From: Thraustochytrium sp. TN22
Taxonomy: Eukaryota; Sar; Bigyra; Thraustochytrida; Thraustochytriidae
Reading direction: 5' to 3'
Length of the DNA stretch: 64,000 bases
Assembly: GCA_013306675.1 (NCBI GenBank)
Contig: JABLUY010000106.1
Span: 1 to 64,000, forward strand
The position numbers were made by a program, and so were the translations under genes. Below, piece by piece: positions 1 to 64,000 of this stretch (its first letter is position 1; each line of letters begins with the position of its first letter). The notes beneath the pieces were generated by a model. It worked only from the letters and a program-made list of their open reading frames with translations, was not told the DNA's origin and searched no databases.

Positions 1-263
1 CGACCTGGCCAAGTGGCCCCTGGGCGGGCCGCCGCTCTCGGCCGCCGCCGCCGGCCGCGGCGGCGGCGGCGGCGGCCGCGCGGCGGCGGCTGCGCGCTGC
101 GGCGGCGCAGCGGCGCAGCGGCGGGAGAGGAGGGCGGGGCGCCTGCGGCCGGCGCGCGGCCGCGGGAAATTCCATCGACGGCGACGCGGAGGAGGACGGG
201 GAGGAGGCGGAGGGCCGGCGGCGGCGGCGGCGGCGGGTGTGAGCGGCGGCGGGCGGCGGCAGC
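1..263. other. GC-rich 5' flank of the HSF gene
   Basis: No gene is supported here. The stretch is almost pure G/C with GGC/GCG triplet runs, and reading frames stay open only because stop codons are rare in such sequence. It lies directly upstream of the heat-shock factor start codon and presumably holds its promoter and 5' UTR. No clear heat-shock element (repeated GAA/TTC blocks) was seen. Confidence 0.4.
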
Positions 264-1853
264 ATGGACGCGGCGTCGACGACGAGCTCGGCGGCGGACG
301 ATGAGCGCGGGCGGCGCAAGGACGGCGGCAAGAAGGAGGCCAAGGTGGTGGTGCCGAGGTTCCTCACCAAGACGTACGAGATGATGATGGACGGGCGGCA
401 CCGCGACCTGGTGGACTGGAATCGTGAGGGCACCGTGGTGGAGATTAGGAACGTGCACGGGTTCGCGGAGAAGGTGCTGCCGCAGTACTTCAAGCACGCC
501 AACTACGCAAGCTTCGTGCGCCAGCTCAACATGTACGGGTTCACGCGCGCACACAACTTGTCGCAGGCCTTCAAGCACCCGCTCTTCCAGCGCGGCAAGC
601 CGGAGAACCTCACGCGCATGAAGCGCAAGACGAGCCAGCCGCGGCCCGACCTGGCTGCCATCGGCACCAAGCAAAAGGCCGAGCTGGACCGCGCCCTCGA
701 GGAGATCCGCAGCCTGCAGGAGCGTCAGCGCAAGTTCGACGAGGACGTTATCAAGCTCAAGGGCCAAAACGCGCACCTGGACGAGGAGAATGGCATGCTC
801 TGGAAGGCCGTCGACGAGGCGCGCGACCGCCAGCAGCTGCTCGCGCAGAAGATGAAGCAGATCATGGCCTTCCTGTACCACGCCTTCCGCAAGGAGGGCG
901 GCCAGGCGCAGCTCGCCACACTGTCCGAAGCGCTGCCCAAGATCCGCGACACGGTGCAGGAGGCCGGCGTCAACGTCGACGACATTGTCGGGCCAGACCA
1001 TGTCGATACTGGCGACGGCGGCGGTGCCGTGGGTGGTATTGGTGGGGGCATGGACCACGCGGCACCCGCTGCCTCGTCCTCGTCCTCGTCGTCCATGCCT
1101 ATGGGCGACGTCGACGGCGTCGGCGGCGGCTACATGGACCACACGAACGACCCGAATGCTGCGCCGGGGGTCGGGGCAGCGCCGTCGCTCGGCGATCCGG
1201 CGCCCGACATGTTGCGCCTGGACTCCTCACTTTCGCGACTGCCTTCGCTCGGCGGCACTGACCTGCTCAACTTCAACAGCAAGCCCGCGGGGGGCTCACC
1301 GGCCCCGCACTTCGCGCAAAGCAACAGCCGGCTGCTGCCTGCGCCGCCGAGCCCCTCGCAGGCGCCCGCGACCTCGCGGGCGCCCGCGCAGGACGTCACC
1401 AAGATGGACAGCCTCTTGTCACTCGGCATGCTTGACGACCCCGGTCCGCCCCCCGGCACGGGCGGCCCCGCCCCGGACCTCACTCGCGCCGACAGCCTCG
1501 CGCGCAGCGCCTCGCTGCAGTCTTACCTGGACCTCATCTCCACCAACAAAGCCAAGAATCAGCAGGGACCGGAAGACCTGCACAAGCACCTCGATCTCGC
1601 CAAGGAGCTCGATCACTACATGACGCAGCAGGACAACACGCTCCAGCGCATCAACACTATCGAGTCCAACCTGCACGATGGCCACGACTTTGACGACCAA
1701 GATGAAGACTACGACAACGCCGACTTTCAGAACGATGACGCTGATGATGGCAACGGCCTCCAAGACCCGCACGGCATCAAGCGCCACGACCATCCTTCCG
1801 GCGCGCCTGATGACACCCCGCACCACCTCGACACCAAGCGAAGACTAAGCTAA
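264..1853 (+). CDS. Heat-shock factor (HSF-type) transcription factor
   Basis: This is a 529-residue nuclear transcription factor of the HSF family, which trimerises and binds inverted GAA repeats. The DNA-binding domain spans about residues 29-125, from VPRFLTKTYEMM through the recognition-helix segment ASFVRQLNMYGF to the basic stretch RMKRKTSQPRP. A leucine/glutamine-rich coiled coil at about 130-205 matches the HR-A/B trimerisation region. The rest is disordered: a Gly/Ser tract near 250-275, Pro/Ser-rich segments with repeated 'MDSLLSLGML'-like and 'RADSLARSASL' motifs that could be activation or phosphorylation sites, and an acidic Asp-rich tail. The ATG follows a GC-rich leader and precedes the domain by only 28 residues. 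Whether it acts in heat shock or as a general HSF paralogue (protists often have many) cannot be told from sequence. Confidence 0.93.
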   Translation: MDAASTTSSAADDERGRRKDGGKKEAKVVVPRFLTKTYEMMMDGRHRDLVDWNREGTVVEIRNVHGFAEKVLPQYFKHANYASFVRQLNMYGFTRAHNLSQAFKHPLFQRGKPENLTRMKRKTSQPRPDLAAIGTKQKAELDRALEEIRSLQERQRKFDEDVIKLKGQNAHLDEENGMLWKAVDEARDRQQLLAQKMKQIMAFLYHAFRKEGGQAQLATLSEALPKIRDTVQEAGVNVDDIVGPDHVDTGDGGGAVGGIGGGMDHAAPAASSSSSSSMPMGDVDGVGGGYMDHTNDPNAAPGVGAAPSLGDPAPDMLRLDSSLSRLPSLGGTDLLNFNSKPAGGSPAPHFAQSNSRLLPAPPSPSQAPATSRAPAQDVTKMDSLLSLGMLDDPGPPPGTGGPAPDLTRADSLARSASLQSYLDLISTNKAKNQQGPEDLHKHLDLAKELDHYMTQQDNTLQRINTIESNLHDGHDFDDQDEDYDNADFQNDDADDGNGLQDPHGIKRHDHPSGAPDDTPHHLDTKRRLS

Positions 1854-2014
1854 ATCTAGGAGCTAGCTAGGCCTAGCTAGAGAGAGACTGACACGGAGAG
1901 CAACCAGAGATTCCTGATGACATGACTGACTTGGACAGTGAGCTGCCAGTCTTCAAAGGAAACCAACAAGAGACGTGGCGCTTCCTTTCCCATTATACAA
2001 GCACGTCATCATCA

Positions 2015-2476
2015 TCAGTCCTCGTCCACGCTCCCACCCGCCGGGTTGCTGCCCTCCGCGGCCTCGGCGTCCTTGCGCTTCTCGAGCAGCGCCTTGAGCT
2101 CGGCCTTGTGCCGCGCCTCGATCTCCGTGGTCTTGTCCTTGATCTCCTGGAGGATGCGCTTGCGCTCGCGCTCCACCTCGGGCGTCTTGCGCTTCTTGAG
2201 CTTGGCGCGCTCGCGCCGCAGGTCACCCTCCTCCGCGCGCCACTTCTTCAGCTCGTGGTGGTGCCGCCTCTCCATCTGGCCGCGCGTCTCCTCCGCGTCC
2301 TGAGCCTCCTGTTGCGCCTGCTGCTCGCTGGCGCCGGCGTCGGCGCTGCCGCCGGCGCTGCCGGCGCCAGCGTCCACCACCATGGCGTCCTCCGAGGCAT
2401 CGCCGCCCTCTGCCTTGGACGTCAGCGGGTCGAACCGCTGCGCCTTGGCGTTGCGCTTGCGCCGCGCCTTGGGCAT
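2015..2476 (-). CDS. Small basic coiled-coil protein, OTUD6 N-terminus-like
   Basis: A 153-residue protein begins MPKARRKRNAKAQRF. The open frame extends further upstream but has no earlier ATG, so the ATG at 2476 is chosen. The N-terminus is Lys/Arg-rich and could carry a nuclear or nucleolar signal. An Ala/Gly/Glu linker follows, then a charged helix from about residue 68 (MERRHHHELKKW) to 135 (AELKALLEKRKD). The spacing of basic and acidic residues recalls the N-terminal helical region of OTUD6-type deubiquitinases (RRHRKEKKEL...KHREELEQL), but no OTU catalytic domain follows. It is convergent with the HSF gene, with about 160 bp between stop codons. Function is unknown; it may be a stand-alone helical protein or part of a longer spliced gene. 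Confidence 0.55.
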   Translation of the reverse strand: MPKARRKRNAKAQRFDPLTSKAEGGDASEDAMVVDAGAGSAGGSADAGASEQQAQQEAQDAEETRGQMERRHHHELKKWRAEEGDLRRERAKLKKRKTPEVERERKRILQEIKDKTTEIEARHKAELKALLEKRKDAEAAEGSNPAGGSVDED

Positions 2477-3326
2477 CTTGCCCTCCCTCTTCGTGCGCGC
2501 GCCGGAGCCCGGCGCTCTTCTGCTTTGCTTGTTCCACACGTGCCCTCGCTGTCAGCGCCTCTCCTCATCCACCACCACCACCACCACCACCACCACCACC
2601 ACCACCACCTTCACAGCAAGTGGAGGGGGGCGGGAGGGAGGAGGAAGAACTCGGCGTGCAGAGCCTGCTTCGAGCTTGCTTATTTGCTTCGAGCGAGCGA
2701 GCGAGCAAGCTTTGCAAGTCCATGCCGTGGTCCTTCAAGGCTTGAGGTAGGCTGGCAAGAACCCGGCGTGTTGAGCCTGCTTCGAGCTTGCGTTTTTGCT
2801 TCGAGCGAGCGAGCATGCTTTGCAAGGCCATGTCGTGGTCCTTCAAGGCTTGGCGTAGGCTGAGTCGTTCTACGTGAGCGGCTTGCCAGACAAACCTCCA
2901 AGGTCCTTTTGTTGACAGTGCATGACGAGAAGGCGCTTGACCAGGAGACGAAACCTATCGTCCCCTTCCGCGAAAGGAGGCAAAACGTATCAGCATTGAA
3001 CTCCTGCGCGCCGCCCATGCGCAGTGGAATCGCTGGCGCAAGGCGTGGCGCCGTACGACTTCGAGGCGAAGTGGGGTCTCACGAACACAAAGAACAACGT
3101 TGCAGCTTGGCTACGAGGTTGGCGACCGAATCTTGCCCCCCCTCCCCCTGCCAAGGCCGTGTACGCATGCGAGCCCGTTCGTTGACTTTGCGCTTCTTTC
3201 CAAGGAGCAATCCGTACCACTGTACCGCCGGCCAAAGGAAAGGACTCTTGCTGCAGAAGGTTTTCCACCTCCTTCGTGTCTACGCGGTTGATGGCGCATC
3301 GGAGATGAACCCAAGCAAAATACCTC
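2477..3326. other. Intergenic, repeat-bearing
   Basis: No gene is supported. The segment separates the 5' end of the small coiled-coil gene from the 3' end of Mot1 and so should contain the promoter of the former. It holds a CAC triplet run (about 2566-2608), GAGC tetramers and a tandem duplication listed separately. The remainder is ordinary mixed sequence. Confidence 0.5.
2645..2866. repeat. Two-copy tandem duplication, about 112 bp unit
   Basis: Two adjacent copies start with AAGAAC(T/C)CGGCGTG at 2645 and 2757. Each contains GAGCCTGCTTCGAGCTTGC, a GAGC tetramer run, CTTTGCAAG and TCCTTCAAGGCTTG. They differ at scattered positions and by the number of GAGC units. Confidence 0.85.
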
Positions 3327-6300
3327 TCATTCAAGTTCTACGTTCTCATACTCGTCCTCTCCTTCCTCGAGCACGCGCTGCGGCTGGTGGTCGAGGTGAC
3401 GCAGGAAGTCTCGTAGCTGGAAGGTGTCCGCGTACTGCGCCTGGTGCATGGCGTCAGGGTCTTCCTCCAAGCGCGCCTCGAGCGTGGGAGGGAGATCAAG
3501 TGCCTGCAGCAGGTCATCCGTGTGCATGGTGCCGACATGCGCGTTGGCATCGTCCACGACCCGGTCGGCGATAAAGCGCTTGAAGCGCTGCAGTTTCAAC
3601 ACACGGTCCTCAATCGTGGCGCGCGCCAGGAGACGGTAGACGTGCACGGCGCGCGTCTGGCCAAGACGGTGCGCGCGATCCATGGCCTGCAGGTCATTCA
3701 TTGGATTCCAGTCGTGGTCCATAAAGATCACCATGCTGGCCCCGGTCAGGTTGAGGCCCTGACCGCCCACCTTGGTGGTGGCCAGCAACAGGTGAATGCT
3801 CGGGTCATGGTTGAAGCGCGTCGCCACCTGCTGCCGTTCGTGCGCTGGCACGGAGCCATCCAGGCGCAGCGCACGCAGCTGGTCATGGAGCGCCGCCTGC
3901 AAGAGCTGCTCTTCGATCAGGTCAAGCGTCGCGGTCCACTGCGCAAAGATGACGGCCTTGGGCGGTGCCGCGGCGCGGTCTTCGTTCACCAGCGCGTCGA
4001 GCTTCGCGTCTACCTGTGCGACCGGTAGAACGAGGTCTCGCAGGAGGTCCAGAAGAGCGCGAAACTTGGCTGACGCCTGCACGCCCTGCTGGTGCGCCGC
4101 GCTCATGTGTGTTTCCAAAAGGCGGCGGTCCAGACGGTTCTTGGCGTGCGCCTTGATGCTGCGCAGGCACAGGAGCGGGTGCGTGGCGGCCATGAGGAGG
4201 CGCGCGGTCCGCGCGAGCGCGCCGGTGTCGTCTGCGGCGGAGGTGGCGCCAGCCACGGCGGCGTTGCCGCCGCCTGTGGAATGGTGGTGGTGGTGGCGCG
4301 CCGCGTCGCTCTCCAGTGCCGCATACAAGCGGGCTTGCACGGGCGGCATGTCCACGACGATGTCCTGAATTGTCTTGGGCGGGAGGTCCGACAGCACTGC
4401 GTCCTTGGTCCGGCGCAGCACAAAGGGCAGCACCTTGCGGCGCAGTGCCTCCAGCGCTTGCGCGGCCTGCTCCGCTACCGCGTCATCGGCGCGCGCCGCG
4501 CGCACCGGCTTGGCCACGCGCGCCGCAAAACCGTCCAAATCGCCCAGGTAGCCCGGCATGAGGAAATCGAAGACGCTCCAGAGGTCCAAGACGTCATTGT
4601 GCACGGGTGTGCCGGTCATGGCCAGCCGGTGTTGCGCGAGCGCTGCCACGCGCTTCACGTGCTCGGCCACCGCCGCGTACGGGTTGCGGATTGCGTGCGC
4701 CTCGTCCAACACCATGGTGCGCCACTGCAGGTTCAGGTTCGCTGCGCCCAACAGGCGGTCCGCGTCGCGCGCTAGCACATTGTACGACATGACCAGAACC
4801 GCGTGCGGCGGCGGGGGCGCGGCGCCCGCCACGTCCAGCGAGCGCGCAAGGTCCTCCAGAACGCCGGCCCGCGCACGGGGCGCGCCCGCGTACGCGAGGG
4901 CGCGCAAGCGGCCCGGGTACCAGCGCTCCACCTCCTCGCACCAGTGGCCGGTGAGTGAGGCCGGGCAGACGACGAGCGAGGCGGAGGCCGCGCCGTCGTG
5001 GGCCCGCGCGGCAACCAAAGTGAGCGCCATGAGCGTCTTTCCGAGACCGAGGTCGTCGCAGAGCGCCCCACAGAGTCCATGGTGCGCGAGGAAGGCAAGC
5101 CAGGCCACGCCCTCACGCTGATAGTCGCGCAGATGAACACCGGCGTCGCGTGCCACGGCTAGGGCACCGAGTGGGTCTTTTTCCTCCTCCGCGTCATGAT
5201 GGACCGCCGGTGCCACACCGGAGAGCAGCGTCGAGAAGAAGGCCTGGCCCTGCTCGCGGCGCGCTGCAGCTGCTGTGACGGCGGCTGGGTCGACGTCAGA
5301 CGCCGGCATGGCGGCGCGGCGCTCGATAGGAGCCGTCTGAACGAGCTGCGAGAGAGTCGCGGCGGCCAGGTCGCGCAGCTCTTTGGACGTCGCGTCGTGC
5401 AGGAGGGGGAGCAGCGGCGGCAGGAGCGCGGCGCCAAAGGGCAAGAAGCGGAGCTCAGGGTCCTGGACGTCGTCCACGAGTTGCGCGACGAGCTGCAGCG
5501 CACGAACGCGGTCCTCCGGGTCGCGACGCGCATCCGTGAGGCGCGAGATGACCGCTACATGTACACTGTTCCACGCCGGCGCCGCAAGGGCATCCCAGCG
5601 CGCGAGGCCGCGCACAAGAGCGGCGAGCGGACCCGGATTCAGCTTGGCCGCGGCGAGCGCCGACTTGGCGTGCGCCAAGAGCCCGGGGATGGCCACTTCA
5701 GTCAGGAGATCGGCGCTTGCGAGGAGGGCGTTGGCGTCGTGCTGTCGGAGGCGGTCCTCCAAGTCGGGCAGGAGCGCCCAGAGACGGGCTGGATCCGGGT
5801 GGAGCTCCGCCAGCCTGCGAAAGAAGCGGCGCGGGAGCGTCTGCGCACCGAGGAGACGTGCCGAGACCTTGGCGAGCGGCTTGTGGAGGCGGCCCGCGCG
5901 GAGGCCGTCCATGAGCGCGATGAGGGCCTCGTCCAGGCGGCCCGCATCCTGGCCGTCCATGTCCTGGCTCAGGGCGGCCCGGACGAGCGGCAACAAAACG
6001 GGCGAGACGGGTTTGGTGCCAGCTGCGGCGGCCGGGTCCGCACGCACAGTGGCCGCCTGGAAGAGGGCGTTCTCCAGCAGGCGGCAGCTCTGGAGCGCAG
6101 CGGCGAGGGCGTCCGCGCAGGCGAGCACGTGGTCGCGCGCCGCGGCCGTGGCGGCGTTCCAGTCGCGCGCGGCCTCGCGAGAGCTTGGCGCAGGCAGTCG
6201 CGGAATCCACTCCCGCACCGCCTGGTCCACGAGCGCGCGCGCGCGGTCCGCCGCGTCATCAGGGACGGGGACGAAGTCGGCGGCCTGCTCGCCCACGTCA

Positions 6301-8395
6301 AGGCTCGCGTCCTGGAAGCGACGCACGAAGAAGGCACAGGCGGCCTGCAGCGCGCTGCGCGCGGCCTGCACGGAGGGCGCCGCGCAGACCCAGGCCCGCG
6401 TGAGCAAGTGCTCGCAGACCCCACGAAGCACGGTTTCGCCAAAAGCACGCGGGGCGCTGGCTGCAGCACGCAGGATGGTCGTTAGCCTCTCCTGGAGAAC
6501 CTGCTGCGGCGTGGGCGGCGAGGACTCATCCTCTGCCTCGGTCTCCTTGAGAAATCCTGCAGCGAGCGCTGGTGCAGCGCCCTGGTGCTCGAGGAGCGGC
6601 GCCAGGGCCTCGTCGGAGCCTGCGAGGACGGCCGTCCGCAGGAGGGCGTCGAGATTGGGTGGCGAGAGCGCTACGGAAGCGGCACGCATCCACACGTCGC
6701 GGTGCGTGCCCCAGAGAACCGGCGCGCGCACAAAGGCGGCGAGCACGTGGGCCGGGTCGACGAGGGGCGCCGACGCATCGGATGGCTTCATCTCGTCGAG
6801 CATGGAGAGTGCGGTGGACGCGCACTGGGGCAAGCCAAGGAGACGATGCAGCACAGCGCGGGCGAGCTGGGTCGGCACGGGTGCCGTGGGCCCGGAGATG
6901 CGATAGAGGCGCGCGGCGAGGCGTGCGACGCTTGCGCTGGTGGCGAGCGCGAGGTCGTCCAGGCGGTCGAGCAGGCTCCAGAGCGCGTCCGGCGCGAGCC
7001 CGAGCAGGCCAAGATTGGCGGCGTCCACGGCGGCGAGTGCCAGGTCGGCGGCCGCGCGGCGCACCTCGTCGTTGTACGCCGCGGAGTCCTCAAGGTCCTT
7101 GGGCTGTAGAAGTGCACCGGCCTGGGGCAGAAAGTCAGGGCGGACCTCGACGTCGGCAAGGTGCAGGAAGCGCGCAGCGAGGAGCGCAGCGTAGCGGCGG
7201 CCCCAGAGCGCCGAAGCGACCTCGAGCGGCGCGGCCTGATTGTCTACGTCGAGCATTCGGCGGAGCGTGGACACGACGCGCGCGCGCCGGTCGACCCCGA
7301 GGCGCGCCGTGACGAGCGCCAGGAGGCGCGCGCAGGACTCGCGCACTGGCGCAACGACGCTGTCGGCGGCGTAGTCGCCAAAGCAGTCCATGCCTAGCAC
7401 GCAGAGACAGCGCACTGCGACGTCCTCGACCCAAGTGATGTCCGCGGCTCGGTGCAGCTCGATCAGCGCCGACGCCGCGCCGTGGCGCGCCTCCCAGCTG
7501 TCGCTGAGCAGGTTCTGCGCGAGCAGGAGCCAGACATCGGGCACCGGGTCCGCGCTCGCGCGCAGCTTGTCCTCGAGCGCCTCTAGGTCGCCATCCAGTC
7601 CCTTTGGCGACGCGGTCAGGGACGAGGCGGCCTCCTCACCGGCCCGCCGGTGCCGCTTGTTGCTCCTGCCGATGCTGCGGTGCTCGTGCACGCGAGCCTG
7701 CGCGATTTCGCGGGCGCTGCGCTTCCTACCGGCGGTGACCGCAGCATTCGCCAGTGCGGATGGGGCGAGATCCTGCGTCTGCAGGAGGCTGTCCTCGTCG
7801 TCGACAGCGAGGTCGAGGTCGGGCCCCAGGCGCAGGCCGTCGTTGGTTGCGAGCCGGAGGCTGCGCAGGAGCTCGGCGCGCTGGCGACCCACGTCGCGTG
7901 TCTCATCATTATCATCATTGTCGTTGTCGTCGTCCTCCTCACCCGCGGCGTTCTTGAGCAAGGGCCGTGCGTGCTCGTAGACCTGCTCCAGGTCGACGGT
8001 CTCGAGGTCGAGCAGGTGCACGCCGGCCGGCAGACGCGTCGCCGGCAGCAGAGGCGCCAGCGCGCGGCCGAGAGCGTCGGCCGCGGCGACGCGCGCCTCC
8101 CAGCGGCCGTGCACGCAGAGGCCGCAGACGGCGGCGAGCAGGGCGCCATCGTCGGCGCAGGCGGGCAGGTCTGCGCCCAGCTGTGCGGCGGCGGCCTGGC
8201 GGGCCGCGGCGCTCCGGGCTGCGCGCGGCGAGCGGAAGCGGTCCCGTCAGTCAGTCAGTCAGTCAGTCGGTCGGTCGGCCCGTCAGTCGGCTGGCCATCG
8301 CCTCTCGCGTTCCGGCCTCTCGCGCAGCGTGCGCTCGTGCGTGCGCTCGTGCGCCGCCACGTACAGTCGAGCAGGTGGACCAGGCGCAGCGCCAT
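3327..8395 (-). CDS. MOT1: Mot1/BTAF1, TBP-associated SWI2/SNF2 ATPase
   Basis: Mot1 uses ATP hydrolysis to strip TATA-binding protein from promoters. Two exons are predicted: 8365-8395 and 3327-8218, together 1640 codons in frame. Exon 1 encodes MALRLVHLLD and the splice continues SRSAAARQAAAAQLGAD, which matches the conserved BTAF1 N-terminus (RLxxLLD...RKAAAQQLG). HEAT-repeat sequence fills the N-terminal thousand residues, including DSWEARHGAASALIELH and FGDYAADSVVAPVRESCA, typical of this family. The SNF2 ATPase follows: Walker A DDLGLGKT near residue 1063, DEAH near 1181, LAMTGTPVHND, and the C-terminal helicase lobe with GGQGLNLTGAS and DRAHRLGQ. The tail carries MHQAQYADTFQLRDFL, also seen in Mot1 proteins. 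The start codon overlaps that of the divergent SET gene. Identification is firm; the first exon is inferred. Confidence 0.95.
8219..8364 (-). other. Predicted intron 1 of Mot1 (146 nt)
   Basis: On the minus strand the donor is GACT|GTACGT and the acceptor is GCGCGCAG|CCCGG. Without this splice the main Mot1 frame has no ATG before an upstream stop. With it, ten residues from a strong-context ATG join in phase to the conserved N-terminal helix. The intron contains six or so CTGA units, any of which could serve as branch point. Confidence 0.8.
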
Positions 8396-8399
8396 GATG
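8393..8399. promoter_or_regulatory. Overlapping divergent start codons (Mot1 / SET gene)
   Basis: The sequence GCCATGATGGC holds ATG on both strands: Mot1 at 8395-8393 (minus) and the SET gene at 8394 or 8397 (plus). Both have A at -3 and G at +4 relative to a start codon (for the plus strand, the second ATG). If both are used, each mRNA leader must be transcribed from inside the other gene. Confidence 0.65.
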
Positions 8400-9323
8400 G
8401 CCAAGTCGGCGGCGGCCGCGCTCGCCTGGTGGCCAGCGCTCGTGCGCTGGCTGCTCGCGCAGAACGGAGAGGTGCACCCGCTGCTGCGACCCGGCCCCGC
8501 CGCCCCGCGCGACGACGCCTGCCCAGCCACCGCGGCCGGCCTGGGGCTCTACGCTGAGGGCGCCCTGGACCAGGGCGCTGTGCTCTTCGCACTCCCGCCC
8601 TCCGCCCTCGTGCACGGCGCCGACCTCTTCGAGCTCGCCGAGTGGCTTGTGGAGCAGACCGAGCTCCTCGACTTTGTACGCGCGCAGACGTGGAGGGACG
8701 ATCAGCAGGGCGCAAAGAACGACGTAAAGGAGCGCGACGTGGAGGAGCACGATGTGGAGGACATTGTCAGGCGAGACGAGAGCGACGAAGACGATGACGA
8801 CGGCGAGGACGGCGAGGACGGCGAGGACGACGAGGACGACGAGGACGGAAATGAACACTTTTTGCCGTACGTGGCGAGCCTCCCCGCGTGGAGCGACGAG
8901 GCGCGCATGCCGCTTGGCAATGCCTTTTACGAGGGCGAGCGAGACGAGCTCGTGCGTGACTCGCTGCCGCTCTGGCTTGAGGGCAATGAGGCCACCTGGC
9001 GGCGCGCGCTCGCCGTGGTCAGCAGTCGCATCCACTCCGTCTGGCGGCGTGACATCTTTGGTGACTGGGAGCCAGGCCGTGCGCTGGTACCGTTCGCAGA
9101 CCTCCTCAACCATGGTGACGTCGCCTCTGTGGTTTGCGAGACGCGGCGCAGCGACGGCTACTTTGTCTGCACCACCTCACAGCCCGTACCTGCTGGCCGC
9201 CAGCTCCTCGTCCGCTACGGCGATGCCAGAGCGACTGCAGACGGGCTTCGGTCAACGTATGGTGATCTTTATGAGTTGCAAGCGGCAAGCGGGCACGAGC
9301 AGGCAAGGGACGAAACATTATAG
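8394..9323 (+). CDS. SET-domain protein methyltransferase, SETD6/RLSMT-like, short
   Basis: A 309-residue protein related to the SETD3/SETD6/Rubisco-LSMT class of lysine methyltransferases. The N-terminus WPALVRWLLAQNGEV...GLGLYAEGALDQGAVLFALP is the typical first SET segment. Residues about 114-145 are an Asp/Glu-rich low-complexity insert. Then come FLPYVASLPAW, the I-SET helices, and the catalytic core LVPFADLLNHGD followed by the substrate-channel motif LLVRYGD. The protein ends about 30 residues later, so the Rubisco-substrate-binding helical domain usual for this class is missing. Two adjacent ATGs at 8394 and 8397 start it; the frame is open further upstream only as antisense to Mot1. 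A missed 3' exon is possible. The substrate is unknown. Confidence 0.8.
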   Translation: MMAKSAAAALAWWPALVRWLLAQNGEVHPLLRPGPAAPRDDACPATAAGLGLYAEGALDQGAVLFALPPSALVHGADLFELAEWLVEQTELLDFVRAQTWRDDQQGAKNDVKERDVEEHDVEDIVRRDESDEDDDDGEDGEDGEDDEDDEDGNEHFLPYVASLPAWSDEARMPLGNAFYEGERDELVRDSLPLWLEGNEATWRRALAVVSSRIHSVWRRDIFGDWEPGRALVPFADLLNHGDVASVVCETRRSDGYFVCTTSQPVPAGRQLLVRYGDARATADGLRSTYGDLYELQAASGHEQARDETL

Positions 9324-9761
9324 GCACAGACAAGCAAGCAAGCGAAAGCAAATGACGTTTTTATTTTTTTTTCTCAAGCTTTTCGCACGGCATGGAAGCA
9401 TGCAAGCATCGCACGAGTTGACGCGAGATCGCACGCTTCCGCGCAAGCAAGAGCCGAGCATATCGAACAGCGGAGACTCGTCTTGCAAATGCTTTCGCCG
9501 CGACCAGCCAGACCGCTTGGAGCTGGAGAGGCTGCAGCCCCGGCCTTGTACGCCTGCCAGTGCCAAGAGAATTCATTTCGCGAGCAGCCCTCCGGTGAGG
9601 GGCCCCTCCGAGGGGCGCCGGGCTTCATTCTGTACACGAGAAATCCACGTCCGAAACCTTGGGACCGCGGGAAGTTCTGAGCAGAGTCAGAAAGGCCAAA
9701 GGACTCGCCCCGCGCCTCGGACTCTCGCGCCTCGGACGCGGCGGCCAGCGGCGGCGGCAGG
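9324..9761. other. Intergenic: SET 3' flank and Lifeguard promoter
   Basis: No gene supported. Less GC-rich than its surroundings, with a T-run at 9360-9371 just after the SET stop that may belong to the 3' end. No tandem repeat of note. Confidence 0.4.
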
Positions 9762-10637
9762 ATGAGCACCGGGGCCGGGCGCAGCACGTACGACTACGGG
9801 TACACGGACGACCTGGAGGCGAACAAGCCGCTGCGCGGGCGGCGCGATGATGGGGACGATCAGGTGCCGCTTGCGGAGCCCGTGCGCGTGAGCGGGTACC
9901 ACCAGGGCGGAGGCGGGTACGCATCGACGGCGATGGGCGACGGCGGCGACGACCTGGCGCAAGCGATCGAGGCGTACGACGTGCAGGTGCGGCACGGCTT
10001 CGTGCGCAAGGTGTTCGGGATCCTGACCGTGCAGCTGGCCGTGACCTTTGGCTGGGTGCTGGTCTGCACGCTGCACGAGGGCACGCGCGTGTACATGCGC
10101 GAGAACGCGACCACGCCGCTGGTGCTGGGCATGGTGCTGCCAATTGCGGCCATGCTGGGCTTTTGCTGCTGCGCGGACGGCGGACGGCGGTTCCCGATCA
10201 ACTACCTGCTGCTGGCCCTGCTCACGGTCGGCGAGAGCCTGATCCTCGGCGTGGTGTCGGCCAGCACGCCGCCCGAGGCGGTGTCCACGGCCGTGGGCAC
10301 CACCGTCGCCATCGTGGCTATGCTCGTGCTCTTCGCGAGCCAGACCAAGTACGACTTCACGGGCGCCGGCCCGTACCTGGCCATGGCGCTCTGGACCATG
10401 ATCATGTACGCCTTCATCGGCAGCCTCTTTGGCTTCGGCGGCGGCCGCGTCTACGCCTTTGTCGGCACGCTCGTCTTCTCTGCCTACCTCATTTACGACG
10501 TGCAGCTCATCATCGGCGGCAAGCACAAGCAGCTCTCCATCTCCGTCGACGACTACGTCATGGCCAGCGTCGCAGTCTACCTCGACATTATCAACCTTTT
10601 CGTCTACATCCTTCAGCTCGTCAGCGATCGCAACTGA
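9762..10637 (+). CDS. Lifeguard / Bax inhibitor-1 family membrane protein (TMBIM)
   Basis: A 291-residue protein of the BI-1/Lifeguard family, multi-pass proteins of ER or Golgi membranes that modulate calcium leak and cell death. A hydrophilic N-terminus (about 75 residues) precedes the conserved entry sequence VQVRHGFVRKVFGILTVQLAVTF, then seven hydrophobic segments. Family signatures are present: FASQTKYDFTG before the sixth helix, FSAYLIYDVQLIIGG after it, and the C-terminal LDIINLFVYILQL. The Asp pair in YDVQ and in the last loop corresponds to the pH/calcium-sensing aspartates of the family. It reads in the same direction as the SET gene upstream and the TTL gene downstream, with about 230 bp to the latter. 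Confidence 0.95.
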   Translation: MSTGAGRSTYDYGYTDDLEANKPLRGRRDDGDDQVPLAEPVRVSGYHQGGGGYASTAMGDGGDDLAQAIEAYDVQVRHGFVRKVFGILTVQLAVTFGWVLVCTLHEGTRVYMRENATTPLVLGMVLPIAAMLGFCCCADGGRRFPINYLLLALLTVGESLILGVVSASTPPEAVSTAVGTTVAIVAMLVLFASQTKYDFTGAGPYLAMALWTMIMYAFIGSLFGFGGGRVYAFVGTLVFSAYLIYDVQLIIGGKHKQLSISVDDYVMASVAVYLDIINLFVYILQLVSDRN

Positions 10638-10866
10638 GGGGGACGTCTTTTCACATAGAAAGAGCCATCATCGCCACTTCAGATACTCATCTGCATCTTC
10701 TCTTCTCCCTTGGCTCTGCCGTTGCATGTCACGCTTGTGAGTCGCTCATGATCTTGTTGAAGACCCCAAGCACGCTCTCACGACTGCCTAGTGCTCGCGT
10801 CTGCTCACGTCTTGCTCGCGTCTCTACTAGCCTACTTTGACCAAAAAGGCAGAACGCCATGGCGCG

Positions 10867-11346
10867 ATGCTGCGGCGCTTGGTCTGGGGCGGCAGCGGCA
10901 GCGGCGAGGACGAGGACGAGGAGGACAGCGAGGAGTGGGAGACCGGCTCGGAGTCCTCGCACTCCTCCTCGCGGACGTCCGGCGCGGCGACCGAGGGCGG
11001 CGCCGGCGACCAGGACCCGGGCGGCGCCCATGGCGCTGTGGACCTGGAGCGGGCCAGCGCTGGCGCCGCGGCCGCCGCAGAAGGCGCGGAAGGCGCGGGT
11101 GCGGCGGCGGTGGCGGGCGAGCCGGCGCAGCTAGTTGAAGCGGCCGCGGACGAGCGGACGCAGCGAGCAGATGAGGAGGAGGAGGCGCGGCAACGGGCGG
11201 CCTCGGCCGTCTCGCAGGCTGATGACGTCAGGCTGCGGGCATCATCTTCCACATCGTCGGATGCGCAGGAAAGGACCACGCGGGGAAGGACAGCATCCTC
11301 CTCCTCCTCATCATCATCATCATCGTCGTCGTCGTCGTCATCATCG

Positions 11347-11385
<39 letters not shown>

Positions 11386-14300
11386 CCGCGCACTTCGTCC
11401 TCGCCGTCGTCGTCGTCGATGGACCTGGAAAAGGGCGCTCGACGCCGGCGCAGAGGTTCCAGCTCGTCGGAAAGCTCGTCGAATAGCTCAGGGTCGAGCT
11501 CGAGCTCTGATTCGGCAACGAGCCCGAGCCTGTGGCTGACGCTCAAGATGCTGATCACGTGGCGCTGCGCCGCGGTGACGGCCTGTCTGAGCATTGTACT
11601 CTTGGAGCACCTGGTGCTGCACTGGACGCTGCCGGTGCAAGTAGGGCTCGGGTCGATTGGCTCGATCGGATCTCTGGGGTCTGGTCCGGGGCTCGGACTG
11701 GGCCTGCTGGAGCTCGGGTCGGGGTCGTCAGGACGCAGCGGGCGTAAGTTCTCGAACGTGGGGTTCGACTTTGATCCAGCGCTAAGCGCGGAGCGCGCGC
11801 TGCCGTGGCGCGAGTTCAAGGAGAAACTGCGCGTGCACAAGTACAACCACACACAGCAGGTGGCGCGGCGGCGCGCGGAGCTGGCGCGTGACGTGTCGCG
11901 CCCGGTGGGCAAGGGCAAGCGGCGCAGCTTCGGGTGCCTGCGCGAGGGGTGCCGCGGACTGGAAATTGAGGACATGCTGGACCGGGGATGGAGCATGCGG
12001 TTCAAGTCGTGCATGGTGAACGGCACGCGCGACTACAAGGACATCAACTACCACCTGACGGTGCTCATGGCGGACACGACGAACCTGAACCACCTGCAGC
12101 AAGTGCGGCCGGACCTGCTGGACAAGATCATCAAAAAGTACGAGGGCTCGACGTACGTGACGGCGTTCGAGGGCGGCGACGCCATCGGCGGGAACAAGGG
12201 CCAGCAGCTGCGGACGAAGATGCGGTTCGCCAAGGCGCACAAGTGCAAGTACAACGACCTGGGCCTGCAGCCGCCGCAATATCGGCTGTACCTGGAAGAG
12301 GAGTGCAGCGACCTTGAGGCGCTGGACGGGCGCGGCGCCGGGCTGACGTGGCTGCTCAAGCCGGAGGCCGGGTCGCAGGGGCAGGGCATCACGTTCCACG
12401 CGACGGTGGAGGATGTGCGGCACAAGCGGCCAGAGTTCTTTCCGTGCCGCGAGCAGCGCGAGCTGCCGGCAACGCAGCGCGCGCTGGTCCAGCAGTATAT
12501 CGAGCGGCCGCTGCTGCTGCACCAGTGCAAGTTTGACGTGCGCGTGTACATGCTGGTGGCGCACTCGGCGCCGTGGGTGGTCTTTTACCATGAGGGGTAC
12601 CTGCGTCGGTCGCTGTGGACGTACTCGCCCATGAGCAAGGACCGCAAGGTATACCTGACGAACACGCACTTTCAGAGTATGAAGCCCGGGTTCAAGCTGT
12701 CGGACCACGTGTGGCCTTTCGACTCGTTCCAGTCGTACCTGAGCGACAAGGGCGTGACGGGCGCGCACTACGTGGATAGCATTTTGAATCCGTACATTCG
12801 CGCAGTGACCGAGTACGTCTTTCGGAGCGCGCAGCGCAAGATCACGCCGCGGCGGGGCTCGTACCAGATCACGGGGCTGGACTTTATGATCGACGAAAGC
12901 TTTCACGTTCACTTCATTGAGGCGAACGGGTACCCAGGCTTCACGTGGAGCATCAACTTTGACTCGCGGCGCATGATCGAGACGTTTCTGGATCTGGTGG
13001 TGGAGATCAACGAGCAGCCCGAGCCGTTCCGTCTGCTGCGCGCGGGCGACCGCTTCGCGGAGTGGCAGATGGTGTTCTCGGAGGTGGACGAGGCGGCCAG
13101 CGGCGCCGCGTACGACCCGTGTGAGGAGTTCAAGGACAACTACGCGCTGACGGCGCCCTTGAGGCAGGCGAATCGGCTGTTCGCGCAGATCAGCGGCACG
13201 CACAAGGGGGCGTCCACGGCGGCCTTTGACGACACGGACCGCTTCGTGGCACGCGTGCCTGGCTGGCGGTACCTGGGCGGGGAGCGGGGCGACACGTACG
13301 CGACCCGGGCGGCCTTCGCGCAGGCGGCGTGCCCGAGCACCTCGTATGAGCTTTTGCGCGTGGAGCCGCGCACGTTCCGACTGTACGAGAAGGCGGAGTG
13401 CGAGCGGTTCTTCGGCGCGGCATCCGCTTCCTCGGCCTCGTCATCTTCGTCCGGGGCGCGGTCATACGCAGCACTGCACGTGGAGGGCGCGGGCGGCGGT
13501 GGTTTGGGCGCGCCGGGCGTGGAGGCAGACGAGGAGGTGTACTTTGCGTCTGCGGCGGACATGCGCGAGGACGCGGGGCTGTATCCGTGCCGCGCGAGCG
13601 CGGAGCGCGTGTGGCTGGCGCGCGAGCTGCTGGGCGACCCGCTTTTGCTGGACGTGGCGAGCCTACGGCGCGCGGAGATGATCAAGCTGGAGTTCGATGA
13701 GGGCGAGTCGACGCAGGAGCGGCGCAAGAGCGCTGCGGCCAAGGCGCAGGAGCTGGAGCTCATCAACCCAGCGAACGCGCTGTACGAGGAGCTGGCGGCG
13801 CGAGAGATCGCCGGCAAGCGTCTGCTGGTGCAGTACGAGGTGCGCGCCTATCTGCTGGTCGCCTCGGCCGGGCCCCTGATGGCATTCTACCACGACGGGT
13901 ATCTCCGTTCGGTGCGCCCGGTGGCGGTGCGCGGCGAGCGCGTCGGGTTCCGGCGCGACGAGCACGTGCTGACGATGGACAGTTTCCAGTACTACTTGGC
14001 GTCGGAGCAGCTGACCGGGCCGCACTACGTGAGCAGCGTGCTGCGGCCGTACCTGCGCAAGGTGATGGAGTTTGCGTTGCAGAGCGCGCGGCCGCACATG
14101 GAGCGGCTGGGCGCGAACCTGACGCAGGAGGCGCAAGAGGCCGCGGACCAGGGCACGCGCGAGCGGTACCACCATCAGCTGTTCGCCTTCGACTTCGTGC
14201 TGGACAAGCGTTTCCGCGTACACCTGGCGGGCGTGAGCGGCGATCCGGACAACGCGGAGGCGATCTTGCCCTTGGAGGCGCTGCGCGGCGAGGACTCGCC

Positions 14301-14832
14301 CTCGGTCGAAGTGCGCGAGGTGCTGGAGCGGCTGGCGCAGCAGCGGCGGGAGCTGGTGTTGGAGCTGGCGGCCGCGCCGGCGGCCTTTGCTCGCATGCGG
14401 TACGGCGACGACTACGGCGGCTTCACGCTTGTGCACAGCGAGATGGAGGCCGTCCGGTACGGGCGGCGATACTCGCCTTGCGGCCTCTTCGGCAAGGACG
14501 CGCAGCCCTTTGTGAGCGCCGCCCAGCTCAAGCGCACGGCGGATCTGCAGAATTTCAGCGAGAAGCAGCGCGTCTCGCACAAGCGTGAGATGGACAAGTA
14601 CGTCAAGAAGCGCTGGGCCTCGTGCAAGCTGCGGTCCTCCAAGGAGGCCAAGGAGGCCTGCATTTACGGCGAGATCGCCTACCGCTACATGGTCTACGTG
14701 CAGAAGGAGCGCGTCCCGTACGAGCCCAACTTCGTCACCGACCGCATCCACGAGCTCATGGGCCTCCATCCTGGGCCTCAGCTGCCTCAGTGGAAGCTTG
14801 AGGTCGCCAAGAAGCGTCGCGCGGAGGGCTGA
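10867..14832 (+). CDS. Membrane-anchored tandem tubulin-tyrosine-ligase-like (TTL) protein
   Basis: A 1321-residue protein with two TTL-type ATP-grasp regions. The N-terminal 215 residues are acidic and disordered, with 30 consecutive serines at 144-173. A basic cluster GARRRRRG is followed by one hydrophobic segment at about 229-253, predicting a type II anchor with the bulk outside the cytosol. The first TTL region (about 365-720) has KPEAGSQGQGI, FDVRVYMLV, LTNTHFQ and GLDFMIDESFHVHFIEANGYPG, so its ATP- and metal-binding residues look intact. The second (about 960-1150) keeps YEVRAYLLV and FAFDFVLD but has LAGVSGDP where Glu and Asn should be, so it is probably inactive. Sequons such as NHT and NGT follow the anchor. 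The first ATG is chosen. Family members add Tyr, Glu or Gly to tubulin; the substrate here is unknown. Confidence 0.85.
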
Positions 14833-15583
14833 CAGCCTGATGGCGCGCGTTTTGTCGGTGGCCACAATCGAGCCCGGCCCGTGTGGCTCTCGTGACACGA
14901 CCCACTCGCCGACTTCAAGTTGCACTCGGACCGAGTCGGACGTCGGGCGCGAGACATCGAACGGCGCGCTGCGCCGCGGCGAGTGCAAGCCCGAGCGTCA
15001 CGGTCTGGCGTGCACGCGGAGCGGGACTAGCCTAGCTAGACGCCGCGATCAGGCTGGCGGCTGGCTACTGTCTGGCCACTGCCACTGCACGCACTCGTGG
15101 TAGTGCACGGGGGAAAGGATAAAGGAGAACCAGTTCGAGCATCGCGTGCGTCGCGACGGTCGCGTGTCCCACCGCGGTCCAGCGGGCGAGAGCTACGCTT
15201 TTGCTCGGCTCGCACGCAGCAGCCCGGCTGCTGCTGGCCCGGGCCGGCAGAGAAAGGGTGCCTCTCTTTCCGTACGCTCTCTCAGCTCAGATGATTTTGA
15301 TGTGTGCTTTGTTGCCGAGATTGATGGAGCGAAGATAGTAGTCCAATGCACGCGCCGCTTCCAGCGCGGCGAAGAAGCCAGAGTGTTTTCCCGGTGGAGC
15401 CCCTCCGGCTCTTGGCGCGTGCCGCGCGGTTGGTTGGACTCCGTCTCGCGCAGGCTGCCGCTGCGGCTGCGCAGCAAGTCGCTGCTTCCTCTCTTGCCTC
15501 CCTCCTCCGTCACGTCACGCCCGGACTCGGACGGACCCGAGCGACCACGAGTGAGCGTGGGTGGGATGATGTAGCCATGATGA

Positions 15584-15660
15584 AGCGAGCGAGCGAGCGA
15601 GTGAACGAGCGAGCGGGCGAGCGAGCGAGCGAGCGAGCGCGAGCGATCACGAGCGAGCGA
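15584..15660. repeat. GAGC tetranucleotide microsatellite
   Basis: Imperfect (GAGC)n, interrupted by GAAC and GGGC variants. The same unit recurs at 2690-2706, 16296-16345 (as CTCG) and 21640-21665, always outside genes. Confidence 0.85.
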
Positions 15661-16502
15661 TCTAGATGAATCTCGCGCGCTACGCACACCGTCCGAGCAT
15701 CCACCAGCCTCAGCGGCACAAACGAGCAGCGCTGGGCAGCAACGGCGGCGGCGGCGGCGCTTGGCGGCGAGTCGCTCGTCCGAGTTTAACGTCCTCATCT
15801 TTTCTTCTGGCTGCAAGTATCCATTCGAAGACAAATCGCTGCCAATGCCTGCACGGATGACATACTTCACCGCCGCACAACTTGAAGCGCGAGGGCACGC
15901 GCCGCTGCCGCTGCGGTCCGGTCGGGCGGGCCGCGGCAGCCACGGGCCGGAGGCTTGACGTGCGTGGGCTCCACGCGGCAACGGCGCCGCCGCGGCGGCG
16001 AGGGAGCGCGCGCCTCGCACCGCACTGCACTGCCTGCTCTGCCGCCTCCGCCAGCGGGTCGCGCAAGGCGCGGCGAGGCAGCGCGGGACCCGCAAGAAGG
16101 CACGCGCCGCGCGACGCTGCGAACGAGCGAGGGCTGGCCGGCCAGAGCCTGGGCCGCACAGGCTGTCAGAGGCTGGGCGCCGGGCTACGACACGACGCCG
16201 GCGATGGACTCGCCGGACAGCTAAGCAAGCTCAAGCTCCAGCGCGCTCAAGCTGAGTCATCAGCATCAGCACTGCCAGCAGCCATCGATTGATTTGTTCG
16301 TCGCTCGCTCGCTGGCCATCGCTCGCTCGCTCGCTCGCGCCCTCGCTCGCCTCGCCTCGCCTCGCCTCGCACGGGCGTGTGCGTGCGTGCGTGCGACGCC
16401 GTGCGTGCGTGCGTGCAGTGGTCCTGGTGGCGCAGTGCGAAGAGAAGAAAGCCGAAGTGAACGCCGCGTGGCGCGTGCGGCTGGCGGCTGTCCGTCAAGT
16501 TG

Positions 16503-16590
16503 GCAAGGCAAGGCCAGGCAAGGCAAGCCAAGCCAAGCCAAGCCAAGCAGCAAGCCAAGCAAGGCTAGGCAAGGCAAGAGGCAAGAGAGC
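16503..16590. repeat. AAGGC/AAGCC pentamer repeat
   Basis: Degenerate five-base units GGCAA and AGCCA in tandem. A similar patch occurs at 21986-22021 and a decamer relative at 58411-58520. Confidence 0.8.
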
Positions 16591-17521
16591 AAGCCATGGC
16601 GCGCCTTCTGTTCGCTTCGATTCCCTCGGCCACTGCAACTTGCAAGGCCGCGAGGAGCACAAGCACAAGGCAGGCGGCCGACCAAGTCCAGCGCGCCACT
16701 GGGGCACGCGCCCGCGGACGCGGAGACTGCGTCCCCTCCGGGCGCGCGCGCGGCCGCCATTCCCCCTCCCGCGCGCGGTGCCCCCCGGGCGCGCTTGCAC
16801 GCGCTGCAGCGCACACGCGCCTCTGGGCGGCAGAGGGCGCCCCCCCCGGCGCCTCTGGCGTCCCGCGCTCGCACGCCGCCTGCGCAGCGCCCGCAGCGAG
16901 CGCTTTGGCCGCCAGTGCGGCAGGGCCCGCAGCGGCCACAGCTACGCAATTCAGCCCCGGGCTCCGATATGGCGAGCGGCAGAGGCCCGGGCGGCGATGG
17001 GGGGAGAGGAGAGTGGACTTGCGAGGGGGGCGCTGCGGGAGGAGGCGCGCGGCGCGAGGGGGAGAGGGGCGAAGAAGGGGGGGGTCACGGGGGCACCTCG
17101 TGAGTCCGCGCGCGGCGGCGCCAGGCGGAGAGCAAACCAAGATCATCGACAGGTACGTGGTACAGCACCGCGGCAGCGGCGGGGCGGCGATCGTGCGCGC
17201 GGGTGGCTTCGGCGGCCTGCGCGCATGCCCGCTCGCCCTCCCCCGCCATCCCCCCCCCGCCTTGCGCGTCCACGGCGCGCCCTCGGCGACCCAGCCCGCG
17301 CCGGGATGGGCGCGCCGGTGCGAGGGCCGAGCGGGTGCAGGCATTGCACTACGTTGCCTCCGAGTTGTACGGCCTCGAGTCGGACGGTTGGCGCGGCGCG
17401 GCGCGGCGCGGCACAGCGTGGCGAATGGGGCCATGGACGGGCGGGGCACCATGAATCTTGGCGAGCAGACAGAGTATACTGACGTTGGAAGACACCTCGC
17501 GCGCAGCAAGCAAGCTCGTCG

Positions 17522-17553
<32 letters not shown>

Positions 17554-17571
17554 CCTCTTCAACCAGGCAAG

Positions 17572-18774
17572 ATGTCCGTGGACGAGTTCGGCCGCGATGA
17601 GAACGGCGATGTCGGCCAGGCGAGCCTCGAGGACTCGAACATTGCCGGCATTGGCTCCAAGGAGAACCGCGACCTCCGCAAGATGGCCGCCGGCACGGAC
17701 CCGGCCCTGCGCGGCGCCGGCAGCAAGGTCGGCATCGAGGTGTGGCGCGTGGAGAACAAGCGCACCGAGGCCGACACCCCGGACTTCGGCATCGCCCGCA
17801 TCAAGGAGGAGGACTACGGCTCGTTCTTCACGGGCGACTCGTACATCGTCATGAACACGTACCGCGTCAAGGACGAGAACGGCAAGCTCACGGACAAGCT
17901 CGCGTGGGACCTGCACTTCTGGCTCGGCAACGAGTCGTCCCAGGACGAGATCGGTGTCGCCGCCTACAAGACGGTCGAGATCGACGACCTCCTCGATGAC
18001 GGCCCTATTCAGCACCGCGAGCTCCAGGGCTCGGAGAGCCGCCTCTTCCAGTCCTACTTCAAGGAGATCATGTACCTGGCCGGCGGCCACCCGTCGGGCT
18101 TCCGCTCGGTCAAGCCGGAGGAGTACGTGCCGCGCCTGCTCATGATCCGCCGCACCAAGCGCACCACCCGCGCCTTTGAGATCCCGGTCGCGGCCTCCAA
18201 CATGAACCACGGCGATGTCTTCGTTCTCGACGCCGGCCTCAAGGTGTACCTGTGGGTTGGCGAGGAGGCCAACGCCTTTGAGAAGTCCAAGGGCGCCAAC
18301 ATGCAGAGCAACGTCGTCGCCTCGCGCAACGGCAAGGCCACCAAGGTGAACATCGTCGACGATGACTTCTGGTCGATCCTCGGCGGCTCCATCGACGACG
18401 TGCGCCCGGCCGACCAGCCCTACCTGCTCTCGGAGGACGAGGCTGGCAAGGATGAGGCCCTGGACGTCGACTCGATCAAGCTCTTCCGCATCTCGGACGC
18501 CTCGGGCTCCATCAAGATGACCAAGGAGCACGAGGGCCAGGTCAAGTGGGACATGCTCGACCCGTCGGACGTCTTCCTGCTGCACGCCAACGTCGGCATC
18601 TGGGTCTGGGTGGGCAACGGCGCCTCCCGCGAGGAGAAGTCCAAGTGCATGGCCTTCGCCGACAAGTACATTGCCGACAACGGCCTCAACAAGCACATCC
18701 CGGTTACCCGCATCCTCCAGGCCAAGGGCCAGGACAAGGTCGACATGATCTTCGGCAACATGGTCACCTACTAA
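17572..18774 (+). CDS. Gelsolin/severin-type actin-binding protein, three repeats
   Basis: A 400-residue protein with three gelsolin-homology repeats, the size of severin/fragmin, which sever and cap actin filaments in a calcium-dependent way in the cytosol. Repeat 1 (about 43-165) shows VEVWR-like GIEVWRVENK, FFTGDSYIVMNTY and LHFWLGNESSQDE. Repeat 2 (about 175-285) has RAFEIPVAASNMNHGDVFVLDAGLKVYLWVG. Repeat 3 (about 310-398) has SIKLFRISDASG, SDVFLLHANVGIWVWVG and the closing helix. The G1-G2 linker carries HPSGFRSVKPEEYVPRLL, as in family members. The ATG at 17572 follows a CAG run; the frame extends upstream without another ATG. Codon use is strongly biased to C-ending codons, suggesting high expression. 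Confidence 0.95.
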   Translation: MSVDEFGRDENGDVGQASLEDSNIAGIGSKENRDLRKMAAGTDPALRGAGSKVGIEVWRVENKRTEADTPDFGIARIKEEDYGSFFTGDSYIVMNTYRVKDENGKLTDKLAWDLHFWLGNESSQDEIGVAAYKTVEIDDLLDDGPIQHRELQGSESRLFQSYFKEIMYLAGGHPSGFRSVKPEEYVPRLLMIRRTKRTTRAFEIPVAASNMNHGDVFVLDAGLKVYLWVGEEANAFEKSKGANMQSNVVASRNGKATKVNIVDDDFWSILGGSIDDVRPADQPYLLSEDEAGKDEALDVDSIKLFRISDASGSIKMTKEHEGQVKWDMLDPSDVFLLHANVGIWVWVGNGASREEKSKCMAFADKYIADNGLNKHIPVTRILQAKGQDKVDMIFGNMVTY

Positions 18775-19462
18775 AGTGTTTGTTCGTCTCTGTCTCGACG
18801 ACCCCTCGACTTGCCAAGTCGTGCAGCGCCGCATCTTCGCCCCTGGCGCCTTGAAAATGAACAAGAAGAAGCTGCCAATTAATCCATCCTCTCCGTTCGT
18901 TACCTTTGTCTGTTTGTTTGCCTTCTGATGAGCCTGCCTACTGATGACGCCCGCGCTTGTGTAGAAGTAGTAATCTACTGCGGGTTCTGTACGGGTTCTG
19001 TACGGGTTCTGTACTTCAAGAGATGCGTACTTGACAGAGTCCCAGAGCCTAGGCAAGGGGTGTGAACGATGGTTTTCCCGCGGCCATGATCGACTTTTTT
19101 GTAGATCTTAAGGTAAATGCTGCTACCACCTGTGGAAAATTGACTGGGTGAGAAGAGCTGAAGCTGATGGAAGAAAACAACTCATGAGATGGCGAGATGG
19201 AGTCGCGTACGTACGCACTGAGACAAAGAACATCGAAAGCGCTCTTGGTGCAGTGCAGTGCAGTGCAGCGCAGCGCAAATCATACTCACAAACACAAAGA
19301 CACGAACACTTACACCGAATCACACAACAACATGGCAACGCGCGCGCGCAAGCACACGAGCAAGGGCGGAGACTCAGACTCCCTCGTCCTCATCGCGGAC
19401 CGTGTGATGCGCCCCCAACAAACTTGAATGAGTCTTGAGACGTCATGGGACGTCATGGGACG
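18775..19462. other. Convergent intergenic region, gelsolin / kinase
   Basis: No gene supported. Lower in GC than the coding flanks. Contains three tandem copies of an 11-bp unit around GGGTTCTGTAC (about 18980-19015), a CAGTG/CAGCG run (19252-19275), and three copies of ACGTCATGGG reaching into the last codon of the kinase gene (19440-19465). Confidence 0.5.
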
Positions 19463-21175
19463 TCATGAAAGGACACAGCAGCCGCCACCGGCGTCAGGAC
19501 CGGCAGCAGCGTTGACTTTAGGGGCCGGTGCGGCGGTGGAACGCGTGTTGGCGCCGACGTGCGTGGTCTTGGGGTTCGCAGGAAGGCTCGAAGGCAGGGC
19601 CGCAGGAGGCTTAGCGGCCGCCACCGGCTTGGACGCAGGCTGGGGCTTGGCCGGGGCCGAGGTGGGCGCAGTAGCGGCGAGGTGGCGGTTGGAGCCGCCC
19701 TGGCGCTCCGGCGAGAGATGGCGGTTCGAGCGCGCCTTGGGGCCGACGAGCAGCTCCACGTCCGGGCGCTCGACGGCGAGCGCGGTGGAGAGCGCGGCCC
19801 GCTGCGAGGACGTCTTCGCGCCGCGCGACTTGCGTGAGATGGCGCGCTCGAGGGTGCGCGACTTGACGGCGCCTGGCCGCTGGCGCACGATCTCGGCCTC
19901 GCCGGCCGCGAGCTCGAGCTGGAGCTCCTCGAGCCAGTCAAAGATGTCCGCCGGGCTTGGGCGCTCGAAGACGTCAAAGGCCATGCACTGCTCGGTGAGG
20001 CGGAGCAGCGAGATCGGACAGCCGTTGATGGCGGCGATGTCGAGCTGCGTAAAGTCCGGCTGGAAGGACTCGGCAGGGGAGCGCTCCAAAAAGCCGTCCT
20101 TGCCGAGCTGGCGGCCGCACGCGACCTCGGCCAGGAAGCCGCCAAAGGCGTAGACGTCCACGGCCGAGTTGTACGGCGTGGAGAAGAGGAGCTCGGGCGC
20201 CATGAACTCATCCGTGCCGCAAAAGGTCTGGCGGCGCGAGCGCGAGGACTTGCGCGGCTTGTGGCGCGCGTCAAGCTCGCGGCCGTTCTGCAGCTCCACG
20301 CGCGAGTACGTGCCGCGCGCCATGCCAAAGTCGGCCAGCTTGGCCACGACCTGATCCGGCGAGGCGCGCGCCAGCTGGTCCACCGGCAGGTTCAGCAGCG
20401 CGTTGTCCGGCTTGATGTCGCGGTGCATGACGCCGTGCGAGTGCAGGAATTCGATGGCACCGGCGATCTGCGCCGACACGCGCAGGCGCACCGGCCACTT
20501 GAGCACCGAGGTCGTGGTCTTGTCCTTGCGGAGCACGTCCTCCAGCGAGCCGCCGAGCATGAACTCTGTCACGGCAATGATCTTCGTCGTGCCGCCTGTG
20601 CGCTCGATCGTGGCGCCCAGGAGCTTGAGGATGTTGTCGTGCCGGAGGCTGTGCAGCAGCGTGATCTCCGTGATGGCGTACACCTCGTCATCGATCTTCA
20701 CCTCCTTGATGCACACAGTCTGCCCGCGGAACTCGCCGCGCCGAACTACGCTGAAGCTGCCGCTGCCCGAGATGACCTTGCCCATGCGCACCTCCTGCAT
20801 CGGGAAGCTCCAATCCACCTCCGAAAGCTTGGCGATGCTGCGCGGCAGCCGCGCCGCGATCTTGTCCTCCTCACGCCGCACGCTCGCGCGCTGCGCGGCC
20901 AATGCCGCCGCGCCGCTGCTCAGGCCCAGCTGCACCGCCTGCGATTCGTCCTCTTCGCCGTCCGAGTCGCTCTCCAGGCTACCCAGCGCGCCCAGGCCCG
21001 ACGGCAGCTTCGCGCTGTGCCGCTCGTGCAGCGGCTGGCCCAGCATGCGCGCCAGGAACTGCGAGATGTACTCCAGGTCCAGCGCCGCCTGCTCCCCGGC
21101 CAGCCCCGCCTGCTCCGCCGCCGCGGTCGCGCGCTGCGCGTCCGCATCCTGCGCCTCCGACTTTTGCTGCGGCAT
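19463..21175 (-). CDS. TKL-type protein kinase with C-terminal CVLS prenylation box
   Basis: A 570-residue kinase. An N-terminal helix-rich region (1-120) with an acidic Ser/Asp/Glu patch near 67-78 precedes the catalytic domain at about 128-420. All key residues are present: glycine loop SGSGSFSVV (136-144), Lys157 in CIKEV, Glu170 in the C helix, HRDIKPDN (251-258), DFG (282-284) and APE (326-328). The activation segment has a basic insert (KPRKSSRSRR). Hydrophobic residues and the APELL segment suggest the tyrosine-kinase-like group, where most protist members are Ser/Thr kinases. A Pro/Ala/Lys-rich tail ends GGGCCVLS. CVLS fits the CaaX rule for farnesylation, as in H-Ras, and the neighbouring Cys could be palmitoylated, so membrane attachment is predicted. 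The substrate is unknown. Confidence 0.9.
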   Translation of the reverse strand: MPQQKSEAQDADAQRATAAAEQAGLAGEQAALDLEYISQFLARMLGQPLHERHSAKLPSGLGALGSLESDSDGEEDESQAVQLGLSSGAAALAAQRASVRREEDKIAARLPRSIAKLSEVDWSFPMQEVRMGKVISGSGSFSVVRRGEFRGQTVCIKEVKIDDEVYAITEITLLHSLRHDNILKLLGATIERTGGTTKIIAVTEFMLGGSLEDVLRKDKTTTSVLKWPVRLRVSAQIAGAIEFLHSHGVMHRDIKPDNALLNLPVDQLARASPDQVVAKLADFGMARGTYSRVELQNGRELDARHKPRKSSRSRRQTFCGTDEFMAPELLFSTPYNSAVDVYAFGGFLAEVACGRQLGKDGFLERSPAESFQPDFTQLDIAAINGCPISLLRLTEQCMAFDVFERPSPADIFDWLEELQLELAAGEAEIVRQRPGAVKSRTLERAISRKSRGAKTSSQRAALSTALAVERPDVELLVGPKARSNRHLSPERQGGSNRHLAATAPTSAPAKPQPASKPVAAAKPPAALPSSLPANPKTTHVGANTRSTAAPAPKVNAAAGPDAGGGCCVLS

Positions 21176-23236
21176 TTCGCCCGCTTGCCGACTGCGCCCG
21201 GCTCCCGCGACCTGCCGCTGCTGCTCTAGCAGCTCCTGCTCTAGCAGCTCCTGCTCTAGCAGCTCCTGCTGCTGCCTGCTGTACTGTTGCCGCCGCGCGC
21301 GTCGCCCTCCACCTCGGCTTCGTGCGTCGACCGACCGCCGCGCTCAGGGCTCGGGACTCGCGCCGCACGTGCCGCGCCGCGCCACCGCCACCGCCACCGC
21401 CGCGCCGCCGGCCCGAGCCTCGGCGCGCGCCCGGCGCCCCTGCCGCGCCCGCGCGCTCGCGCCCTGGCCGCGCGCGCTCCCGCGCCGCGCGCCCGCCGCC
21501 TGGCCGCGCGCCCCCGCTCGCGCGCGCGCGCGCGCGCGCCGAGGTCCGGCTGGCTGCCTGCCTGGCTGGATGCGAGGCGGCGAGGGGCGAGAACGGGCGG
21601 CTTGACCGCGAGGGATGCGGGCCCGCGCGTGCGAGCGGCTGCCGAGCGAGCGAGCGAGCGAGCGCGCGAGCGCCCGCGCGGGCGAGGCCGCCGCCGCCGC
21701 GAGCGCGCGAGCGAACGGACTCGCGCCGGGTCCGCCACCTGCTACTGTGTTTGCGGTTTGGCTTCCGATGCCGGAGTTTCCTGCGCCCGCATTCGAAATG
21801 CCGGGGTGCACGGAAGACTCCCCGCGCACCCCCTCGGAGCTAGTCGCGCCTAGTTCTGGAGCCCGGGCGAGCAGACGCCGCGGCGCCGGGGCGGGCCTAT
21901 CGCGGGAGCGAGCGCGCGAGGGACCTCCTGGACCAGCGGGAGGACATGAGCCCGAGCAGGTACGGGCTCGGAGGCAGGCTCATGCGCAAGGCAAGGCAAG
22001 GCAAGACAACGCAAGGCAAGGCGCGACGACGTGCGGCCGTCGCATGCGAGAAGCGCCGGGCTGCCTGCCTGGCTGCCTGCCTGCCTGCTTGCTTGCGAAT
22101 TGTGGTGGTGCAGCAAATCAAGGGCCGCGAGGTGGAGCGGCGGTGGCCCAGCGTCGAGGCGCCGGCGCCGCTCACGGCTTTGGTCGCCAGCGAGGATGTG
22201 TTTTGAACACGCGCATCTGCTCGCAGAACCTCGCCCTGCGCGGCGACGGAGGCCTGCGCCAGTGCGCCTGCGACCTGCACTGCATTGCACTGCACGCGCT
22301 CATCACTGGCAGCAACTAACTTAGTTAGTTGTGCGAGCAGCCACGCAGCACATTGGGAGCCATAGTGCCCAGCTTGTTGTCATTGCTTACTGTAGTCTCG
22401 TAGCCAGCCATCACGTCCTTCCTCTCCACCAAGCTCCAGAGCACGGCGGCGTCACTGACGCCTTTGTAGCTCAGCTGGTCAGCTGGCAGCGCCAGCGGCT
22501 GGCCGGGCGCGTCTGCCACTCCAGCGTCTGCACAGCGTCTGCACAGCGTCTGCACAGCGCCTGCAGACTCTGCACAGCGCCTGCAGAAGCTGCAGCAGCG
22601 GCAGCGGCAGCAGCAGCGGCAGCGGCAGCAGCAGCAGCAGCAGCAGCAGCGCCATCGATCGCCCGCGGGCGCTTCTCGGCCGCGTCGCGGCCTTGGATCC
22701 TTTGTCCAAGCGGGCAAGAGCAGGCGAAGAAGCAGGCGCAGGTGCTCGCGGCCAGGCAGACCCAGAACGACTTCTCCGCGCAAGAGCAGCAGCAGCAGCG
22801 GCACAGGTGCGTGGCGGCGGCGGCGGCGGCGGCGGCGGCGCGGCCTGGGAAAGCGCGCGCGACGGCGGCGGGCCGCGCGCAGGCGCAACGGCGGCGGGCC
22901 GGGCGGGCCGCGCGCAGGCAGCGTAGCATGGCATGCGGCGCGGATGGTGCTTCTGCGCAGGCCCCCGAGCTGCGAGTGGTGGTGGACTAGGTCAGGCCAA
23001 GATAGGAGAGGAGAGGATGGATAGCTGGGCGGGGCGCGGCGGGCCAGGCGGCGAATGGATGCGCAGGGCGGTGGTGGAGGCCTTGCACTCGCGCTCGCGC
23101 CGACGCTTGCGCTCGCGCTCGCGCTTGCGCGAGTCCTTGCGTCGACGAGGGTGCAGGGTTCGCGGATAGCGAGCAAGCAAGCAACAGGGGCTGACGTCGT
23201 AGGCGCGCAGGAAAAAAGGACAAGGCAAGAGCAAAG
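21176..23236. other. Divergent kinase/MDH intergenic region, repeat-rich
   Basis: No gene supported in 2 kb. It must contain both 5' regions. It holds CTCTAGCAGCTCCTG tandem units (21222-21270), alternating GC purine/pyrimidine DNA near 21520-21540, GAGC units (21640-21665), GCAAG repeats (21986-22021), CTGC(C) runs (22060-22095), a CAGCGTCTGCA minisatellite (22518-22580), GCAGCG triplets (22583-22650) and GGC runs (22805-22845). Open frames are low-complexity. Confidence 0.5.
22518..22650. repeat. CAGCGTCTGCA minisatellite merging into CAG/CGG triplets
   Basis: An 11-bp unit ACAGCGTCTGC is repeated about four times, then degenerate copies (CAGCGCCTGCAG) lead into an alternating GCAGCG/GCAGCA triplet tract of about 65 bp. 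Confidence 0.8.
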
Positions 23237-24241
23237 ATGGGCGGCAACCAGGCCAAGGGCGGCAAGCGCTTCAACGTGGCGGTGCTGGGCGCCGCGGGCG
23301 GCATCGGCCAGCCTCTGTCGCTGCTGTGCGCGACGTCGCCGTACGTGAAGCGGCTGCACGTGTACGATGTGGTCCCGGTGGTGAACGGCGTGGGCGTGGA
23401 CCTGGCGCACATCAACACGCCGGTTGAGTGCAAGGGCTTTGCGGGCGACCTCAAGGACGCCGAGGCGTCGGCCAAGACGCTGCGCGAGGCGCTGGCCGGC
23501 TCTGACGTGGTCATTATCCCGGCCGGCGTGCCGCGCAAGCCCGGCATGACCCGCGCCGACCTCTTCAAGATCAACGCCGGCATCGTGGCGGGCCTCGTCG
23601 AGGGTGTTGCCGACGCCTGCCCCAAGGCCATGATCTGCATCATCTCCAACCCGGTCAACGCCACGGTGCCCATCGCCGCCGAGGTGCTCAAGAAGAAGGG
23701 CTGCTATGACAAGCAGCGCCTCTTCGGCGTCTCCACGCTCGACGTCGTCCGCGCGCAGAAGTTCATCGGCGAGAAGGCCAACATCGACCCGGACACTGTC
23801 GACGTCACCGTCATCGGCGGCCACTCCGGCGTCACCATCCTGCCGCTGCTCTCGCAGATCAAGCCCTCCGTCACGCTCTCGCAGGAGGACGTGGCCGCGC
23901 TCACCACGCGCATCCAGAACGCCGGCACCGAAGTCGTCGAGGCCAAGGCTGGCGGCGGCTCCGCCACGCTCTCCATGGCGTACGCTGGCTACCGCTTCGC
24001 CGCCTCCGTCATGGCCGGCCTTCGCGGCGAGTCCAACGTCATCGAGTGCGCTTACGTGCCCAGCGACCTCACCGACCTCGAGTTCTTCGCCTCCAAGGTC
24101 CAGCTCGGCCCCAACGGCGCTGAGAAGATCATCCCCTTTAAGGATCTCTCCGACTTCGAGAAGAAGAAGCTCGAGGAGGAGGTCAAGGCCGAGCTCGCGC
24201 AGAGCATCAAGCAGGGCGTCGACTTCGTCGCCTCCCTCTAA
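23237..24241 (+). CDS. MDH: Malate dehydrogenase (NAD-dependent)
   Basis: A 334-residue malate dehydrogenase, interconverting malate and oxaloacetate with NAD. The Rossmann nucleotide motif is GAAGGIGQP at about 18-26, followed by the family's [27 protein letters not shown]. Substrate and catalytic residues are visible: [13 protein letters not shown] (substrate-loop arginines), NPVNATVP, the RVRAQKFI-equivalent [10 protein letters not shown] and catalytic His in [10 protein letters not shown]. It resembles the mitochondrial/glyoxysomal MDH branch rather than the animal cytosolic one. Only 11 residues precede the core, so no transit peptide is evident, and the C-terminus VASL is not a PTS1 signal. 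It may be cytosolic, or the targeting exon may have been missed. Confidence 0.96.
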
Positions 24242-24799
24242 AGAAGGACAGACCACCTCTTTGAATGTCTGCACGCGCCCACGGATGCAGCCTAAAGCCA
24301 TCACTGATTGATTTTACCCTTCATGTCTCCACAAAAATCAGGTCCGAGTCTATAAGGAGGACATGGACTTGGCTTCGGCTTTGGACCCGTCTGGCTGCGT
24401 TTGGAACGAAAGTATGTGTTGATAAGTTTTGGGTTACCTGGTACTGATACGAAGAAACAGAGAGCGCGAGATGTGAGCAGGAAGCAGTGAGCCGAAAGGG
24501 TGAAAGATCCAAGCGATGAGTATGCACATTTCCCTCCCTCCCATGGGTTAGTTCCTCGGACGGGCACAGACAGTCGTGAGCGAGCGTTTGGCCTGGGTTA
24601 CACATGTTACGAGAGCGCACGCGCCTGGCTCGCAGGGCACGCAAATTGCAAACAAAGGCCCGATTGCCTCGCAAGGCCGCCTCTCGCCACTGTCGTTGTC
24701 ATCAGCGTGGTCGTCGTCGTGGTCGTCGTCATCGTCGTCGTCGTCGCCATCGTCCTTGGGGCTCCAAAGCCACTGCCGCAGTCTTTTTTCGTTTTCTTT
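24242..24799. other. Convergent intergenic region, MDH / CFAP20
   Basis: No gene supported. Relatively AT-rich 3' flanks; a GTC/GTG triplet run lies at about 24690-24760. Confidence 0.45.
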
Positions 24800-25498
24800 T
24801 TACTCAGCAGCAGCAGCATCAGCCGGGGCGGTTTCTGGAGCCGCCTCCGCAGCTTCCTCGGCGGGCGCTGGCGAGGCGGCACCCTCGGCGGCGGCCGGCG
24901 CCGCACCAGCGCCCGCCTTGGCGGCGGCGCCCTTCTGCACGGGCATGAAGAGCTTGAACTCGGGCGGCAGCTCGTCCTCCGAGTACAGGCGGTCGGAAAA
25001 GTAAATTCGCCGGATACGGCAGTTCGCGTGGATCTGCACGCGCAGCGTCTCGATGTAGTTGGTGCCGTAGGCGCGGCGGCAAAAGTCGCTCAGGTTGAAC
25101 TGGATCTGGTTCCAGCCCTCGTCCAGGCGCATCGGCATGGTGCAGATGAACGGCTTCACGCGCGTGCTCGACTGGTAGTTGCTCGCGCGGAAGCGCCGCC
25201 GCACATTCTTGTCATCCAGGATCTGCACCTCGAAAGTAAAGTACTTCTTCAGGTTCTTGATGATCATCACCAGGAACGGCAGCTTGATGCCCAGCGTCTT
25301 CTTCGCCTCCGCCGGGCACGTGATATAGTTGGTGCTCACGTTCGTGCCGATAATCTCCAGCACGCTGGACTGGATGTCCATGTCCGTGATGCGCTTGATG
25401 TGCCCATTGCGCACCTGCTTGTCCCAGATCTGCAGCGGCTTGCTGCCGATGCTGTACAGGATCGACAGGAACCCCGACTGGTACGTGTTGCGGAACAT
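24800..25498 (-). CDS. CFAP20: CFAP20 (BUG22/GTL3) with Ala/Glu C-terminal extension
   Basis: A 232-residue orthologue of CFAP20, an axonemal doublet-microtubule inner-junction protein also found in some non-ciliated lineages. Residues 1-188 follow the animal protein almost residue for residue: [56 protein letters not shown] and [20 protein letters not shown]. The start is set at MFRNTY because that is the invariant family start, though the frame runs 30 codons further. The normal protein ends shortly after FKLFMPVQ; here about 40 extra residues rich in Ala, Glu and Pro follow. Presence supports a flagellated life stage. Confidence 0.97.
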
Positions 25499-26530
25499 CC
25501 TCCTGCTCTCCGAGCTCAAACCCAAGGGGGCGCGAGCCGCTCGGTCCGCTCGAGGACGACGCGCGAGAAGCCACGCACGCCTCGCCACGCCCTGCCTCCC
25601 TGCCTGCCGGTCTGCCTGCCTGCCTGCCTGCCTGCCTGCCGACCGACCGATCGATCGACTGCAGAGAGATCAGCTTTGCTCGCTCAGAACCACGCCGCGC
25701 GCCCTGCCGGCCTCCGTGCGGCTCCTCCTCGCCGCCGCCGCCGCGGCGCTCGCCGCCTCCGTAACGGTACAGCCGCGCGCGCCCTGCCCGCCTCCCTCCA
25801 CTACCCTGCCGCCTCTCCCACTGCCTCTACCGGCCTGCAGAGGCGTTGAGAGGGCGTTCTCCGGAGGACAGCCCAGTGGACTAGGAGGGGAAGGCCTTGG
25901 CAAGAATGGGTGGCGCATCACTGGTGGCAGGTTGTCCCCCTGATGCCACTGAGGAAGGTTGGCGCCGGATTAGGAGGGGCGTGGCTCAGAGGGAGGACGG
26001 CGCGGCGCGCGGATGGATGATGGTTGCTGGCTATGGCTAGGAACGGATCTCGTGGCGGGTGAAGGTGTCTCCGTCATTGATCTTCGCCCGCCGACCATTC
26101 GTAAACTTGCGTGGTTGTTTGGGACGGGAGAAGCATGTCACTCATCACAGCACGTCTTGCGTTGTCTTGATCGTCGGTTGATCATCGCATTGCCGAGGTT
26201 CGGCCCTTTTGCCAGGCGGAGGCCCGTGCTGGGCGTCTTGCGCCAATTTGCACTGCCGAAGTGATGATCGGCAGCCTGGCTCGGACGAGCGATGCAGTAG
26301 TGGCAGTCCTGTGGAGCGGAGCACGAGCGCCAGTGATGCCAACTTGAGCCAATGCTCTGCGTGTGCTGCTGTTGGGCGTGATTGGTAAATAGGGGTCCTC
26401 GATGCGCGCACTCGCCCCAACAAGTTCTACATCACGTACGTCACGCAGCCGCCAGGCCAGGCAGATTGCAAGGAGGCAAGACTGTGACTCGAGCTGCGCA
26501 GGAGCGGCAGCGACGGCCAGCTGATCATGA
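25499..26530. other. Divergent CFAP20 / TPR-gene intergenic region
   Basis: No gene supported. Should hold both promoters. It contains a CCTG tetranucleotide array with flanking GACC/GATC units at 25600-25657 in what should be the CFAP20 leader; the rest is unremarkable mixed sequence. Confidence 0.45.
25600..25657. repeat. CCTG tetranucleotide microsatellite
   Basis: About eight uninterrupted TGCC units followed by GACC and GATC units. Comparable CCTG/CAGG arrays lie at 22060-22095, 38170-38205 and 38262-38292. Confidence 0.85.
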
Positions 26531-29155
26531 ATGTCCACCAGCATGACGCCGTGGCTCGCGCGGCTCGCAGGCCGCCCCGTGGGCCTGGCGCTGGACCTCG
26601 AGGCGGAGCGCATCGTGGATGTGCGCGGCGTGAGCTTGGCGTGCTTGGTCGACCTCGCCGCGGACCTGAGGAATGGCGTCGTGGCCGCCGACGTGCAGCT
26701 TGCGCAGGCTTTGCGTGACATCGAGGGCGGCGTGGCCCGTGCCGGCGAGACGCTACAGGTCCGGGTGCCATCCTCGTCCTCAGGCGTGCTCGTACTTGCG
26801 GCCCCAAGGGGCGAGGAGGAGGAGGAGGAGGAGGAGGAGGAGGGGGAGGAGCCCGTGCGGCTCGTGCAGGGTGAGGACGTTGAGCTGAAGCCGCGCGAGG
26901 CATGGACCACGGAAGATGTCGCCGCGTACGTGGTGCTGCCCGCGACGGCTGCGTTGCCGGACGGCGAGCAGTTCTATCTGAATCTGCTACCGGCTGCCTG
27001 CGTCGGCAGCGCCTTCCAGGGCGCCTTCGTCAGCCAGGCGCGCAGGTGCGCCTTCGCCGACCTCGTGACGGCGTTGCAGGCGCACTATGCTGCCCAAGGC
27101 GCCGACCCGACGCAGGTCTTCCTCTGGCTCGACATCTTTTCCGCGAATCAACCGTTGCTCACGAGCGCGGACGCGCCGCCTCCACAAGTGCAGGACCGTC
27201 GCGTCCGCGTGCTCACAGAAGGTCTGCACGCGGCCATTGAGGCTTTCGATGACTTTGTCATCTTCTTTGACCGCTGGGACGCGCCTGCCCCCCTCCAGCG
27301 CGCCTGGTGCGTCTGGGAGATCCTCGGCGCCGCACGTGCCCGCGCCCAAGGGCAAGCCGTGCAAATTGTGTACGCCAATGGGGAGAGTGAGCGCTTCGTC
27401 GACCTGCTTCGACGCGACGTCTCCGCTGTGCTGGCCACCATGGTCGACAAGATGGATATGCGGCAGGCGCAGTGCTACAAGGCTGTTGACAAGACCATGA
27501 TCGATGCCGCGGTGACGGCATCCCTACCAGGAGGCTATGTGGCACTCAACACGCTCATCAGCGGCCTCGTCCGCACGTGGCGCGCTCAAATGGCCGTCGC
27601 GGCCGCCGATGCCGCAGCCGCGCAGGGGCCGCGGGATGAGGCGCTATCGCAGCTGCTCATGCAGACTGCGCTCCTGCTCTACGTGCAGGGCGACGGCGAG
27701 GCGGCTCTCGAGCACGCGCAGAGCGCGCTGGCCGTCTGCGAGGACGTCTTTGGCCCTCGCGATGAACACGTCTCCCGGATGATCAACAACATCGCACTGG
27801 GCCTCGCGGCGCAGGGTAAACTTGGCGACGCCTTGCTCTGGCATGAACGCGCGCTCGAGCTCGACACGGACGCGCAGGGCCCGCGTAGCGCCGCCGTCGC
27901 GGCCACGTTCAACAACATGGCCGCTATACACCGCACAAAGGGCGATTACGAGCGCGCTCGCGAGCTCTTCGGCCAGGCGCTCGACATTTTGCGTGAGGCT
28001 CTCGGGCCTCGTCACCCCAAGGTCGTCACCGCGCTCAACAACGTTGCGAGCACCTACGTGGCCCAGGGCCGCCTCGACGAGGCGCTCAAGGTTCTCGATG
28101 AATCGCTCGCGCTGTGCCGCGATGGACTGCGCCCCGGGGAACCCGAGGCCGAGGCCACCACCCTGCGCGACCGAGGCATGGTCTACCGCGCCCAACGTCG
28201 TCTCGACCTCGCGCTGGAGAATTTCCAAGCCGCGCGTCGTTTACGCTCACTGGCGCTCGGAGCGCGCCACCCGGACGTGGCCGCGCTCCTCGGCAACGTC
28301 GCCTACGTGCGCATGGAGCAGGGACACTTCGCCGAAGCGCTCCACCTCTTCGAAGAGACCCGTGACATCTACATGGAGGTCCTCGGCCCGCGGCACCCTG
28401 AGGTCGCCGCTGCTCTCAACAACATGGCCGGCCTGTTCTGCACGCAGGACCGCGATACGGACGCCATCCCGCTCTTTGAAGACGCCCTCGCCATCTACCG
28501 CGAGGTTCTCGGCGAACATCACGAAAAGGTAGCTGACACCCTTAGCAACCTGAGCTCCGCGCATGCAAGCCTTGCACTGCGCCTCCAAGGCGAGGACCAG
28601 AGCCGCCATCGCGAAATCGCGCTGCGTGGCTACCTCCAAGCTCTTGACATCTACACCGACATGCTCATTCCGAGCCACCCGCACATGGGCGAAGTCCACG
28701 GCAGCATCGCGCTCACCTACTTTCTCATGGAGCGATTTGACGAGGCGCTCCCGCACATGCTCCCAGCCCTGGAGTACACGAAAAGGTGTTTCGGCGCGCG
28801 CCACTTTGGAGTTTCCACGCAGCTCAACAACCTCGGCCGCACCTTACTTGCTTTGGAGCGTTTTCCGGACGCTCTCGAGGCATACCGTGAAGCGCTCGAT
28901 ATCCGCCTTGAGTGCCGCGGCACACGGCATCCAGACACGGCCGAGTCCCTGGTTGGCCTAGGTACCGTGCACGCCGCCATGGGAGATTGGCAGCTGGCCT
29001 TCGATCGGTTTCGCGAGGCCAACACCATTTACAAGAGGAGTTTCGGCCGCAGACATCCCTTCACCACGTTCACCTCAAGGGCGATTGAGGACGCACGCCA
29101 GCAACTGCCGGCGCAGGCCCAAGCTCCAACGACCCGACCATGCTCTGTGATGTAG
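26531..29155 (+). CDS. TIR/HET-like plus kinesin-light-chain-type TPR protein with CSVM box
   Basis: An 874-residue protein. The first 140 residues form a small domain of unknown type interrupted by a run of about 10 Glu. Residues about 145-300 hold VFLWLDIFSANQ (196-207) and FDRWDAPAPLQRAWCVWEI (246-264), a pattern seen in TPR proteins of many protists; the W-x-D-x-(F/L)-x-x-N-Q core recalls the fungal HET domain, itself TIR-like. Residues about 375-850 are ten or so TPR repeats of the kinesin-light-chain type, with repeated ALGPRHP-V-LNN and LERFPDALEAYREALDI spacing. The C-terminus is CSVM, a CaaX farnesylation box. Family knowledge suggests a signalling or immune-like scaffold; enzymatic activity of the N-terminal region is not shown. 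The ATG is the first in frame. Confidence 0.8.
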   Translation: MSTSMTPWLARLAGRPVGLALDLEAERIVDVRGVSLACLVDLAADLRNGVVAADVQLAQALRDIEGGVARAGETLQVRVPSSSSGVLVLAAPRGEEEEEEEEEEGEEPVRLVQGEDVELKPREAWTTEDVAAYVVLPATAALPDGEQFYLNLLPAACVGSAFQGAFVSQARRCAFADLVTALQAHYAAQGADPTQVFLWLDIFSANQPLLTSADAPPPQVQDRRVRVLTEGLHAAIEAFDDFVIFFDRWDAPAPLQRAWCVWEILGAARARAQGQAVQIVYANGESERFVDLLRRDVSAVLATMVDKMDMRQAQCYKAVDKTMIDAAVTASLPGGYVALNTLISGLVRTWRAQMAVAAADAAAAQGPRDEALSQLLMQTALLLYVQGDGEAALEHAQSALAVCEDVFGPRDEHVSRMINNIALGLAAQGKLGDALLWHERALELDTDAQGPRSAAVAATFNNMAAIHRTKGDYERARELFGQALDILREALGPRHPKVVTALNNVASTYVAQGRLDEALKVLDESLALCRDGLRPGEPEAEATTLRDRGMVYRAQRRLDLALENFQAARRLRSLALGARHPDVAALLGNVAYVRMEQGHFAEALHLFEETRDIYMEVLGPRHPEVAAALNNMAGLFCTQDRDTDAIPLFEDALAIYREVLGEHHEKVADTLSNLSSAHASLALRLQGEDQSRHREIALRGYLQALDIYTDMLIPSHPHMGEVHGSIALTYFLMERFDEALPHMLPALEYTKRCFGARHFGVSTQLNNLGRTLLALERFPDALEAYREALDIRLECRGTRHPDTAESLVGLGTVHAAMGDWQLAFDRFREANTIYKRSFGRRHPFTTFTSRAIEDARQQLPAQAQAPTTRPCSVM

Positions 29156-30265
29156 GTAAAAGACTCGCATGGTCCATAGCTTTCTCGGGTTTTTGTACTC
29201 ACTCCGCCCGTTGAGTCGAATCTTCTGCGGCCATCTGTCTGGCGTCGACGCTGGCGTCGACGCCGCCGCTTCGCGTTGCGGACCATTCTCCGAGCAGAAC
29301 AAGTCGCCATACAAGTCCGGCGACTCTCCGATCCGCCCGCCCTTGTCCCGAGCGCGCAAGATGGCGACAAGCAAACCTGGTGACGCGGCGAACGGTTCGC
29401 CTGACTTTTGGAGACTGCCTCGTGGTCCGACAAACAGAGGCGGTCCGGACGCCCTGTCTTTGCGCCTGTCAGCCAAAGTCTCCCGAGACTCGTCTTCCTG
29501 TTGTAGGTAAACCTCCACGCTTCGCGGTTGGTACATGCATGCGCTCTCCGTGTTGCGCAAAGAACCGTTGAGAACGATGTTCAAGTTGGAGCCCTCTTCT
29601 CACTGTCATGCGAAAGACGAGGTCGAATCGGAACTCAATTTTTTTTATTTTAATTAGAGGTGAACGTGAGGATGGTTTCTGCGGCAGCTTCTCACACTCG
29701 CGCTGGGTGCGCTCTTTCAAACTGAATTACCAGTGAGATTACCTGTGAGCGAGGAGGTTACGCCAAAATCTTCCAAGTTGGGTCCGTTTCTCACGATCAA
29801 ACGCGCTCCCGAGGAGCAGACAGATCGGCCCGGGCGCGCGTCGAAGCGTGCAAGGCGAGCTGCCGTCCTTCCGCCTCGCAAGAAAAGCCGCTAGCCTCAT
29901 CGCGACGTGAGTCGACTTGGTCCCTGTGTCCCTGTTCCTCCGCTGCGAAGTTTCCGATTCACGGAAACTGCCAACGGTAAATCGCGACAGCCGCTTGTCC
30001 GAGTGACCGAGTCTCTTCATGCCAGGGGTCCGCACCAGCCAGCTACTTGACCGAACTGGAAGTGCCCATGCGGGCACGCCGCTTCAAGTTGTTGCGCGCC
30101 AGGCAGCCCGATCCGATCCGTTCCGATTCGCCGCATCGCGAATCGACGTTGGATTCTACGCCTCAAACTTTGCTTGCTGAAGGGCCGCTCTGAGAGGCCA
30201 GACGGCTGAGACAGAAGCCAGGCAGATCTCAAACGGCAGAGGCAGCCTGAGACAATCGAATAAAG
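29156..30265. other. Intergenic between TPR gene and GPCR
   Basis: No gene supported in 1.1 kb. The base composition is more balanced than elsewhere, with an A/T patch at 29638-29656. Short frames exist on both strands but have no domain or compositional signature of coding. Confidence 0.4.
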
Positions 30266-31831
30266 ATGATGGTGCGGAGCTCCGTGATTCTCTGCGCTGC
30301 GCTTGTGGCGTCGGGCACCGCGCCAACGCGCGCGCAGGTTGCCCAGACCGGCGCTGGCGACGACTACGCCAAGACGTCCTTCGTGAGTCTGAACAAGATT
30401 GCAAAGCAGGCAGCCATGTATGCCAGCGCATTCGCGTTTGAGGACAGCGATGGAGAGATCGATTTTACCCTCCTTGAAGCGCAATTTGAGGACCTCGTCA
30501 AGACCAACGTGCTGCTGGACGACGACGTGTACGGAAGCGCCATCGCCTTTGAACCAGGCATCTTCCGCAACATGTCGCGTTTTGCGCCCTATTCGTGGAA
30601 CTGCTCGGGCGCAACCCTCGACACGTGCGAGTACATGGACCTCGCTATCGCCTACGACTATCTCGCCGACGGCACTGACTGGTACCTGGCGCCGCGCGAC
30701 AACTTCGCCATCGACTGGGCCAACGGTCTTACCGGCGCAGAGAGTGAGGGCTACTGGACCTCTCCTTACTTCGACGCCGGCGCCGGCAACGCCAACATGG
30801 TCACCTTCTCCTACCCGCTCAGTTTTGGCTCGCGCTTCCTCGGCGTCGCCACAATCGACGTTCTCGTGGAGAAGCTCTGCTACGGTAGCCAGTGTGAGGA
30901 GCACCTTGCCATGCTTGCGCGCATCACGCGCCTCTCATTCGCGCTGGCCGCCATCAATATCGGCATCGCTCTCTTCACCAGCATCTGGACCGTACTCTGC
31001 CGCCGTCACCTCATCGTCAAGGCATCGCAGGGCCCCTTTCTCGTGCTTTGCAGCGTTGGCACCATCGTGTCGTCCTCTTCCATCTTTCTCTTCACGCAGG
31101 AGAGTGAGGTCGATAGCGCGTGTCAGGGCTGGGTCTGGACCTACGCGCTCGGCTGGATGCTGCAAATCGCTCCGCTGATTGGCAAGATGAAGCGCTGTCA
31201 CGAGGTCTTCAACCGCTCGCTCACCGGTAAGAAGAAGGTCTCCACGGCCAGCTTCACTCGCATCGCCGCACTCGTTTTCGGGCTCATCCTCATGGAGATC
31301 GCCCTGCTCGCCATCTGGACCGCCGTCGCACCACTCGCCTACGAGGCCTCGCTCGACGGCCTCGAGGGCTCCTGCACCAACGCAGAGGCGAGCTCCATGC
31401 TCGCCGTCCTGCTCGTCTACCACATCCTCGTCCTCGCCTATGGCGGCAGACTTGCCTACAAGGTGCGCAACGTCTCCTCGGTTTTCGCGGAGTCGCGCTA
31501 CATCACGCTCGCTTTCGTCTCCAACCTCCAGGTCCTTCTCCTTGGTTCCTGTGTGCTCCTGCTCGTTTTCACTGACCCCATCAACGGCCTCTTCCTGCGC
31601 GCCGGCATCATCTTCCTCAACGACCTCTCCGTGCAGGGCCTCCTCTTTGGTCCCAAGGTGTACTTTTGGTTCACCGACTCCGTGCCGGAGGACGGCAAGG
31701 TTGGCACTGATATGCTTGCGAAGAAAGTCAAGTCTAAGTCCGGTGGCGGTGGCGGTGGAGCCTACAACGCCTCCTCTGCCAACAGCACCGTGCCCATCAG
31801 TGCTGCGCCCACTAGCACCGTACCTGTTTAG
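30266..31831 (+). CDS. Class C (GABA-B-like) GPCR with extracellular Cache-like domain
   Basis: A 521-residue receptor. A signal peptide covers about 1-24. The extracellular part (about 40-205) looks like a Cache sensor: YDYLADGTDWYLAPRD, then EGYWTSPYFDAGAGNANMVTF, with sequons at N102 and N112. Seven hydrophobic segments follow at about 222-245, 257-277, 289-307, 332-355, 377-398, 412-435 and 446-469. Class C (7tm_3) traits are present: SQGPFLVLCSVG in helix 2, ACQGWVWTYALGWMLQIAPLIGKMKR in helix 3 ending in the Lys/Arg cluster, and the helix 5-6 region AYKVRNVSSVFAESRYI. A short Lys/Gly/Ser-rich tail ends it. It should sit in the plasma membrane and signal through G proteins; the ligand may be a small molecule, as for other Cache domains. 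Confidence 0.85.
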   Translation: MMVRSSVILCAALVASGTAPTRAQVAQTGAGDDYAKTSFVSLNKIAKQAAMYASAFAFEDSDGEIDFTLLEAQFEDLVKTNVLLDDDVYGSAIAFEPGIFRNMSRFAPYSWNCSGATLDTCEYMDLAIAYDYLADGTDWYLAPRDNFAIDWANGLTGAESEGYWTSPYFDAGAGNANMVTFSYPLSFGSRFLGVATIDVLVEKLCYGSQCEEHLAMLARITRLSFALAAINIGIALFTSIWTVLCRRHLIVKASQGPFLVLCSVGTIVSSSSIFLFTQESEVDSACQGWVWTYALGWMLQIAPLIGKMKRCHEVFNRSLTGKKKVSTASFTRIAALVFGLILMEIALLAIWTAVAPLAYEASLDGLEGSCTNAEASSMLAVLLVYHILVLAYGGRLAYKVRNVSSVFAESRYITLAFVSNLQVLLLGSCVLLLVFTDPINGLFLRAGIIFLNDLSVQGLLFGPKVYFWFTDSVPEDGKVGTDMLAKKVKSKSGGGGGGAYNASSANSTVPISAAPTSTVPV

Positions 31832-33442
31832 GTGAGCAAGCTGCTGCGCCCAACAGCGTCATGCCTGCCAGAACTCTGTAAAAGAAAAGCTTTTCGTTCT
31901 AGATATTCCTGCGGCAGGGCCGCCAGGCGCCCACGGCACGTTGCTTTCCTCTTACCTGGGGATCCTCGGGCTACAGTCTTGGGAGTAGTGCTCGAGCTGT
32001 GCTCGCGCTGCAGCCTTGGTGATGCTCGCGCTGCAGCCTATGCTGATGCTCGAGCTGCAGCCTTTGCTAATGCTCGAGCTGCAACCTATGCTGATGCTCG
32101 AGCTGCGGCCAATGCTGATGCTCGAGCTGCAGCCTTTGGTGATGCTCGAGTTGCAGCCTTTGGTGATGCTCGAGCTGCAGCTTATGCTGATGATCGAGCT
32201 GCAGCCTTTGGTGATGCTCGAGCTGCAACCTATGCTGATGCCCGAGCTGCAGCCTGTGCTGATGCTCGGCTGCAGCCTTTGGTGATGCTCGAGCTGCAGC
32301 CTTGGGTGATGCTCGGCTGCAGCCTTTGGTGATGCTCGAGCTGCAGCCTTTGGTGAATGCAGCCTTTGGTGAATGCTCAAGCTGCAGCCTTTTGCGATGC
32401 TCGAGCTGCAGCCTTTGGGGATGCTCGAGCTGCAGCCTTTGGCGATGCTCGAGCTGTAGCCTTTGGTGATGCTCGAGCTGCCTATGCTGATGCTCGAGCT
32501 GCAGCCTTTGGTGATGCTCGAGCTGCAGCCTATGCTGATGCTCGAGCTGCAGCCTCTGCTGCTGCTCTCCCAGGAGACCGATGTGGGCATCAACGCCCTA
32601 CGCCATGGAATATGATCCGCGCGAAATCGCTTGCGGAATCAACAAGAGGGTGCTTGTTGCTCGTGAATGTGCTTGTGGAATCTGCAGAACCCCGAACGTA
32701 AAGTAGTGTGGCGACTGCTCGAGCGAGAATGCATACTCCACTTGAAACAGAATGATCAATCAACCGGACATCAGCCAATAGCTTGAGCGCGATGAAGACG
32801 ACCGACCATTCCGTGACCCGCCCCGCCAACCGCTTGCCATCGTTCGACCCCGGCACAATCCACCCACCTTCCAAGCCACAACGCCAACCGTCGACGTGTG
32901 CCCCCGGAGCCCATCCGCGTAGCATCGCACCGCGCTTTCCAGGTCCCAGACTCGCTCTTCCAGTTCTCCCAAGCCTTAGCCGCCGCAGCCAACACGACAG
33001 CGAGACCGGAGCCCGCCCGGGCCCCTGACCCGGACTCGGACCCGAACCTCGACAGCATCGGTCGCTGGCAGGCGCCCTCACCGTGGCCGTGACAGGCGAG
33101 ACAGGCACCTTCACCGTGGCTGCAGCGACTCGGACTCGGCTCGGGACGGCGCTGGCACCGCGCCTGCGCGACACCAGGACGGACTCCGAATGACTCCGAG
33201 TCCGCCTCGGTCTCCGAGTCTCCAAGTCTCCAAGTCGCCCAGCGTCGCCCAAGTCATCCTCGCAGTCACGGTCCCGGCGCCGCGGTCCCGGCGCACACCG
33301 GCGGCGTTCCGGCGTTCCGGGGGGCGCGCGGGGACGGCGCGCGTCCATTCGGCCCGAGCGGCGATCTCGAGTCCGGGACCGGCGGCGCGGCGGCGGCGCG
33401 CGCGCGCGGGCGGCGGGCGGCGCGCGGCAGGCCGGGATCCGG
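31832..33442. other. Intergenic with large minisatellite, upstream of CCDC6
   Basis: No gene supported. The first third is a 24-bp minisatellite listed separately. The rest is GC-rich with recurring GACTCGGAC and TCCAAGTC units (33031-33040, 33125-33140, 33208-33250) and should include the CCDC6 promoter and leader. Confidence 0.45.
31990..32568. repeat. 24-bp minisatellite, about 23 copies
   Basis: Tandem copies of GATGCTCGAGCTGCAGCC followed by TTTGGT or TATGCT. Because 24 is a multiple of three, frames stay open along the array on both strands, giving DARAAAFG-type peptides on plus and SSSITKGC-type on minus. It starts about 160 bp after the GPCR stop. No start signal or flanking domain supports translation, so it is treated as non-coding. 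Confidence 0.9.
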
Positions 33443-33496
33443 ATGGGCGAGCGGGAGGCGGCGCGCGCGGAGATGCCTGCGGCGGAGCCGGCGGCG

Positions 33497-33547
<51 letters not shown>

Positions 33548-34252
33548 GGCGGCGGCGGGGACGCGGCGCTGCTGGACGCGGAGCGGCGCAGGAGCGCCGC
33601 GCTGGCGGACGAGCTGCAGGCGCTGCGCGCGCAGCTGGTGAGGAACAGCCTGGAGGCCGAGGCCGAGGAGGAGTTCCTCATCAACAAGCTCAACAAGAAG
33701 CTCAACCAGCTCGTGCATGAGAAGGAGCGACTCGCGCAGGAGGTCGAGCGTGAGGAGGAGCTCATCACCAACACGCTGCAGAAACAGCTGGCGCAGCTGC
33801 GCAAGGACAAGATCGATCTCGAGAACAAGCTCGAGCAGGAGCAGGAGTGCATGGTCAACAAGCTGCAGCGGCGTGTCGCCGTGCTCGAGAAGGAAAAGGA
33901 TGACCTCCTGCGCAAGCGTCGTGAGGAGCGCCGCCGCGATGCTGACTTTGTGCATGACTGCCTCTCTCTCTTCGCGCAGCCCGGCTCTGCCGAGGCCTCG
34001 CGCCCTGACCCACTCCCGGCGCTGCAGCGCAAGCTTCAGATGCGCCAGGCCCAGCTCAAGGAACGCAAGGATTCCTCCGCATCCATCAGCGGCGACCCAG
34101 CTGCGCCGCCCACATGTATTCACAGCACCAGCAGCGCTAGCAGCACCACCACCAGTCCGTCATCTCACCTCCCGCCGAACATTAACGCCTCCATGTCCTC
34201 ATCCTTTTCTTCCACTGCCTCGCCGCCTGCCACGCCGAGATCGGCTCGCTGA
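33443..34252 (+). CDS. CCDC6: CCDC6-family coiled-coil protein (DUF2046)
   Basis: A 269-residue protein of the CCDC6 family. After a leader with about 22 consecutive Gly (residues 19-40) comes a coiled coil at about 45-165 with the family's triple motif: EEEFLINKLNKKLNQL, EEELITNTLQKQLAQLRKDK and EQECMVNKLQRRVAVLEKEK. The animal protein (a DNA-damage and checkpoint scaffold, fused to RET in thyroid cancer) is longer but shares this core and the Ser/Pro-rich tail. The tail here ends SPPATPRSAR, with possible proline-directed phosphorylation sites. The role in protists is not established. ATG at 33443; a second ATG at 33473 is an alternative. Confidence 0.88.
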
Positions 34253-34422
34253 GGCGACGGACCCGCACGACTGTCCGTCCGCGACTGATGCCGCCACCCG
34301 CGCAATAATACCTGCCTGACACCTCCCTCCGCACATGGTGAGCTGTCCTTTACACATAACGTTTTCTTCTTCACTTCCTGCTTGCGGCGTGCACATGATG
34401 ATGGCAAACGGTTTTTGTAGGC

Positions 34423-34423
<1 letters not shown>

Positions 34424-34461
<38 letters not shown>
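34424..34461. repeat. (GA)n dinucleotide microsatellite
   Basis: About 18 uninterrupted GA units, a purine-only stretch on the plus strand. Confidence 0.95.
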
Positions 34462-34465
<4 letters not shown>

Positions 34466-34565
34466 GAGTAACAAGCTATCGAGCCAACAGGCTCGGCCAG
34501 CTGGACAGCTCAATAATCTGATTGCTCAACCGGCTTCAAATGTCAGTTGAGAAGAGCTCAAGCAG

Positions 34566-34712
34566 TTGCGTGCGTCAGCTGGCGCTTCGCGTGCGTCAGC
34601 TGGAGCTTCGCGCGCGTCAGCTGGAGCTTCGCGTGCGTCAGCTGGAGCTTCGCGCGCGTCAGCTGGAGCTTCGCACGCGTCAGCTGAAGCTTCGCGTGCG
34701 TCAGCAGAGCGT
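34566..34712. repeat. 21-bp minisatellite, about 7 copies
   Basis: Tandem units CGTCAGCTGGAGCTTCGCGTG with G/A and T/C variants. The unit is seven codons, so frames remain open (RASAGAS-type on plus). No evidence of translation. Confidence 0.9.
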
Positions 34713-34904
34713 CAGCTGCACGCAAAGGGGCCGCAGGCTGCGCTGCACCAACAGTGGCAGCACTTTTGAAAGATTAGAGGCATCACTGCCTCCCGAACGC
34801 CACGCCCAAGTGTCAGAACCGCAAGTCGGATTGGATTTTGTCTCGCCGACGAACTGCAGCAATCGGCAGTCTTTTACACTTTCTCACTAATCTACTAACG
34901 CCAG

Positions 34905-37314
34905 TCATGACAACGCGACCTGCCGCGTGCGCATCTTGCGGAGCGCCTCCAGCTCGGCGAGCTGCGCGCGCGCAGACTGCAGACGATACATGTGAGGCTC
35001 GAAGTGACCTTCGCCCGTGGCCCGCTTCTCCTCAGCCGCGTGGCGCGGCAGCGACGGCGGCAGCGACGGCGACGACGGCCGGCCAAGAGAGTCGCCGTTG
35101 CAATCCCCGCCGCGAACCCGCAAACGCCCGCCCGAGCTGCTGGCGTCGAACTCGAAGCGAACCCTGCCACGGTCCTCGTCTTTGGTCTCGCGCGACTCCA
35201 CCGAGCTGGACCTGCTGCTGGGCGCGATGGGCACGTGCGCCTCGCTGGCCACCGTTGCTCGCGCCTCTCGCTTCGCCGTCGCAGCAGCGGCGCTCTCGCC
35301 CGCCAGCTTGCGCTTGTAAAAGTCGATCGTGGCGTTCTGTACCGCGACCTGCAACTCCTGCAAGTCCAGGAGCACCTGGCCCGCGGGTACACTTGGCGCA
35401 GGCGCCGGCGGCGCGGGCGGCGCAGTCGGATGCCAATACTTGTCTGGATTGTATGGCGGCTGCCGCTCCAAGTCCCAGTCCGCACGCGGAGGCACGACGC
35501 GCACATGCACGTCGTCCATTCGGCCCCGTCTCTTTGTCATCCCTCGTCTCCGGGCCCCAGCAGCTGCACGAAGGCGAGATCGAGACTCCTCGTCATCCTC
35601 CACCCGCTCGTCGTCCTCAATGTCGCTCTCGTCTTCCATAAAGTCGCTCTCCTCGTCGTCCTCCAGGCCTTGCTCTTCATCGATGATCTCTTGCGCGCGC
35701 CGCAGCCTGGCCGCCAGCGCTCGCAGCTCACGCGCGCCCACGCGCACGGAGCTCTTGGTGGAGGCTGACGCCACGCTGACGGCGTCCTCGTCTCGCGGCG
35801 GCGCCGCGGTTGCCACTGGAACAGCAGGCACGCGCTGCGTCAGTGCCGTGCGCGGGGCCGACGCAGGCGCGGCCGGCACGTAGACATCGAAAGCTTTGAC
35901 GAGGTCGGCAAAGTTCAGGTGTTGCGCGGCGACCTCCAAAAGCCCGCACGCCTTGAGCACATGCTCGTCCGTGAGCGCGAGCGGGCGCCCGCTCCACTCC
36001 GCAAAGTCCTCAAGGATGCGCCGCCCGTCCTCCACGCTGATGAGGCCGTCCTCGTTCCAGTCGCGCGCCTCGAAGGCACTCTGCAGCGCCTCGTACGCGG
36101 GCCCCAGCGCCGTTGCATCCACCTTGGACGCGCGCCACGCGCGCATGTGGGCCACGTCGCGCTCGTAGTCGTTGGCGAGACGCAGCCGCGCAGCGAGGAG
36201 GTCCAGGCTCTCGTCCACGTCGCTTGGCAGCGGGGGGAGCCCGGAGTCGCCGGACCGCAACTGCGCAGCCAGCTTGTCCACCACCTGCCGCTTCACCGCA
36301 AGAAGCGCGTCCTCCGCACGCGCGCCGTCTTGCGTTTGCTGACGCTGCTGGTCCTGGTTGGTGCCGCTACTGCGGCTGCCCAGCCTCTTGCGAAGGCACA
36401 TGAGCGCCACGTCCAGGTCCTCGCCAATGTGCTCCATGCCACCCTGGCGTGGCCCGTACGCGCCGCGAATGAGTTCCTCCTGAGAGGCACGCACGCCAGA
36501 GACCTTCCGCCCCGCCTTGGATGGCCCCTCATCCTCGTCGGCACGCGCTCCGTCCGCCGCGCGCCGCTCTAGAATGCTGAGCACCTCCTCGTGGCTTGCG
36601 TCTGTGAGGTCCGTGCTGTAGCCGCGCGGGTATGCCGGTGGGCGCTCCGAGGCGAGCTCCAGCAGCGAAGCCGAAGTGCGAGCGGCTGGCTTCGAATCGG
36701 CAGCGCCGGCGCTCGCCTCTTCCAGCGAGCTGCGGATGCGGCTCATGCCCTCACGCGCGCGTTGTGAAATGAGCTGCGCACGCGCCTCGCCGTCGTCCAG
36801 ATCGCTCAGGTCGGTTTGCGCGCTGGAGTCGCGGGCCTCGGCCGGGGAAACCGCACCCAAGGCCGCAGGACCGCGCGCGTCCGCCGCCGCCTCATCACCC
36901 TCGGCCTTGGCCAATTCCTCCTCCTGCCGCTCCTGCTGCGCCGCTGCCACGGAGGACCTGCGCACGAGCGAGAGCGCAAAGATGGCAGCCTCCAAGTCGC
37001 TCGCCACGCTGGCCGCCGAGGCGGACACCGCTGCCGCGGCATGGTGAGGATCGGTGTTAGCGGCGGCAGCCGGCGCGGCGCGCTCGCTAAAGGGCGCCTC
37101 GCTCGACTGCGTCTGGCGCCGCAGCGCCGCGTCCTCGGCCTTGTCCATGTCCACGATCTGATCCAGGTCCCGCATTTTGCGGCGCGCCGCGTCCAGCACG
37201 CCGCGCAGGCTCTGCGCGGCGTCCGGGTCCTCCAGTGCCACGTGCACCTTCCTGGGGCTCCCCGTCCTGGACGAGGCCCCATCCGACCCGCCCTCATGTA
37301 CAATGACCTCATCC

Positions 37315-37348
<34 letters not shown>

Positions 37349-38177
37349 CCTCCTCCTCCTCCGCACGATTCCTCTCCTCACGTGTGGTGCTGATGTCGTT
37401 GTTATCGCCGTCATCGTCGTCGTCATCGTCGTCGTCGTCGTCGTCGTTGGCAAAGTTGTGCATACTGCGGTCCACGGAGGCCTGTGCAGGTCCGGGTCCG
37501 CTGCGGCGGAAGGGGTTGTTGCGCCTGGACTCGCGGCCGCTGGTGACCTCGAGGCTGAGACGCGCTGCTGTCAGCTCCTCCACATCTCGCGCAATCAGGT
37601 CATCCAGGGTTTCGACCCCACGGAACTGCCGCATGGGAGCGCGCCCGCCGTGGGGAGAAGGCGGCTGCTGCCACACGTAGTCCTCCTCCTCGTCCTCCTC
37701 GCCCGCTTTGGCACCCGGCTTGTCCTGCGACCTCCACCAGAAGGGGCCAAGCTCGGCCTCGCTCGCGCTCGCGCTCGTGCTGCTGTGCAGACGAATGCCA
37801 ATTCAAGGTTTGCCTCGTCAGTCTCTGCTCGGATGCAGCGCTCGGATGCTACGCTCGGGTGCGATGCAGGCCTGCAGTTCGCGGCACGCCGCAAGAGAAA
37901 CTCACCTTGTTTGCCGCCTCCGTGTGGCCGGGTCCGTGGGCTCGGACGTCCGGAACCGGTGAATCATTCGCGCGATGGTGCTGTCCTGGCCTGCGTCCGC
38001 CGACCTCCGCAGCATCTCGCTTGGCCCGGGTCGCCGGGAGCCGCGCGCCTGGACTACCAAGTCGTCGTCCTCGGCGCCGGAGCCAGCGTCGTTCAGGGCG
38101 CCGCGCTCCTGCACCGCGCTGCGCCGCGCCGCTGTTCGCTTGTTCAGCTGCTGCTCCAGGCCCGCGGCGGTTTGGCA
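34905..38177 (-). CDS. Large acidic protein with one EF-hand; 5' end unresolved
   Basis: The main exon (34905-37782) encodes about 960 residues with no in-frame ATG at its start. A 123-nt intron (37783-37905) joins it in phase to an upstream exon reading LEQQLNKRTAARRSA, then GSGAEDDDLVVQARG and IARMIHRFRTSE, which extends to at least 38177. The true first ATG lies further upstream, perhaps beyond another intron (a GTGAGC donor lies near 38237). The protein has Asp/Glu runs encoded by GTC/ATC triplets (37310-37450), many Ser/Ala/Glu-rich segments, one EF-hand-like loop DWNEDGLISVED followed by a helix (about 36020-36070), a Lys/Arg-rich region (GARRRGMTKRRGRMDD), and a helical tail LQSARAQLAELEALRKMR. 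No known family is recognised. It is convergent with CCDC6. Confidence 0.7.
37783..37905 (-). other. Predicted intron (123 nt) in the EF-hand protein gene
   Basis: Minus-strand donor AAG|GTGAGT is a perfect consensus; the acceptor is CTGCACAG|CAG, with a second AG three bases later that also keeps frame. A CTGAC branch-like sequence lies about 50 nt upstream of the acceptor. The splice is phase-consistent on both sides. Confidence 0.75.
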
Positions 38178-39443
38178 GGCAGGCAGGCAGGCAGGCAGGC
38201 AACAGGCAGCAGGCGGCCTGCGCCACGACGCTCACCCGCCCTTCCGCCCGCCGCGAGCGCGCCCAGGCAGGCAGGCAGGCAGGCAGGCACCGCCGCGGGA
38301 GGTTGGATGGTGGGACGGGACGGCCAGATGGCCGGATGCCCCGACGCCGGCAGCGCGCAGCGCAAGGCGTACCGCTCCGCGCCCGCCGGGAGCAGCAGCA
38401 GCAGCAGCCGCCGCCGCCGCCGCCGCCGCCGCGCCTCTTGCCGCCGCGCGCACAGCCGGGCTGAAGCGAGTTTGCTCAGGCTTGCTCTGCCGTGCTCGGC
38501 TGTTGTTGTTGTTGTTGTTGTGACTCAGGCGGCAGTAGGCTAGTAGCTGGTCAACGCCCAGCGCAGCGCAACGCAACGCACAGACAGAGCCTGAGGCCCG
38601 CTTCTGTTGGGCGCCGCCGAGCACGGCAGCGGGCTCCTCGCGGCCAGACGCGCGAGGCCAGCCACCACCGGCAGGGCTTGGTGTGCTCTGCCGTTGCGTC
38701 CGAGTCACGGTGCAGGAGCTCGTGCTGAGGTCTCATCAAATGCGAGCTGGGTAAACCTTGAGCATGGACCTCCGAGTCGGAGCTGCAGCCGCTCCACGCG
38801 GACGGTCCGGCTCCGCCGCTTCACTGACTGTGAGATCATTGCAGGGCCCGAACTCGCTTCGTTGACTGCGGTCAGGCCATGTCCAATGAAGAATCGGCCG
38901 AGACTACTTCAACTTACCACAGATCAAAGCTTGGTGCGCCAGGTGCGGGCCAACGTCCTTTGAGTCACCCGCTGCGCGCGCAATTTACCCACTTGAAGCG
39001 TCCGTCAACGTCCGGGATCATGATGAGTAGCGCCCGCGAGTCAACAGTCGGAATATGCACACGGGGGTGCGCGCAGTGGCCACCTCCGTAACGGATCGGT
39101 CTGTGACTTACTGCAGTGCGGCTTTCTTCAAGTTGCAGGGCACGCACGCTAGCACATGCTGTCAGCCTCGTTTATGCGTGCGTATAAGGATGCCATAGCG
39201 GGGTTGGGGCAAGCTTCCTTTGCGGGGTGAGAGAGACATTTCGCTCCACGAGCGACGTTGCTGACGCTCGCTGCACGGAGACGCTCTCGCTCCAGTCGCT
39301 CAGCACGAGCGAGGGTCGCTGCACGGCGACGCTCGCTCCGATCGCTCAGCACGAGCGAGGGTCGCTGCACGTGCAACGCTCGCTCACGACGCTCGCTCCA
39401 CGGCGTTGCTCGCGCGTAGCAGCGCACGATCGCGCAGGGCAAC
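38178..39443. other. Divergent EF-hand protein / kinesin intergenic region
   Basis: Probably contains the missing first exon of the minus-strand gene and the kinesin promoter. Seen here: CAGG arrays (38170-38205, 38262-38292), CCG triplets (38405-38435), GTT triplets (38500-38520), and a roughly 52-bp direct repeat CTCAGCACGAGCGAGGGTCGCTGCACG just upstream of kinesin (39250-39400). Confidence 0.4.
39298..39376. repeat. Two-copy direct repeat upstream of kinesin
   Basis: The block beginning CGCTCAGCACGAGCGAGG occurs at about 39298 and again at about 39344, each copy followed by GTCGCTGCACG and an ACGCTCGCTC-type segment. It lies about 70-150 bp before the kinesin ATG and could be part of the promoter or leader. 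Confidence 0.75.
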
Positions 39444-42400
39444 ATGGAGCACAAAGTGGTGAACGATTACACCAAGGGCACGTCGACGGGCAACGACCAC
39501 ATTAAGGTCTTCGTGCGCGCGCGGCCGCCAAATGACGGCGGCGAGGCGCCCAAGGATATGTGGAGCCACAACCCAAAAGAAGCGGCCGGCAAGCTGACCA
39601 TCAAGGACCCGTCGCGGCACGTGGGCGAGCACGCCTTCCTCTTTGATAACGTGCTGTGGTGCACAAGCTCACAGGAAGCGGTCTTTCAGAGCGTGGCGCG
39701 GCCGCTCGTGGACCACTGCCTGAACGGGTACAATGGGTGTTGCTTCGCGTACGGGCAGACAGGTTCGGGCAAGACGTACTCGATGTTTGGCGAGAAGGGC
39801 GCGAAACGTGGCATCATCCCGCGCTGCATCGACTACATCTTCGCATACGCGGAGCGCGAGCAGCGCAAGAACAAGCACGTGAGCATAGTGGTAGAGGTTT
39901 CCTTTCTGGAGATGTACTGCGACGAGATTCGCGATCTCGGGCGCGCCTACATCGACAAGGAGGAGGAGAAGCTGCACAAGAAGATGAAGACGTCGGAGTG
40001 GTACCTGGAGAAGTTGCGCAGCCGTTCGTCCTTTGCGAGCTCGCCACCAGCAGAGATCAACGGCGCCAAGGACCGCGCGGACGACGGCCTTGAGATTCAC
40101 GAGGACTTTGAGGGCAATGTCTTCGTCAAGGATCTGGCGGTCATCCCGGTCACGCGCGCCGCCGAGGTCCTGGATGTCGTGGAGCGCGGGTTCCGACTGC
40201 GAGCCACGCACGGAACCAAGATGAATGAGTACTCGTCGCGGTCGCACTCGGTGTTCACGATCCGCGTCACGCAGCGCAACTCGGCGGAGAAGGAGACCAT
40301 TTCGGGCGTGCTGAACCTGGTGGACCTGGCCGGCAGCGAGCGACTCAACAAGAGCGAGTCGGAGGGGCAGCGTATGCGCGAGACGCTCTTCATCAACAGC
40401 TCCTTGAGCGCGCTCGGCAAGGTGGCTGCGGCGCTCGACCCGTCGACGCCGAGCGCCTACATCCCGTACCGCGACTCGCGACTCACGCGCCTCTTGCAGA
40501 ACTCGCTCGGCGGCAACGCGCATACCTCGGTGATCGCGGCGCTCAACCCGACGCGCCCCAATTACGACGAGTGTCTGTGCACACTACAATTTGCCAATCG
40601 CTGTAGGGCAGTCGTGAACCAGCCGCGCATCAACTACCTCGAGGGCTCGGGCCGCGGCCTCCTCCAGGCCACCATTCGCCGCCTCCAGAGCCAGATCCGC
40701 CGCCTCCGCTTCCTCATGGCCATACTGCTCGCCAAAAAGAACAAGCAGCTCGCGGACGTGCTGCGCGAACTCGGCCACGGCGACGTGCAGGTGCTCAGCG
40801 ACGGTCGCGTGCGCATGGCCGACGGCCGGGTGCTGGGCAGCACAATCGACGTGGCAGCCATCGAGAAGCAGGTCTCCTCGGCGCTCGCCGCGCGCGAGGC
40901 TTCCGACGCCCGCAGCCCGGGCTCGCCCATGGGCGAGTCGCCCGCGGGAAGCGTCTTCGACATGGGCAGCCTGGACCTGAATGACATCGAGAGCTCGCCG
41001 CTCTTCAACAACATGCTGCACGACGCGGCTGGCGGCGTCGGCAGCGGCGGGGATGAGGCCATGTCGCCTGGCGCGGGCGGCGACATTGTGGACGAGGACC
41101 CTGATGAAGCGACGCAGTGGAACTCGCTCGGGTCTGCCGGCGCCCTCCTGCGCAACCGCATGCGCAGACTTCGCATGCAGCTCAAGAACCAGCGCAAGGA
41201 CCGCGTCGAGGCTGAAGACCGCCTGCGCAATGTCAAGGACGTGCTCCGTAGCCTGGAGACCTCGTCCAAGGCCGACGCCGAGCGCCACATCAAGGAAAAC
41301 CGCCGCCTGCGCGAAGAGGTGGCCGCCCTGCGCAAGGGCATGGTGGACGCCGCCGCCGCGGCAAAGAGCCGCAACGTCGTCGTGCGGCGCGAGTACGAGG
41401 CGCGCATTGCCGCGCTACTGCAGAACTCCAAGGACCTCCAGGCCAGCACGCAGGAGCGACTCATGCAGGTGCCAAGCGCGCTCAAGGTGGACTCTGCCAA
41501 GCTGGAGCACGCGCGACGTCAGCTCGCCGACCTGTCCGAGACGCTCGGCAAGAAGCACGCCGACCATATCCGCGCGCTGCTCGAGGCCAACGAGGTCCAG
41601 ATCGCCAATATTCAGCAGCAAGCCGAGTACTGGGTCATGCAGAAAGACCTCGACTGCCGCCGTTTCGTCCGTGACTTCAACGCCTATCACGCCAAGCGCT
41701 CCGCCGAGGCCAAGAATCTGCGCAGGGAGCTCGACACGCTCTACGAGTACGCCAACGCCCTCACGCGCGCCTTTAACAAGATGCAGCGCGGCCACTACAA
41801 GCTCCGCGTAACCTCGCGCGAGGACCTCCTGCAGGAGGTTCTCGTGCGCGAAGAGGACGTGCCCACAGCGCCCGACCTGCGCTTTCGCCGCCTCCGCCAC
41901 CAGGCGAAGGTTCTCCGCGCCTACACGACCGAAGCCGATCGGGAGGAGGCCCCCTCTTCGCCGCTGCCGCCCAACAACCTTGCCATCCCAGCGCTCGCCG
42001 CAGCCTCCGCCAGGCTAGCGGCGCCCGAGTCCACCTCGCCTAAGCCGACGACCTTGGCTCTCGCCCCGACGCAGCAGGCCAAGCCTGACCCTGTTGCCGT
42101 GGACTCTCTTCTGGATAATCTTCACTTCCAGGGCGTACGCCTCGACGCCGACACTACCGAAATGGATGCCGACGGCCTGCGCGACCTCGTGCAGGCGCTG
42201 CGCGACTTCACCTCGTCCGCCTTCGCGCAGCGCGTCGTCGAGGACAAGCTGCTTTCGCGCGTCGCGGACCACCCCACGCTCGCCTATATCCGCACGCTGG
42301 AGGACGGTCTGCAGACCTACAAGCAGTCCTTCGAGGCCGAGGCCCAGCAGCACAAGGCTCTCCGCATCGCGTACGACAGCCTGCAGCGTCGCCAGCAACG

Positions 42401-42455
42401 TGCTGAAAAGCGCCGCGCCAAGCAACTTGCCAAGAAAACTACCCTGCCCACCTGA
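39444..42455 (+). CDS. Kinesin with N-terminal motor domain
   Basis: A 1003-residue kinesin heavy-chain-like motor that should walk on microtubules using ATP. The motor (about 18-400) has IKVFVRARPP, the P-loop GQTGSGKT (about 104-111), switch I NEYSSRSHSVF and switch II LVDLAGSER, then YRDSRLTRLLQNSLGGN. All catalytic motifs are intact. A charged insert lies before switch I at about 170-215. Predicted coiled coil covers about 405-440, 560-660, 680-790 and the C-terminal 50 residues (LQRRQQRAEKRRAKQLAKK). The segments between are disordered. The stalk and tail do not place it in a named subfamily by eye; a flagellar or protist-specific group is possible. It starts at the first ATG, 17 residues before the motor. 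Confidence 0.93.
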   Translation: MEHKVVNDYTKGTSTGNDHIKVFVRARPPNDGGEAPKDMWSHNPKEAAGKLTIKDPSRHVGEHAFLFDNVLWCTSSQEAVFQSVARPLVDHCLNGYNGCCFAYGQTGSGKTYSMFGEKGAKRGIIPRCIDYIFAYAEREQRKNKHVSIVVEVSFLEMYCDEIRDLGRAYIDKEEEKLHKKMKTSEWYLEKLRSRSSFASSPPAEINGAKDRADDGLEIHEDFEGNVFVKDLAVIPVTRAAEVLDVVERGFRLRATHGTKMNEYSSRSHSVFTIRVTQRNSAEKETISGVLNLVDLAGSERLNKSESEGQRMRETLFINSSLSALGKVAAALDPSTPSAYIPYRDSRLTRLLQNSLGGNAHTSVIAALNPTRPNYDECLCTLQFANRCRAVVNQPRINYLEGSGRGLLQATIRRLQSQIRRLRFLMAILLAKKNKQLADVLRELGHGDVQVLSDGRVRMADGRVLGSTIDVAAIEKQVSSALAAREASDARSPGSPMGESPAGSVFDMGSLDLNDIESSPLFNNMLHDAAGGVGSGGDEAMSPGAGGDIVDEDPDEATQWNSLGSAGALLRNRMRRLRMQLKNQRKDRVEAEDRLRNVKDVLRSLETSSKADAERHIKENRRLREEVAALRKGMVDAAAAAKSRNVVVRREYEARIAALLQNSKDLQASTQERLMQVPSALKVDSAKLEHARRQLADLSETLGKKHADHIRALLEANEVQIANIQQQAEYWVMQKDLDCRRFVRDFNAYHAKRSAEAKNLRRELDTLYEYANALTRAFNKMQRGHYKLRVTSREDLLQEVLVREEDVPTAPDLRFRRLRHQAKVLRAYTTEADREEAPSSPLPPNNLAIPALAAASARLAAPESTSPKPTTLALAPTQQAKPDPVAVDSLLDNLHFQGVRLDADTTEMDADGLRDLVQALRDFTSSAFAQRVVEDKLLSRVADHPTLAYIRTLEDGLQTYKQSFEAEAQQHKALRIAYDSLQRRQQRAEKRRAKQLAKKTTLPT

Positions 42456-43135
42456 CTGATGACTAACTTATAACCCCTCTAGCTGAACTTATGGCTACAC
42501 GTTTTGTAAAGAGGCAGGCTGGCCAGCTGAAGCTGGGACCAACTTGTCGAGGGTCTTCGGCAAGAGGCTGCCAGTACTTCGATCAAAACTGTTGCGCTCC
42601 AAGTCAGCATCACCGAAGCCATCCGTCATCACTTCATACTCGGACATGTTTGCGTCAGTGCCCTGGTCCACGAGTGCGAGCAGGAGGTCGCGGAGGATAA
42701 GCGCCGTGATCATCAGAAGCCATCCTAAGCTGCTCTGCCGCTTGCCTTGACGCACCAGGCGCTCGAAGAGGAGCAGGACGACCGAGAGGAGCAGGGCGAT
42801 AAGAACGCAGGATGATGAGGATGATCAAGGTTTCCAGCTAGCTACCACCAGAAACTCAAAGGACGAGGAGGACCATGAAAGGACGTTGAAGGTGTTGTGG
42901 ACGTTAGGGTCGACTGGCTACCAGTAGCTAGCTAGGGCGACCGCGAACGACCACCACAACGACAAAGACGACCTCTACGAGGTGGAGAGCGGCGGCTCTT
43001 GCATGCCTCTCAGGGTGCATTGCGGACACTCGGACATTGTCGTCAACAGGTGGGATTGTGACCAGGGCAATCCGTGCCCGTGGTTTGCCTGGCAGCACTG
43101 GCAACAGGCACAAGGAAAGCCCCAGCAGCCAGCAA
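42456..43135. other. Intergenic between kinesin and actin pseudogene
   Basis: No gene supported. Contains CTAGCTAG-type short palindromes (42836-42846, 42925-42935). The actin similarity on the minus strand ends at about 43136 and does not continue into this segment. Confidence 0.4.
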
Positions 43136-43903
43136 GGCTGGAAAAGCACCTCGGGGCAGCGGAAGCGCTCGTTGCCGATGGTGATGACGTTGCCGTCCGG
43201 GAGCTCGTAGCTCTTCTCGAGGGCCGAGGACTCGGCGGCGAGGCGCATCTCCTCGTCGAAGTCCTGGGCGACGTAGGCAAGCTTCTCCTTGATGTCACGC
43301 ACAATCTCGCGCTCGGCGGTGGTGGTGAATCATGTAGTCGGTGAGGTCGCGGCCGGCAAGGTCGATGCGGAGCACGGCGTGCGGGAGCGCGTAGCCCTCG
43401 TAGATGGGCACGGTGTGGGTCACACCATCACCCGAGTCGAGGACGGCTCCGGTGGCGCGGCCCGAGGCGTACAGGGAGAGCACGGCCTGGATGTTGACGT
43501 ACATGGCCGGGACGTTGAAGGTCTCGAACATGATCTGGGTCATGCGCTCGCGGTTGGCCTTGGGGTTGAGGGGGGGCTCCGTCAGCAGGACGGGGTGCTC
43601 CTCCGGGGCGACGCGGAGCTCGTTGCAGAAGGTGTGGTGCTAGATCTTCTCCATGTCGTCCCAGTTGGTCACGATGCCGTGCTCGATCGGGTACTTGAGC
43701 GTGAGGACACCACGCTTGGACTGGGCCTCGTCACCGACGCAGGCGTCCTTCTGGTCCATGCCGACCATGATGCCCGGGTGCTTGGGGCGGCCCACGATGG
43801 ACGGGAAGACGGCGCGGGGCGCGTCGTCGCCGGCGAAGCCGGCCTTGCACGTGCCGGAGCCGCTGTCGACCACGAGGGCCTGGACCTCATCGTCGGCGAT
43901 CTT
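43136..43903 (-). pseudogene. Actin pseudogene, 3'-truncated
   Basis: The minus strand reads as conventional actin from [25 protein letters not shown] through [14 protein letters not shown] to [13 protein letters not shown], about residues 2-270 of 375. It is broken in several ways: the expected initiator codon reads ATC; the Trp of DMEKIWHH is TAG; about 26 nt are missing after the GRDLTDY motif, shifting the frame; and similarity stops abruptly at VLFQP, losing the last hundred residues. It is intronless, so it may be a retrocopy or a segmental copy of an intron-poor parent. Preservation of the intact stretches is high, implying a fairly recent origin. Confidence 0.9.
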
Positions 43904-44475
43904 GCTCACGGGGTGGGTGGGGCGGGGCGGCTGCTGCGAAGCTTGCGGAGGCTGAAGGTTGCTCGGGCTGGTAGCGAGTCTGCTGCCGCCGCGCGGCCGC
44001 CGCTCGGCCCAGAGGGGGCCTGCTCAGCTACTAAGTTAGTAGGCCGCCGCTCGCCGCGCCGTGTGAGGCGGCCAGGGAAACGGGTTCACAGCATCAGACG
44101 CGCGGCGTGCACAGGACCACGCGCACGGCGCATGCCCGCGAAGCTCACGCGCGCGTTATCGGCGTACAGAGGCACACGAGCCCGCATACTCCTGCACGAG
44201 GTGCACGAGCCGCCACGAGCCATCACGTGCGTCGTGCGCTCGGCCCGGCCGGCAAACCCATATCTCATCCCCGCTCCGCTCGCCGCGCCTTCGCACGCGA
44301 CGCCTGGCGCCCGGTCTGCGAGGCGCGGCGCAGGGCAGGGTCGCAGCGCGAGGACGAGACCGGCAAGCACCCTGCGCCCGCCAAGGTGGAGGAGAGACAG
44401 ACGAGCTTGCTGACTAGCTAGTAGCTACTCTAGCTCTAGCTGGCCAGTCGCAGGGCTGGGACTGCTCAGACAGCG
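43904..44475. other. Intergenic between actin pseudogene and gag fossil
   Basis: No gene supported. GC-rich, with a CTAGCTAG-like cluster at 44410-44440. No terminal repeat of the neighbouring element was recognised here. Confidence 0.4.
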
Positions 44476-46338
44476 ATGAGCTTACTCCCCGAGTCGAACT
44501 TGCGCCAACGTTGGCTAGATGATGAGCAGCGGCAGGTACGGGGTGCACGCGCTTTGGTCGGTCACCTCGAGGAGTCCGAGAAAGACTCCGCGGCCGTGGC
44601 CAGGGCTGAAGCTGACGTCCAGGACGAGGGGGACCACCATGAACAGGGACCTCCGGTTGCTCTGACTCCGGCTGGGGCTCCTGCCGTTGCAGGCGAAGTC
44701 GCGGCGCATGGCGACGCGAGTGCCTGCGACTACGCCATCGTCGAAGGTGAAGGTGAGGCCGTACGCGAGACGGAGGCCGGAGATGCCAGCACTTCCGACG
44801 ACAGCGCGCAGCCCGCGCAAACGTCATCGGCAGCCACGGGCGTAGGAGCTTCCTCGGCACGCGCGAACGAGGCCGACAATGTGGCGGGAGCGCCGGATGC
44901 CCATGGCGCCATTCTGCAGCGTATGGAAGACGAGAACAAGCGTCTGGAAGACAAGAACAAGCGTATGGAAGACGAGAACAAGCGTATGAAAGACGAGAAC
45001 AAGACTTTCCAAGAACGGGTGCTTCATGAGTGCAAACGCCTTCGTGAAGAGAACCAGGAGCTGCTCAAGATGATCCGAGAGCAGCAGAAGGAACTCTCCG
45101 CCATGAAGAGGGGCCATGCGGATCCTGTGGGGGGGCAAGACCCCAAGAAGAACGTCACGATGCGGCGCGGCAGCAGCGGCAGTCCACATCACGATGACGA
45201 GGACCTCCCGGGAAGCATCCAAATGGGCGAGAACACCCCAGAGTGTACGCAGCGTGGCCGCGGACGCTTATCAAGCATTGAGGCAACTGCAAGGGCCATG
45301 TGGGCAGAAGGGCGCTTGTGCGCCCCGCAGGTGACTGTGGAAGGCCCGAACCCCCCCCAGGAGCTCAAGGCAGACTTCTCGGACGCTGAGTTCCTCAGCT
45401 GGGTCGAGAACTACAAGATCTACTGCACATTGTGTCTCGAGCTGGGGATAAATCCTCTCCCGGCGTACGGTGTCTTGCCGGAACGAGCACGGGAGACGTT
45501 GATCAGACGCCTTCGCAAGGCGAACGGTCTCGCGAATAGGCCTGAGTGGGTGTGCCTCAACGTCACCGACATCACCATCGACCTGCTCGACGCGTACGTC
45601 GCCGTCCTCACCGATTTCCGCTGGAAGCGGCACGGTGAGGGGCTGACCGCAAGGGTGTCAAAGCGTTTCGTCCACCACCTCAAAGGGGCCGAGATCAAGC
45701 TTCCTGAGGTCTTCGACAAGTTCGACCAGGAGCTCACGAAGGAGGCCCAGCGCATGGGCTGTCGCCAGCCTGTGGAGCTGCTGGCACTCATCGACGAGCA
45801 CGCCCGGTACCCCGACCAGCTGTATCGGGACACTGTGAAGAGGTTTCACGGCTATGAGAGGGACGACCTCGACCGATTGCGGAAGAAACACGGCTACCCA
45901 GAGACGCTGAAGAGCCTGTACCTGGTGGCAAACCTGCGCAAGTCGAATATCGAGCAGTTTCTGTACAAGGTCGCACCAGCGCGGCTGGACCTGAACGTGA
46001 GCGCCCAGAGCGACACCGGCGAGGCCAGCACACCCCCCGGTTAGAACACGGGCGAGACGGCAAAGGACGAGGACAACAAGTGCGGCCGGAACAAGCCGCG
46101 CACGACCGGCTCCACTGACGACAAGAAGTCGACCAAGTACCCGCTCGAAACCGACGTCGACCCAAGTACCCGCTCGAAACCGACGTCGAGGCCAAGTGCG
46201 ACTTGTGCGGTGGAAAGCATGACCTCAAGGTCCTGCGCGACGGGAAGTTCGTGCGCAACTGCCCCAAATCGGGCGACTGCCCGAGCGCGGAGTGCAGGGC
46301 GGCCGCCGCGAAGTTCGTCGAGAACATGCCGATCGCAT
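44476..46338 (+). mobile_element. LTR-retrotransposon gag-like fossil
   Basis: A virus-like element remnant. It has an acidic N-terminal part, a coiled coil built of repeated 'MEDENKR' units, a helical core resembling retrotransposon gag (around FSDAEFLSWVENYKIY and onwards), and a Cys/His-bearing segment near the downstream end. No protease, reverse transcriptase, RNase H or integrase is found, and no flanking long terminal repeats were seen. It is a partial copy that looks broken, with roughly one break in the part that remains. The long preserved frame suggests moderate to recent age. Copia versus Gypsy assignment cannot be made from gag alone. Codon use is less GC3-biased than in the neighbours, consistent with a mobile origin. 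Domestication as a host gene is an alternative. Confidence 0.6.
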
Positions 46339-46429
46339 AAGCGCGCCAAACCGGAGCCTTCCTTCCTACTCTTTTAGGCCCAAGGGCCTCCAGAGGCCCA
46401 AGGCTTGGCCTTTCTCAAAGAAACTAACG

Positions 46430-48175
46430 TTACTCCCAAATCTTCACCGTGTTATCCCACGCGCAGGTAGCGACCCAGGAGGGCTCCACAGGATGCCAGG
46501 CCGCGCCTTGCGTGGGCTGCGAGTGCACTCGCAGCTCGCGTAGACGCTTGCACGAGTTCCAGTTCCAAAAGAAGAGCTTGCCGGAGGAGTCGCCCGAGAG
46601 CAGTAGCTTGCCGTTGGGCGAGAAGTCAATGGGCAGCGCAAAGCCGGCGTTGTTGTGACCCGTGAAGCGCTTGGAGCAGTTGCGGAAGCGGTCCCTATAC
46701 TCGTAGGTGATGATCTGATTGTCCATGCTCTGGCACGCGAAAAAGCGCTGATCGGGCGAGATCGTTACAAAGGGCATGCTCTGCTGGGACGCTTCCTGGA
46801 TGTACTTGATGGGCACCGGCGTGTTGAGGTCCCAGACCAGGAGCTTCTTGTCATAGGAGCTGGTCAGGAAGCGACGGCCCTCGTCGAAGAAGGTAACGGT
46901 GTGCACAGCGCCGTCGTGGTGCGCGTAGCGCTGCGTGATCTTGCCCTCACGCAGATCCCATTGCACGATCTGCTTGTTTTCGCAGGCGGCCAGCACAAGG
47001 TTCTCGTCACCCGGCGCGAAGCGCACGCAGTTCGGCACGGACCCGTTGGACAGCGAGATGATGGCCTGGCCCGTTTCCGTGTCCCACAGCCGCAGCGTGC
47101 GGTCGTAGCTGCTCGACAGAAAGCGGTCGCCCTCGCCGTTGAAGGCATGGTCGCGCATCGGCTCCTTGTGGCCGGCGTACGTGCGCATCAGGCCGCGGCC
47201 GCCGCCCAGGCAGCTCTCGTACACCGCCCACATTTTAAGCGTGCCGTCCAGGCTCGACGACAGCAGCATGTGGCCCACCTTGGGAAAGAAGCTGACCTTG
47301 GACACGCCCTTGGTGTGTCCCTTGAACTGCACAAGCAGGCGGTGCGGGATGCCCGACTCGTGGTCCTCGTTTGCGCGCAGCGTGGGCGGCACCTGCAGCC
47401 AGCTGCGGCCCTGGTAGTCGGACTCCGCGCTCCCGTGAAAGCTCGTCGCGGACGCCAAGCGCTCGCCGCGTTCCACGGTGATGTGCTCCTCGCGGTTCTC
47501 GCGCCGCTCCTCGTCGCGTTGCGCGCGCTCGGCCGCCTTGCTGCGCCGCTTCTCCTGGTCCGCCAGGTACTGCTTCTGCTCCTCCGAGACCTTGGGCGGC
47601 ACGATCTCTTCATCGCGCGGCTTCAGGGCCTCCTCCTCGTCGTCCGCCGGCGCCGCCCACAGGCCCTCGCCCGCCAGCCCGCGCTTGAGCAGGTCTGCAT
47701 CCGCGGCGCCGCGCCGCTGACGCTTGCGCCTCCTGCTGCTGCTGCTCGCACCGGTGCTGGCGCCACTGGCACCACCGGCGCCGACCAGGACACTTTCGCT
47801 GCTGCGCATGCGCCTGCGCCCCGGCCCGCCGTACAGCTCCAGGTCGAAGGTGGTCTCGTCCACGGCGGCCTCGCTCACCTGGGCCCTGCGCTGCCCAAAC
47901 GGGTTCACCGGGCCCTCGGCCGGCGCGGTCAGCGCGGCGGCCTTGACATTGTGCGCCAGCGTCGTCGTCGCCGCCGTGTCGAGCGGCCTGGCCAGCGCCG
48001 TCGTCGCGGCGCCCTGCAGGTGCTCCTCGCCCACGTCCACCGCAGGCGCCGACGCCACGCCGCCCCGCGTCCCGCCCTTGGCGGCGGCAGGCGCGGACGC
48101 GGGCGCGGACGCTGGCGCCGCGGCGCCCGCCTCGGACTCGGAGTCGTCCTCGGACGCGTACGCGAGCCCGAGCAT
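46430..48175 (-). CDS. CDC40: Pre-mRNA splicing factor Prp17 (CDC40), WD40 protein
   Basis: A 581-residue Prp17/CDC40 orthologue, a spliceosomal WD-repeat protein needed for the second catalytic step. The N-terminal 240 residues are disordered but carry family motifs: NPFGQRRAQVSEAAVDETTFDLE and a charged helix PPKVSEEQKQYLADQEKRR. Then comes WLQVPPTLRANEDHESGIPHRLLVQFKGHTKGV-type sequence and seven WD repeats to the C-terminus, including LLSSSLDGTLKMW, FLSSSYDRTLRLWD, FLTSSYDKKLLVWD and the closing WVATCAWDNTVKIWE. The length matches other Prp17 proteins. It is divergent from U2AF2, only 305 bp away, which suggests shared promoter control. Confidence 0.96.
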   Translation of the reverse strand: MLGLAYASEDDSESEAGAAAPASAPASAPAAAKGGTRGGVASAPAVDVGEEHLQGAATTALARPLDTAATTTLAHNVKAAALTAPAEGPVNPFGQRRAQVSEAAVDETTFDLELYGGPGRRRMRSSESVLVGAGGASGASTGASSSSRRRKRQRRGAADADLLKRGLAGEGLWAAPADDEEEALKPRDEEIVPPKVSEEQKQYLADQEKRRSKAAERAQRDEERRENREEHITVERGERLASATSFHGSAESDYQGRSWLQVPPTLRANEDHESGIPHRLLVQFKGHTKGVSKVSFFPKVGHMLLSSSLDGTLKMWAVYESCLGGGRGLMRTYAGHKEPMRDHAFNGEGDRFLSSSYDRTLRLWDTETGQAIISLSNGSVPNCVRFAPGDENLVLAACENKQIVQWDLREGKITQRYAHHDGAVHTVTFFDEGRRFLTSSYDKKLLVWDLNTPVPIKYIQEASQQSMPFVTISPDQRFFACQSMDNQIITYEYRDRFRNCSKRFTGHNNAGFALPIDFSPNGKLLLSGDSSGKLFFWNWNSCKRLRELRVHSQPTQGAAWHPVEPSWVATCAWDNTVKIWE

Positions 48176-48341
48176 GGTTGGCCGCGTTCAAGGTCTGCCG
48201 CGAGCGCCGCGCGGCCAAGCGCGGCGCGCCGCATGCAGTCCGGCATCCATCCCGCCACCGCGGACGGCGGCGGCGGCAGAACGCGGCGCGGCAGGCTCCG
48301 CGGCTCGCCCGCCCGCCCGCCCGCCCGCCCGCCCTCGGCGC

Positions 48342-48385
<44 letters not shown>

Positions 48386-48480
48386 TGCTGCGGCCTCGTT
48401 CAAAACCACAAGCAGCAGGTGTTGGAGCTGGCGCAGCCGCAGCCGCAGGCGCTGCAGGCGCAGAGCGCGGTCGCGGCGCG
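48176..48480. promoter_or_regulatory. Bidirectional promoter region, Prp17 / U2AF2
   Basis: This 305-bp segment separates the divergent start codons of two splicing factors. It contains CGCCCGCC repeats (48301-48335) and a perfect GGC run (48345-48382). No TATA-like sequence was seen. The frame of U2AF2 is open through it, but no ATG in frame precedes 48481. Confidence 0.6.
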
Positions 48481-50367
48481 ATGGCGGGGCGCGGGCGCGC
48501 CATGACGCGGCCGGCGTGGATGACGTCGGCCGACCACGGCCCCGGGCGCGCGGCGCCGCAGCTGGACGATCGCCGCCATGGCGGCGGCGGGGAGGGCGAT
48601 GACCGCGGCCGCCGCCGCGACGAGCACAAGCGCGGCAGGTACGAGGACGCGGAGGAGGATCGCAGCGACGACGGCAGCCGCGGCGATGCGAAACGCGCGC
48701 GCAGAGACCGCAGGTCCTCGCACAAGGACAAAAAGGAGAAGAAGGACAAAAAGGACAAGAAGCACAAGAAGGACAAGAAGAGCAAGAAGGACAAGAAGAG
48801 CAAGAAGGAGAGGAAGCGCGACCGCCGCGAGCGCAGCGACAGCCGCAGCCCGAGCCGCAGCCGCAGCCGCAGCCGCAGCCGCAGCCGCAGCCGCAGCCGC
48901 AGCGGCGGCCGCGGCCGCGGCCGCGACGACGACTCGGCAGCATCCAGGTCGCGGTCTCGGTCGCGGTCGGCCTCGCGCTCGCCCTCCCGGTCGCCGTCGC
49001 GGTCTCCTTCGCGGTCTCCCTCGCGGTCGCGGCGTCGCTCCCGGACGCCCCCGCGGTCGAGATCCAGGCGATCCACCTCGGCGTCTCGCGCGCCGGCGGC
49101 CGCCTCGGGCTCCTCCGAGGCCCGGTACCCGCGGCCCGTGCGGTCGCGGCGCAGCAAGCCTACGATGTGGGATGTGAAACCCGAGGACCTGCCGGAGCAC
49201 CTGCGCGCGCAGCTGGCGCTGCGCGCCGCGCCCTCGTCCGCGCAGGCCGGCGGCTCGCTCGCCGTGCGGCGGCTCTTCATCGGCAACGTGGAGCACACCG
49301 ATGAGCGCGAGCTGCAGGCCTTCTTCGACGACCTTGTGCGGCGGGCCACAGGCGATCGCAGCGGCAAGCACCGCGTCATCAACGTATTTGTACACCTGGA
49401 GAAGCGCTTCGCCTACGTGGAGTTCAACTCCGCTGCGCTCACTACGGCCTGTCTCGCCCTGGATGGCGTCGACTTCAAGGGCCGCGGCCTGTCCGTGGCA
49501 CGGCCTAACGAGTACTCGGCGGACGCCGCGCCGAACGACGGCCCGCCGCCGGCCTTGGACCTCTCGCAGGTGAACATCCTCTCGCGCGGTGGTAGTGGCG
49601 GCGGTGGCGGCGGCGGCGGCCCCGGCGGCGGCGGCTCCATCCCGGACAGCCCGGAGAAGATCTTCATTGGCGGCTTGCCGCACGACCTGACGGACGCGGA
49701 GATCACCGAGCTGCTGGAGGCTTTTGGCAAGCTCCAGGCGCTGCACGTTGTGCGCGAGGCATCAGGCCGCAGCAAGGGCTTTGGGTTCGCGCAGTACCAG
49801 GACCCAGCCTGCACCGACCCTGCTGTCGAGGCGCTGAATGGCCTCGTGCTGCGCGGCCGGTCCATCTCGGTGCGCCGCAGCGAGCCGCTTCCGGGCGGTG
49901 CCCGCGTCGAGGCCAGCGCGCTCTCTGGGGCGGCGCTCGCCCAAATGTCGGGCGGCGCGGCGGGCGGGCCGCCGCGCGGCCATGACCCGCGCGGCGGTGG
50001 GCGCCCGGGCAATGGCATTGGCGCCGCCATCGGAACCCCGACCCATGTGCTCGTGCTGCACAATGCGCTCACGGAACAGGACCTCGCGGACAAGGCCGAC
50101 CTCGAGGACATGAGACAGGACATTCGCGAGGAGTGCGTCCAGTTCGGACATGTGAACGACCTCGTGGTCCCGCCGCCCGTCGGCTCCGATCGCCACGTGG
50201 ACGTCCTCGTCCGCTTCTCCGAGGCTCACGAAGCGCTCAAAGCCCTCTTCGCGCTTCGCGACCGCACCTTTGCGGGCCGCACCGTGAGCTGCTCTTTTGT
50301 TAGTGAGGATGTCTTCCAGCAGGCGCTCCGGGCCGAGCGCGCAAGCGGCCGACATGAACAATCATAA
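48481..50367 (+). CDS. U2AF2: U2AF large subunit (U2AF65), 3' splice-site recognition factor
   Basis: A 628-residue U2AF65, which binds the polypyrimidine tract and recruits U2 snRNP. The N-terminus has a Lys-rich block (DKKEKKDKKDKK) and a long RS domain to about residue 205. RSKPTMWDVKPEDL around Trp230 fits the UHM-ligand motif that docks U2AF35. RRM1 (about 260-345) has RRLFIGNVEHTD and RFAYVEF; RRM2 (about 392-470) has EKIFIGGLPHDLT and KGFGFAQYQ; the C-terminal UHM (about 520-612) has THVLVLHNAL, EDMRQDIREECVQFGHV and VLVRFSEAHEALKALFALRDRTFAGRTV-type sequence. RRM1 is preceded by a divergent linker and RRM1-RRM2 are separated by a Gly-rich linker. The first in-frame ATG after the promoter is used. 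Confidence 0.93.
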   Translation: MAGRGRAMTRPAWMTSADHGPGRAAPQLDDRRHGGGGEGDDRGRRRDEHKRGRYEDAEEDRSDDGSRGDAKRARRDRRSSHKDKKEKKDKKDKKHKKDKKSKKDKKSKKERKRDRRERSDSRSPSRSRSRSRSRSRSRSRSGGRGRGRDDDSAASRSRSRSRSASRSPSRSPSRSPSRSPSRSRRRSRTPPRSRSRRSTSASRAPAAASGSSEARYPRPVRSRRSKPTMWDVKPEDLPEHLRAQLALRAAPSSAQAGGSLAVRRLFIGNVEHTDERELQAFFDDLVRRATGDRSGKHRVINVFVHLEKRFAYVEFNSAALTTACLALDGVDFKGRGLSVARPNEYSADAAPNDGPPPALDLSQVNILSRGGSGGGGGGGGPGGGGSIPDSPEKIFIGGLPHDLTDAEITELLEAFGKLQALHVVREASGRSKGFGFAQYQDPACTDPAVEALNGLVLRGRSISVRRSEPLPGGARVEASALSGAALAQMSGGAAGGPPRGHDPRGGGRPGNGIGAAIGTPTHVLVLHNALTEQDLADKADLEDMRQDIREECVQFGHVNDLVVPPPVGSDRHVDVLVRFSEAHEALKALFALRDRTFAGRTVSCSFVSEDVFQQALRAERASGRHEQS

Positions 50368-50503
50368 CGCTCCGTTGCTTTGCGAGCAAGTCTTGCCAGA
50401 AAAAAAGAGGTTTTTTCATAAAGGGACGCTCACGGGCGGTGAGTCTCTACATCTGAACAGAACTTCACCAAAGGAATGCAAGGAATGATCCTCAACGAGC
50501 AAG

Positions 50504-51250
50504 TCACATCTTGGCCTTCTTGAAGAGCGTCTCCGCGCTCTTCTTGAAGGCAGCCTTGGCCTCATCGGACTTGTCGAACTCCTTTTTGGCGTTCTCGCCA
50601 ATGTTCTTGTTGGCGCTCTGCAGAGTGCTGACGCCGCGCTGCACGGCCGGGCGCGCCTTGAGCTCGTCGAACCAGCGCTTCAGGTTCGGCATGTCGTCCA
50701 GGTTGTCCACGCCAAAGCGACGGTACGGGAGGACCCAGCCGTATGAAGCCATGTCGGCGATCGTGTACTGGTCGCAGGCCAGGTACTTGGTCTTGCCGAG
50801 CTGGACGTCCATGACCGAGAGCAGACGGCGGAATTCGCGCTTGTACCGCTCCAGCGAGTACGTGTGGTCGGCCTTTTCGTCGATGAGCGGCGCATAGTTG
50901 ACAAAGTGCGAGACCTGGCCGGCCATGGGGCCCAGGCCGCCCACCTGCCAGAAGAGCCACTGCAGCACCTCGAAGCGGTATTCCTGCGGAAAGAAGGCGC
51001 CCCACTTCTCCGCCACGTACATGAGGCAGGCGCCGGACTCGAAGACGGTCTTGTCCCCATCGCGCACCGCCGGGATGCGCCCGTTCGGCGACACCGCCAG
51101 GAACTCTTTCGTGAACTGCTCGCCCTTGCCCAGGTTCACCAGCTTCACCTCAAAGTCCCCGCGGCCCAGGAGCCCGGCCTCCACGAGCTCCTCCGCCAGG
51201 ATGCTCAGCTTCCAGCCATTCGGCGTCGGCGCGTAGAAGATCTCCAGCAT
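50504..51250 (-). CDS. Glutathione S-transferase-like protein
   Basis: A 248-residue protein of the GST fold, conjugating glutathione or acting as a thiol reductase in the cytosol. The thioredoxin-like N-terminal domain (about 1-85) starts MLEIFYAPTPNGWKLSILAEE, with the cis-proline and glutathione-contact region SPNGRIPAVRDGD and FESGACLMYVAEK. The helical C-terminal domain includes DQYTIADMASYGWV, the conserved N-capping box, and NLKRWFDELKARPAVQRGV. The overall pattern is of the Ure2p/YghU-like (Nu) or theta-related classes. A Lys-rich tail (EFDKSDEAKAAFKKSAETLFKK) extends beyond the usual end. The start at MLEIFY is preferred over upstream codons that would add an unrelated Ala/Arg leader. 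Confidence 0.93.
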   Translation of the reverse strand: MLEIFYAPTPNGWKLSILAEELVEAGLLGRGDFEVKLVNLGKGEQFTKEFLAVSPNGRIPAVRDGDKTVFESGACLMYVAEKWGAFFPQEYRFEVLQWLFWQVGGLGPMAGQVSHFVNYAPLIDEKADHTYSLERYKREFRRLLSVMDVQLGKTKYLACDQYTIADMASYGWVLPYRRFGVDNLDDMPNLKRWFDELKARPAVQRGVSTLQSANKNIGENAKKEFDKSDEAKAAFKKSAETLFKKAKM

Positions 51251-51667
51251 GCTGCCACGGGGCGCCGCCCGGGCCCGCGCGATCCCGTTCTGCGCGCCGT
51301 CCGCCGCCGCCAAGCCGCGCCACGCCGCGCCACGCCGCGCCAAGCCGCGCCACGCCGCACCAAGCCGCTCTTGATCGCTTCAGCCGAGGTCGGACGCGGC
51401 GCGGCCGGGCCGGGCGCGCCGGAGCTGACTGACCGTGATGGGTGACCGTCCGAGTGTGGCGCACACCTGCGCGAACGCGGGAACGGGCCCTTGCACGGGT
51501 CGCTGGGCCCGCGCCGGGCTCGCTTTTTTCTGTCCTTTGCGAGTCCGAGTCCGAGTCCGAGTTCGAGTCACCATCAGTGCCACAGTGCAGCCCGACTCGG
51601 ACACGCAGCATCCACGATCGGTGGCGGCAGCGCAGAGCCCGAACGGGGTCAGAGCGCCCGCCGGAGC
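51251..51667. promoter_or_regulatory. Divergent promoter region, GST / coiled-coil gene
   Basis: 417 bp between divergent starts. Holds CACGCCGCGCCAAGC repeats (51310-51365), a TCCGAG hexamer run (51541-51566) and a CCGACTCGGACACG unit about 75 bp before the plus-strand ATG. No gene supported. Confidence 0.45.
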
Positions 51668-53215
51668 ATGGACTCGGACGCGGACTCGGTGGACTCGGCG
51701 TCCGAGCCGGGCGGGGCCGGGGCCGGGGCCGGGGCCGGGGCCGACGCGGGCGCGGGCGCGGAGGGCGAGGAGGTCAAGGCGCTGGAGCGCGAGCTGGACG
51801 GCGTGCGCGCGCAGCTGCGCGCGACGCAGCAGACGGCCAAGGAGCGGCAGAAGGAGATCGAAAGGCTCAAGGCCGTGCAGGATGACCTGCGCGCCGCCAA
51901 GGAGGCGATTGGGCGAGGCCAGGAGCAGGCGAGGCGGCTCACGGAGGAGCGCGACGCGCTCCGGGAGCGCGTGAAGGACGCGCAGACCGCGGAGCGCGAC
52001 GCATGGACCGAGGCGAGGCGCAAGCAGGGCGAGGCGGGCGAGCTGCAGCGCGAGCTGAAAAAGCTGCGAGAGGAGCTAGACTGGGAGCGTAAGATCCGGA
52101 CCGGGCACGAAAAGGCCAAAGACAAACTCTCGCGCACCGTGCAGAACCTGGAGCGCCAGACCAAGCAGCAGATCGAGTTCACCGGCGTTGCGCAGAAGCA
52201 GCTGCTCGAGGAGCAAAAGGAGGTGCACCGCGAGCGCGGCCAGCGCCTGCTGGAGGTGCACAAGCTCAAGATTGCTCAGGACGAGCGCAACGAACTGCGC
52301 GCGCTCGCCGAGGCCAAGCTCGTGGACGCCGACCTGGCGCGTCGCGCCGAAGACCACATGCGGCGGCAGCTCGAGCCGCTGCGCAGGTCGCTCCAGGAGT
52401 TTGAGCGCCTCGCGAAGGAGGACGCGGCCCAGATCGAGGAGCAGGCGGCTCACATCTCGCAGCACGCTGCGCAAGTGGAGCGCCTGCAGTCCACCATCAC
52501 CACGCGCACGGCCGAGGTGGACGTGCTGACGCGTAACAACGAGAAGCTGCGCAAGGCGCTCAGCTCGTTGCGCGCCCAGGCCTTTCGCCTGCTCAAGGTG
52601 CACCCGGACCTGGCCAGGTTCCTTCCAGACATCGCACAGTCCTCGCTCGCCGGCCTCGCCGGCTCGCGCAGGCTCGACCTGGACCTGGACGCGGACCTCG
52701 GCCTCGAGCCTTCCGGCGGCGGCCTCTTGACGTCGCGTACGGGCGCCGCCTCGTCGGCATCCGTGTCGGTGTCGGTGCCGGTGCCGGCGTCGGGGTCGGG
52801 CGAGGAGGACGAGACGGCTGGGAAATCCGCGTGGACCGAGGAGGAGACGCGGCAACATACGCTGCACTTCTCAATCCTGCTCGACGACTGCGCGGAGCAG
52901 CTCGAGGAAAAGGCGCGGTCCGCGTACGAGCGCCTCATGATGCCGGAGATCGGGCGCCGCTCGCCAGATCCGGAGCCGTCGCTGCCGCTGCAGCCGCAGC
53001 GCTCCGTGCGGCGGCGCGCCACAACAACGACCGTGGCGCTCCGCGGCGGCGGTGCAACGCACGTGGGCCATGGGCTAGGTGTGCGCAAGGGCAAGGACAT
53101 GCCGGCGGTCTCCACGAGCCTCAAGCAGCGCTGCAACGAGCTGGTTCGCGCCCGTGAGGACCAGTACGAGCGCGAGCAGCTCGACTCCGCTGGCGACCTC
53201 CGAGCCGTGCCCTGA
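51668..53215 (+). CDS. Long coiled-coil protein, function unknown
   Basis: A 515-residue protein. After a short acidic leader (MDSDADSVDSASEP) and a Gly/Ala repeat comes an almost continuous coiled coil from about 38 to 315, with heptads such as ERQKEIERLKAVQDDL, KKLREELDWERKIRTGHEKAKDKL and RLLEVHKLKIAQDERNEL. A conserved-looking short segment FRLLKVHPDLARFLPDIA follows, then a Ser/Val linker, a second helix (TLHFSILLDDCAEQLEEKARSAYERLM) and a basic tail. No named family was recognised; the architecture would fit a cytoskeletal, centrosomal or ciliary component. The ATG at 51668 is the first consistent with the composition change. Confidence 0.75.
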   Translation: MDSDADSVDSASEPGGAGAGAGAGADAGAGAEGEEVKALERELDGVRAQLRATQQTAKERQKEIERLKAVQDDLRAAKEAIGRGQEQARRLTEERDALRERVKDAQTAERDAWTEARRKQGEAGELQRELKKLREELDWERKIRTGHEKAKDKLSRTVQNLERQTKQQIEFTGVAQKQLLEEQKEVHRERGQRLLEVHKLKIAQDERNELRALAEAKLVDADLARRAEDHMRRQLEPLRRSLQEFERLAKEDAAQIEEQAAHISQHAAQVERLQSTITTRTAEVDVLTRNNEKLRKALSSLRAQAFRLLKVHPDLARFLPDIAQSSLAGLAGSRRLDLDLDADLGLEPSGGGLLTSRTGAASSASVSVSVPVPASGSGEEDETAGKSAWTEEETRQHTLHFSILLDDCAEQLEEKARSAYERLMMPEIGRRSPDPEPSLPLQPQRSVRRRATTTTVALRGGGATHVGHGLGVRKGKDMPAVSTSLKQRCNELVRAREDQYEREQLDSAGDLRAVP

Positions 53216-53352
53216 GGGCCGGGCCCGGCAACTTCAAATTCCAAATTCAAATCCGCAACCAACCACCTCTCTTCGCGTGCGCGAGCGTCAGCAGCATTAT
53301 CCAGAGCGACACAGGCAGCAACGTCGGCGGCATCAAGGCGCCTGGCCTCGAC

Positions 53353-55020
53353 ATGTGGGGCGCAACGCAGCAGGCGGCGGTCGCCGTGCTGCGCGACGCG
53401 CGCGTGGACCTGGCGCAGCTGGCCGGCCGCGACGCGATGCCGCGCTTCGACCGCGAGGTGCAGGTCGCGGTCGAGGAGGACCTGCTCGTGCTCGAGGCAG
53501 ACCTCGTCCACCACGGCCTGGTGGCGGCGCGCGTTCCAGGCACTACGCTGCGCTTGGCGTGGGCCACCTCGGGCAACGGCGACGACCTGCCGAAGCGCGT
53601 GCGGCAGCTAGGTCTGCCCGAGGCGCCGGCCGACTTTGAGCAGGACCAGCAGGATTTGCTCCTGGCGCGCTTCGTCGCGCTCCGGGTTCGAGAGGGACTT
53701 CGCGCCCGGGGCTGGACCAATTTGGACGCGGCGGCGCCCGACCGGTACTTCCGCGTCAAGGCGTCTGACCTTCGCCAGGCCATGAGCGAGGTAGCCTCGG
53801 CCACGGTCATCGCCGAGGTCACGTGCGCGGGCTACGAGGCACGCCTCACCGTACACGTCCTTCATGCGGAGGCCGTGGCGCTCTGGATGGCGGAGCCCAC
53901 CAAGAATGCTAGCGTCACAGTACTCCCCGTGAACGCATGGCCCGAGCTTCGCGTGGCGGAGTGCGGACCGGACGCGGTGATCCTGCAGCCCACGGCGACC
54001 GACCGCCGGTTTGAACAGCACCGTGCCACACGCAAGCTCTGCGACTCCATGAGCGCGGAGCCTCTTCTCGAGCTGCGCTCGCACGCCGACTTCGCGTGGC
54101 GCTTCCGCTGTCAGACTGGTCTGGAGCTCCCCGCGGAGGACGCCGGCGCCTACGTTCGCGCTGCAAACTGCCTCGGGGTCTGCCACCGCTGCCCGGCCTC
54201 GCTCTGCACCAAGAGCGTGGTGTCCGTCCCGCGGCGCATCGCGGTCCAGGACGCCGCCCATTTGGTGCAAAACGACCTGGCGCAGTGCCTTGGCGCGGCG
54301 GTTGTATCCGGAACGGGAGGCCAGAAGCTGCAGCGTCAGGTAATTCTGCCCAGTGGCCTGCAGAGCGCAAAGGCGGCGCTGCAGGCCGAGACGAACGCGC
54401 CTGCGTCGCCGGTACCAACAAAGGACCTGGACCACGTTCTTCGCGTCCTTCCTTGGGGAGCGGCGCGCCAGCCGGCCCGCAACGAGGCGGTCATCGAAGC
54501 ACGTGCCAAGGCTCGCGCCAGGACGCCCCTTAGCACCAAGCGCGGCGCTCAGACCGCGCTAGTCCGTAGTCCTCCCAAGATGGCCAAGATCAAGCTCAAG
54601 GCAAGGACAACGACTTCCAAGGCAACGTCGCCTGCAGCAACGACGCTCAAGGTCGTGTCGCCCAAGGTAACGACGCTCGAAGCGGCAACGCACAAGGCGA
54701 CGAAGCCCAGTGCGACGAAGCCCAAGACAACGACGCCCAAGGCAGCGAAATCCAAGGCGTCGACACCCAAGGCAACGAGTTCCAGATCAACGACACCCAA
54801 GGCAACGCCCAAAGCCAAGGCGAAGGCAACGCCCAAGATTCTCGAATCACTCGCAGCCAAAGCGACAACGCCCCAGGCGACGACGCAAGCGGAGCTTCCA
54901 GCGCAAGTGGAGTCGTGGCGCGTCGGCGATCTGCGCGCGTGGCTGCGCGAACGCAAGTTGCCGCTCAAGGGCAAGAAGGCCGACCTGGTGGAGCGGGTGC
55001 GCACGGCGCTTGCAGACTGA
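53353..55020 (+). CDS. SAP-domain protein with Lys/Thr/Ala repeat linker
   Basis: A 555-residue protein of unknown function. The N-terminal 370 residues appear folded and include a possible zinc-binding cluster CLGVCHRCPASLC near 275-287. Residues about 415-500 are a low-complexity linker of TTPKA-, KATSP- and KAKAT-type units, strongly basic and resembling histone H1 tails. The C-terminus (about 512-553) is a SAP motif, WRVGDLRAWLRERKLPLKGKKADLVERV, a two-helix DNA-binding element of chromatin and repair proteins. A nuclear, DNA-associated role is inferred. It follows the coiled-coil gene on the same strand after about 137 bp and ends 95 bp from the convergent TrpF-like gene. Confidence 0.75.
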   Translation: MWGATQQAAVAVLRDARVDLAQLAGRDAMPRFDREVQVAVEEDLLVLEADLVHHGLVAARVPGTTLRLAWATSGNGDDLPKRVRQLGLPEAPADFEQDQQDLLLARFVALRVREGLRARGWTNLDAAAPDRYFRVKASDLRQAMSEVASATVIAEVTCAGYEARLTVHVLHAEAVALWMAEPTKNASVTVLPVNAWPELRVAECGPDAVILQPTATDRRFEQHRATRKLCDSMSAEPLLELRSHADFAWRFRCQTGLELPAEDAGAYVRAANCLGVCHRCPASLCTKSVVSVPRRIAVQDAAHLVQNDLAQCLGAAVVSGTGGQKLQRQVILPSGLQSAKAALQAETNAPASPVPTKDLDHVLRVLPWGAARQPARNEAVIEARAKARARTPLSTKRGAQTALVRSPPKMAKIKLKARTTTSKATSPAATTLKVVSPKVTTLEAATHKATKPSATKPKTTTPKAAKSKASTPKATSSRSTTPKATPKAKAKATPKILESLAAKATTPQATTQAELPAQVESWRVGDLRAWLRERKLPLKGKKADLVERVRTALAD

Positions 55021-55115
55021 GCGTACGTGCTCGCAATGCTCTGTGGCGCCGGAGCTTGGGACCTCGGGCTGTGCCAAGGAAGAAGAATCGTGAAGATGAT
55101 GCACATGCGCACGTG

Positions 55116-55955
55116 TTACTTGGCGGCTCTGGTCTGCACAAAGAAGCAGCCCTTGACGTTCTCAATGCAGGCGCGGACGCGGTCGAGCGAGAAGAGGTCC
55201 TTGCCGGTGCTGGTGTCGCGTAGGCTGGACTCCATGTCGATCCAGGGCGCGCGGTGCACGGAGCTGGGCGCTGCAAAGTCGGGGCCGGCACTCAGTTGGA
55301 TGCCGCGAAGGACCTTTTCGACGTTGGCTGGTCCGATGCCGCCGGCGTAGCCGCAGGGGAAGCCATCGGCGGCGATGGGTCGTGGAAAGGTGGTGCGCTC
55401 GACGCCGGTGCCGACGCTGTCGTCAAAGAGGAAGCTGACCTTGGCGGCGCGCAGGAGCTCGTCGCGGCGTGCGAGCAGAGGCTCCCAGAGCGGGCGCGTC
55501 TCCTCGTTGCGCTGCACGATCCACTCGATGGCCGGGACGGCGAGCATGCAAGCGGCGAGGTTGTCGGCCTGCGCGGCGAGCCGCGAGGTGTCTACGTTGT
55601 TGGCCTTGGTGGCGTTGACCTGCACGCGTCGAAAGCCGAGTCCGGCGAGGCGTTGCACGAAGGTGGCGTCGCCGTTGAGCACCTGCTCGCAGCGCGAGCT
55701 GCACAGGTGCGCGGCAAGGCGCACGCGCGGCGCGTCCATGGTGCCGTTGGCCGCTGCTGCCGCCGCGCAGAGCTCCTTGACCCACGCCTCGCTCGCGAAG
55801 CGCGGCTCGCCCTCGCGCTCCGGCCGGAACAGCACGCCCCACTCGACCCAGGCCGCCTCCCTGGAGATCGCCACGGCCTGCGCCGGCGTCACGGAGTCGT
55901 CCACGCCGCAGAACCCCACGCCCAGCAGCGGCATCACCGCTTCCTGGCCCTGCAT
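55116..55955 (-). CDS. TIM-barrel protein resembling phosphoribosylanthranilate isomerase
   Basis: A 279-residue protein. The segment RVRLAAHLCSSRCEQVL and the late phosphate-binding-type loop GYAGGIGPANVEKVL, followed by WIDMESSLRD and FSLDRVRACIENV, match the order of motifs in TrpF-like TIM barrels (a GGI...N-V loop, then D-SSG-E..G-K). However, the usual acidic/SSGVE signature appears as MESSLRD and the N-terminal catalytic Cys motif (KICG) reads GFCG, so isomerase activity is uncertain. It may instead be one of the TrpF-related proteins of unknown function. It starts at the first ATG; M8 is an alternative. It is divergent from the RUS-family gene. Confidence 0.6.
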   Translation of the reverse strand: MQGQEAVMPLLGVGFCGVDDSVTPAQAVAISREAAWVEWGVLFRPEREGEPRFASEAWVKELCAAAAAANGTMDAPRVRLAAHLCSSRCEQVLNGDATFVQRLAGLGFRRVQVNATKANNVDTSRLAAQADNLAACMLAVPAIEWIVQRNEETRPLWEPLLARRDELLRAAKVSFLFDDSVGTGVERTTFPRPIAADGFPCGYAGGIGPANVEKVLRGIQLSAGPDFAAPSSVHRAPWIDMESSLRDTSTGKDLFSLDRVRACIENVKGCFFVQTRAAK

Positions 55956-56790
55956 TCTCCCCGCGCCTCCCCCTGCAGCGCGGCTCGCCCGCGCGTGGCT
56001 CTGCCCGCTTGCCGCCGCGCGCCGCCGCCCTCAGGCTGCTCTGCTCCGGGTTCGCCTCGTGCTCGCGCGCCGCAGCCCGCGCCGCCGGGCCCTCGGCCCC
56101 AGCCCGCGCCGCAGCCCGCGCGCGGCGGCTCCGCGCGCGGCGGGGCTGCGCGCGAGGGCCCGCGCGCCCGCCCCCTGCCGCGCCGCGCCGCGCGCGCCGC
56201 GGGCGGCCTCGCGCGGGCTGCGCCAGCGCGGGCGCGGGTCTCCCGCCACTGGCCGTTCGCGGCGCCGCATCCTGAGGCCAGGCGCCGCGCTGCGCTGCGC
56301 TGCGCCGCGCCGCGCTGCGCAGTCCCGCAAGCGCCTCGCGCGGCGGCGGCGCGCGGCGCAGCGGGGGCGGCCGGCCGCTCCGCCGCTCCTCGCGCGCGCG
56401 CGGGCGCGCGGCGCGCCACGGGCGGGGGCGAGGGCGCAGCTGGCGGCGGCGAGCGCCAGACGCTGCTGCGCGCGGAGCTGCACAAGGAGCTGCACAAGGA
56501 CCTGCGCAGGGAGCTGCACGAGGAGCTGAGCTGCGCAAGGAGCGGAGCTTCACAAGAAGCTGGCTGAGCTGCGCAAGGAGCCGAGCTGCACGAGGAGCTG
56601 CCTGCAGGCGAGCGGCGGCGTGGAGCTGCAGGCGGAGGGGCAGAGGGAGGGGCAGAAGGAGCTCAGCGAGCTGCCCGCGGGCGAGCGGCGGCGTGGAGCT
56701 GCTGCAGGCGGAGCTGCAGCAGGGAGAGCTGCGCTGCAGGCGGAGCTGCGCTATAAGCGGCAGGCGCGAGGACGGGCAGCTGCGGCCAGG
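55956..56790. other. Divergent TrpF-like / RUS intergenic region
   Basis: No gene supported in 835 bp of very GC-rich sequence. From about 56465 to 56640 there is a degenerate 12-bp repeat around GAGCTGCACAAG, which translates to KELHKDL-type peptides on the plus strand but lacks a start. The repeat frame is not that of the RUS gene. CGCG-alternating tracts lie at 56340-56410. Confidence 0.45.
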
Positions 56791-58371
56791 ATGAAACGCG
56801 CGGCGCGAGGGGCGCTGGCGAGGGCGGCGGAGCAGGAGGCCGGCGAGGCAGGCGTGCTGATGAAGCACTTTGACGCGGCGCGGCGAGGGTCGAGGGCGGA
56901 CGGGAGTCGGGGCCGCACGCGAGGCCGCGGCGCGCTGCGCGGGCCGGTGTGGCGACTCAAGCCGGCGCGTGGCGCGGCGGCGCGGTCGGCGCTGGCGGAG
57001 GCGGCCGGGCTTGTGGTGGCGGCGCGCGACCACCTGCTGCCCAAGAACCACGCCACCTCGGTGGGGCCGCGGTACCTGGAGTACGTGCAGTGGAGCATGG
57101 CGGCCGGCGTGGTGGGCACGACGTCGGGCGTGATCTCGATGCAGTCGCTGCTCATGGCGGTGGGGCTCGGGCAGGGCGCCATCCCGACGGCCGCCGCGGT
57201 GAACTGGATCCTCAAGGACGGCCTGGGCCAGCTGGGCGGCGTGCTGTTCGCGTCAACGGTGAACCAGCGATTCGACGCGGAGCCCAAGCGCTGGCGGCTC
57301 AAGGCGGCGGCCGTGTTGGACGCGAGCATCCTGCTAGAGGTGATGACGCCCTGGTTTCCGGCGTACTTTCTGCCGATCGCCTCGATCGCCAACATCGGCA
57401 AGAACATCGGCTGGCTCGCCGCAAGCGCCACGCGCGCCGGCATCCACCGCAGCTTCATGCGCACAGAGAACCTGGGCGACATCACGGGCAAGGCCGGCTC
57501 GCAGACCATCGCGTCCTCGGTGGTCGGCACGGGCCTCGGCATTGCGTTGTCCGGCCTGGTGGGCGCCGAGACCGGCACGCTGCTCGCCACGGCCGGCGCG
57601 CTCTCGGCGCTGCACATGGGCCTGCTCTACAAGTCGCTGGGCGCCGTGACGATCCGCACGCTCAATTTGCAGCGGCTCTGGCTCGCGCTGCGGCCCGCAC
57701 TGCGCTACGAGCTCGCGACGGGCGCCGTGGCCCCAGCCGCGGCGGGGGCCGCGGCTGCTGCCGCCGGCGCCGCGGCGCTCGCGGCCGCCACGGCCAACGG
57801 GGCCGGCAAGACGCACGCGCCCACCGTGATCCCGCATGTCGACCCGCTCGGCATCCTGGACCCGGACCAGGTCGCTCCGCTAGAGACCATCGTGCACTTT
57901 GGCAAGCTGTCCGCGCGCCGCGACGGCCATTCGGTGCTCACGCAAGACCCGGCGCTGGAGGCGGCGCTCCCGGAAGACGCGCGCGGACACGCGCGTCTCC
58001 ACATCGGCCCGCCCCTCGACGAGGCGTTCCCGACCCCGACCGACTTTGCCGTCGCGCTCGGGCTCGCGCGCCGCACGCAGGCGCGGCACCTCATCGGCAT
58101 CTCCAGCGACGGCGACGTCTCGCTGCTCTTTCTGCACGACGCCGCGCCGCGCGACGTGCTGCGCGGCGCGCTCCACGCCATGCTCGTCTACCAAGCCGTC
58201 CTGCACGCGCCGCACGCGCGCTGCCTGCAGACCGACCTCGTCGAGGCCTGCGGCGACCACCTCCCGGCCGACGTCATGGACAGCCTCGAGGCCCGCTTCT
58301 CGCGCCTCGGCTGGGACACCGACCACCTCTTCTTCGAGCCCTACCGCGCGCGCGTCCGTCCAATAGACTAA
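56791..58371 (+). CDS. RUS family protein (root UVB-sensitive, DUF647)
   Basis: A 526-residue member of the RUS/DUF647 family (C16orf58 in animals, RUS1-6 in plants), whose plant members act in UV-B signalling and vitamin B6-linked development. The conserved domain covers about 70-330: HLLPKNHATSVGPRYLEYVQW, VNWILKDGLGQLGGVLFAS, RFDAEPKRWRLKAAAVLD, FLPIASIANIGKNIGWLAASATRAGIHRSF and KAGSQTIASSVVG. Several segments are hydrophobic enough to be membrane-associated. The C-terminal region, after an Ala-rich linker (about 345-365), includes the late RUS domain with LLHAMLVYQAVL-like helix. A basic Ala/Arg-rich N-terminus of about 60 residues could be an organelle targeting sequence. The ATG at 56791 is the first in frame. 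Confidence 0.92.
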   Translation: MKRAARGALARAAEQEAGEAGVLMKHFDAARRGSRADGSRGRTRGRGALRGPVWRLKPARGAAARSALAEAAGLVVAARDHLLPKNHATSVGPRYLEYVQWSMAAGVVGTTSGVISMQSLLMAVGLGQGAIPTAAAVNWILKDGLGQLGGVLFASTVNQRFDAEPKRWRLKAAAVLDASILLEVMTPWFPAYFLPIASIANIGKNIGWLAASATRAGIHRSFMRTENLGDITGKAGSQTIASSVVGTGLGIALSGLVGAETGTLLATAGALSALHMGLLYKSLGAVTIRTLNLQRLWLALRPALRYELATGAVAPAAAGAAAAAAGAAALAAATANGAGKTHAPTVIPHVDPLGILDPDQVAPLETIVHFGKLSARRDGHSVLTQDPALEAALPEDARGHARLHIGPPLDEAFPTPTDFAVALGLARRTQARHLIGISSDGDVSLLFLHDAAPRDVLRGALHAMLVYQAVLHAPHARCLQTDLVEACGDHLPADVMDSLEARFSRLGWDTDHLFFEPYRARVRPID

Positions 58372-59633
58372 CTACCACATGGCCGCCCACCGAGCGCACG
58401 GCGCCAAGTCCAGGCAAGGCCAGCCAAGGCTAGCCAAGGCCAGCCAAGGCCAGCAAAGGCCAGCAAAGGCCAGCCAAGGCCAGCCAAGGCCAGCCAAGGC
58501 CAGCCAAGGCCAGCCAAGGCTGCGAGCACATAAGACGAATGCGAGCACGCGAGCACGCCTGCCCAAGCCCGTCCCGTGCCGACCAACACGACCGATGTAT
58601 GACTATCTTTCTTAGAATCCCGTGCCACCAGCCCATGCCTCGTCCTCCCAGCCATGCGGTCCTTGTCCTCCCCGCCCGGCCGACCTCGTCGTCGCGCGCA
58701 ACTCCTTGTACTCCACGCTCTCCAAGCCAGGCGCCCACCACACAAGCTTCCGCGACGGCAGTCTGTGCGGGTTCCCGCCGCTGCTGCATTCCCCTCTGCA
58801 GATTCATCTGCAATTCCATCCTGCGCATCTCCATCATCTCCACCATCTCCATCTGCACCTCCATCTGCATGTGCTGCATGTGCTGCAAATGCTGCAAACG
58901 CTGCAAACGCATCACGCATAGCCCGGGCCGTCGCGCTCGGCCTTGCGCAGCTCGTCCTCCTCGTCCCCCTCCCCCAGGTCCTCCTCCCCCTCAGGCTCCT
59001 CGTCCCTCCCGCCGCAGGCCCGACCTAACGACGCTGCCCGGCTCCGACTCGGACCCGCAGCCTGGTCGCCGCTGGCAGCGGCAGTGGGCAGGCAGTGGCG
59101 GCCGCGGCGGCACAGTGCGGCTGCGGCGCGCGCAAGTCGGGCTGGCGCGGCGCAAGTGCGGCAGCCGCGGCGCGAGAGTCGAAGCAAATTTGAAGCGTCC
59201 GCGCGCGGCGCGCGGGCGGCGGGCGGCGGCGGGCGGCGCGCGGCGCGGCGGCGCGGGCGCGGCGGGCGCGCGCGGCGCGGCGGCGCGGCGCGGCGGCGCG
59301 CGGCGGCGCGCGCGCGGCGCCAGCCGGCGGCGCGGGCGGAGAGGCAGCGGCGGCGGCGATCGGAGCGGCAGGCGACCGGCGGCCACAGCCGGCGCGAACG
59401 GCGCGGCGCGCGGCGCGCGCGCGCGCGGCGAAAGGCGCGCGGCGAGCAGCAGCGCGACCGCCCCCGCGGCGCCCGCACCCCCCCCCCCCACCGGCGCCCC
59501 CGCGCGCGCGGGCGGAGCGCTCGCGCGGCGCGAGCGAGGCGTCGCGACGGGCCGCCAGGCCGCGGGCGCCTTCAATTGAAGGGGAAACGAGGGAGGCGCG
59601 CTCGCGAGCGGGGAGGAGGGAACGGAGCGCAGC
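58372..59633. other. Repeat-rich intergenic region, RUS to MATH-BTB
   Basis: No gene is firmly supported in 1.26 kb. It starts with a 10-bp minisatellite (listed), continues with CTGCAAATG/CTGCATGTG-type near-repeats (58845-58915) and ends in extreme GC with CGCGCGGCGG runs (59200-59440) before the BTB gene. On the minus strand an acidic stretch GRDEEPEGEEDLGEGDEEDE (about 58935-58995) looks protein-like but has no domain or start. Confidence 0.4.
58411..58520. repeat. 10-bp minisatellite CAGCCAAGGC, 11 copies
   Basis: Eleven contiguous decamers with only single-base variants (CAGGCAAGGC, TAGCCAAGGC, CAGCAAAGGC), starting 40 bp after the RUS stop codon. Confidence 0.92.
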
Positions 59634-61463
59634 ATGAGCTCGAGGCCGCGGTCGGCGGCGGCGGGCGGCGCGCGCGACGGCGCGGCGGATCGCGGCATGT
59701 TTGGGTCGGCGAGCAAGTCGCGCGTGAGCGTGGTGGACCAGCCGTACTCGGAGTCGGAGAACATCACGCGCGCGTACAAGGGCGGGCACAGGCTATGCAT
59801 CTGGGCGTTCTCGACGCGCGTGAACGGGCTGCCCCAGGACTCGGTGCGCAGCACGGAGTTCAAAGTGGGCGACCACGTGTGGCGCGTGGAGTGTCACCCG
59901 GCCGGCGTGCGGTCCGAGGTGGCCGAGTACGTCTCGCTCTTCATCAGGTACCTGGGCCCAGAGGACCGCGTGACGGCGCACTGGGAGCTGCGGTGCGTGA
60001 ACAAGGACCCGGAGAACAACAAGGAACGAAGGTGGATCAAGAACGACACGCACAACGTCTTCAAGAAGAACAACCGCTGGGGCTGGGACAAGTTCATGCG
60101 CAAGAGCCTCATCTTGGACGAGAACGAGGGCTTCCTGCACAACGGCGACTGCGCCATCTTCGAGGCGGGCGTGATGCTCAACTCGATGCACAAGACGCTG
60201 GGCAAGACCGAGCTCATCAAACACACACTCACCTCGAGCGTGAGCGACGATCTCGTGCGCATCCTCGAGTCGGGCGACCTCAGCGACGTTGAGTTCGTCC
60301 TCGAGGACGGCGCGGTGCGACTAAAGGCGCACCGCCAGATTCTCGCCGCGCGCTCCAAAGTCTTCGCCCGCATGTTTAGCGGGCTCTACCTCGAGCACAA
60401 GCCCTCCTCAGAGAAGTCCTGCGGCGAGATCGTCATCCCAGACATCGACGGCCCGGTCTTCGAGGAGCTCCTGCACTTTCTCTATTCGGGCACGCTCAAG
60501 ACGGATCTCTTCAAGTTCGAGAAGGAGCCGCGCGAGCGGCGCAAGAAGCGCCGCCGCGACGGCTCCACCAAGAGCGTCGAGAACGTCAACGTCGTCGACG
60601 TCGACGGCGCCGGCCGCGCCGAGGACGCTGCGCACGCGCACACCAACACCTCCGAGGTCGACCCTATGATGGTGGAGCTCTCCTCCACGGGCGACATCTC
60701 GGTGCCGCTCTCCTCACGGTTCGACCACTTCCGCTTCGTGCTCGGCCTGCTGCAGGCCGGCGACAAGTACGAGGTCGAGGCGCTCCGCGAGACCTGCGAG
60801 CATTACCTGTGCAAGCTCATCGACCCACACTCCGTCGTGGACTTGGTCATGCTCGCCGACATGTACAACGCCGCAGTGCTCAAGAACGAGTGCCTCGAGT
60901 ACATGGCCTGGCACCAGCCCATCACGCTCACACGCCGTCACATCAACAAACTCAGCAAGCTGCTGCTCGTCGAGATCATGAAGATGAGCACGGCAGAAGT
61001 CGACAATCAGGACTACTCCGCCAGCCCGGACGCCAACGAGAAGGTCACCGAGTCCGTCAACCACCTTCTCGTTTCCAGCTTCATCGACTTTGTCTCCCCT
61101 GACTTTTCCTCGCTTGTCAAGGCTTACTCCACCAACGAACTCAAACTCCGCCTCTCGCTCTTCGCGGCATCCACAAAGGGCGACCGCGACGACCTGCGCC
61201 GCCGCCTCCTCGGCATCGTCAGCAACAACCGACCCGCATCCACGCCCTCCTCGCGCGACGGCGGCGACGCGCCGCCCCAGCAGGAATGGCGCTCCTCCTC
61301 CTCCGCCTCCGCCTCCTCCTCCGTCGCCGTTGCCGCCTCCACGCGCACCTCGCACCGCCGCAGCGCGCGCTCTTCCAACTCCTCCTCCCACTCCAATGAG
61401 GACTCCCCATCATCACCACAAAACGCGCGTGGTGGCGCAGGCGACGAGCCCCTCGACGGCTGA
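59634..61463 (+). CDS. MATH-BTB-BACK protein, SPOP-like CUL3 adaptor
   Basis: A 609-residue protein likely to recruit substrates to CUL3 ubiquitin ligases. The MATH domain (about 45-195) shows FKVGDHVWRVECHPAGVRSEVAEYVSLFIRYLG-type sequence, WELRCVNKDPENN and GWDKFMRKSLIL. The BTB domain starts at about 210 with LSDVEFVLEDGAVRLKAHRQILAARSKVFARMF. It is split by a Lys/Arg-then-acidic insert of about 75 residues (KEPRERRKKRRRDG to around FDHFRF) and resumes with LLQAGDKYEVEALRETCEHYL. A BACK-like helical region (about 395-460) follows. Near 490-525, FSSLVKAYSTNELKLRLSLF...RDDLRRRLL resembles a SAP helix pair. The tail is a Ser/Arg/His-rich disordered region. The first ATG is used. CUL3 binding is inferred from family. 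Confidence 0.92.
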   Translation: MSSRPRSAAAGGARDGAADRGMFGSASKSRVSVVDQPYSESENITRAYKGGHRLCIWAFSTRVNGLPQDSVRSTEFKVGDHVWRVECHPAGVRSEVAEYVSLFIRYLGPEDRVTAHWELRCVNKDPENNKERRWIKNDTHNVFKKNNRWGWDKFMRKSLILDENEGFLHNGDCAIFEAGVMLNSMHKTLGKTELIKHTLTSSVSDDLVRILESGDLSDVEFVLEDGAVRLKAHRQILAARSKVFARMFSGLYLEHKPSSEKSCGEIVIPDIDGPVFEELLHFLYSGTLKTDLFKFEKEPRERRKKRRRDGSTKSVENVNVVDVDGAGRAEDAAHAHTNTSEVDPMMVELSSTGDISVPLSSRFDHFRFVLGLLQAGDKYEVEALRETCEHYLCKLIDPHSVVDLVMLADMYNAAVLKNECLEYMAWHQPITLTRRHINKLSKLLLVEIMKMSTAEVDNQDYSASPDANEKVTESVNHLLVSSFIDFVSPDFSSLVKAYSTNELKLRLSLFAASTKGDRDDLRRRLLGIVSNNRPASTPSSRDGGDAPPQQEWRSSSSASASSSVAVAASTRTSHRRSARSSNSSSHSNEDSPSSPQNARGGAGDEPLDG

Positions 61464-62116
61464 TGCCAGCGTTGCAGTGCGGGTGCTTTTGTTGGCCATG
61501 ATGCGCCATCCCAAACTACATGGCTTTGCATGCGCTACACCGCACACGCACCACCCTTTGTTGACTATCATCTCTACTTTGCACGCAAGCGCCGTCGGTA
61601 ATCTCAAAGTCGATGCCCTGCCACACTTTTTTAGTTTCTTCTTGTTGTTGGTTGGTCCGTCCGGTTTCGGACCTTGTCATGGGCCGCTGGAGTCACGACC
61701 ACGATTCTCACGCCGGGCGTGCCCTCGACATCCTCAAGCGCAACGCACAATCTCACTCGTTGCTCTATTGTCATTTTTGCTTTGCGGTGGAGCGCAATGC
61801 CTCTGTATTCGTCACCGCCCGCCAACTTGTAGGCTAGGCTACTTCACGTTGAATTGAATCGTTAGCGCGCACACCGGGGGTGCGCGAGGTGGTTCGCAAA
61901 TGCAAGAGCGAACAAGCCACCCAAAGCGTGCACGCGCGTGCACGCAAGCACAAGCGAGTCGGAGCGCGCAAGCAAGCTCCGCAGCGCCCGGCACGGGCGC
62001 CGTGCCACGCCGCATCGCGCCGCGCCGCGCTGCAGCTGTGGCAGACGGAGGCTATCTCGCGCGCGATTTCGATTTGGGGTGGGTGCGGTGGGGGACGCGG
62101 GCGGACGCCGGGCAAC
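61464..62116. other. Intergenic upstream of the terminal gene
   Basis: No gene supported. Mixed composition, with an inverted repeat GCGCACACCGGGGGTGCGC at about 61866-61884 and ACGCGCGTGCACGC-type alternating DNA at about 61930-61950. Confidence 0.4.
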
Positions 62117-64000
62117 ATGGCGCAGGCGCGGCACAAGCAGACGACGAACGAGTTCTACCGCGCGGTCCTGGACAATGCCATCCGCGAGGAGTGGGAGCTG
62201 GCCGCGCCTGAGGCGCACGCGCGCAAGGTCGCCAACGCGCGCAGACTGTCGACGCTGTACGGCTACAGCAGCAAGTCCGCTGTGGTGCAGGAGCGCGTGA
62301 GGAGCCGTCGCGGGAGGCGCCCCTCCTCGCGCCAGCTGGATTCGCGCCAGCTGAGTGAACTCGGCACGGCTAGGGAGCCGCGGACGCCGCTGGATGCGAG
62401 ACGCCCACCCAGCGCGGTGCAGGCAAGCCCCAGCCGCGGTCTGCTCGGCTCCGTCGCCTTGGACTCCAGCGAGAGCGCGCCCAACCTGCGTAGCGCGGGC
62501 TCAGTTCACTTCGGAGCGGGTGACCTCTCCGACGTGCACCCGCTCTCCGACAACAGCGATGACGAGGGCGCCGGCCTGGGTCACCTCGCGGCCGACGACT
62601 CGGACCCGTCCGGCCATGTTGGCGCCGACGGCTCGCGCACAAAGCGCGCGGTGGCCCGCCGCAAGCGGCCGCAGGAGACGCGGCTGCTCAACGCGGCCAA
62701 CTCGATGCTGCACCCGGAAGCGCAAGCGCCGCCCTGGTACCTGGGCTACCAGAACTCGGCCAGCTTGCCTGCGCATGCGACGCGGGAAGTCGCGGCGCGC
62801 TATGGCCACGCCGCCGTGCTCAACTATCAGCGCCGCGAGTTCGGCATCGGCCACAAATCCGTCGACTACGCCATTACGAACGTGACGCTCAAGCACTCGC
62901 TGCCCAAATTTACCGGCGAGGATGCCTTCGTGGACGACTACCGGCCGCCTCTCTTCGGCCGGCCCGGGGCCTGGCCCCTCGCCGGCACCTATGTGACCGG
63001 GTCCAACCTTCGGCCCAAGGAGCCCCTGCCCGAGGTCACACCGCACATTCGCAAGTACATGGACCGCGTGAAGACCGAGGTAGACACCTTCAACCAGGCC
63101 ATTCTCGACCATCAGCACCAGGCCGACGCACACCGCTCCGCTTTCTCCGCAGCGCGGCCCAAGCTCGAGATCAACAGCGGCACGGGCAAGCCGGTGCTGC
63201 TCTCCAACCAGCTCATCAGCGAGATGCCGCGTATGCGCTTCTGGCGCGGTGCCACCGTGCTCACGGAGAAGCACGAGGATGAGGCCGCGCTTGAGCAATC
63301 GCTCGCACGCCACCAGGAGCACTACCTCGCAATGGTAGCCCTGCGCTGGTCCGAGTCTCTCTACTTGTACAAGCTGCTGCGAGCGCTCTCTGTGCAGCTA
63401 CGCCCCGGTCTCGAGGAGTTTGACTCGCTGCTCAATGACGTGCGCTACGCCGTGGCACGTGGCGCTCCCAGTGCCCAGGACATGGACATCGGCGGCGGCG
63501 GCGCCGCCGCAGACAGCGCCGCCGCCTGCGGGCCGGCGGGGGCCATCCATCCAGATGTGCTTCGCCAGGGTCTCCTACGGCAAGACAGCGATGACAGCCA
63601 ATCGACCTCGTGCGAGGAGAAGCGGGCTGGCCCCGAACTCGTCCGCGCCGACTCTACGTGCACGCAGGAGCAGCGCGCAATCTCCACGACCGCCATCGAC
63701 CGCGAGACTTTCGTGAACGTCGTGTGCGGCCACCTCGAGCACGCGGACCGCCGCAAGGTCAACAAGCTCTACTCGGGCTTCGACCCGCACCGCACCGACG
63801 CGGTCGACTACAGGCTCATCCTCGCCACGCAGCGGTGCTTCTGGAAGCACAGCAGCGAATCCGAGCTCGACAAGCTGCTTGCCATCTTTGACATTATGGA
63901 TAGTCACGCCGGGACGGGCGTGCTGTCAGCAGAGGACCTCCTCGCTATGTTACACCTCTGCGGGTCTGCCAGCGATGATGAGGCCGACATGCACCAGGCG
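62117..64000 (+). CDS. EF-hand-like protein of unknown function, cut by the window end
   Basis: An uninterrupted frame of 628 codons from ATG (MAQARHKQTTNEFYRAVLD) runs to the window edge with no stop. The first 200 residues are basic then Ser/Asp-rich and disordered (RSRRGRRPSSRQL, GDLSDVHPLSDNSDDEG). From about 200 the sequence looks folded: PPWYLGYQNSASLPAHATREVAARYG, FVDDYRPPLFGRPGAWPLAG, ITPHIRKYMDRV-like helices and HYLAMVALRWSESLYLYKLL. After a Gly/Ala linker (about 460-480) come EF-hand-like helices: NVVCGHLEHADRRKVNKLYSGFDPHRTDAVDY, then LLAIFDIMDSHAGTGVLSAEDLLAML, whose loops have only part of the calcium ligands. No family name is supported; the pattern recalls flagellar-associated EF-hand proteins. 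Confidence 0.8.
   Translation, partial: MAQARHKQTTNEFYRAVLDNAIREEWELAAPEAHARKVANARRLSTLYGYSSKSAVVQERVRSRRGRRPSSRQLDSRQLSELGTAREPRTPLDARRPPSAVQASPSRGLLGSVALDSSESAPNLRSAGSVHFGAGDLSDVHPLSDNSDDEGAGLGHLAADDSDPSGHVGADGSRTKRAVARRKRPQETRLLNAANSMLHPEAQAPPWYLGYQNSASLPAHATREVAARYGHAAVLNYQRREFGIGHKSVDYAITNVTLKHSLPKFTGEDAFVDDYRPPLFGRPGAWPLAGTYVTGSNLRPKEPLPEVTPHIRKYMDRVKTEVDTFNQAILDHQHQADAHRSAFSAARPKLEINSGTGKPVLLSNQLISEMPRMRFWRGATVLTEKHEDEAALEQSLARHQEHYLAMVALRWSESLYLYKLLRALSVQLRPGLEEFDSLLNDVRYAVARGAPSAQDMDIGGGGAAADSAAACGPAGAIHPDVLRQGLLRQDSDDSQSTSCEEKRAGPELVRADSTCTQEQRAISTTAIDRETFVNVVCGHLEHADRRKVNKLYSGFDPHRTDAVDYRLILATQRCFWKHSSESELDKLLAIFDIMDSHAGTGVLSAEDLLAMLHLCGSASDDEADMHQA

Follow-up and report, generated by a model that had tools for sequence, protein, structure and literature searches.

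Can two protein-coding genes on opposite strands begin on the same bases and, if they do, from where would each be transcribed? The question is raised by a locus in the window (the whole stretch of 64,000 nt analysed here), in which a Mot1-type gene on the minus strand and a SET-domain methyltransferase-like gene on the plus strand stand head to head, both identified as protein-coding by domain matches and codon use (Table 1). Direct reading of the sequence places the 11-mer GCCATGATGGC at positions 8391–8401, where the ATG of Mot1 meets two in-frame ATGs of the SET gene. The sequence-only reading had described overlapping start codons that both carry A at −3 and G at +4. The overlap is there, with the ATG at 8394, and the shared context is there as well, with the ATG at 8397, but the two properties do not belong to the same pair of codons, as 8397 lies 1 bp away from the Mot1 ATG. 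A at −3 with G at +4 is the usual start context here, A at −3 being found in 20 and G at +4 in 14 of 30 predicted starts of this genome. The ATG at 8394 is the first that a scanning ribosome would meet on the plus strand, which makes the overlap the natural reading, while the better context lies at 8397. With either codon there is no intergenic DNA between the two coding starts, which overlap by 2 bp (8394) or stand 1 bp apart (8397), and the codon positions thereby bear out the earlier claim of a head-to-head pair with no DNA between its coding starts.

We put the probability that the locus is a zero-gap head-to-head pair, with the coding starts of Mot1 (8395, minus strand) and the SET gene (8394 or 8397, plus strand) on the same bases, at about two in three. 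Judged from the sequence, both starts are likely used. One full-length copy of each gene was found in the genome.

Table 1. Coordinates of the features at the Mot1/SET locus and of neighbouring genes in the window
Feature	Position	Strand	Details
Mot1 exon 2	3327..8218	−	Helical-repeat part and SNF2 ATPase; Pfam and PDB matches
Mot1 intron 1	8219..8364	−	146 nt, GTACGT...GCGCGCAG; codon score negative in all six frames; noncoding DNA that the SET gene can use
Predicted SET leader/promoter region	8219..8393	+	Mot1 intron and 29 bp of Mot1 exon 1; true leader may extend into Mot1 exon 2
GTCA tetranucleotide array	8246..8288	.	Almost entirely within Mot1 intron
Mot1 exon 1, coding part	8365..8395	−	MALRLVHLLD and 1 nt; codon score +8.5
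Mot1 start codon	8393..8395	−	Reads 8395–8393; A at −3, G at +4
SET-domain methyltransferase-like gene	8394..9323	+	309 aa, read as one exon; Pfam SET, paralogue match, codon score
SET first ATG	8394..8396	+	G at −3, A at +4; 2-bp overlap with Mot1 ATG as CATG
Predicted Mot1 leader/promoter region	8396..8645	−	Antisense to SET codons; GGGCGG/GGCGGG at −212, −205, −204, −110 and −106
SET second ATG	8397..8399	+	In frame with 8394; A at −3, G at +4; 1 bp from Mot1 ATG
Bax1-I family gene	9762–10637		Pfam
TTL (tubulin ligase) gene	10831–14832		Pfam
Gelsolin-repeat gene	17572–18774		Pfam
Lactate/malate dehydrogenase gene	23237–24241		Pfam
CFA20 gene	24800–25498		Pfam

The first exon of Mot1

A minus-strand open frame (8246–3327) encodes the Mot1-type protein. 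Its exon 2 matches the Pfam families SNF2-rel_dom (1.9e-51) and Helicase_C (1.3e-21), with the SNF2 ATPase at the C-terminus, and the top PDB match of the protein is chain 7zb5_E ('Helicase-like protein', E-value 7.5e-119), which we take to be Mot1; the first residues of this chain match the yeast Mot1 N-terminus with an E-value of 1.2e-23. The Mot1-specific helical-repeat region is also present, residues 220–444 aligning to the same chain with an i-Evalue of 2.3e-8. No relatives of Mot1 were found in viral contigs. The first in-frame ATG of exon 2 lies only at 7391 (residue 287 after splicing), so Mot1 needs an upstream exon. Joining 8365 to 8218 provides one, giving a spliced protein of 1,640 aa that begins MALRLVHLLDSRSAAARQAAAAQLG. 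Without this exon the gap between Mot1 and the SET gene would be 175 bp instead of zero.

The N-terminus of the spliced protein was scored with a small profile built from three Mot1 N-termini. With exon 1 it reached 24.6 bits, compared with 19.2 bits for exon 2 alone, so that exon 1 adds ~5 bits. Of 400 1-kb regions drawn at random from the window, 47 supplied an exon scoring as high, and with position also required, a domain score of at least 23.9 was reached in 17 of 400. The first 108 aa of Mot1 alone gave no Mot1 among their PDB matches. The sequence-only reading had backed the Mot1 start with an N-terminal sequence recovered through splicing; a Mot1-like N-terminus is indeed recovered, but it is not decisive by itself, given its frequency in random regions, and taken alone the match is weak.

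The small gain from exon 1 and the equal scores in random regions are also what would be expected if Mot1 began on another, more distant first exon and the ATG at 8395 were there by chance; should that exon lie beyond the SET gene, the latter would be nested on the other strand of a Mot1 intron. A candidate exon at 8908/8738 even scores 25.1 bits, 0.5 above the chosen one, but it encodes a long Ser-rich stretch and its donor, GTCGCG, does not have the common GTRNGT form. Among 215 candidate first exons up to position 9800, only the combination 8395/8364/8218 pairs a GTRNGT donor with a high score, the other two candidates with such donors reaching 15.6 and 15.3 bits. On balance we regard a more distant first exon as unlikely.

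Splice-site evidence

Ras-family genes, whose matches are broken up by introns, offered an independent source of introns. Eight Ras loci (L076–L083) were taken; the open frame of L082 has no visible intron, and with conserved peptides picked by eye as guides, 10 introns were reconstructed in the remaining seven loci. GTACGT was a frame-keeping donor in 7 of these 10 introns and the sole frame-keeping choice in 5 of the 7, while in the remaining three GTAAGT, GTAGGT and GTGAGT were among the possible donors. Intron 1 of Mot1 has the donor GTACGT, and its acceptor end, GCGCAG, recurs among the possible acceptors of three of the 10 Ras introns. Over 114 kb (the window and 50 kb beyond it) GTACGT is found 20 times on one strand and 19 on the other, and 4 of 400 random regions matched both the N-terminal score and the GTACGT donor. 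The splice-site evidence carries more weight than the N-terminal matches of Mot1 and of the SET protein.

In the Ras introns of this genome GTACGT is apparently the predominant hexamer at 5' splice sites, and it could help to find short first exons elsewhere.

Start and integrity of the SET gene

The SET protein, assessed as an LSMT/SETD3/SETD6-like methyltransferase, is a weak member of its family. Its match to the Pfam SET profile (0.0042, 17.9 bits) falls under the cut-off of 22.4 bits, and the 309-aa frame ending at 9323 has no Pfam match to the C-terminal Rubisco-substrate-binding domain. A paralogue of the split-SET kind in the same genome, on C266, matches residues 200–285 with an E-value of 6.3e-7. 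Split-SET domains carry GxG-like, NH and Tyr motifs, and on inspection of the translation and alignments by eye, their places appear to be kept as GLGLYAEG, FADLLNHG and LLVRYGD. A further SET match, on C288, was rejected as spurious, since the alignment is acidic and of low complexity and lies in a frame that presumably encodes a PRPP-synthetase. The acidic stretch of the SET protein is encoded by a GAC/GAG-type repeat at 8719–8858, where 51 of the 52 further matches listed fall; the remaining one falls on the GTCA array.

Codon use favours the SET frame over 8394–9323 with a score of +127, the best other frame reaching +27. The score rises from −16.9 over the 150 nt before the ATG to +13.7 over the first 50 codons and +29.7 over the next 50; the first 50 codons of 29 other genes score from 1.2 to 50.9, and only three of them fall below 13.7. 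Further upstream, over the antisense of Mot1, the SET frame is positive again, and the best-scoring segment runs from 7677 to 9167 (score 175–177). Codon use alone therefore cannot place the start, because the frame also scores as coding over the Mot1 antisense; the start is marked by the dip over the Mot1 intron, which does part of the work. The same segment accounts for the absence of the SET gene from the output of the codon-based gene finder, which listed an antisense frame at 8439–9125 (score 56) in its place: the segment overlaps Mot1 by 38%, and SET was dropped under a 30% rule.

These features raise the possibility that SET translation begins elsewhere or on an upstream coding exon, in which case the two start codons would not both be used. 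The frame is open upstream to 7587 and coding-like from 7677, albeit over the Mot1 antisense. Yet this open stretch contains no ATG back to the stop at 7584, and the codon signal is negative just before 8394, as given above. Downstream, the next in-frame ATG after the start pair is residue 172, and the first SET strand (GLGLY) begins earlier, at residue 49; in the paralogue L048, the helix is preceded by a Met at a comparable spacing.

The N-terminal helix can be aligned to the paralogues and to pea Rubisco methyltransferase. With a first SET profile, residues 1–90 scored 10.0 bits, a value reached by none of 1000 full shuffles, and residues 41–130 scored 14.0 bits, with no gain from the N-terminus. 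With a second profile, in which the paralogue L085 replaced L050 and whose members were thus altered after the first result had been seen, the score was 18.5 bits, compared with 15.4 without residues 1–42; the helix adds ~3 bits here, a gain reached by 42 of 2000 shuffles of residues 1–42. The sequence-only reading had supported the SET start by the N-terminal fold of the family. A helix can be seen, but its support is weaker than was supposed, and this weak match counts on the side of a different start. Taking these points together, we consider another start or an upstream coding exon rather unlikely.

It may also be asked whether the SET gene is decaying or unexpressed, the Mot1 promoter then lying in formerly coding DNA. 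The Pfam match under the cut-off, the missing match to the substrate-binding domain and the acidic repeat insert would agree with decay, as would the last 100 codons, whose codon score is −4.1. Against it stand the single open frame of 309 codons, its coding-like codon use overall and the apparently retained motif places, and we find decay quite unlikely.

Leaders and promoter regions

If both starts are used, the two leaders, whatever their lengths, would begin inside the partner gene, that of Mot1 over SET codons and that of SET over Mot1 exon 1 and intron 1. The primary transcripts would then overlap by at least the sum of the two leaders (plus 2 nt with 8394, minus 1 nt with 8397), and the spliced mRNAs by less, because the Mot1 intron is removed. 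With each leader over the other gene, the two transcription starts would face each other and not lie back to back. The antisense 5' leaders proposed from the sequence alone follow from the coinciding coding starts on the same proviso, and the Mot1 intron does lie in the SET leader region, preceding 8394, as had been claimed.

The earlier statement that there is no intergenic DNA at all went too far in its implication, since the 146-bp Mot1 intron is available to the SET gene, with 29 bp of exon 1 between it and 8394. The SET promoter could sit there, and SET transcription probably starts within or near this intron. As the intron is the only nearby noncoding DNA, the pair shares no intergenic DNA of the kind that defines a bidirectional promoter. 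Mot1 has no close noncoding DNA, so its promoter would lie in SET coding DNA unless there is a distant noncoding exon, and its transcription may start in the first few hundred bases of the SET gene. Both starts, GC-rich as they are, might lie in one open stretch (~8200–8600) and fire alternately or each in different cells. An additional noncoding exon is conceivable for either gene, as is an upstream coding exon for SET. Special regulation need not be invoked, as tight packing by chance or drift may suffice.

The composition of the leaders was compared with that of 29 others. The SET leader (250 nt) has a 6-mer score of −15, which exceeds 5 of the 29. The Mot1 leader, antisense to SET codons 1–83, scores −51; 28 of 29 antisense 5' coding stretches lie lower and 27 of 29 real leaders higher. 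With a GC skew of +0.09 it reaches the upper end of the antisense values (−0.33 to +0.09), and it carries GGGCGG-type boxes at two places, a motif present in 17 of 29 leaders versus 12 of 132 antisense coding pieces. Compared with synonymous shuffles of SET, however, its 6-mers are no higher (P = 0.77) and its boxes are as expected (P = 0.36); only the GC skew is borderline (P = 0.047). The promoter-like features of the Mot1 leader therefore reflect the SET protein and its codon use, because synonymous shuffles score as high, and composition would not by itself indicate selection for a promoter there, the skew being borderline. The 366 nt ahead of the Mot1 start and the 631 nt ahead of the SET start contain no ATG. 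These ATG-free spans are within chance, with no depletion beyond synonymous shuffles in either leader, and upstream-ATG depletion was rejected as an indication of leaders extending into the neighbouring gene.

Mot1/BTAF1 remodels TBP–DNA contacts at promoters (PMC13075793). With both starts in use, the geometry would permit the face-to-face overlap to act as a regulatory switch in which one gene is repressed by transcription of its partner, Mot1 perhaps acting on TBP at its own promoter. In its hard-wired form, the promoters would lie in each other's coding DNA, and Mot1, as a remover of TBP, would pick which of them fires, thereby tuning itself against the methyltransferase. We regard such a switch as highly improbable. 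Mean expression was higher, not lower, when overlapping 5' starts were used in 73 human TSS libraries (PMC8076222), and apart from the borderline skew, the leaders carry no sign of selection beyond SET's own codons.

For the preferred reading, in which both coding starts are used, the bases around 8394 would serve as a start codon on both strands, and the leader of Mot1, probably with its promoter, would work inside the codons of another protein. The locus would then offer a clean natural test of how far coding can constrain a promoter and of whether starts that face each other hinder one another.

Comparison with known overlapping genes

Protein-coding genes that overlap divergently, in UTR and/or CDS, form a known class; in a human set of 115 partial divergent pairs, 14 (12%) were conserved in mouse (PMC2330155). 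Start-site data define 582 human 5'-overlapping pairs, which on average show higher expression when the overlapping starts are used (PMC8076222). Unlike these animal pairs, Mot1 and SET would have coinciding coding starts, so that their overlap would be independent of the start site used; and whereas the animal pairs are known from transcripts, the overlap here is inferred from sequence.

In the microsporidian Encephalitozoon cuniculi, transcripts often initiate in upstream genes (PMC3629993, citing Williams et al. 2005), whereas in Antonospora locustae they rather end in downstream genes (PMC3629993). Such overlap is a trait of highly reduced genomes. Here, by contrast, the 10 other divergent neighbours in the 114 kb leave 285–6011 bp between coding segments, values that are upper bounds, since short first exons and weak genes escape the finder. 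These neighbours come from genes scoring at least 90 in the codon-use gene finder; 11 minus–plus neighbours were listed, one of them being Mot1 with the next plus-strand gene, SET having been dropped for its overlap with Mot1. The second-tightest divergent pair of the 114 kb lies at 48175–48481, with 285 bp between its coding segments.

The bidirectional promoters of Plasmodium falciparum resemble the present locus in head-to-head orientation and close starts (PMC7278070). There the 5' UTRs of few head-to-head pairs overlap, with a median distance of 548 nt, and the starts lie mostly back to back, whereas those of Mot1 and SET would face each other.

The Mot1/SET pair would be an extreme member of the known 5'-5' overlapping protein-coding pairs, extreme but not unprecedented, and it leaves the known kinds of gene overlap unchanged. 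In a limited search of titles and abstract openings in the open-licence literature, the exact arrangement of coinciding starts was not found named.

Word frequency and genomic surroundings

The word GCCATGATGGC is common, occurring at 172 places in the 37.9-Mb genome compared with 8 for the reversed control. Its rarity was ruled out as evidence by this frequency; it is the arrangement of genes that is unusual, not the word. In 8 of the 171 other sites, none had a good codon signal on both sides and no divergent start pair was seen, in a two-sided test that is blind to short first exons and would miss Mot1 exon 1 itself (best 9 over 10 codons).

GTCA-type arrays such as that in the Mot1 intron occur elsewhere in the genome, at 24 places among the matches listed genome-wide (56 overlapping matches). 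The reversed control for the array (54 matches) is uninformative, since reversal turns the word into its own complement in a shifted register. The idea that the array is a set of initiator sites was set aside, though not disproved. On the Mot1 strand it reads as repeated CTGAC, which is like a branch-point sequence.

The Bax1-I, TTL, gelsolin, dehydrogenase and CFA20 neighbours together point to a nuclear eukaryotic genome, and the host genome is GC-rich.
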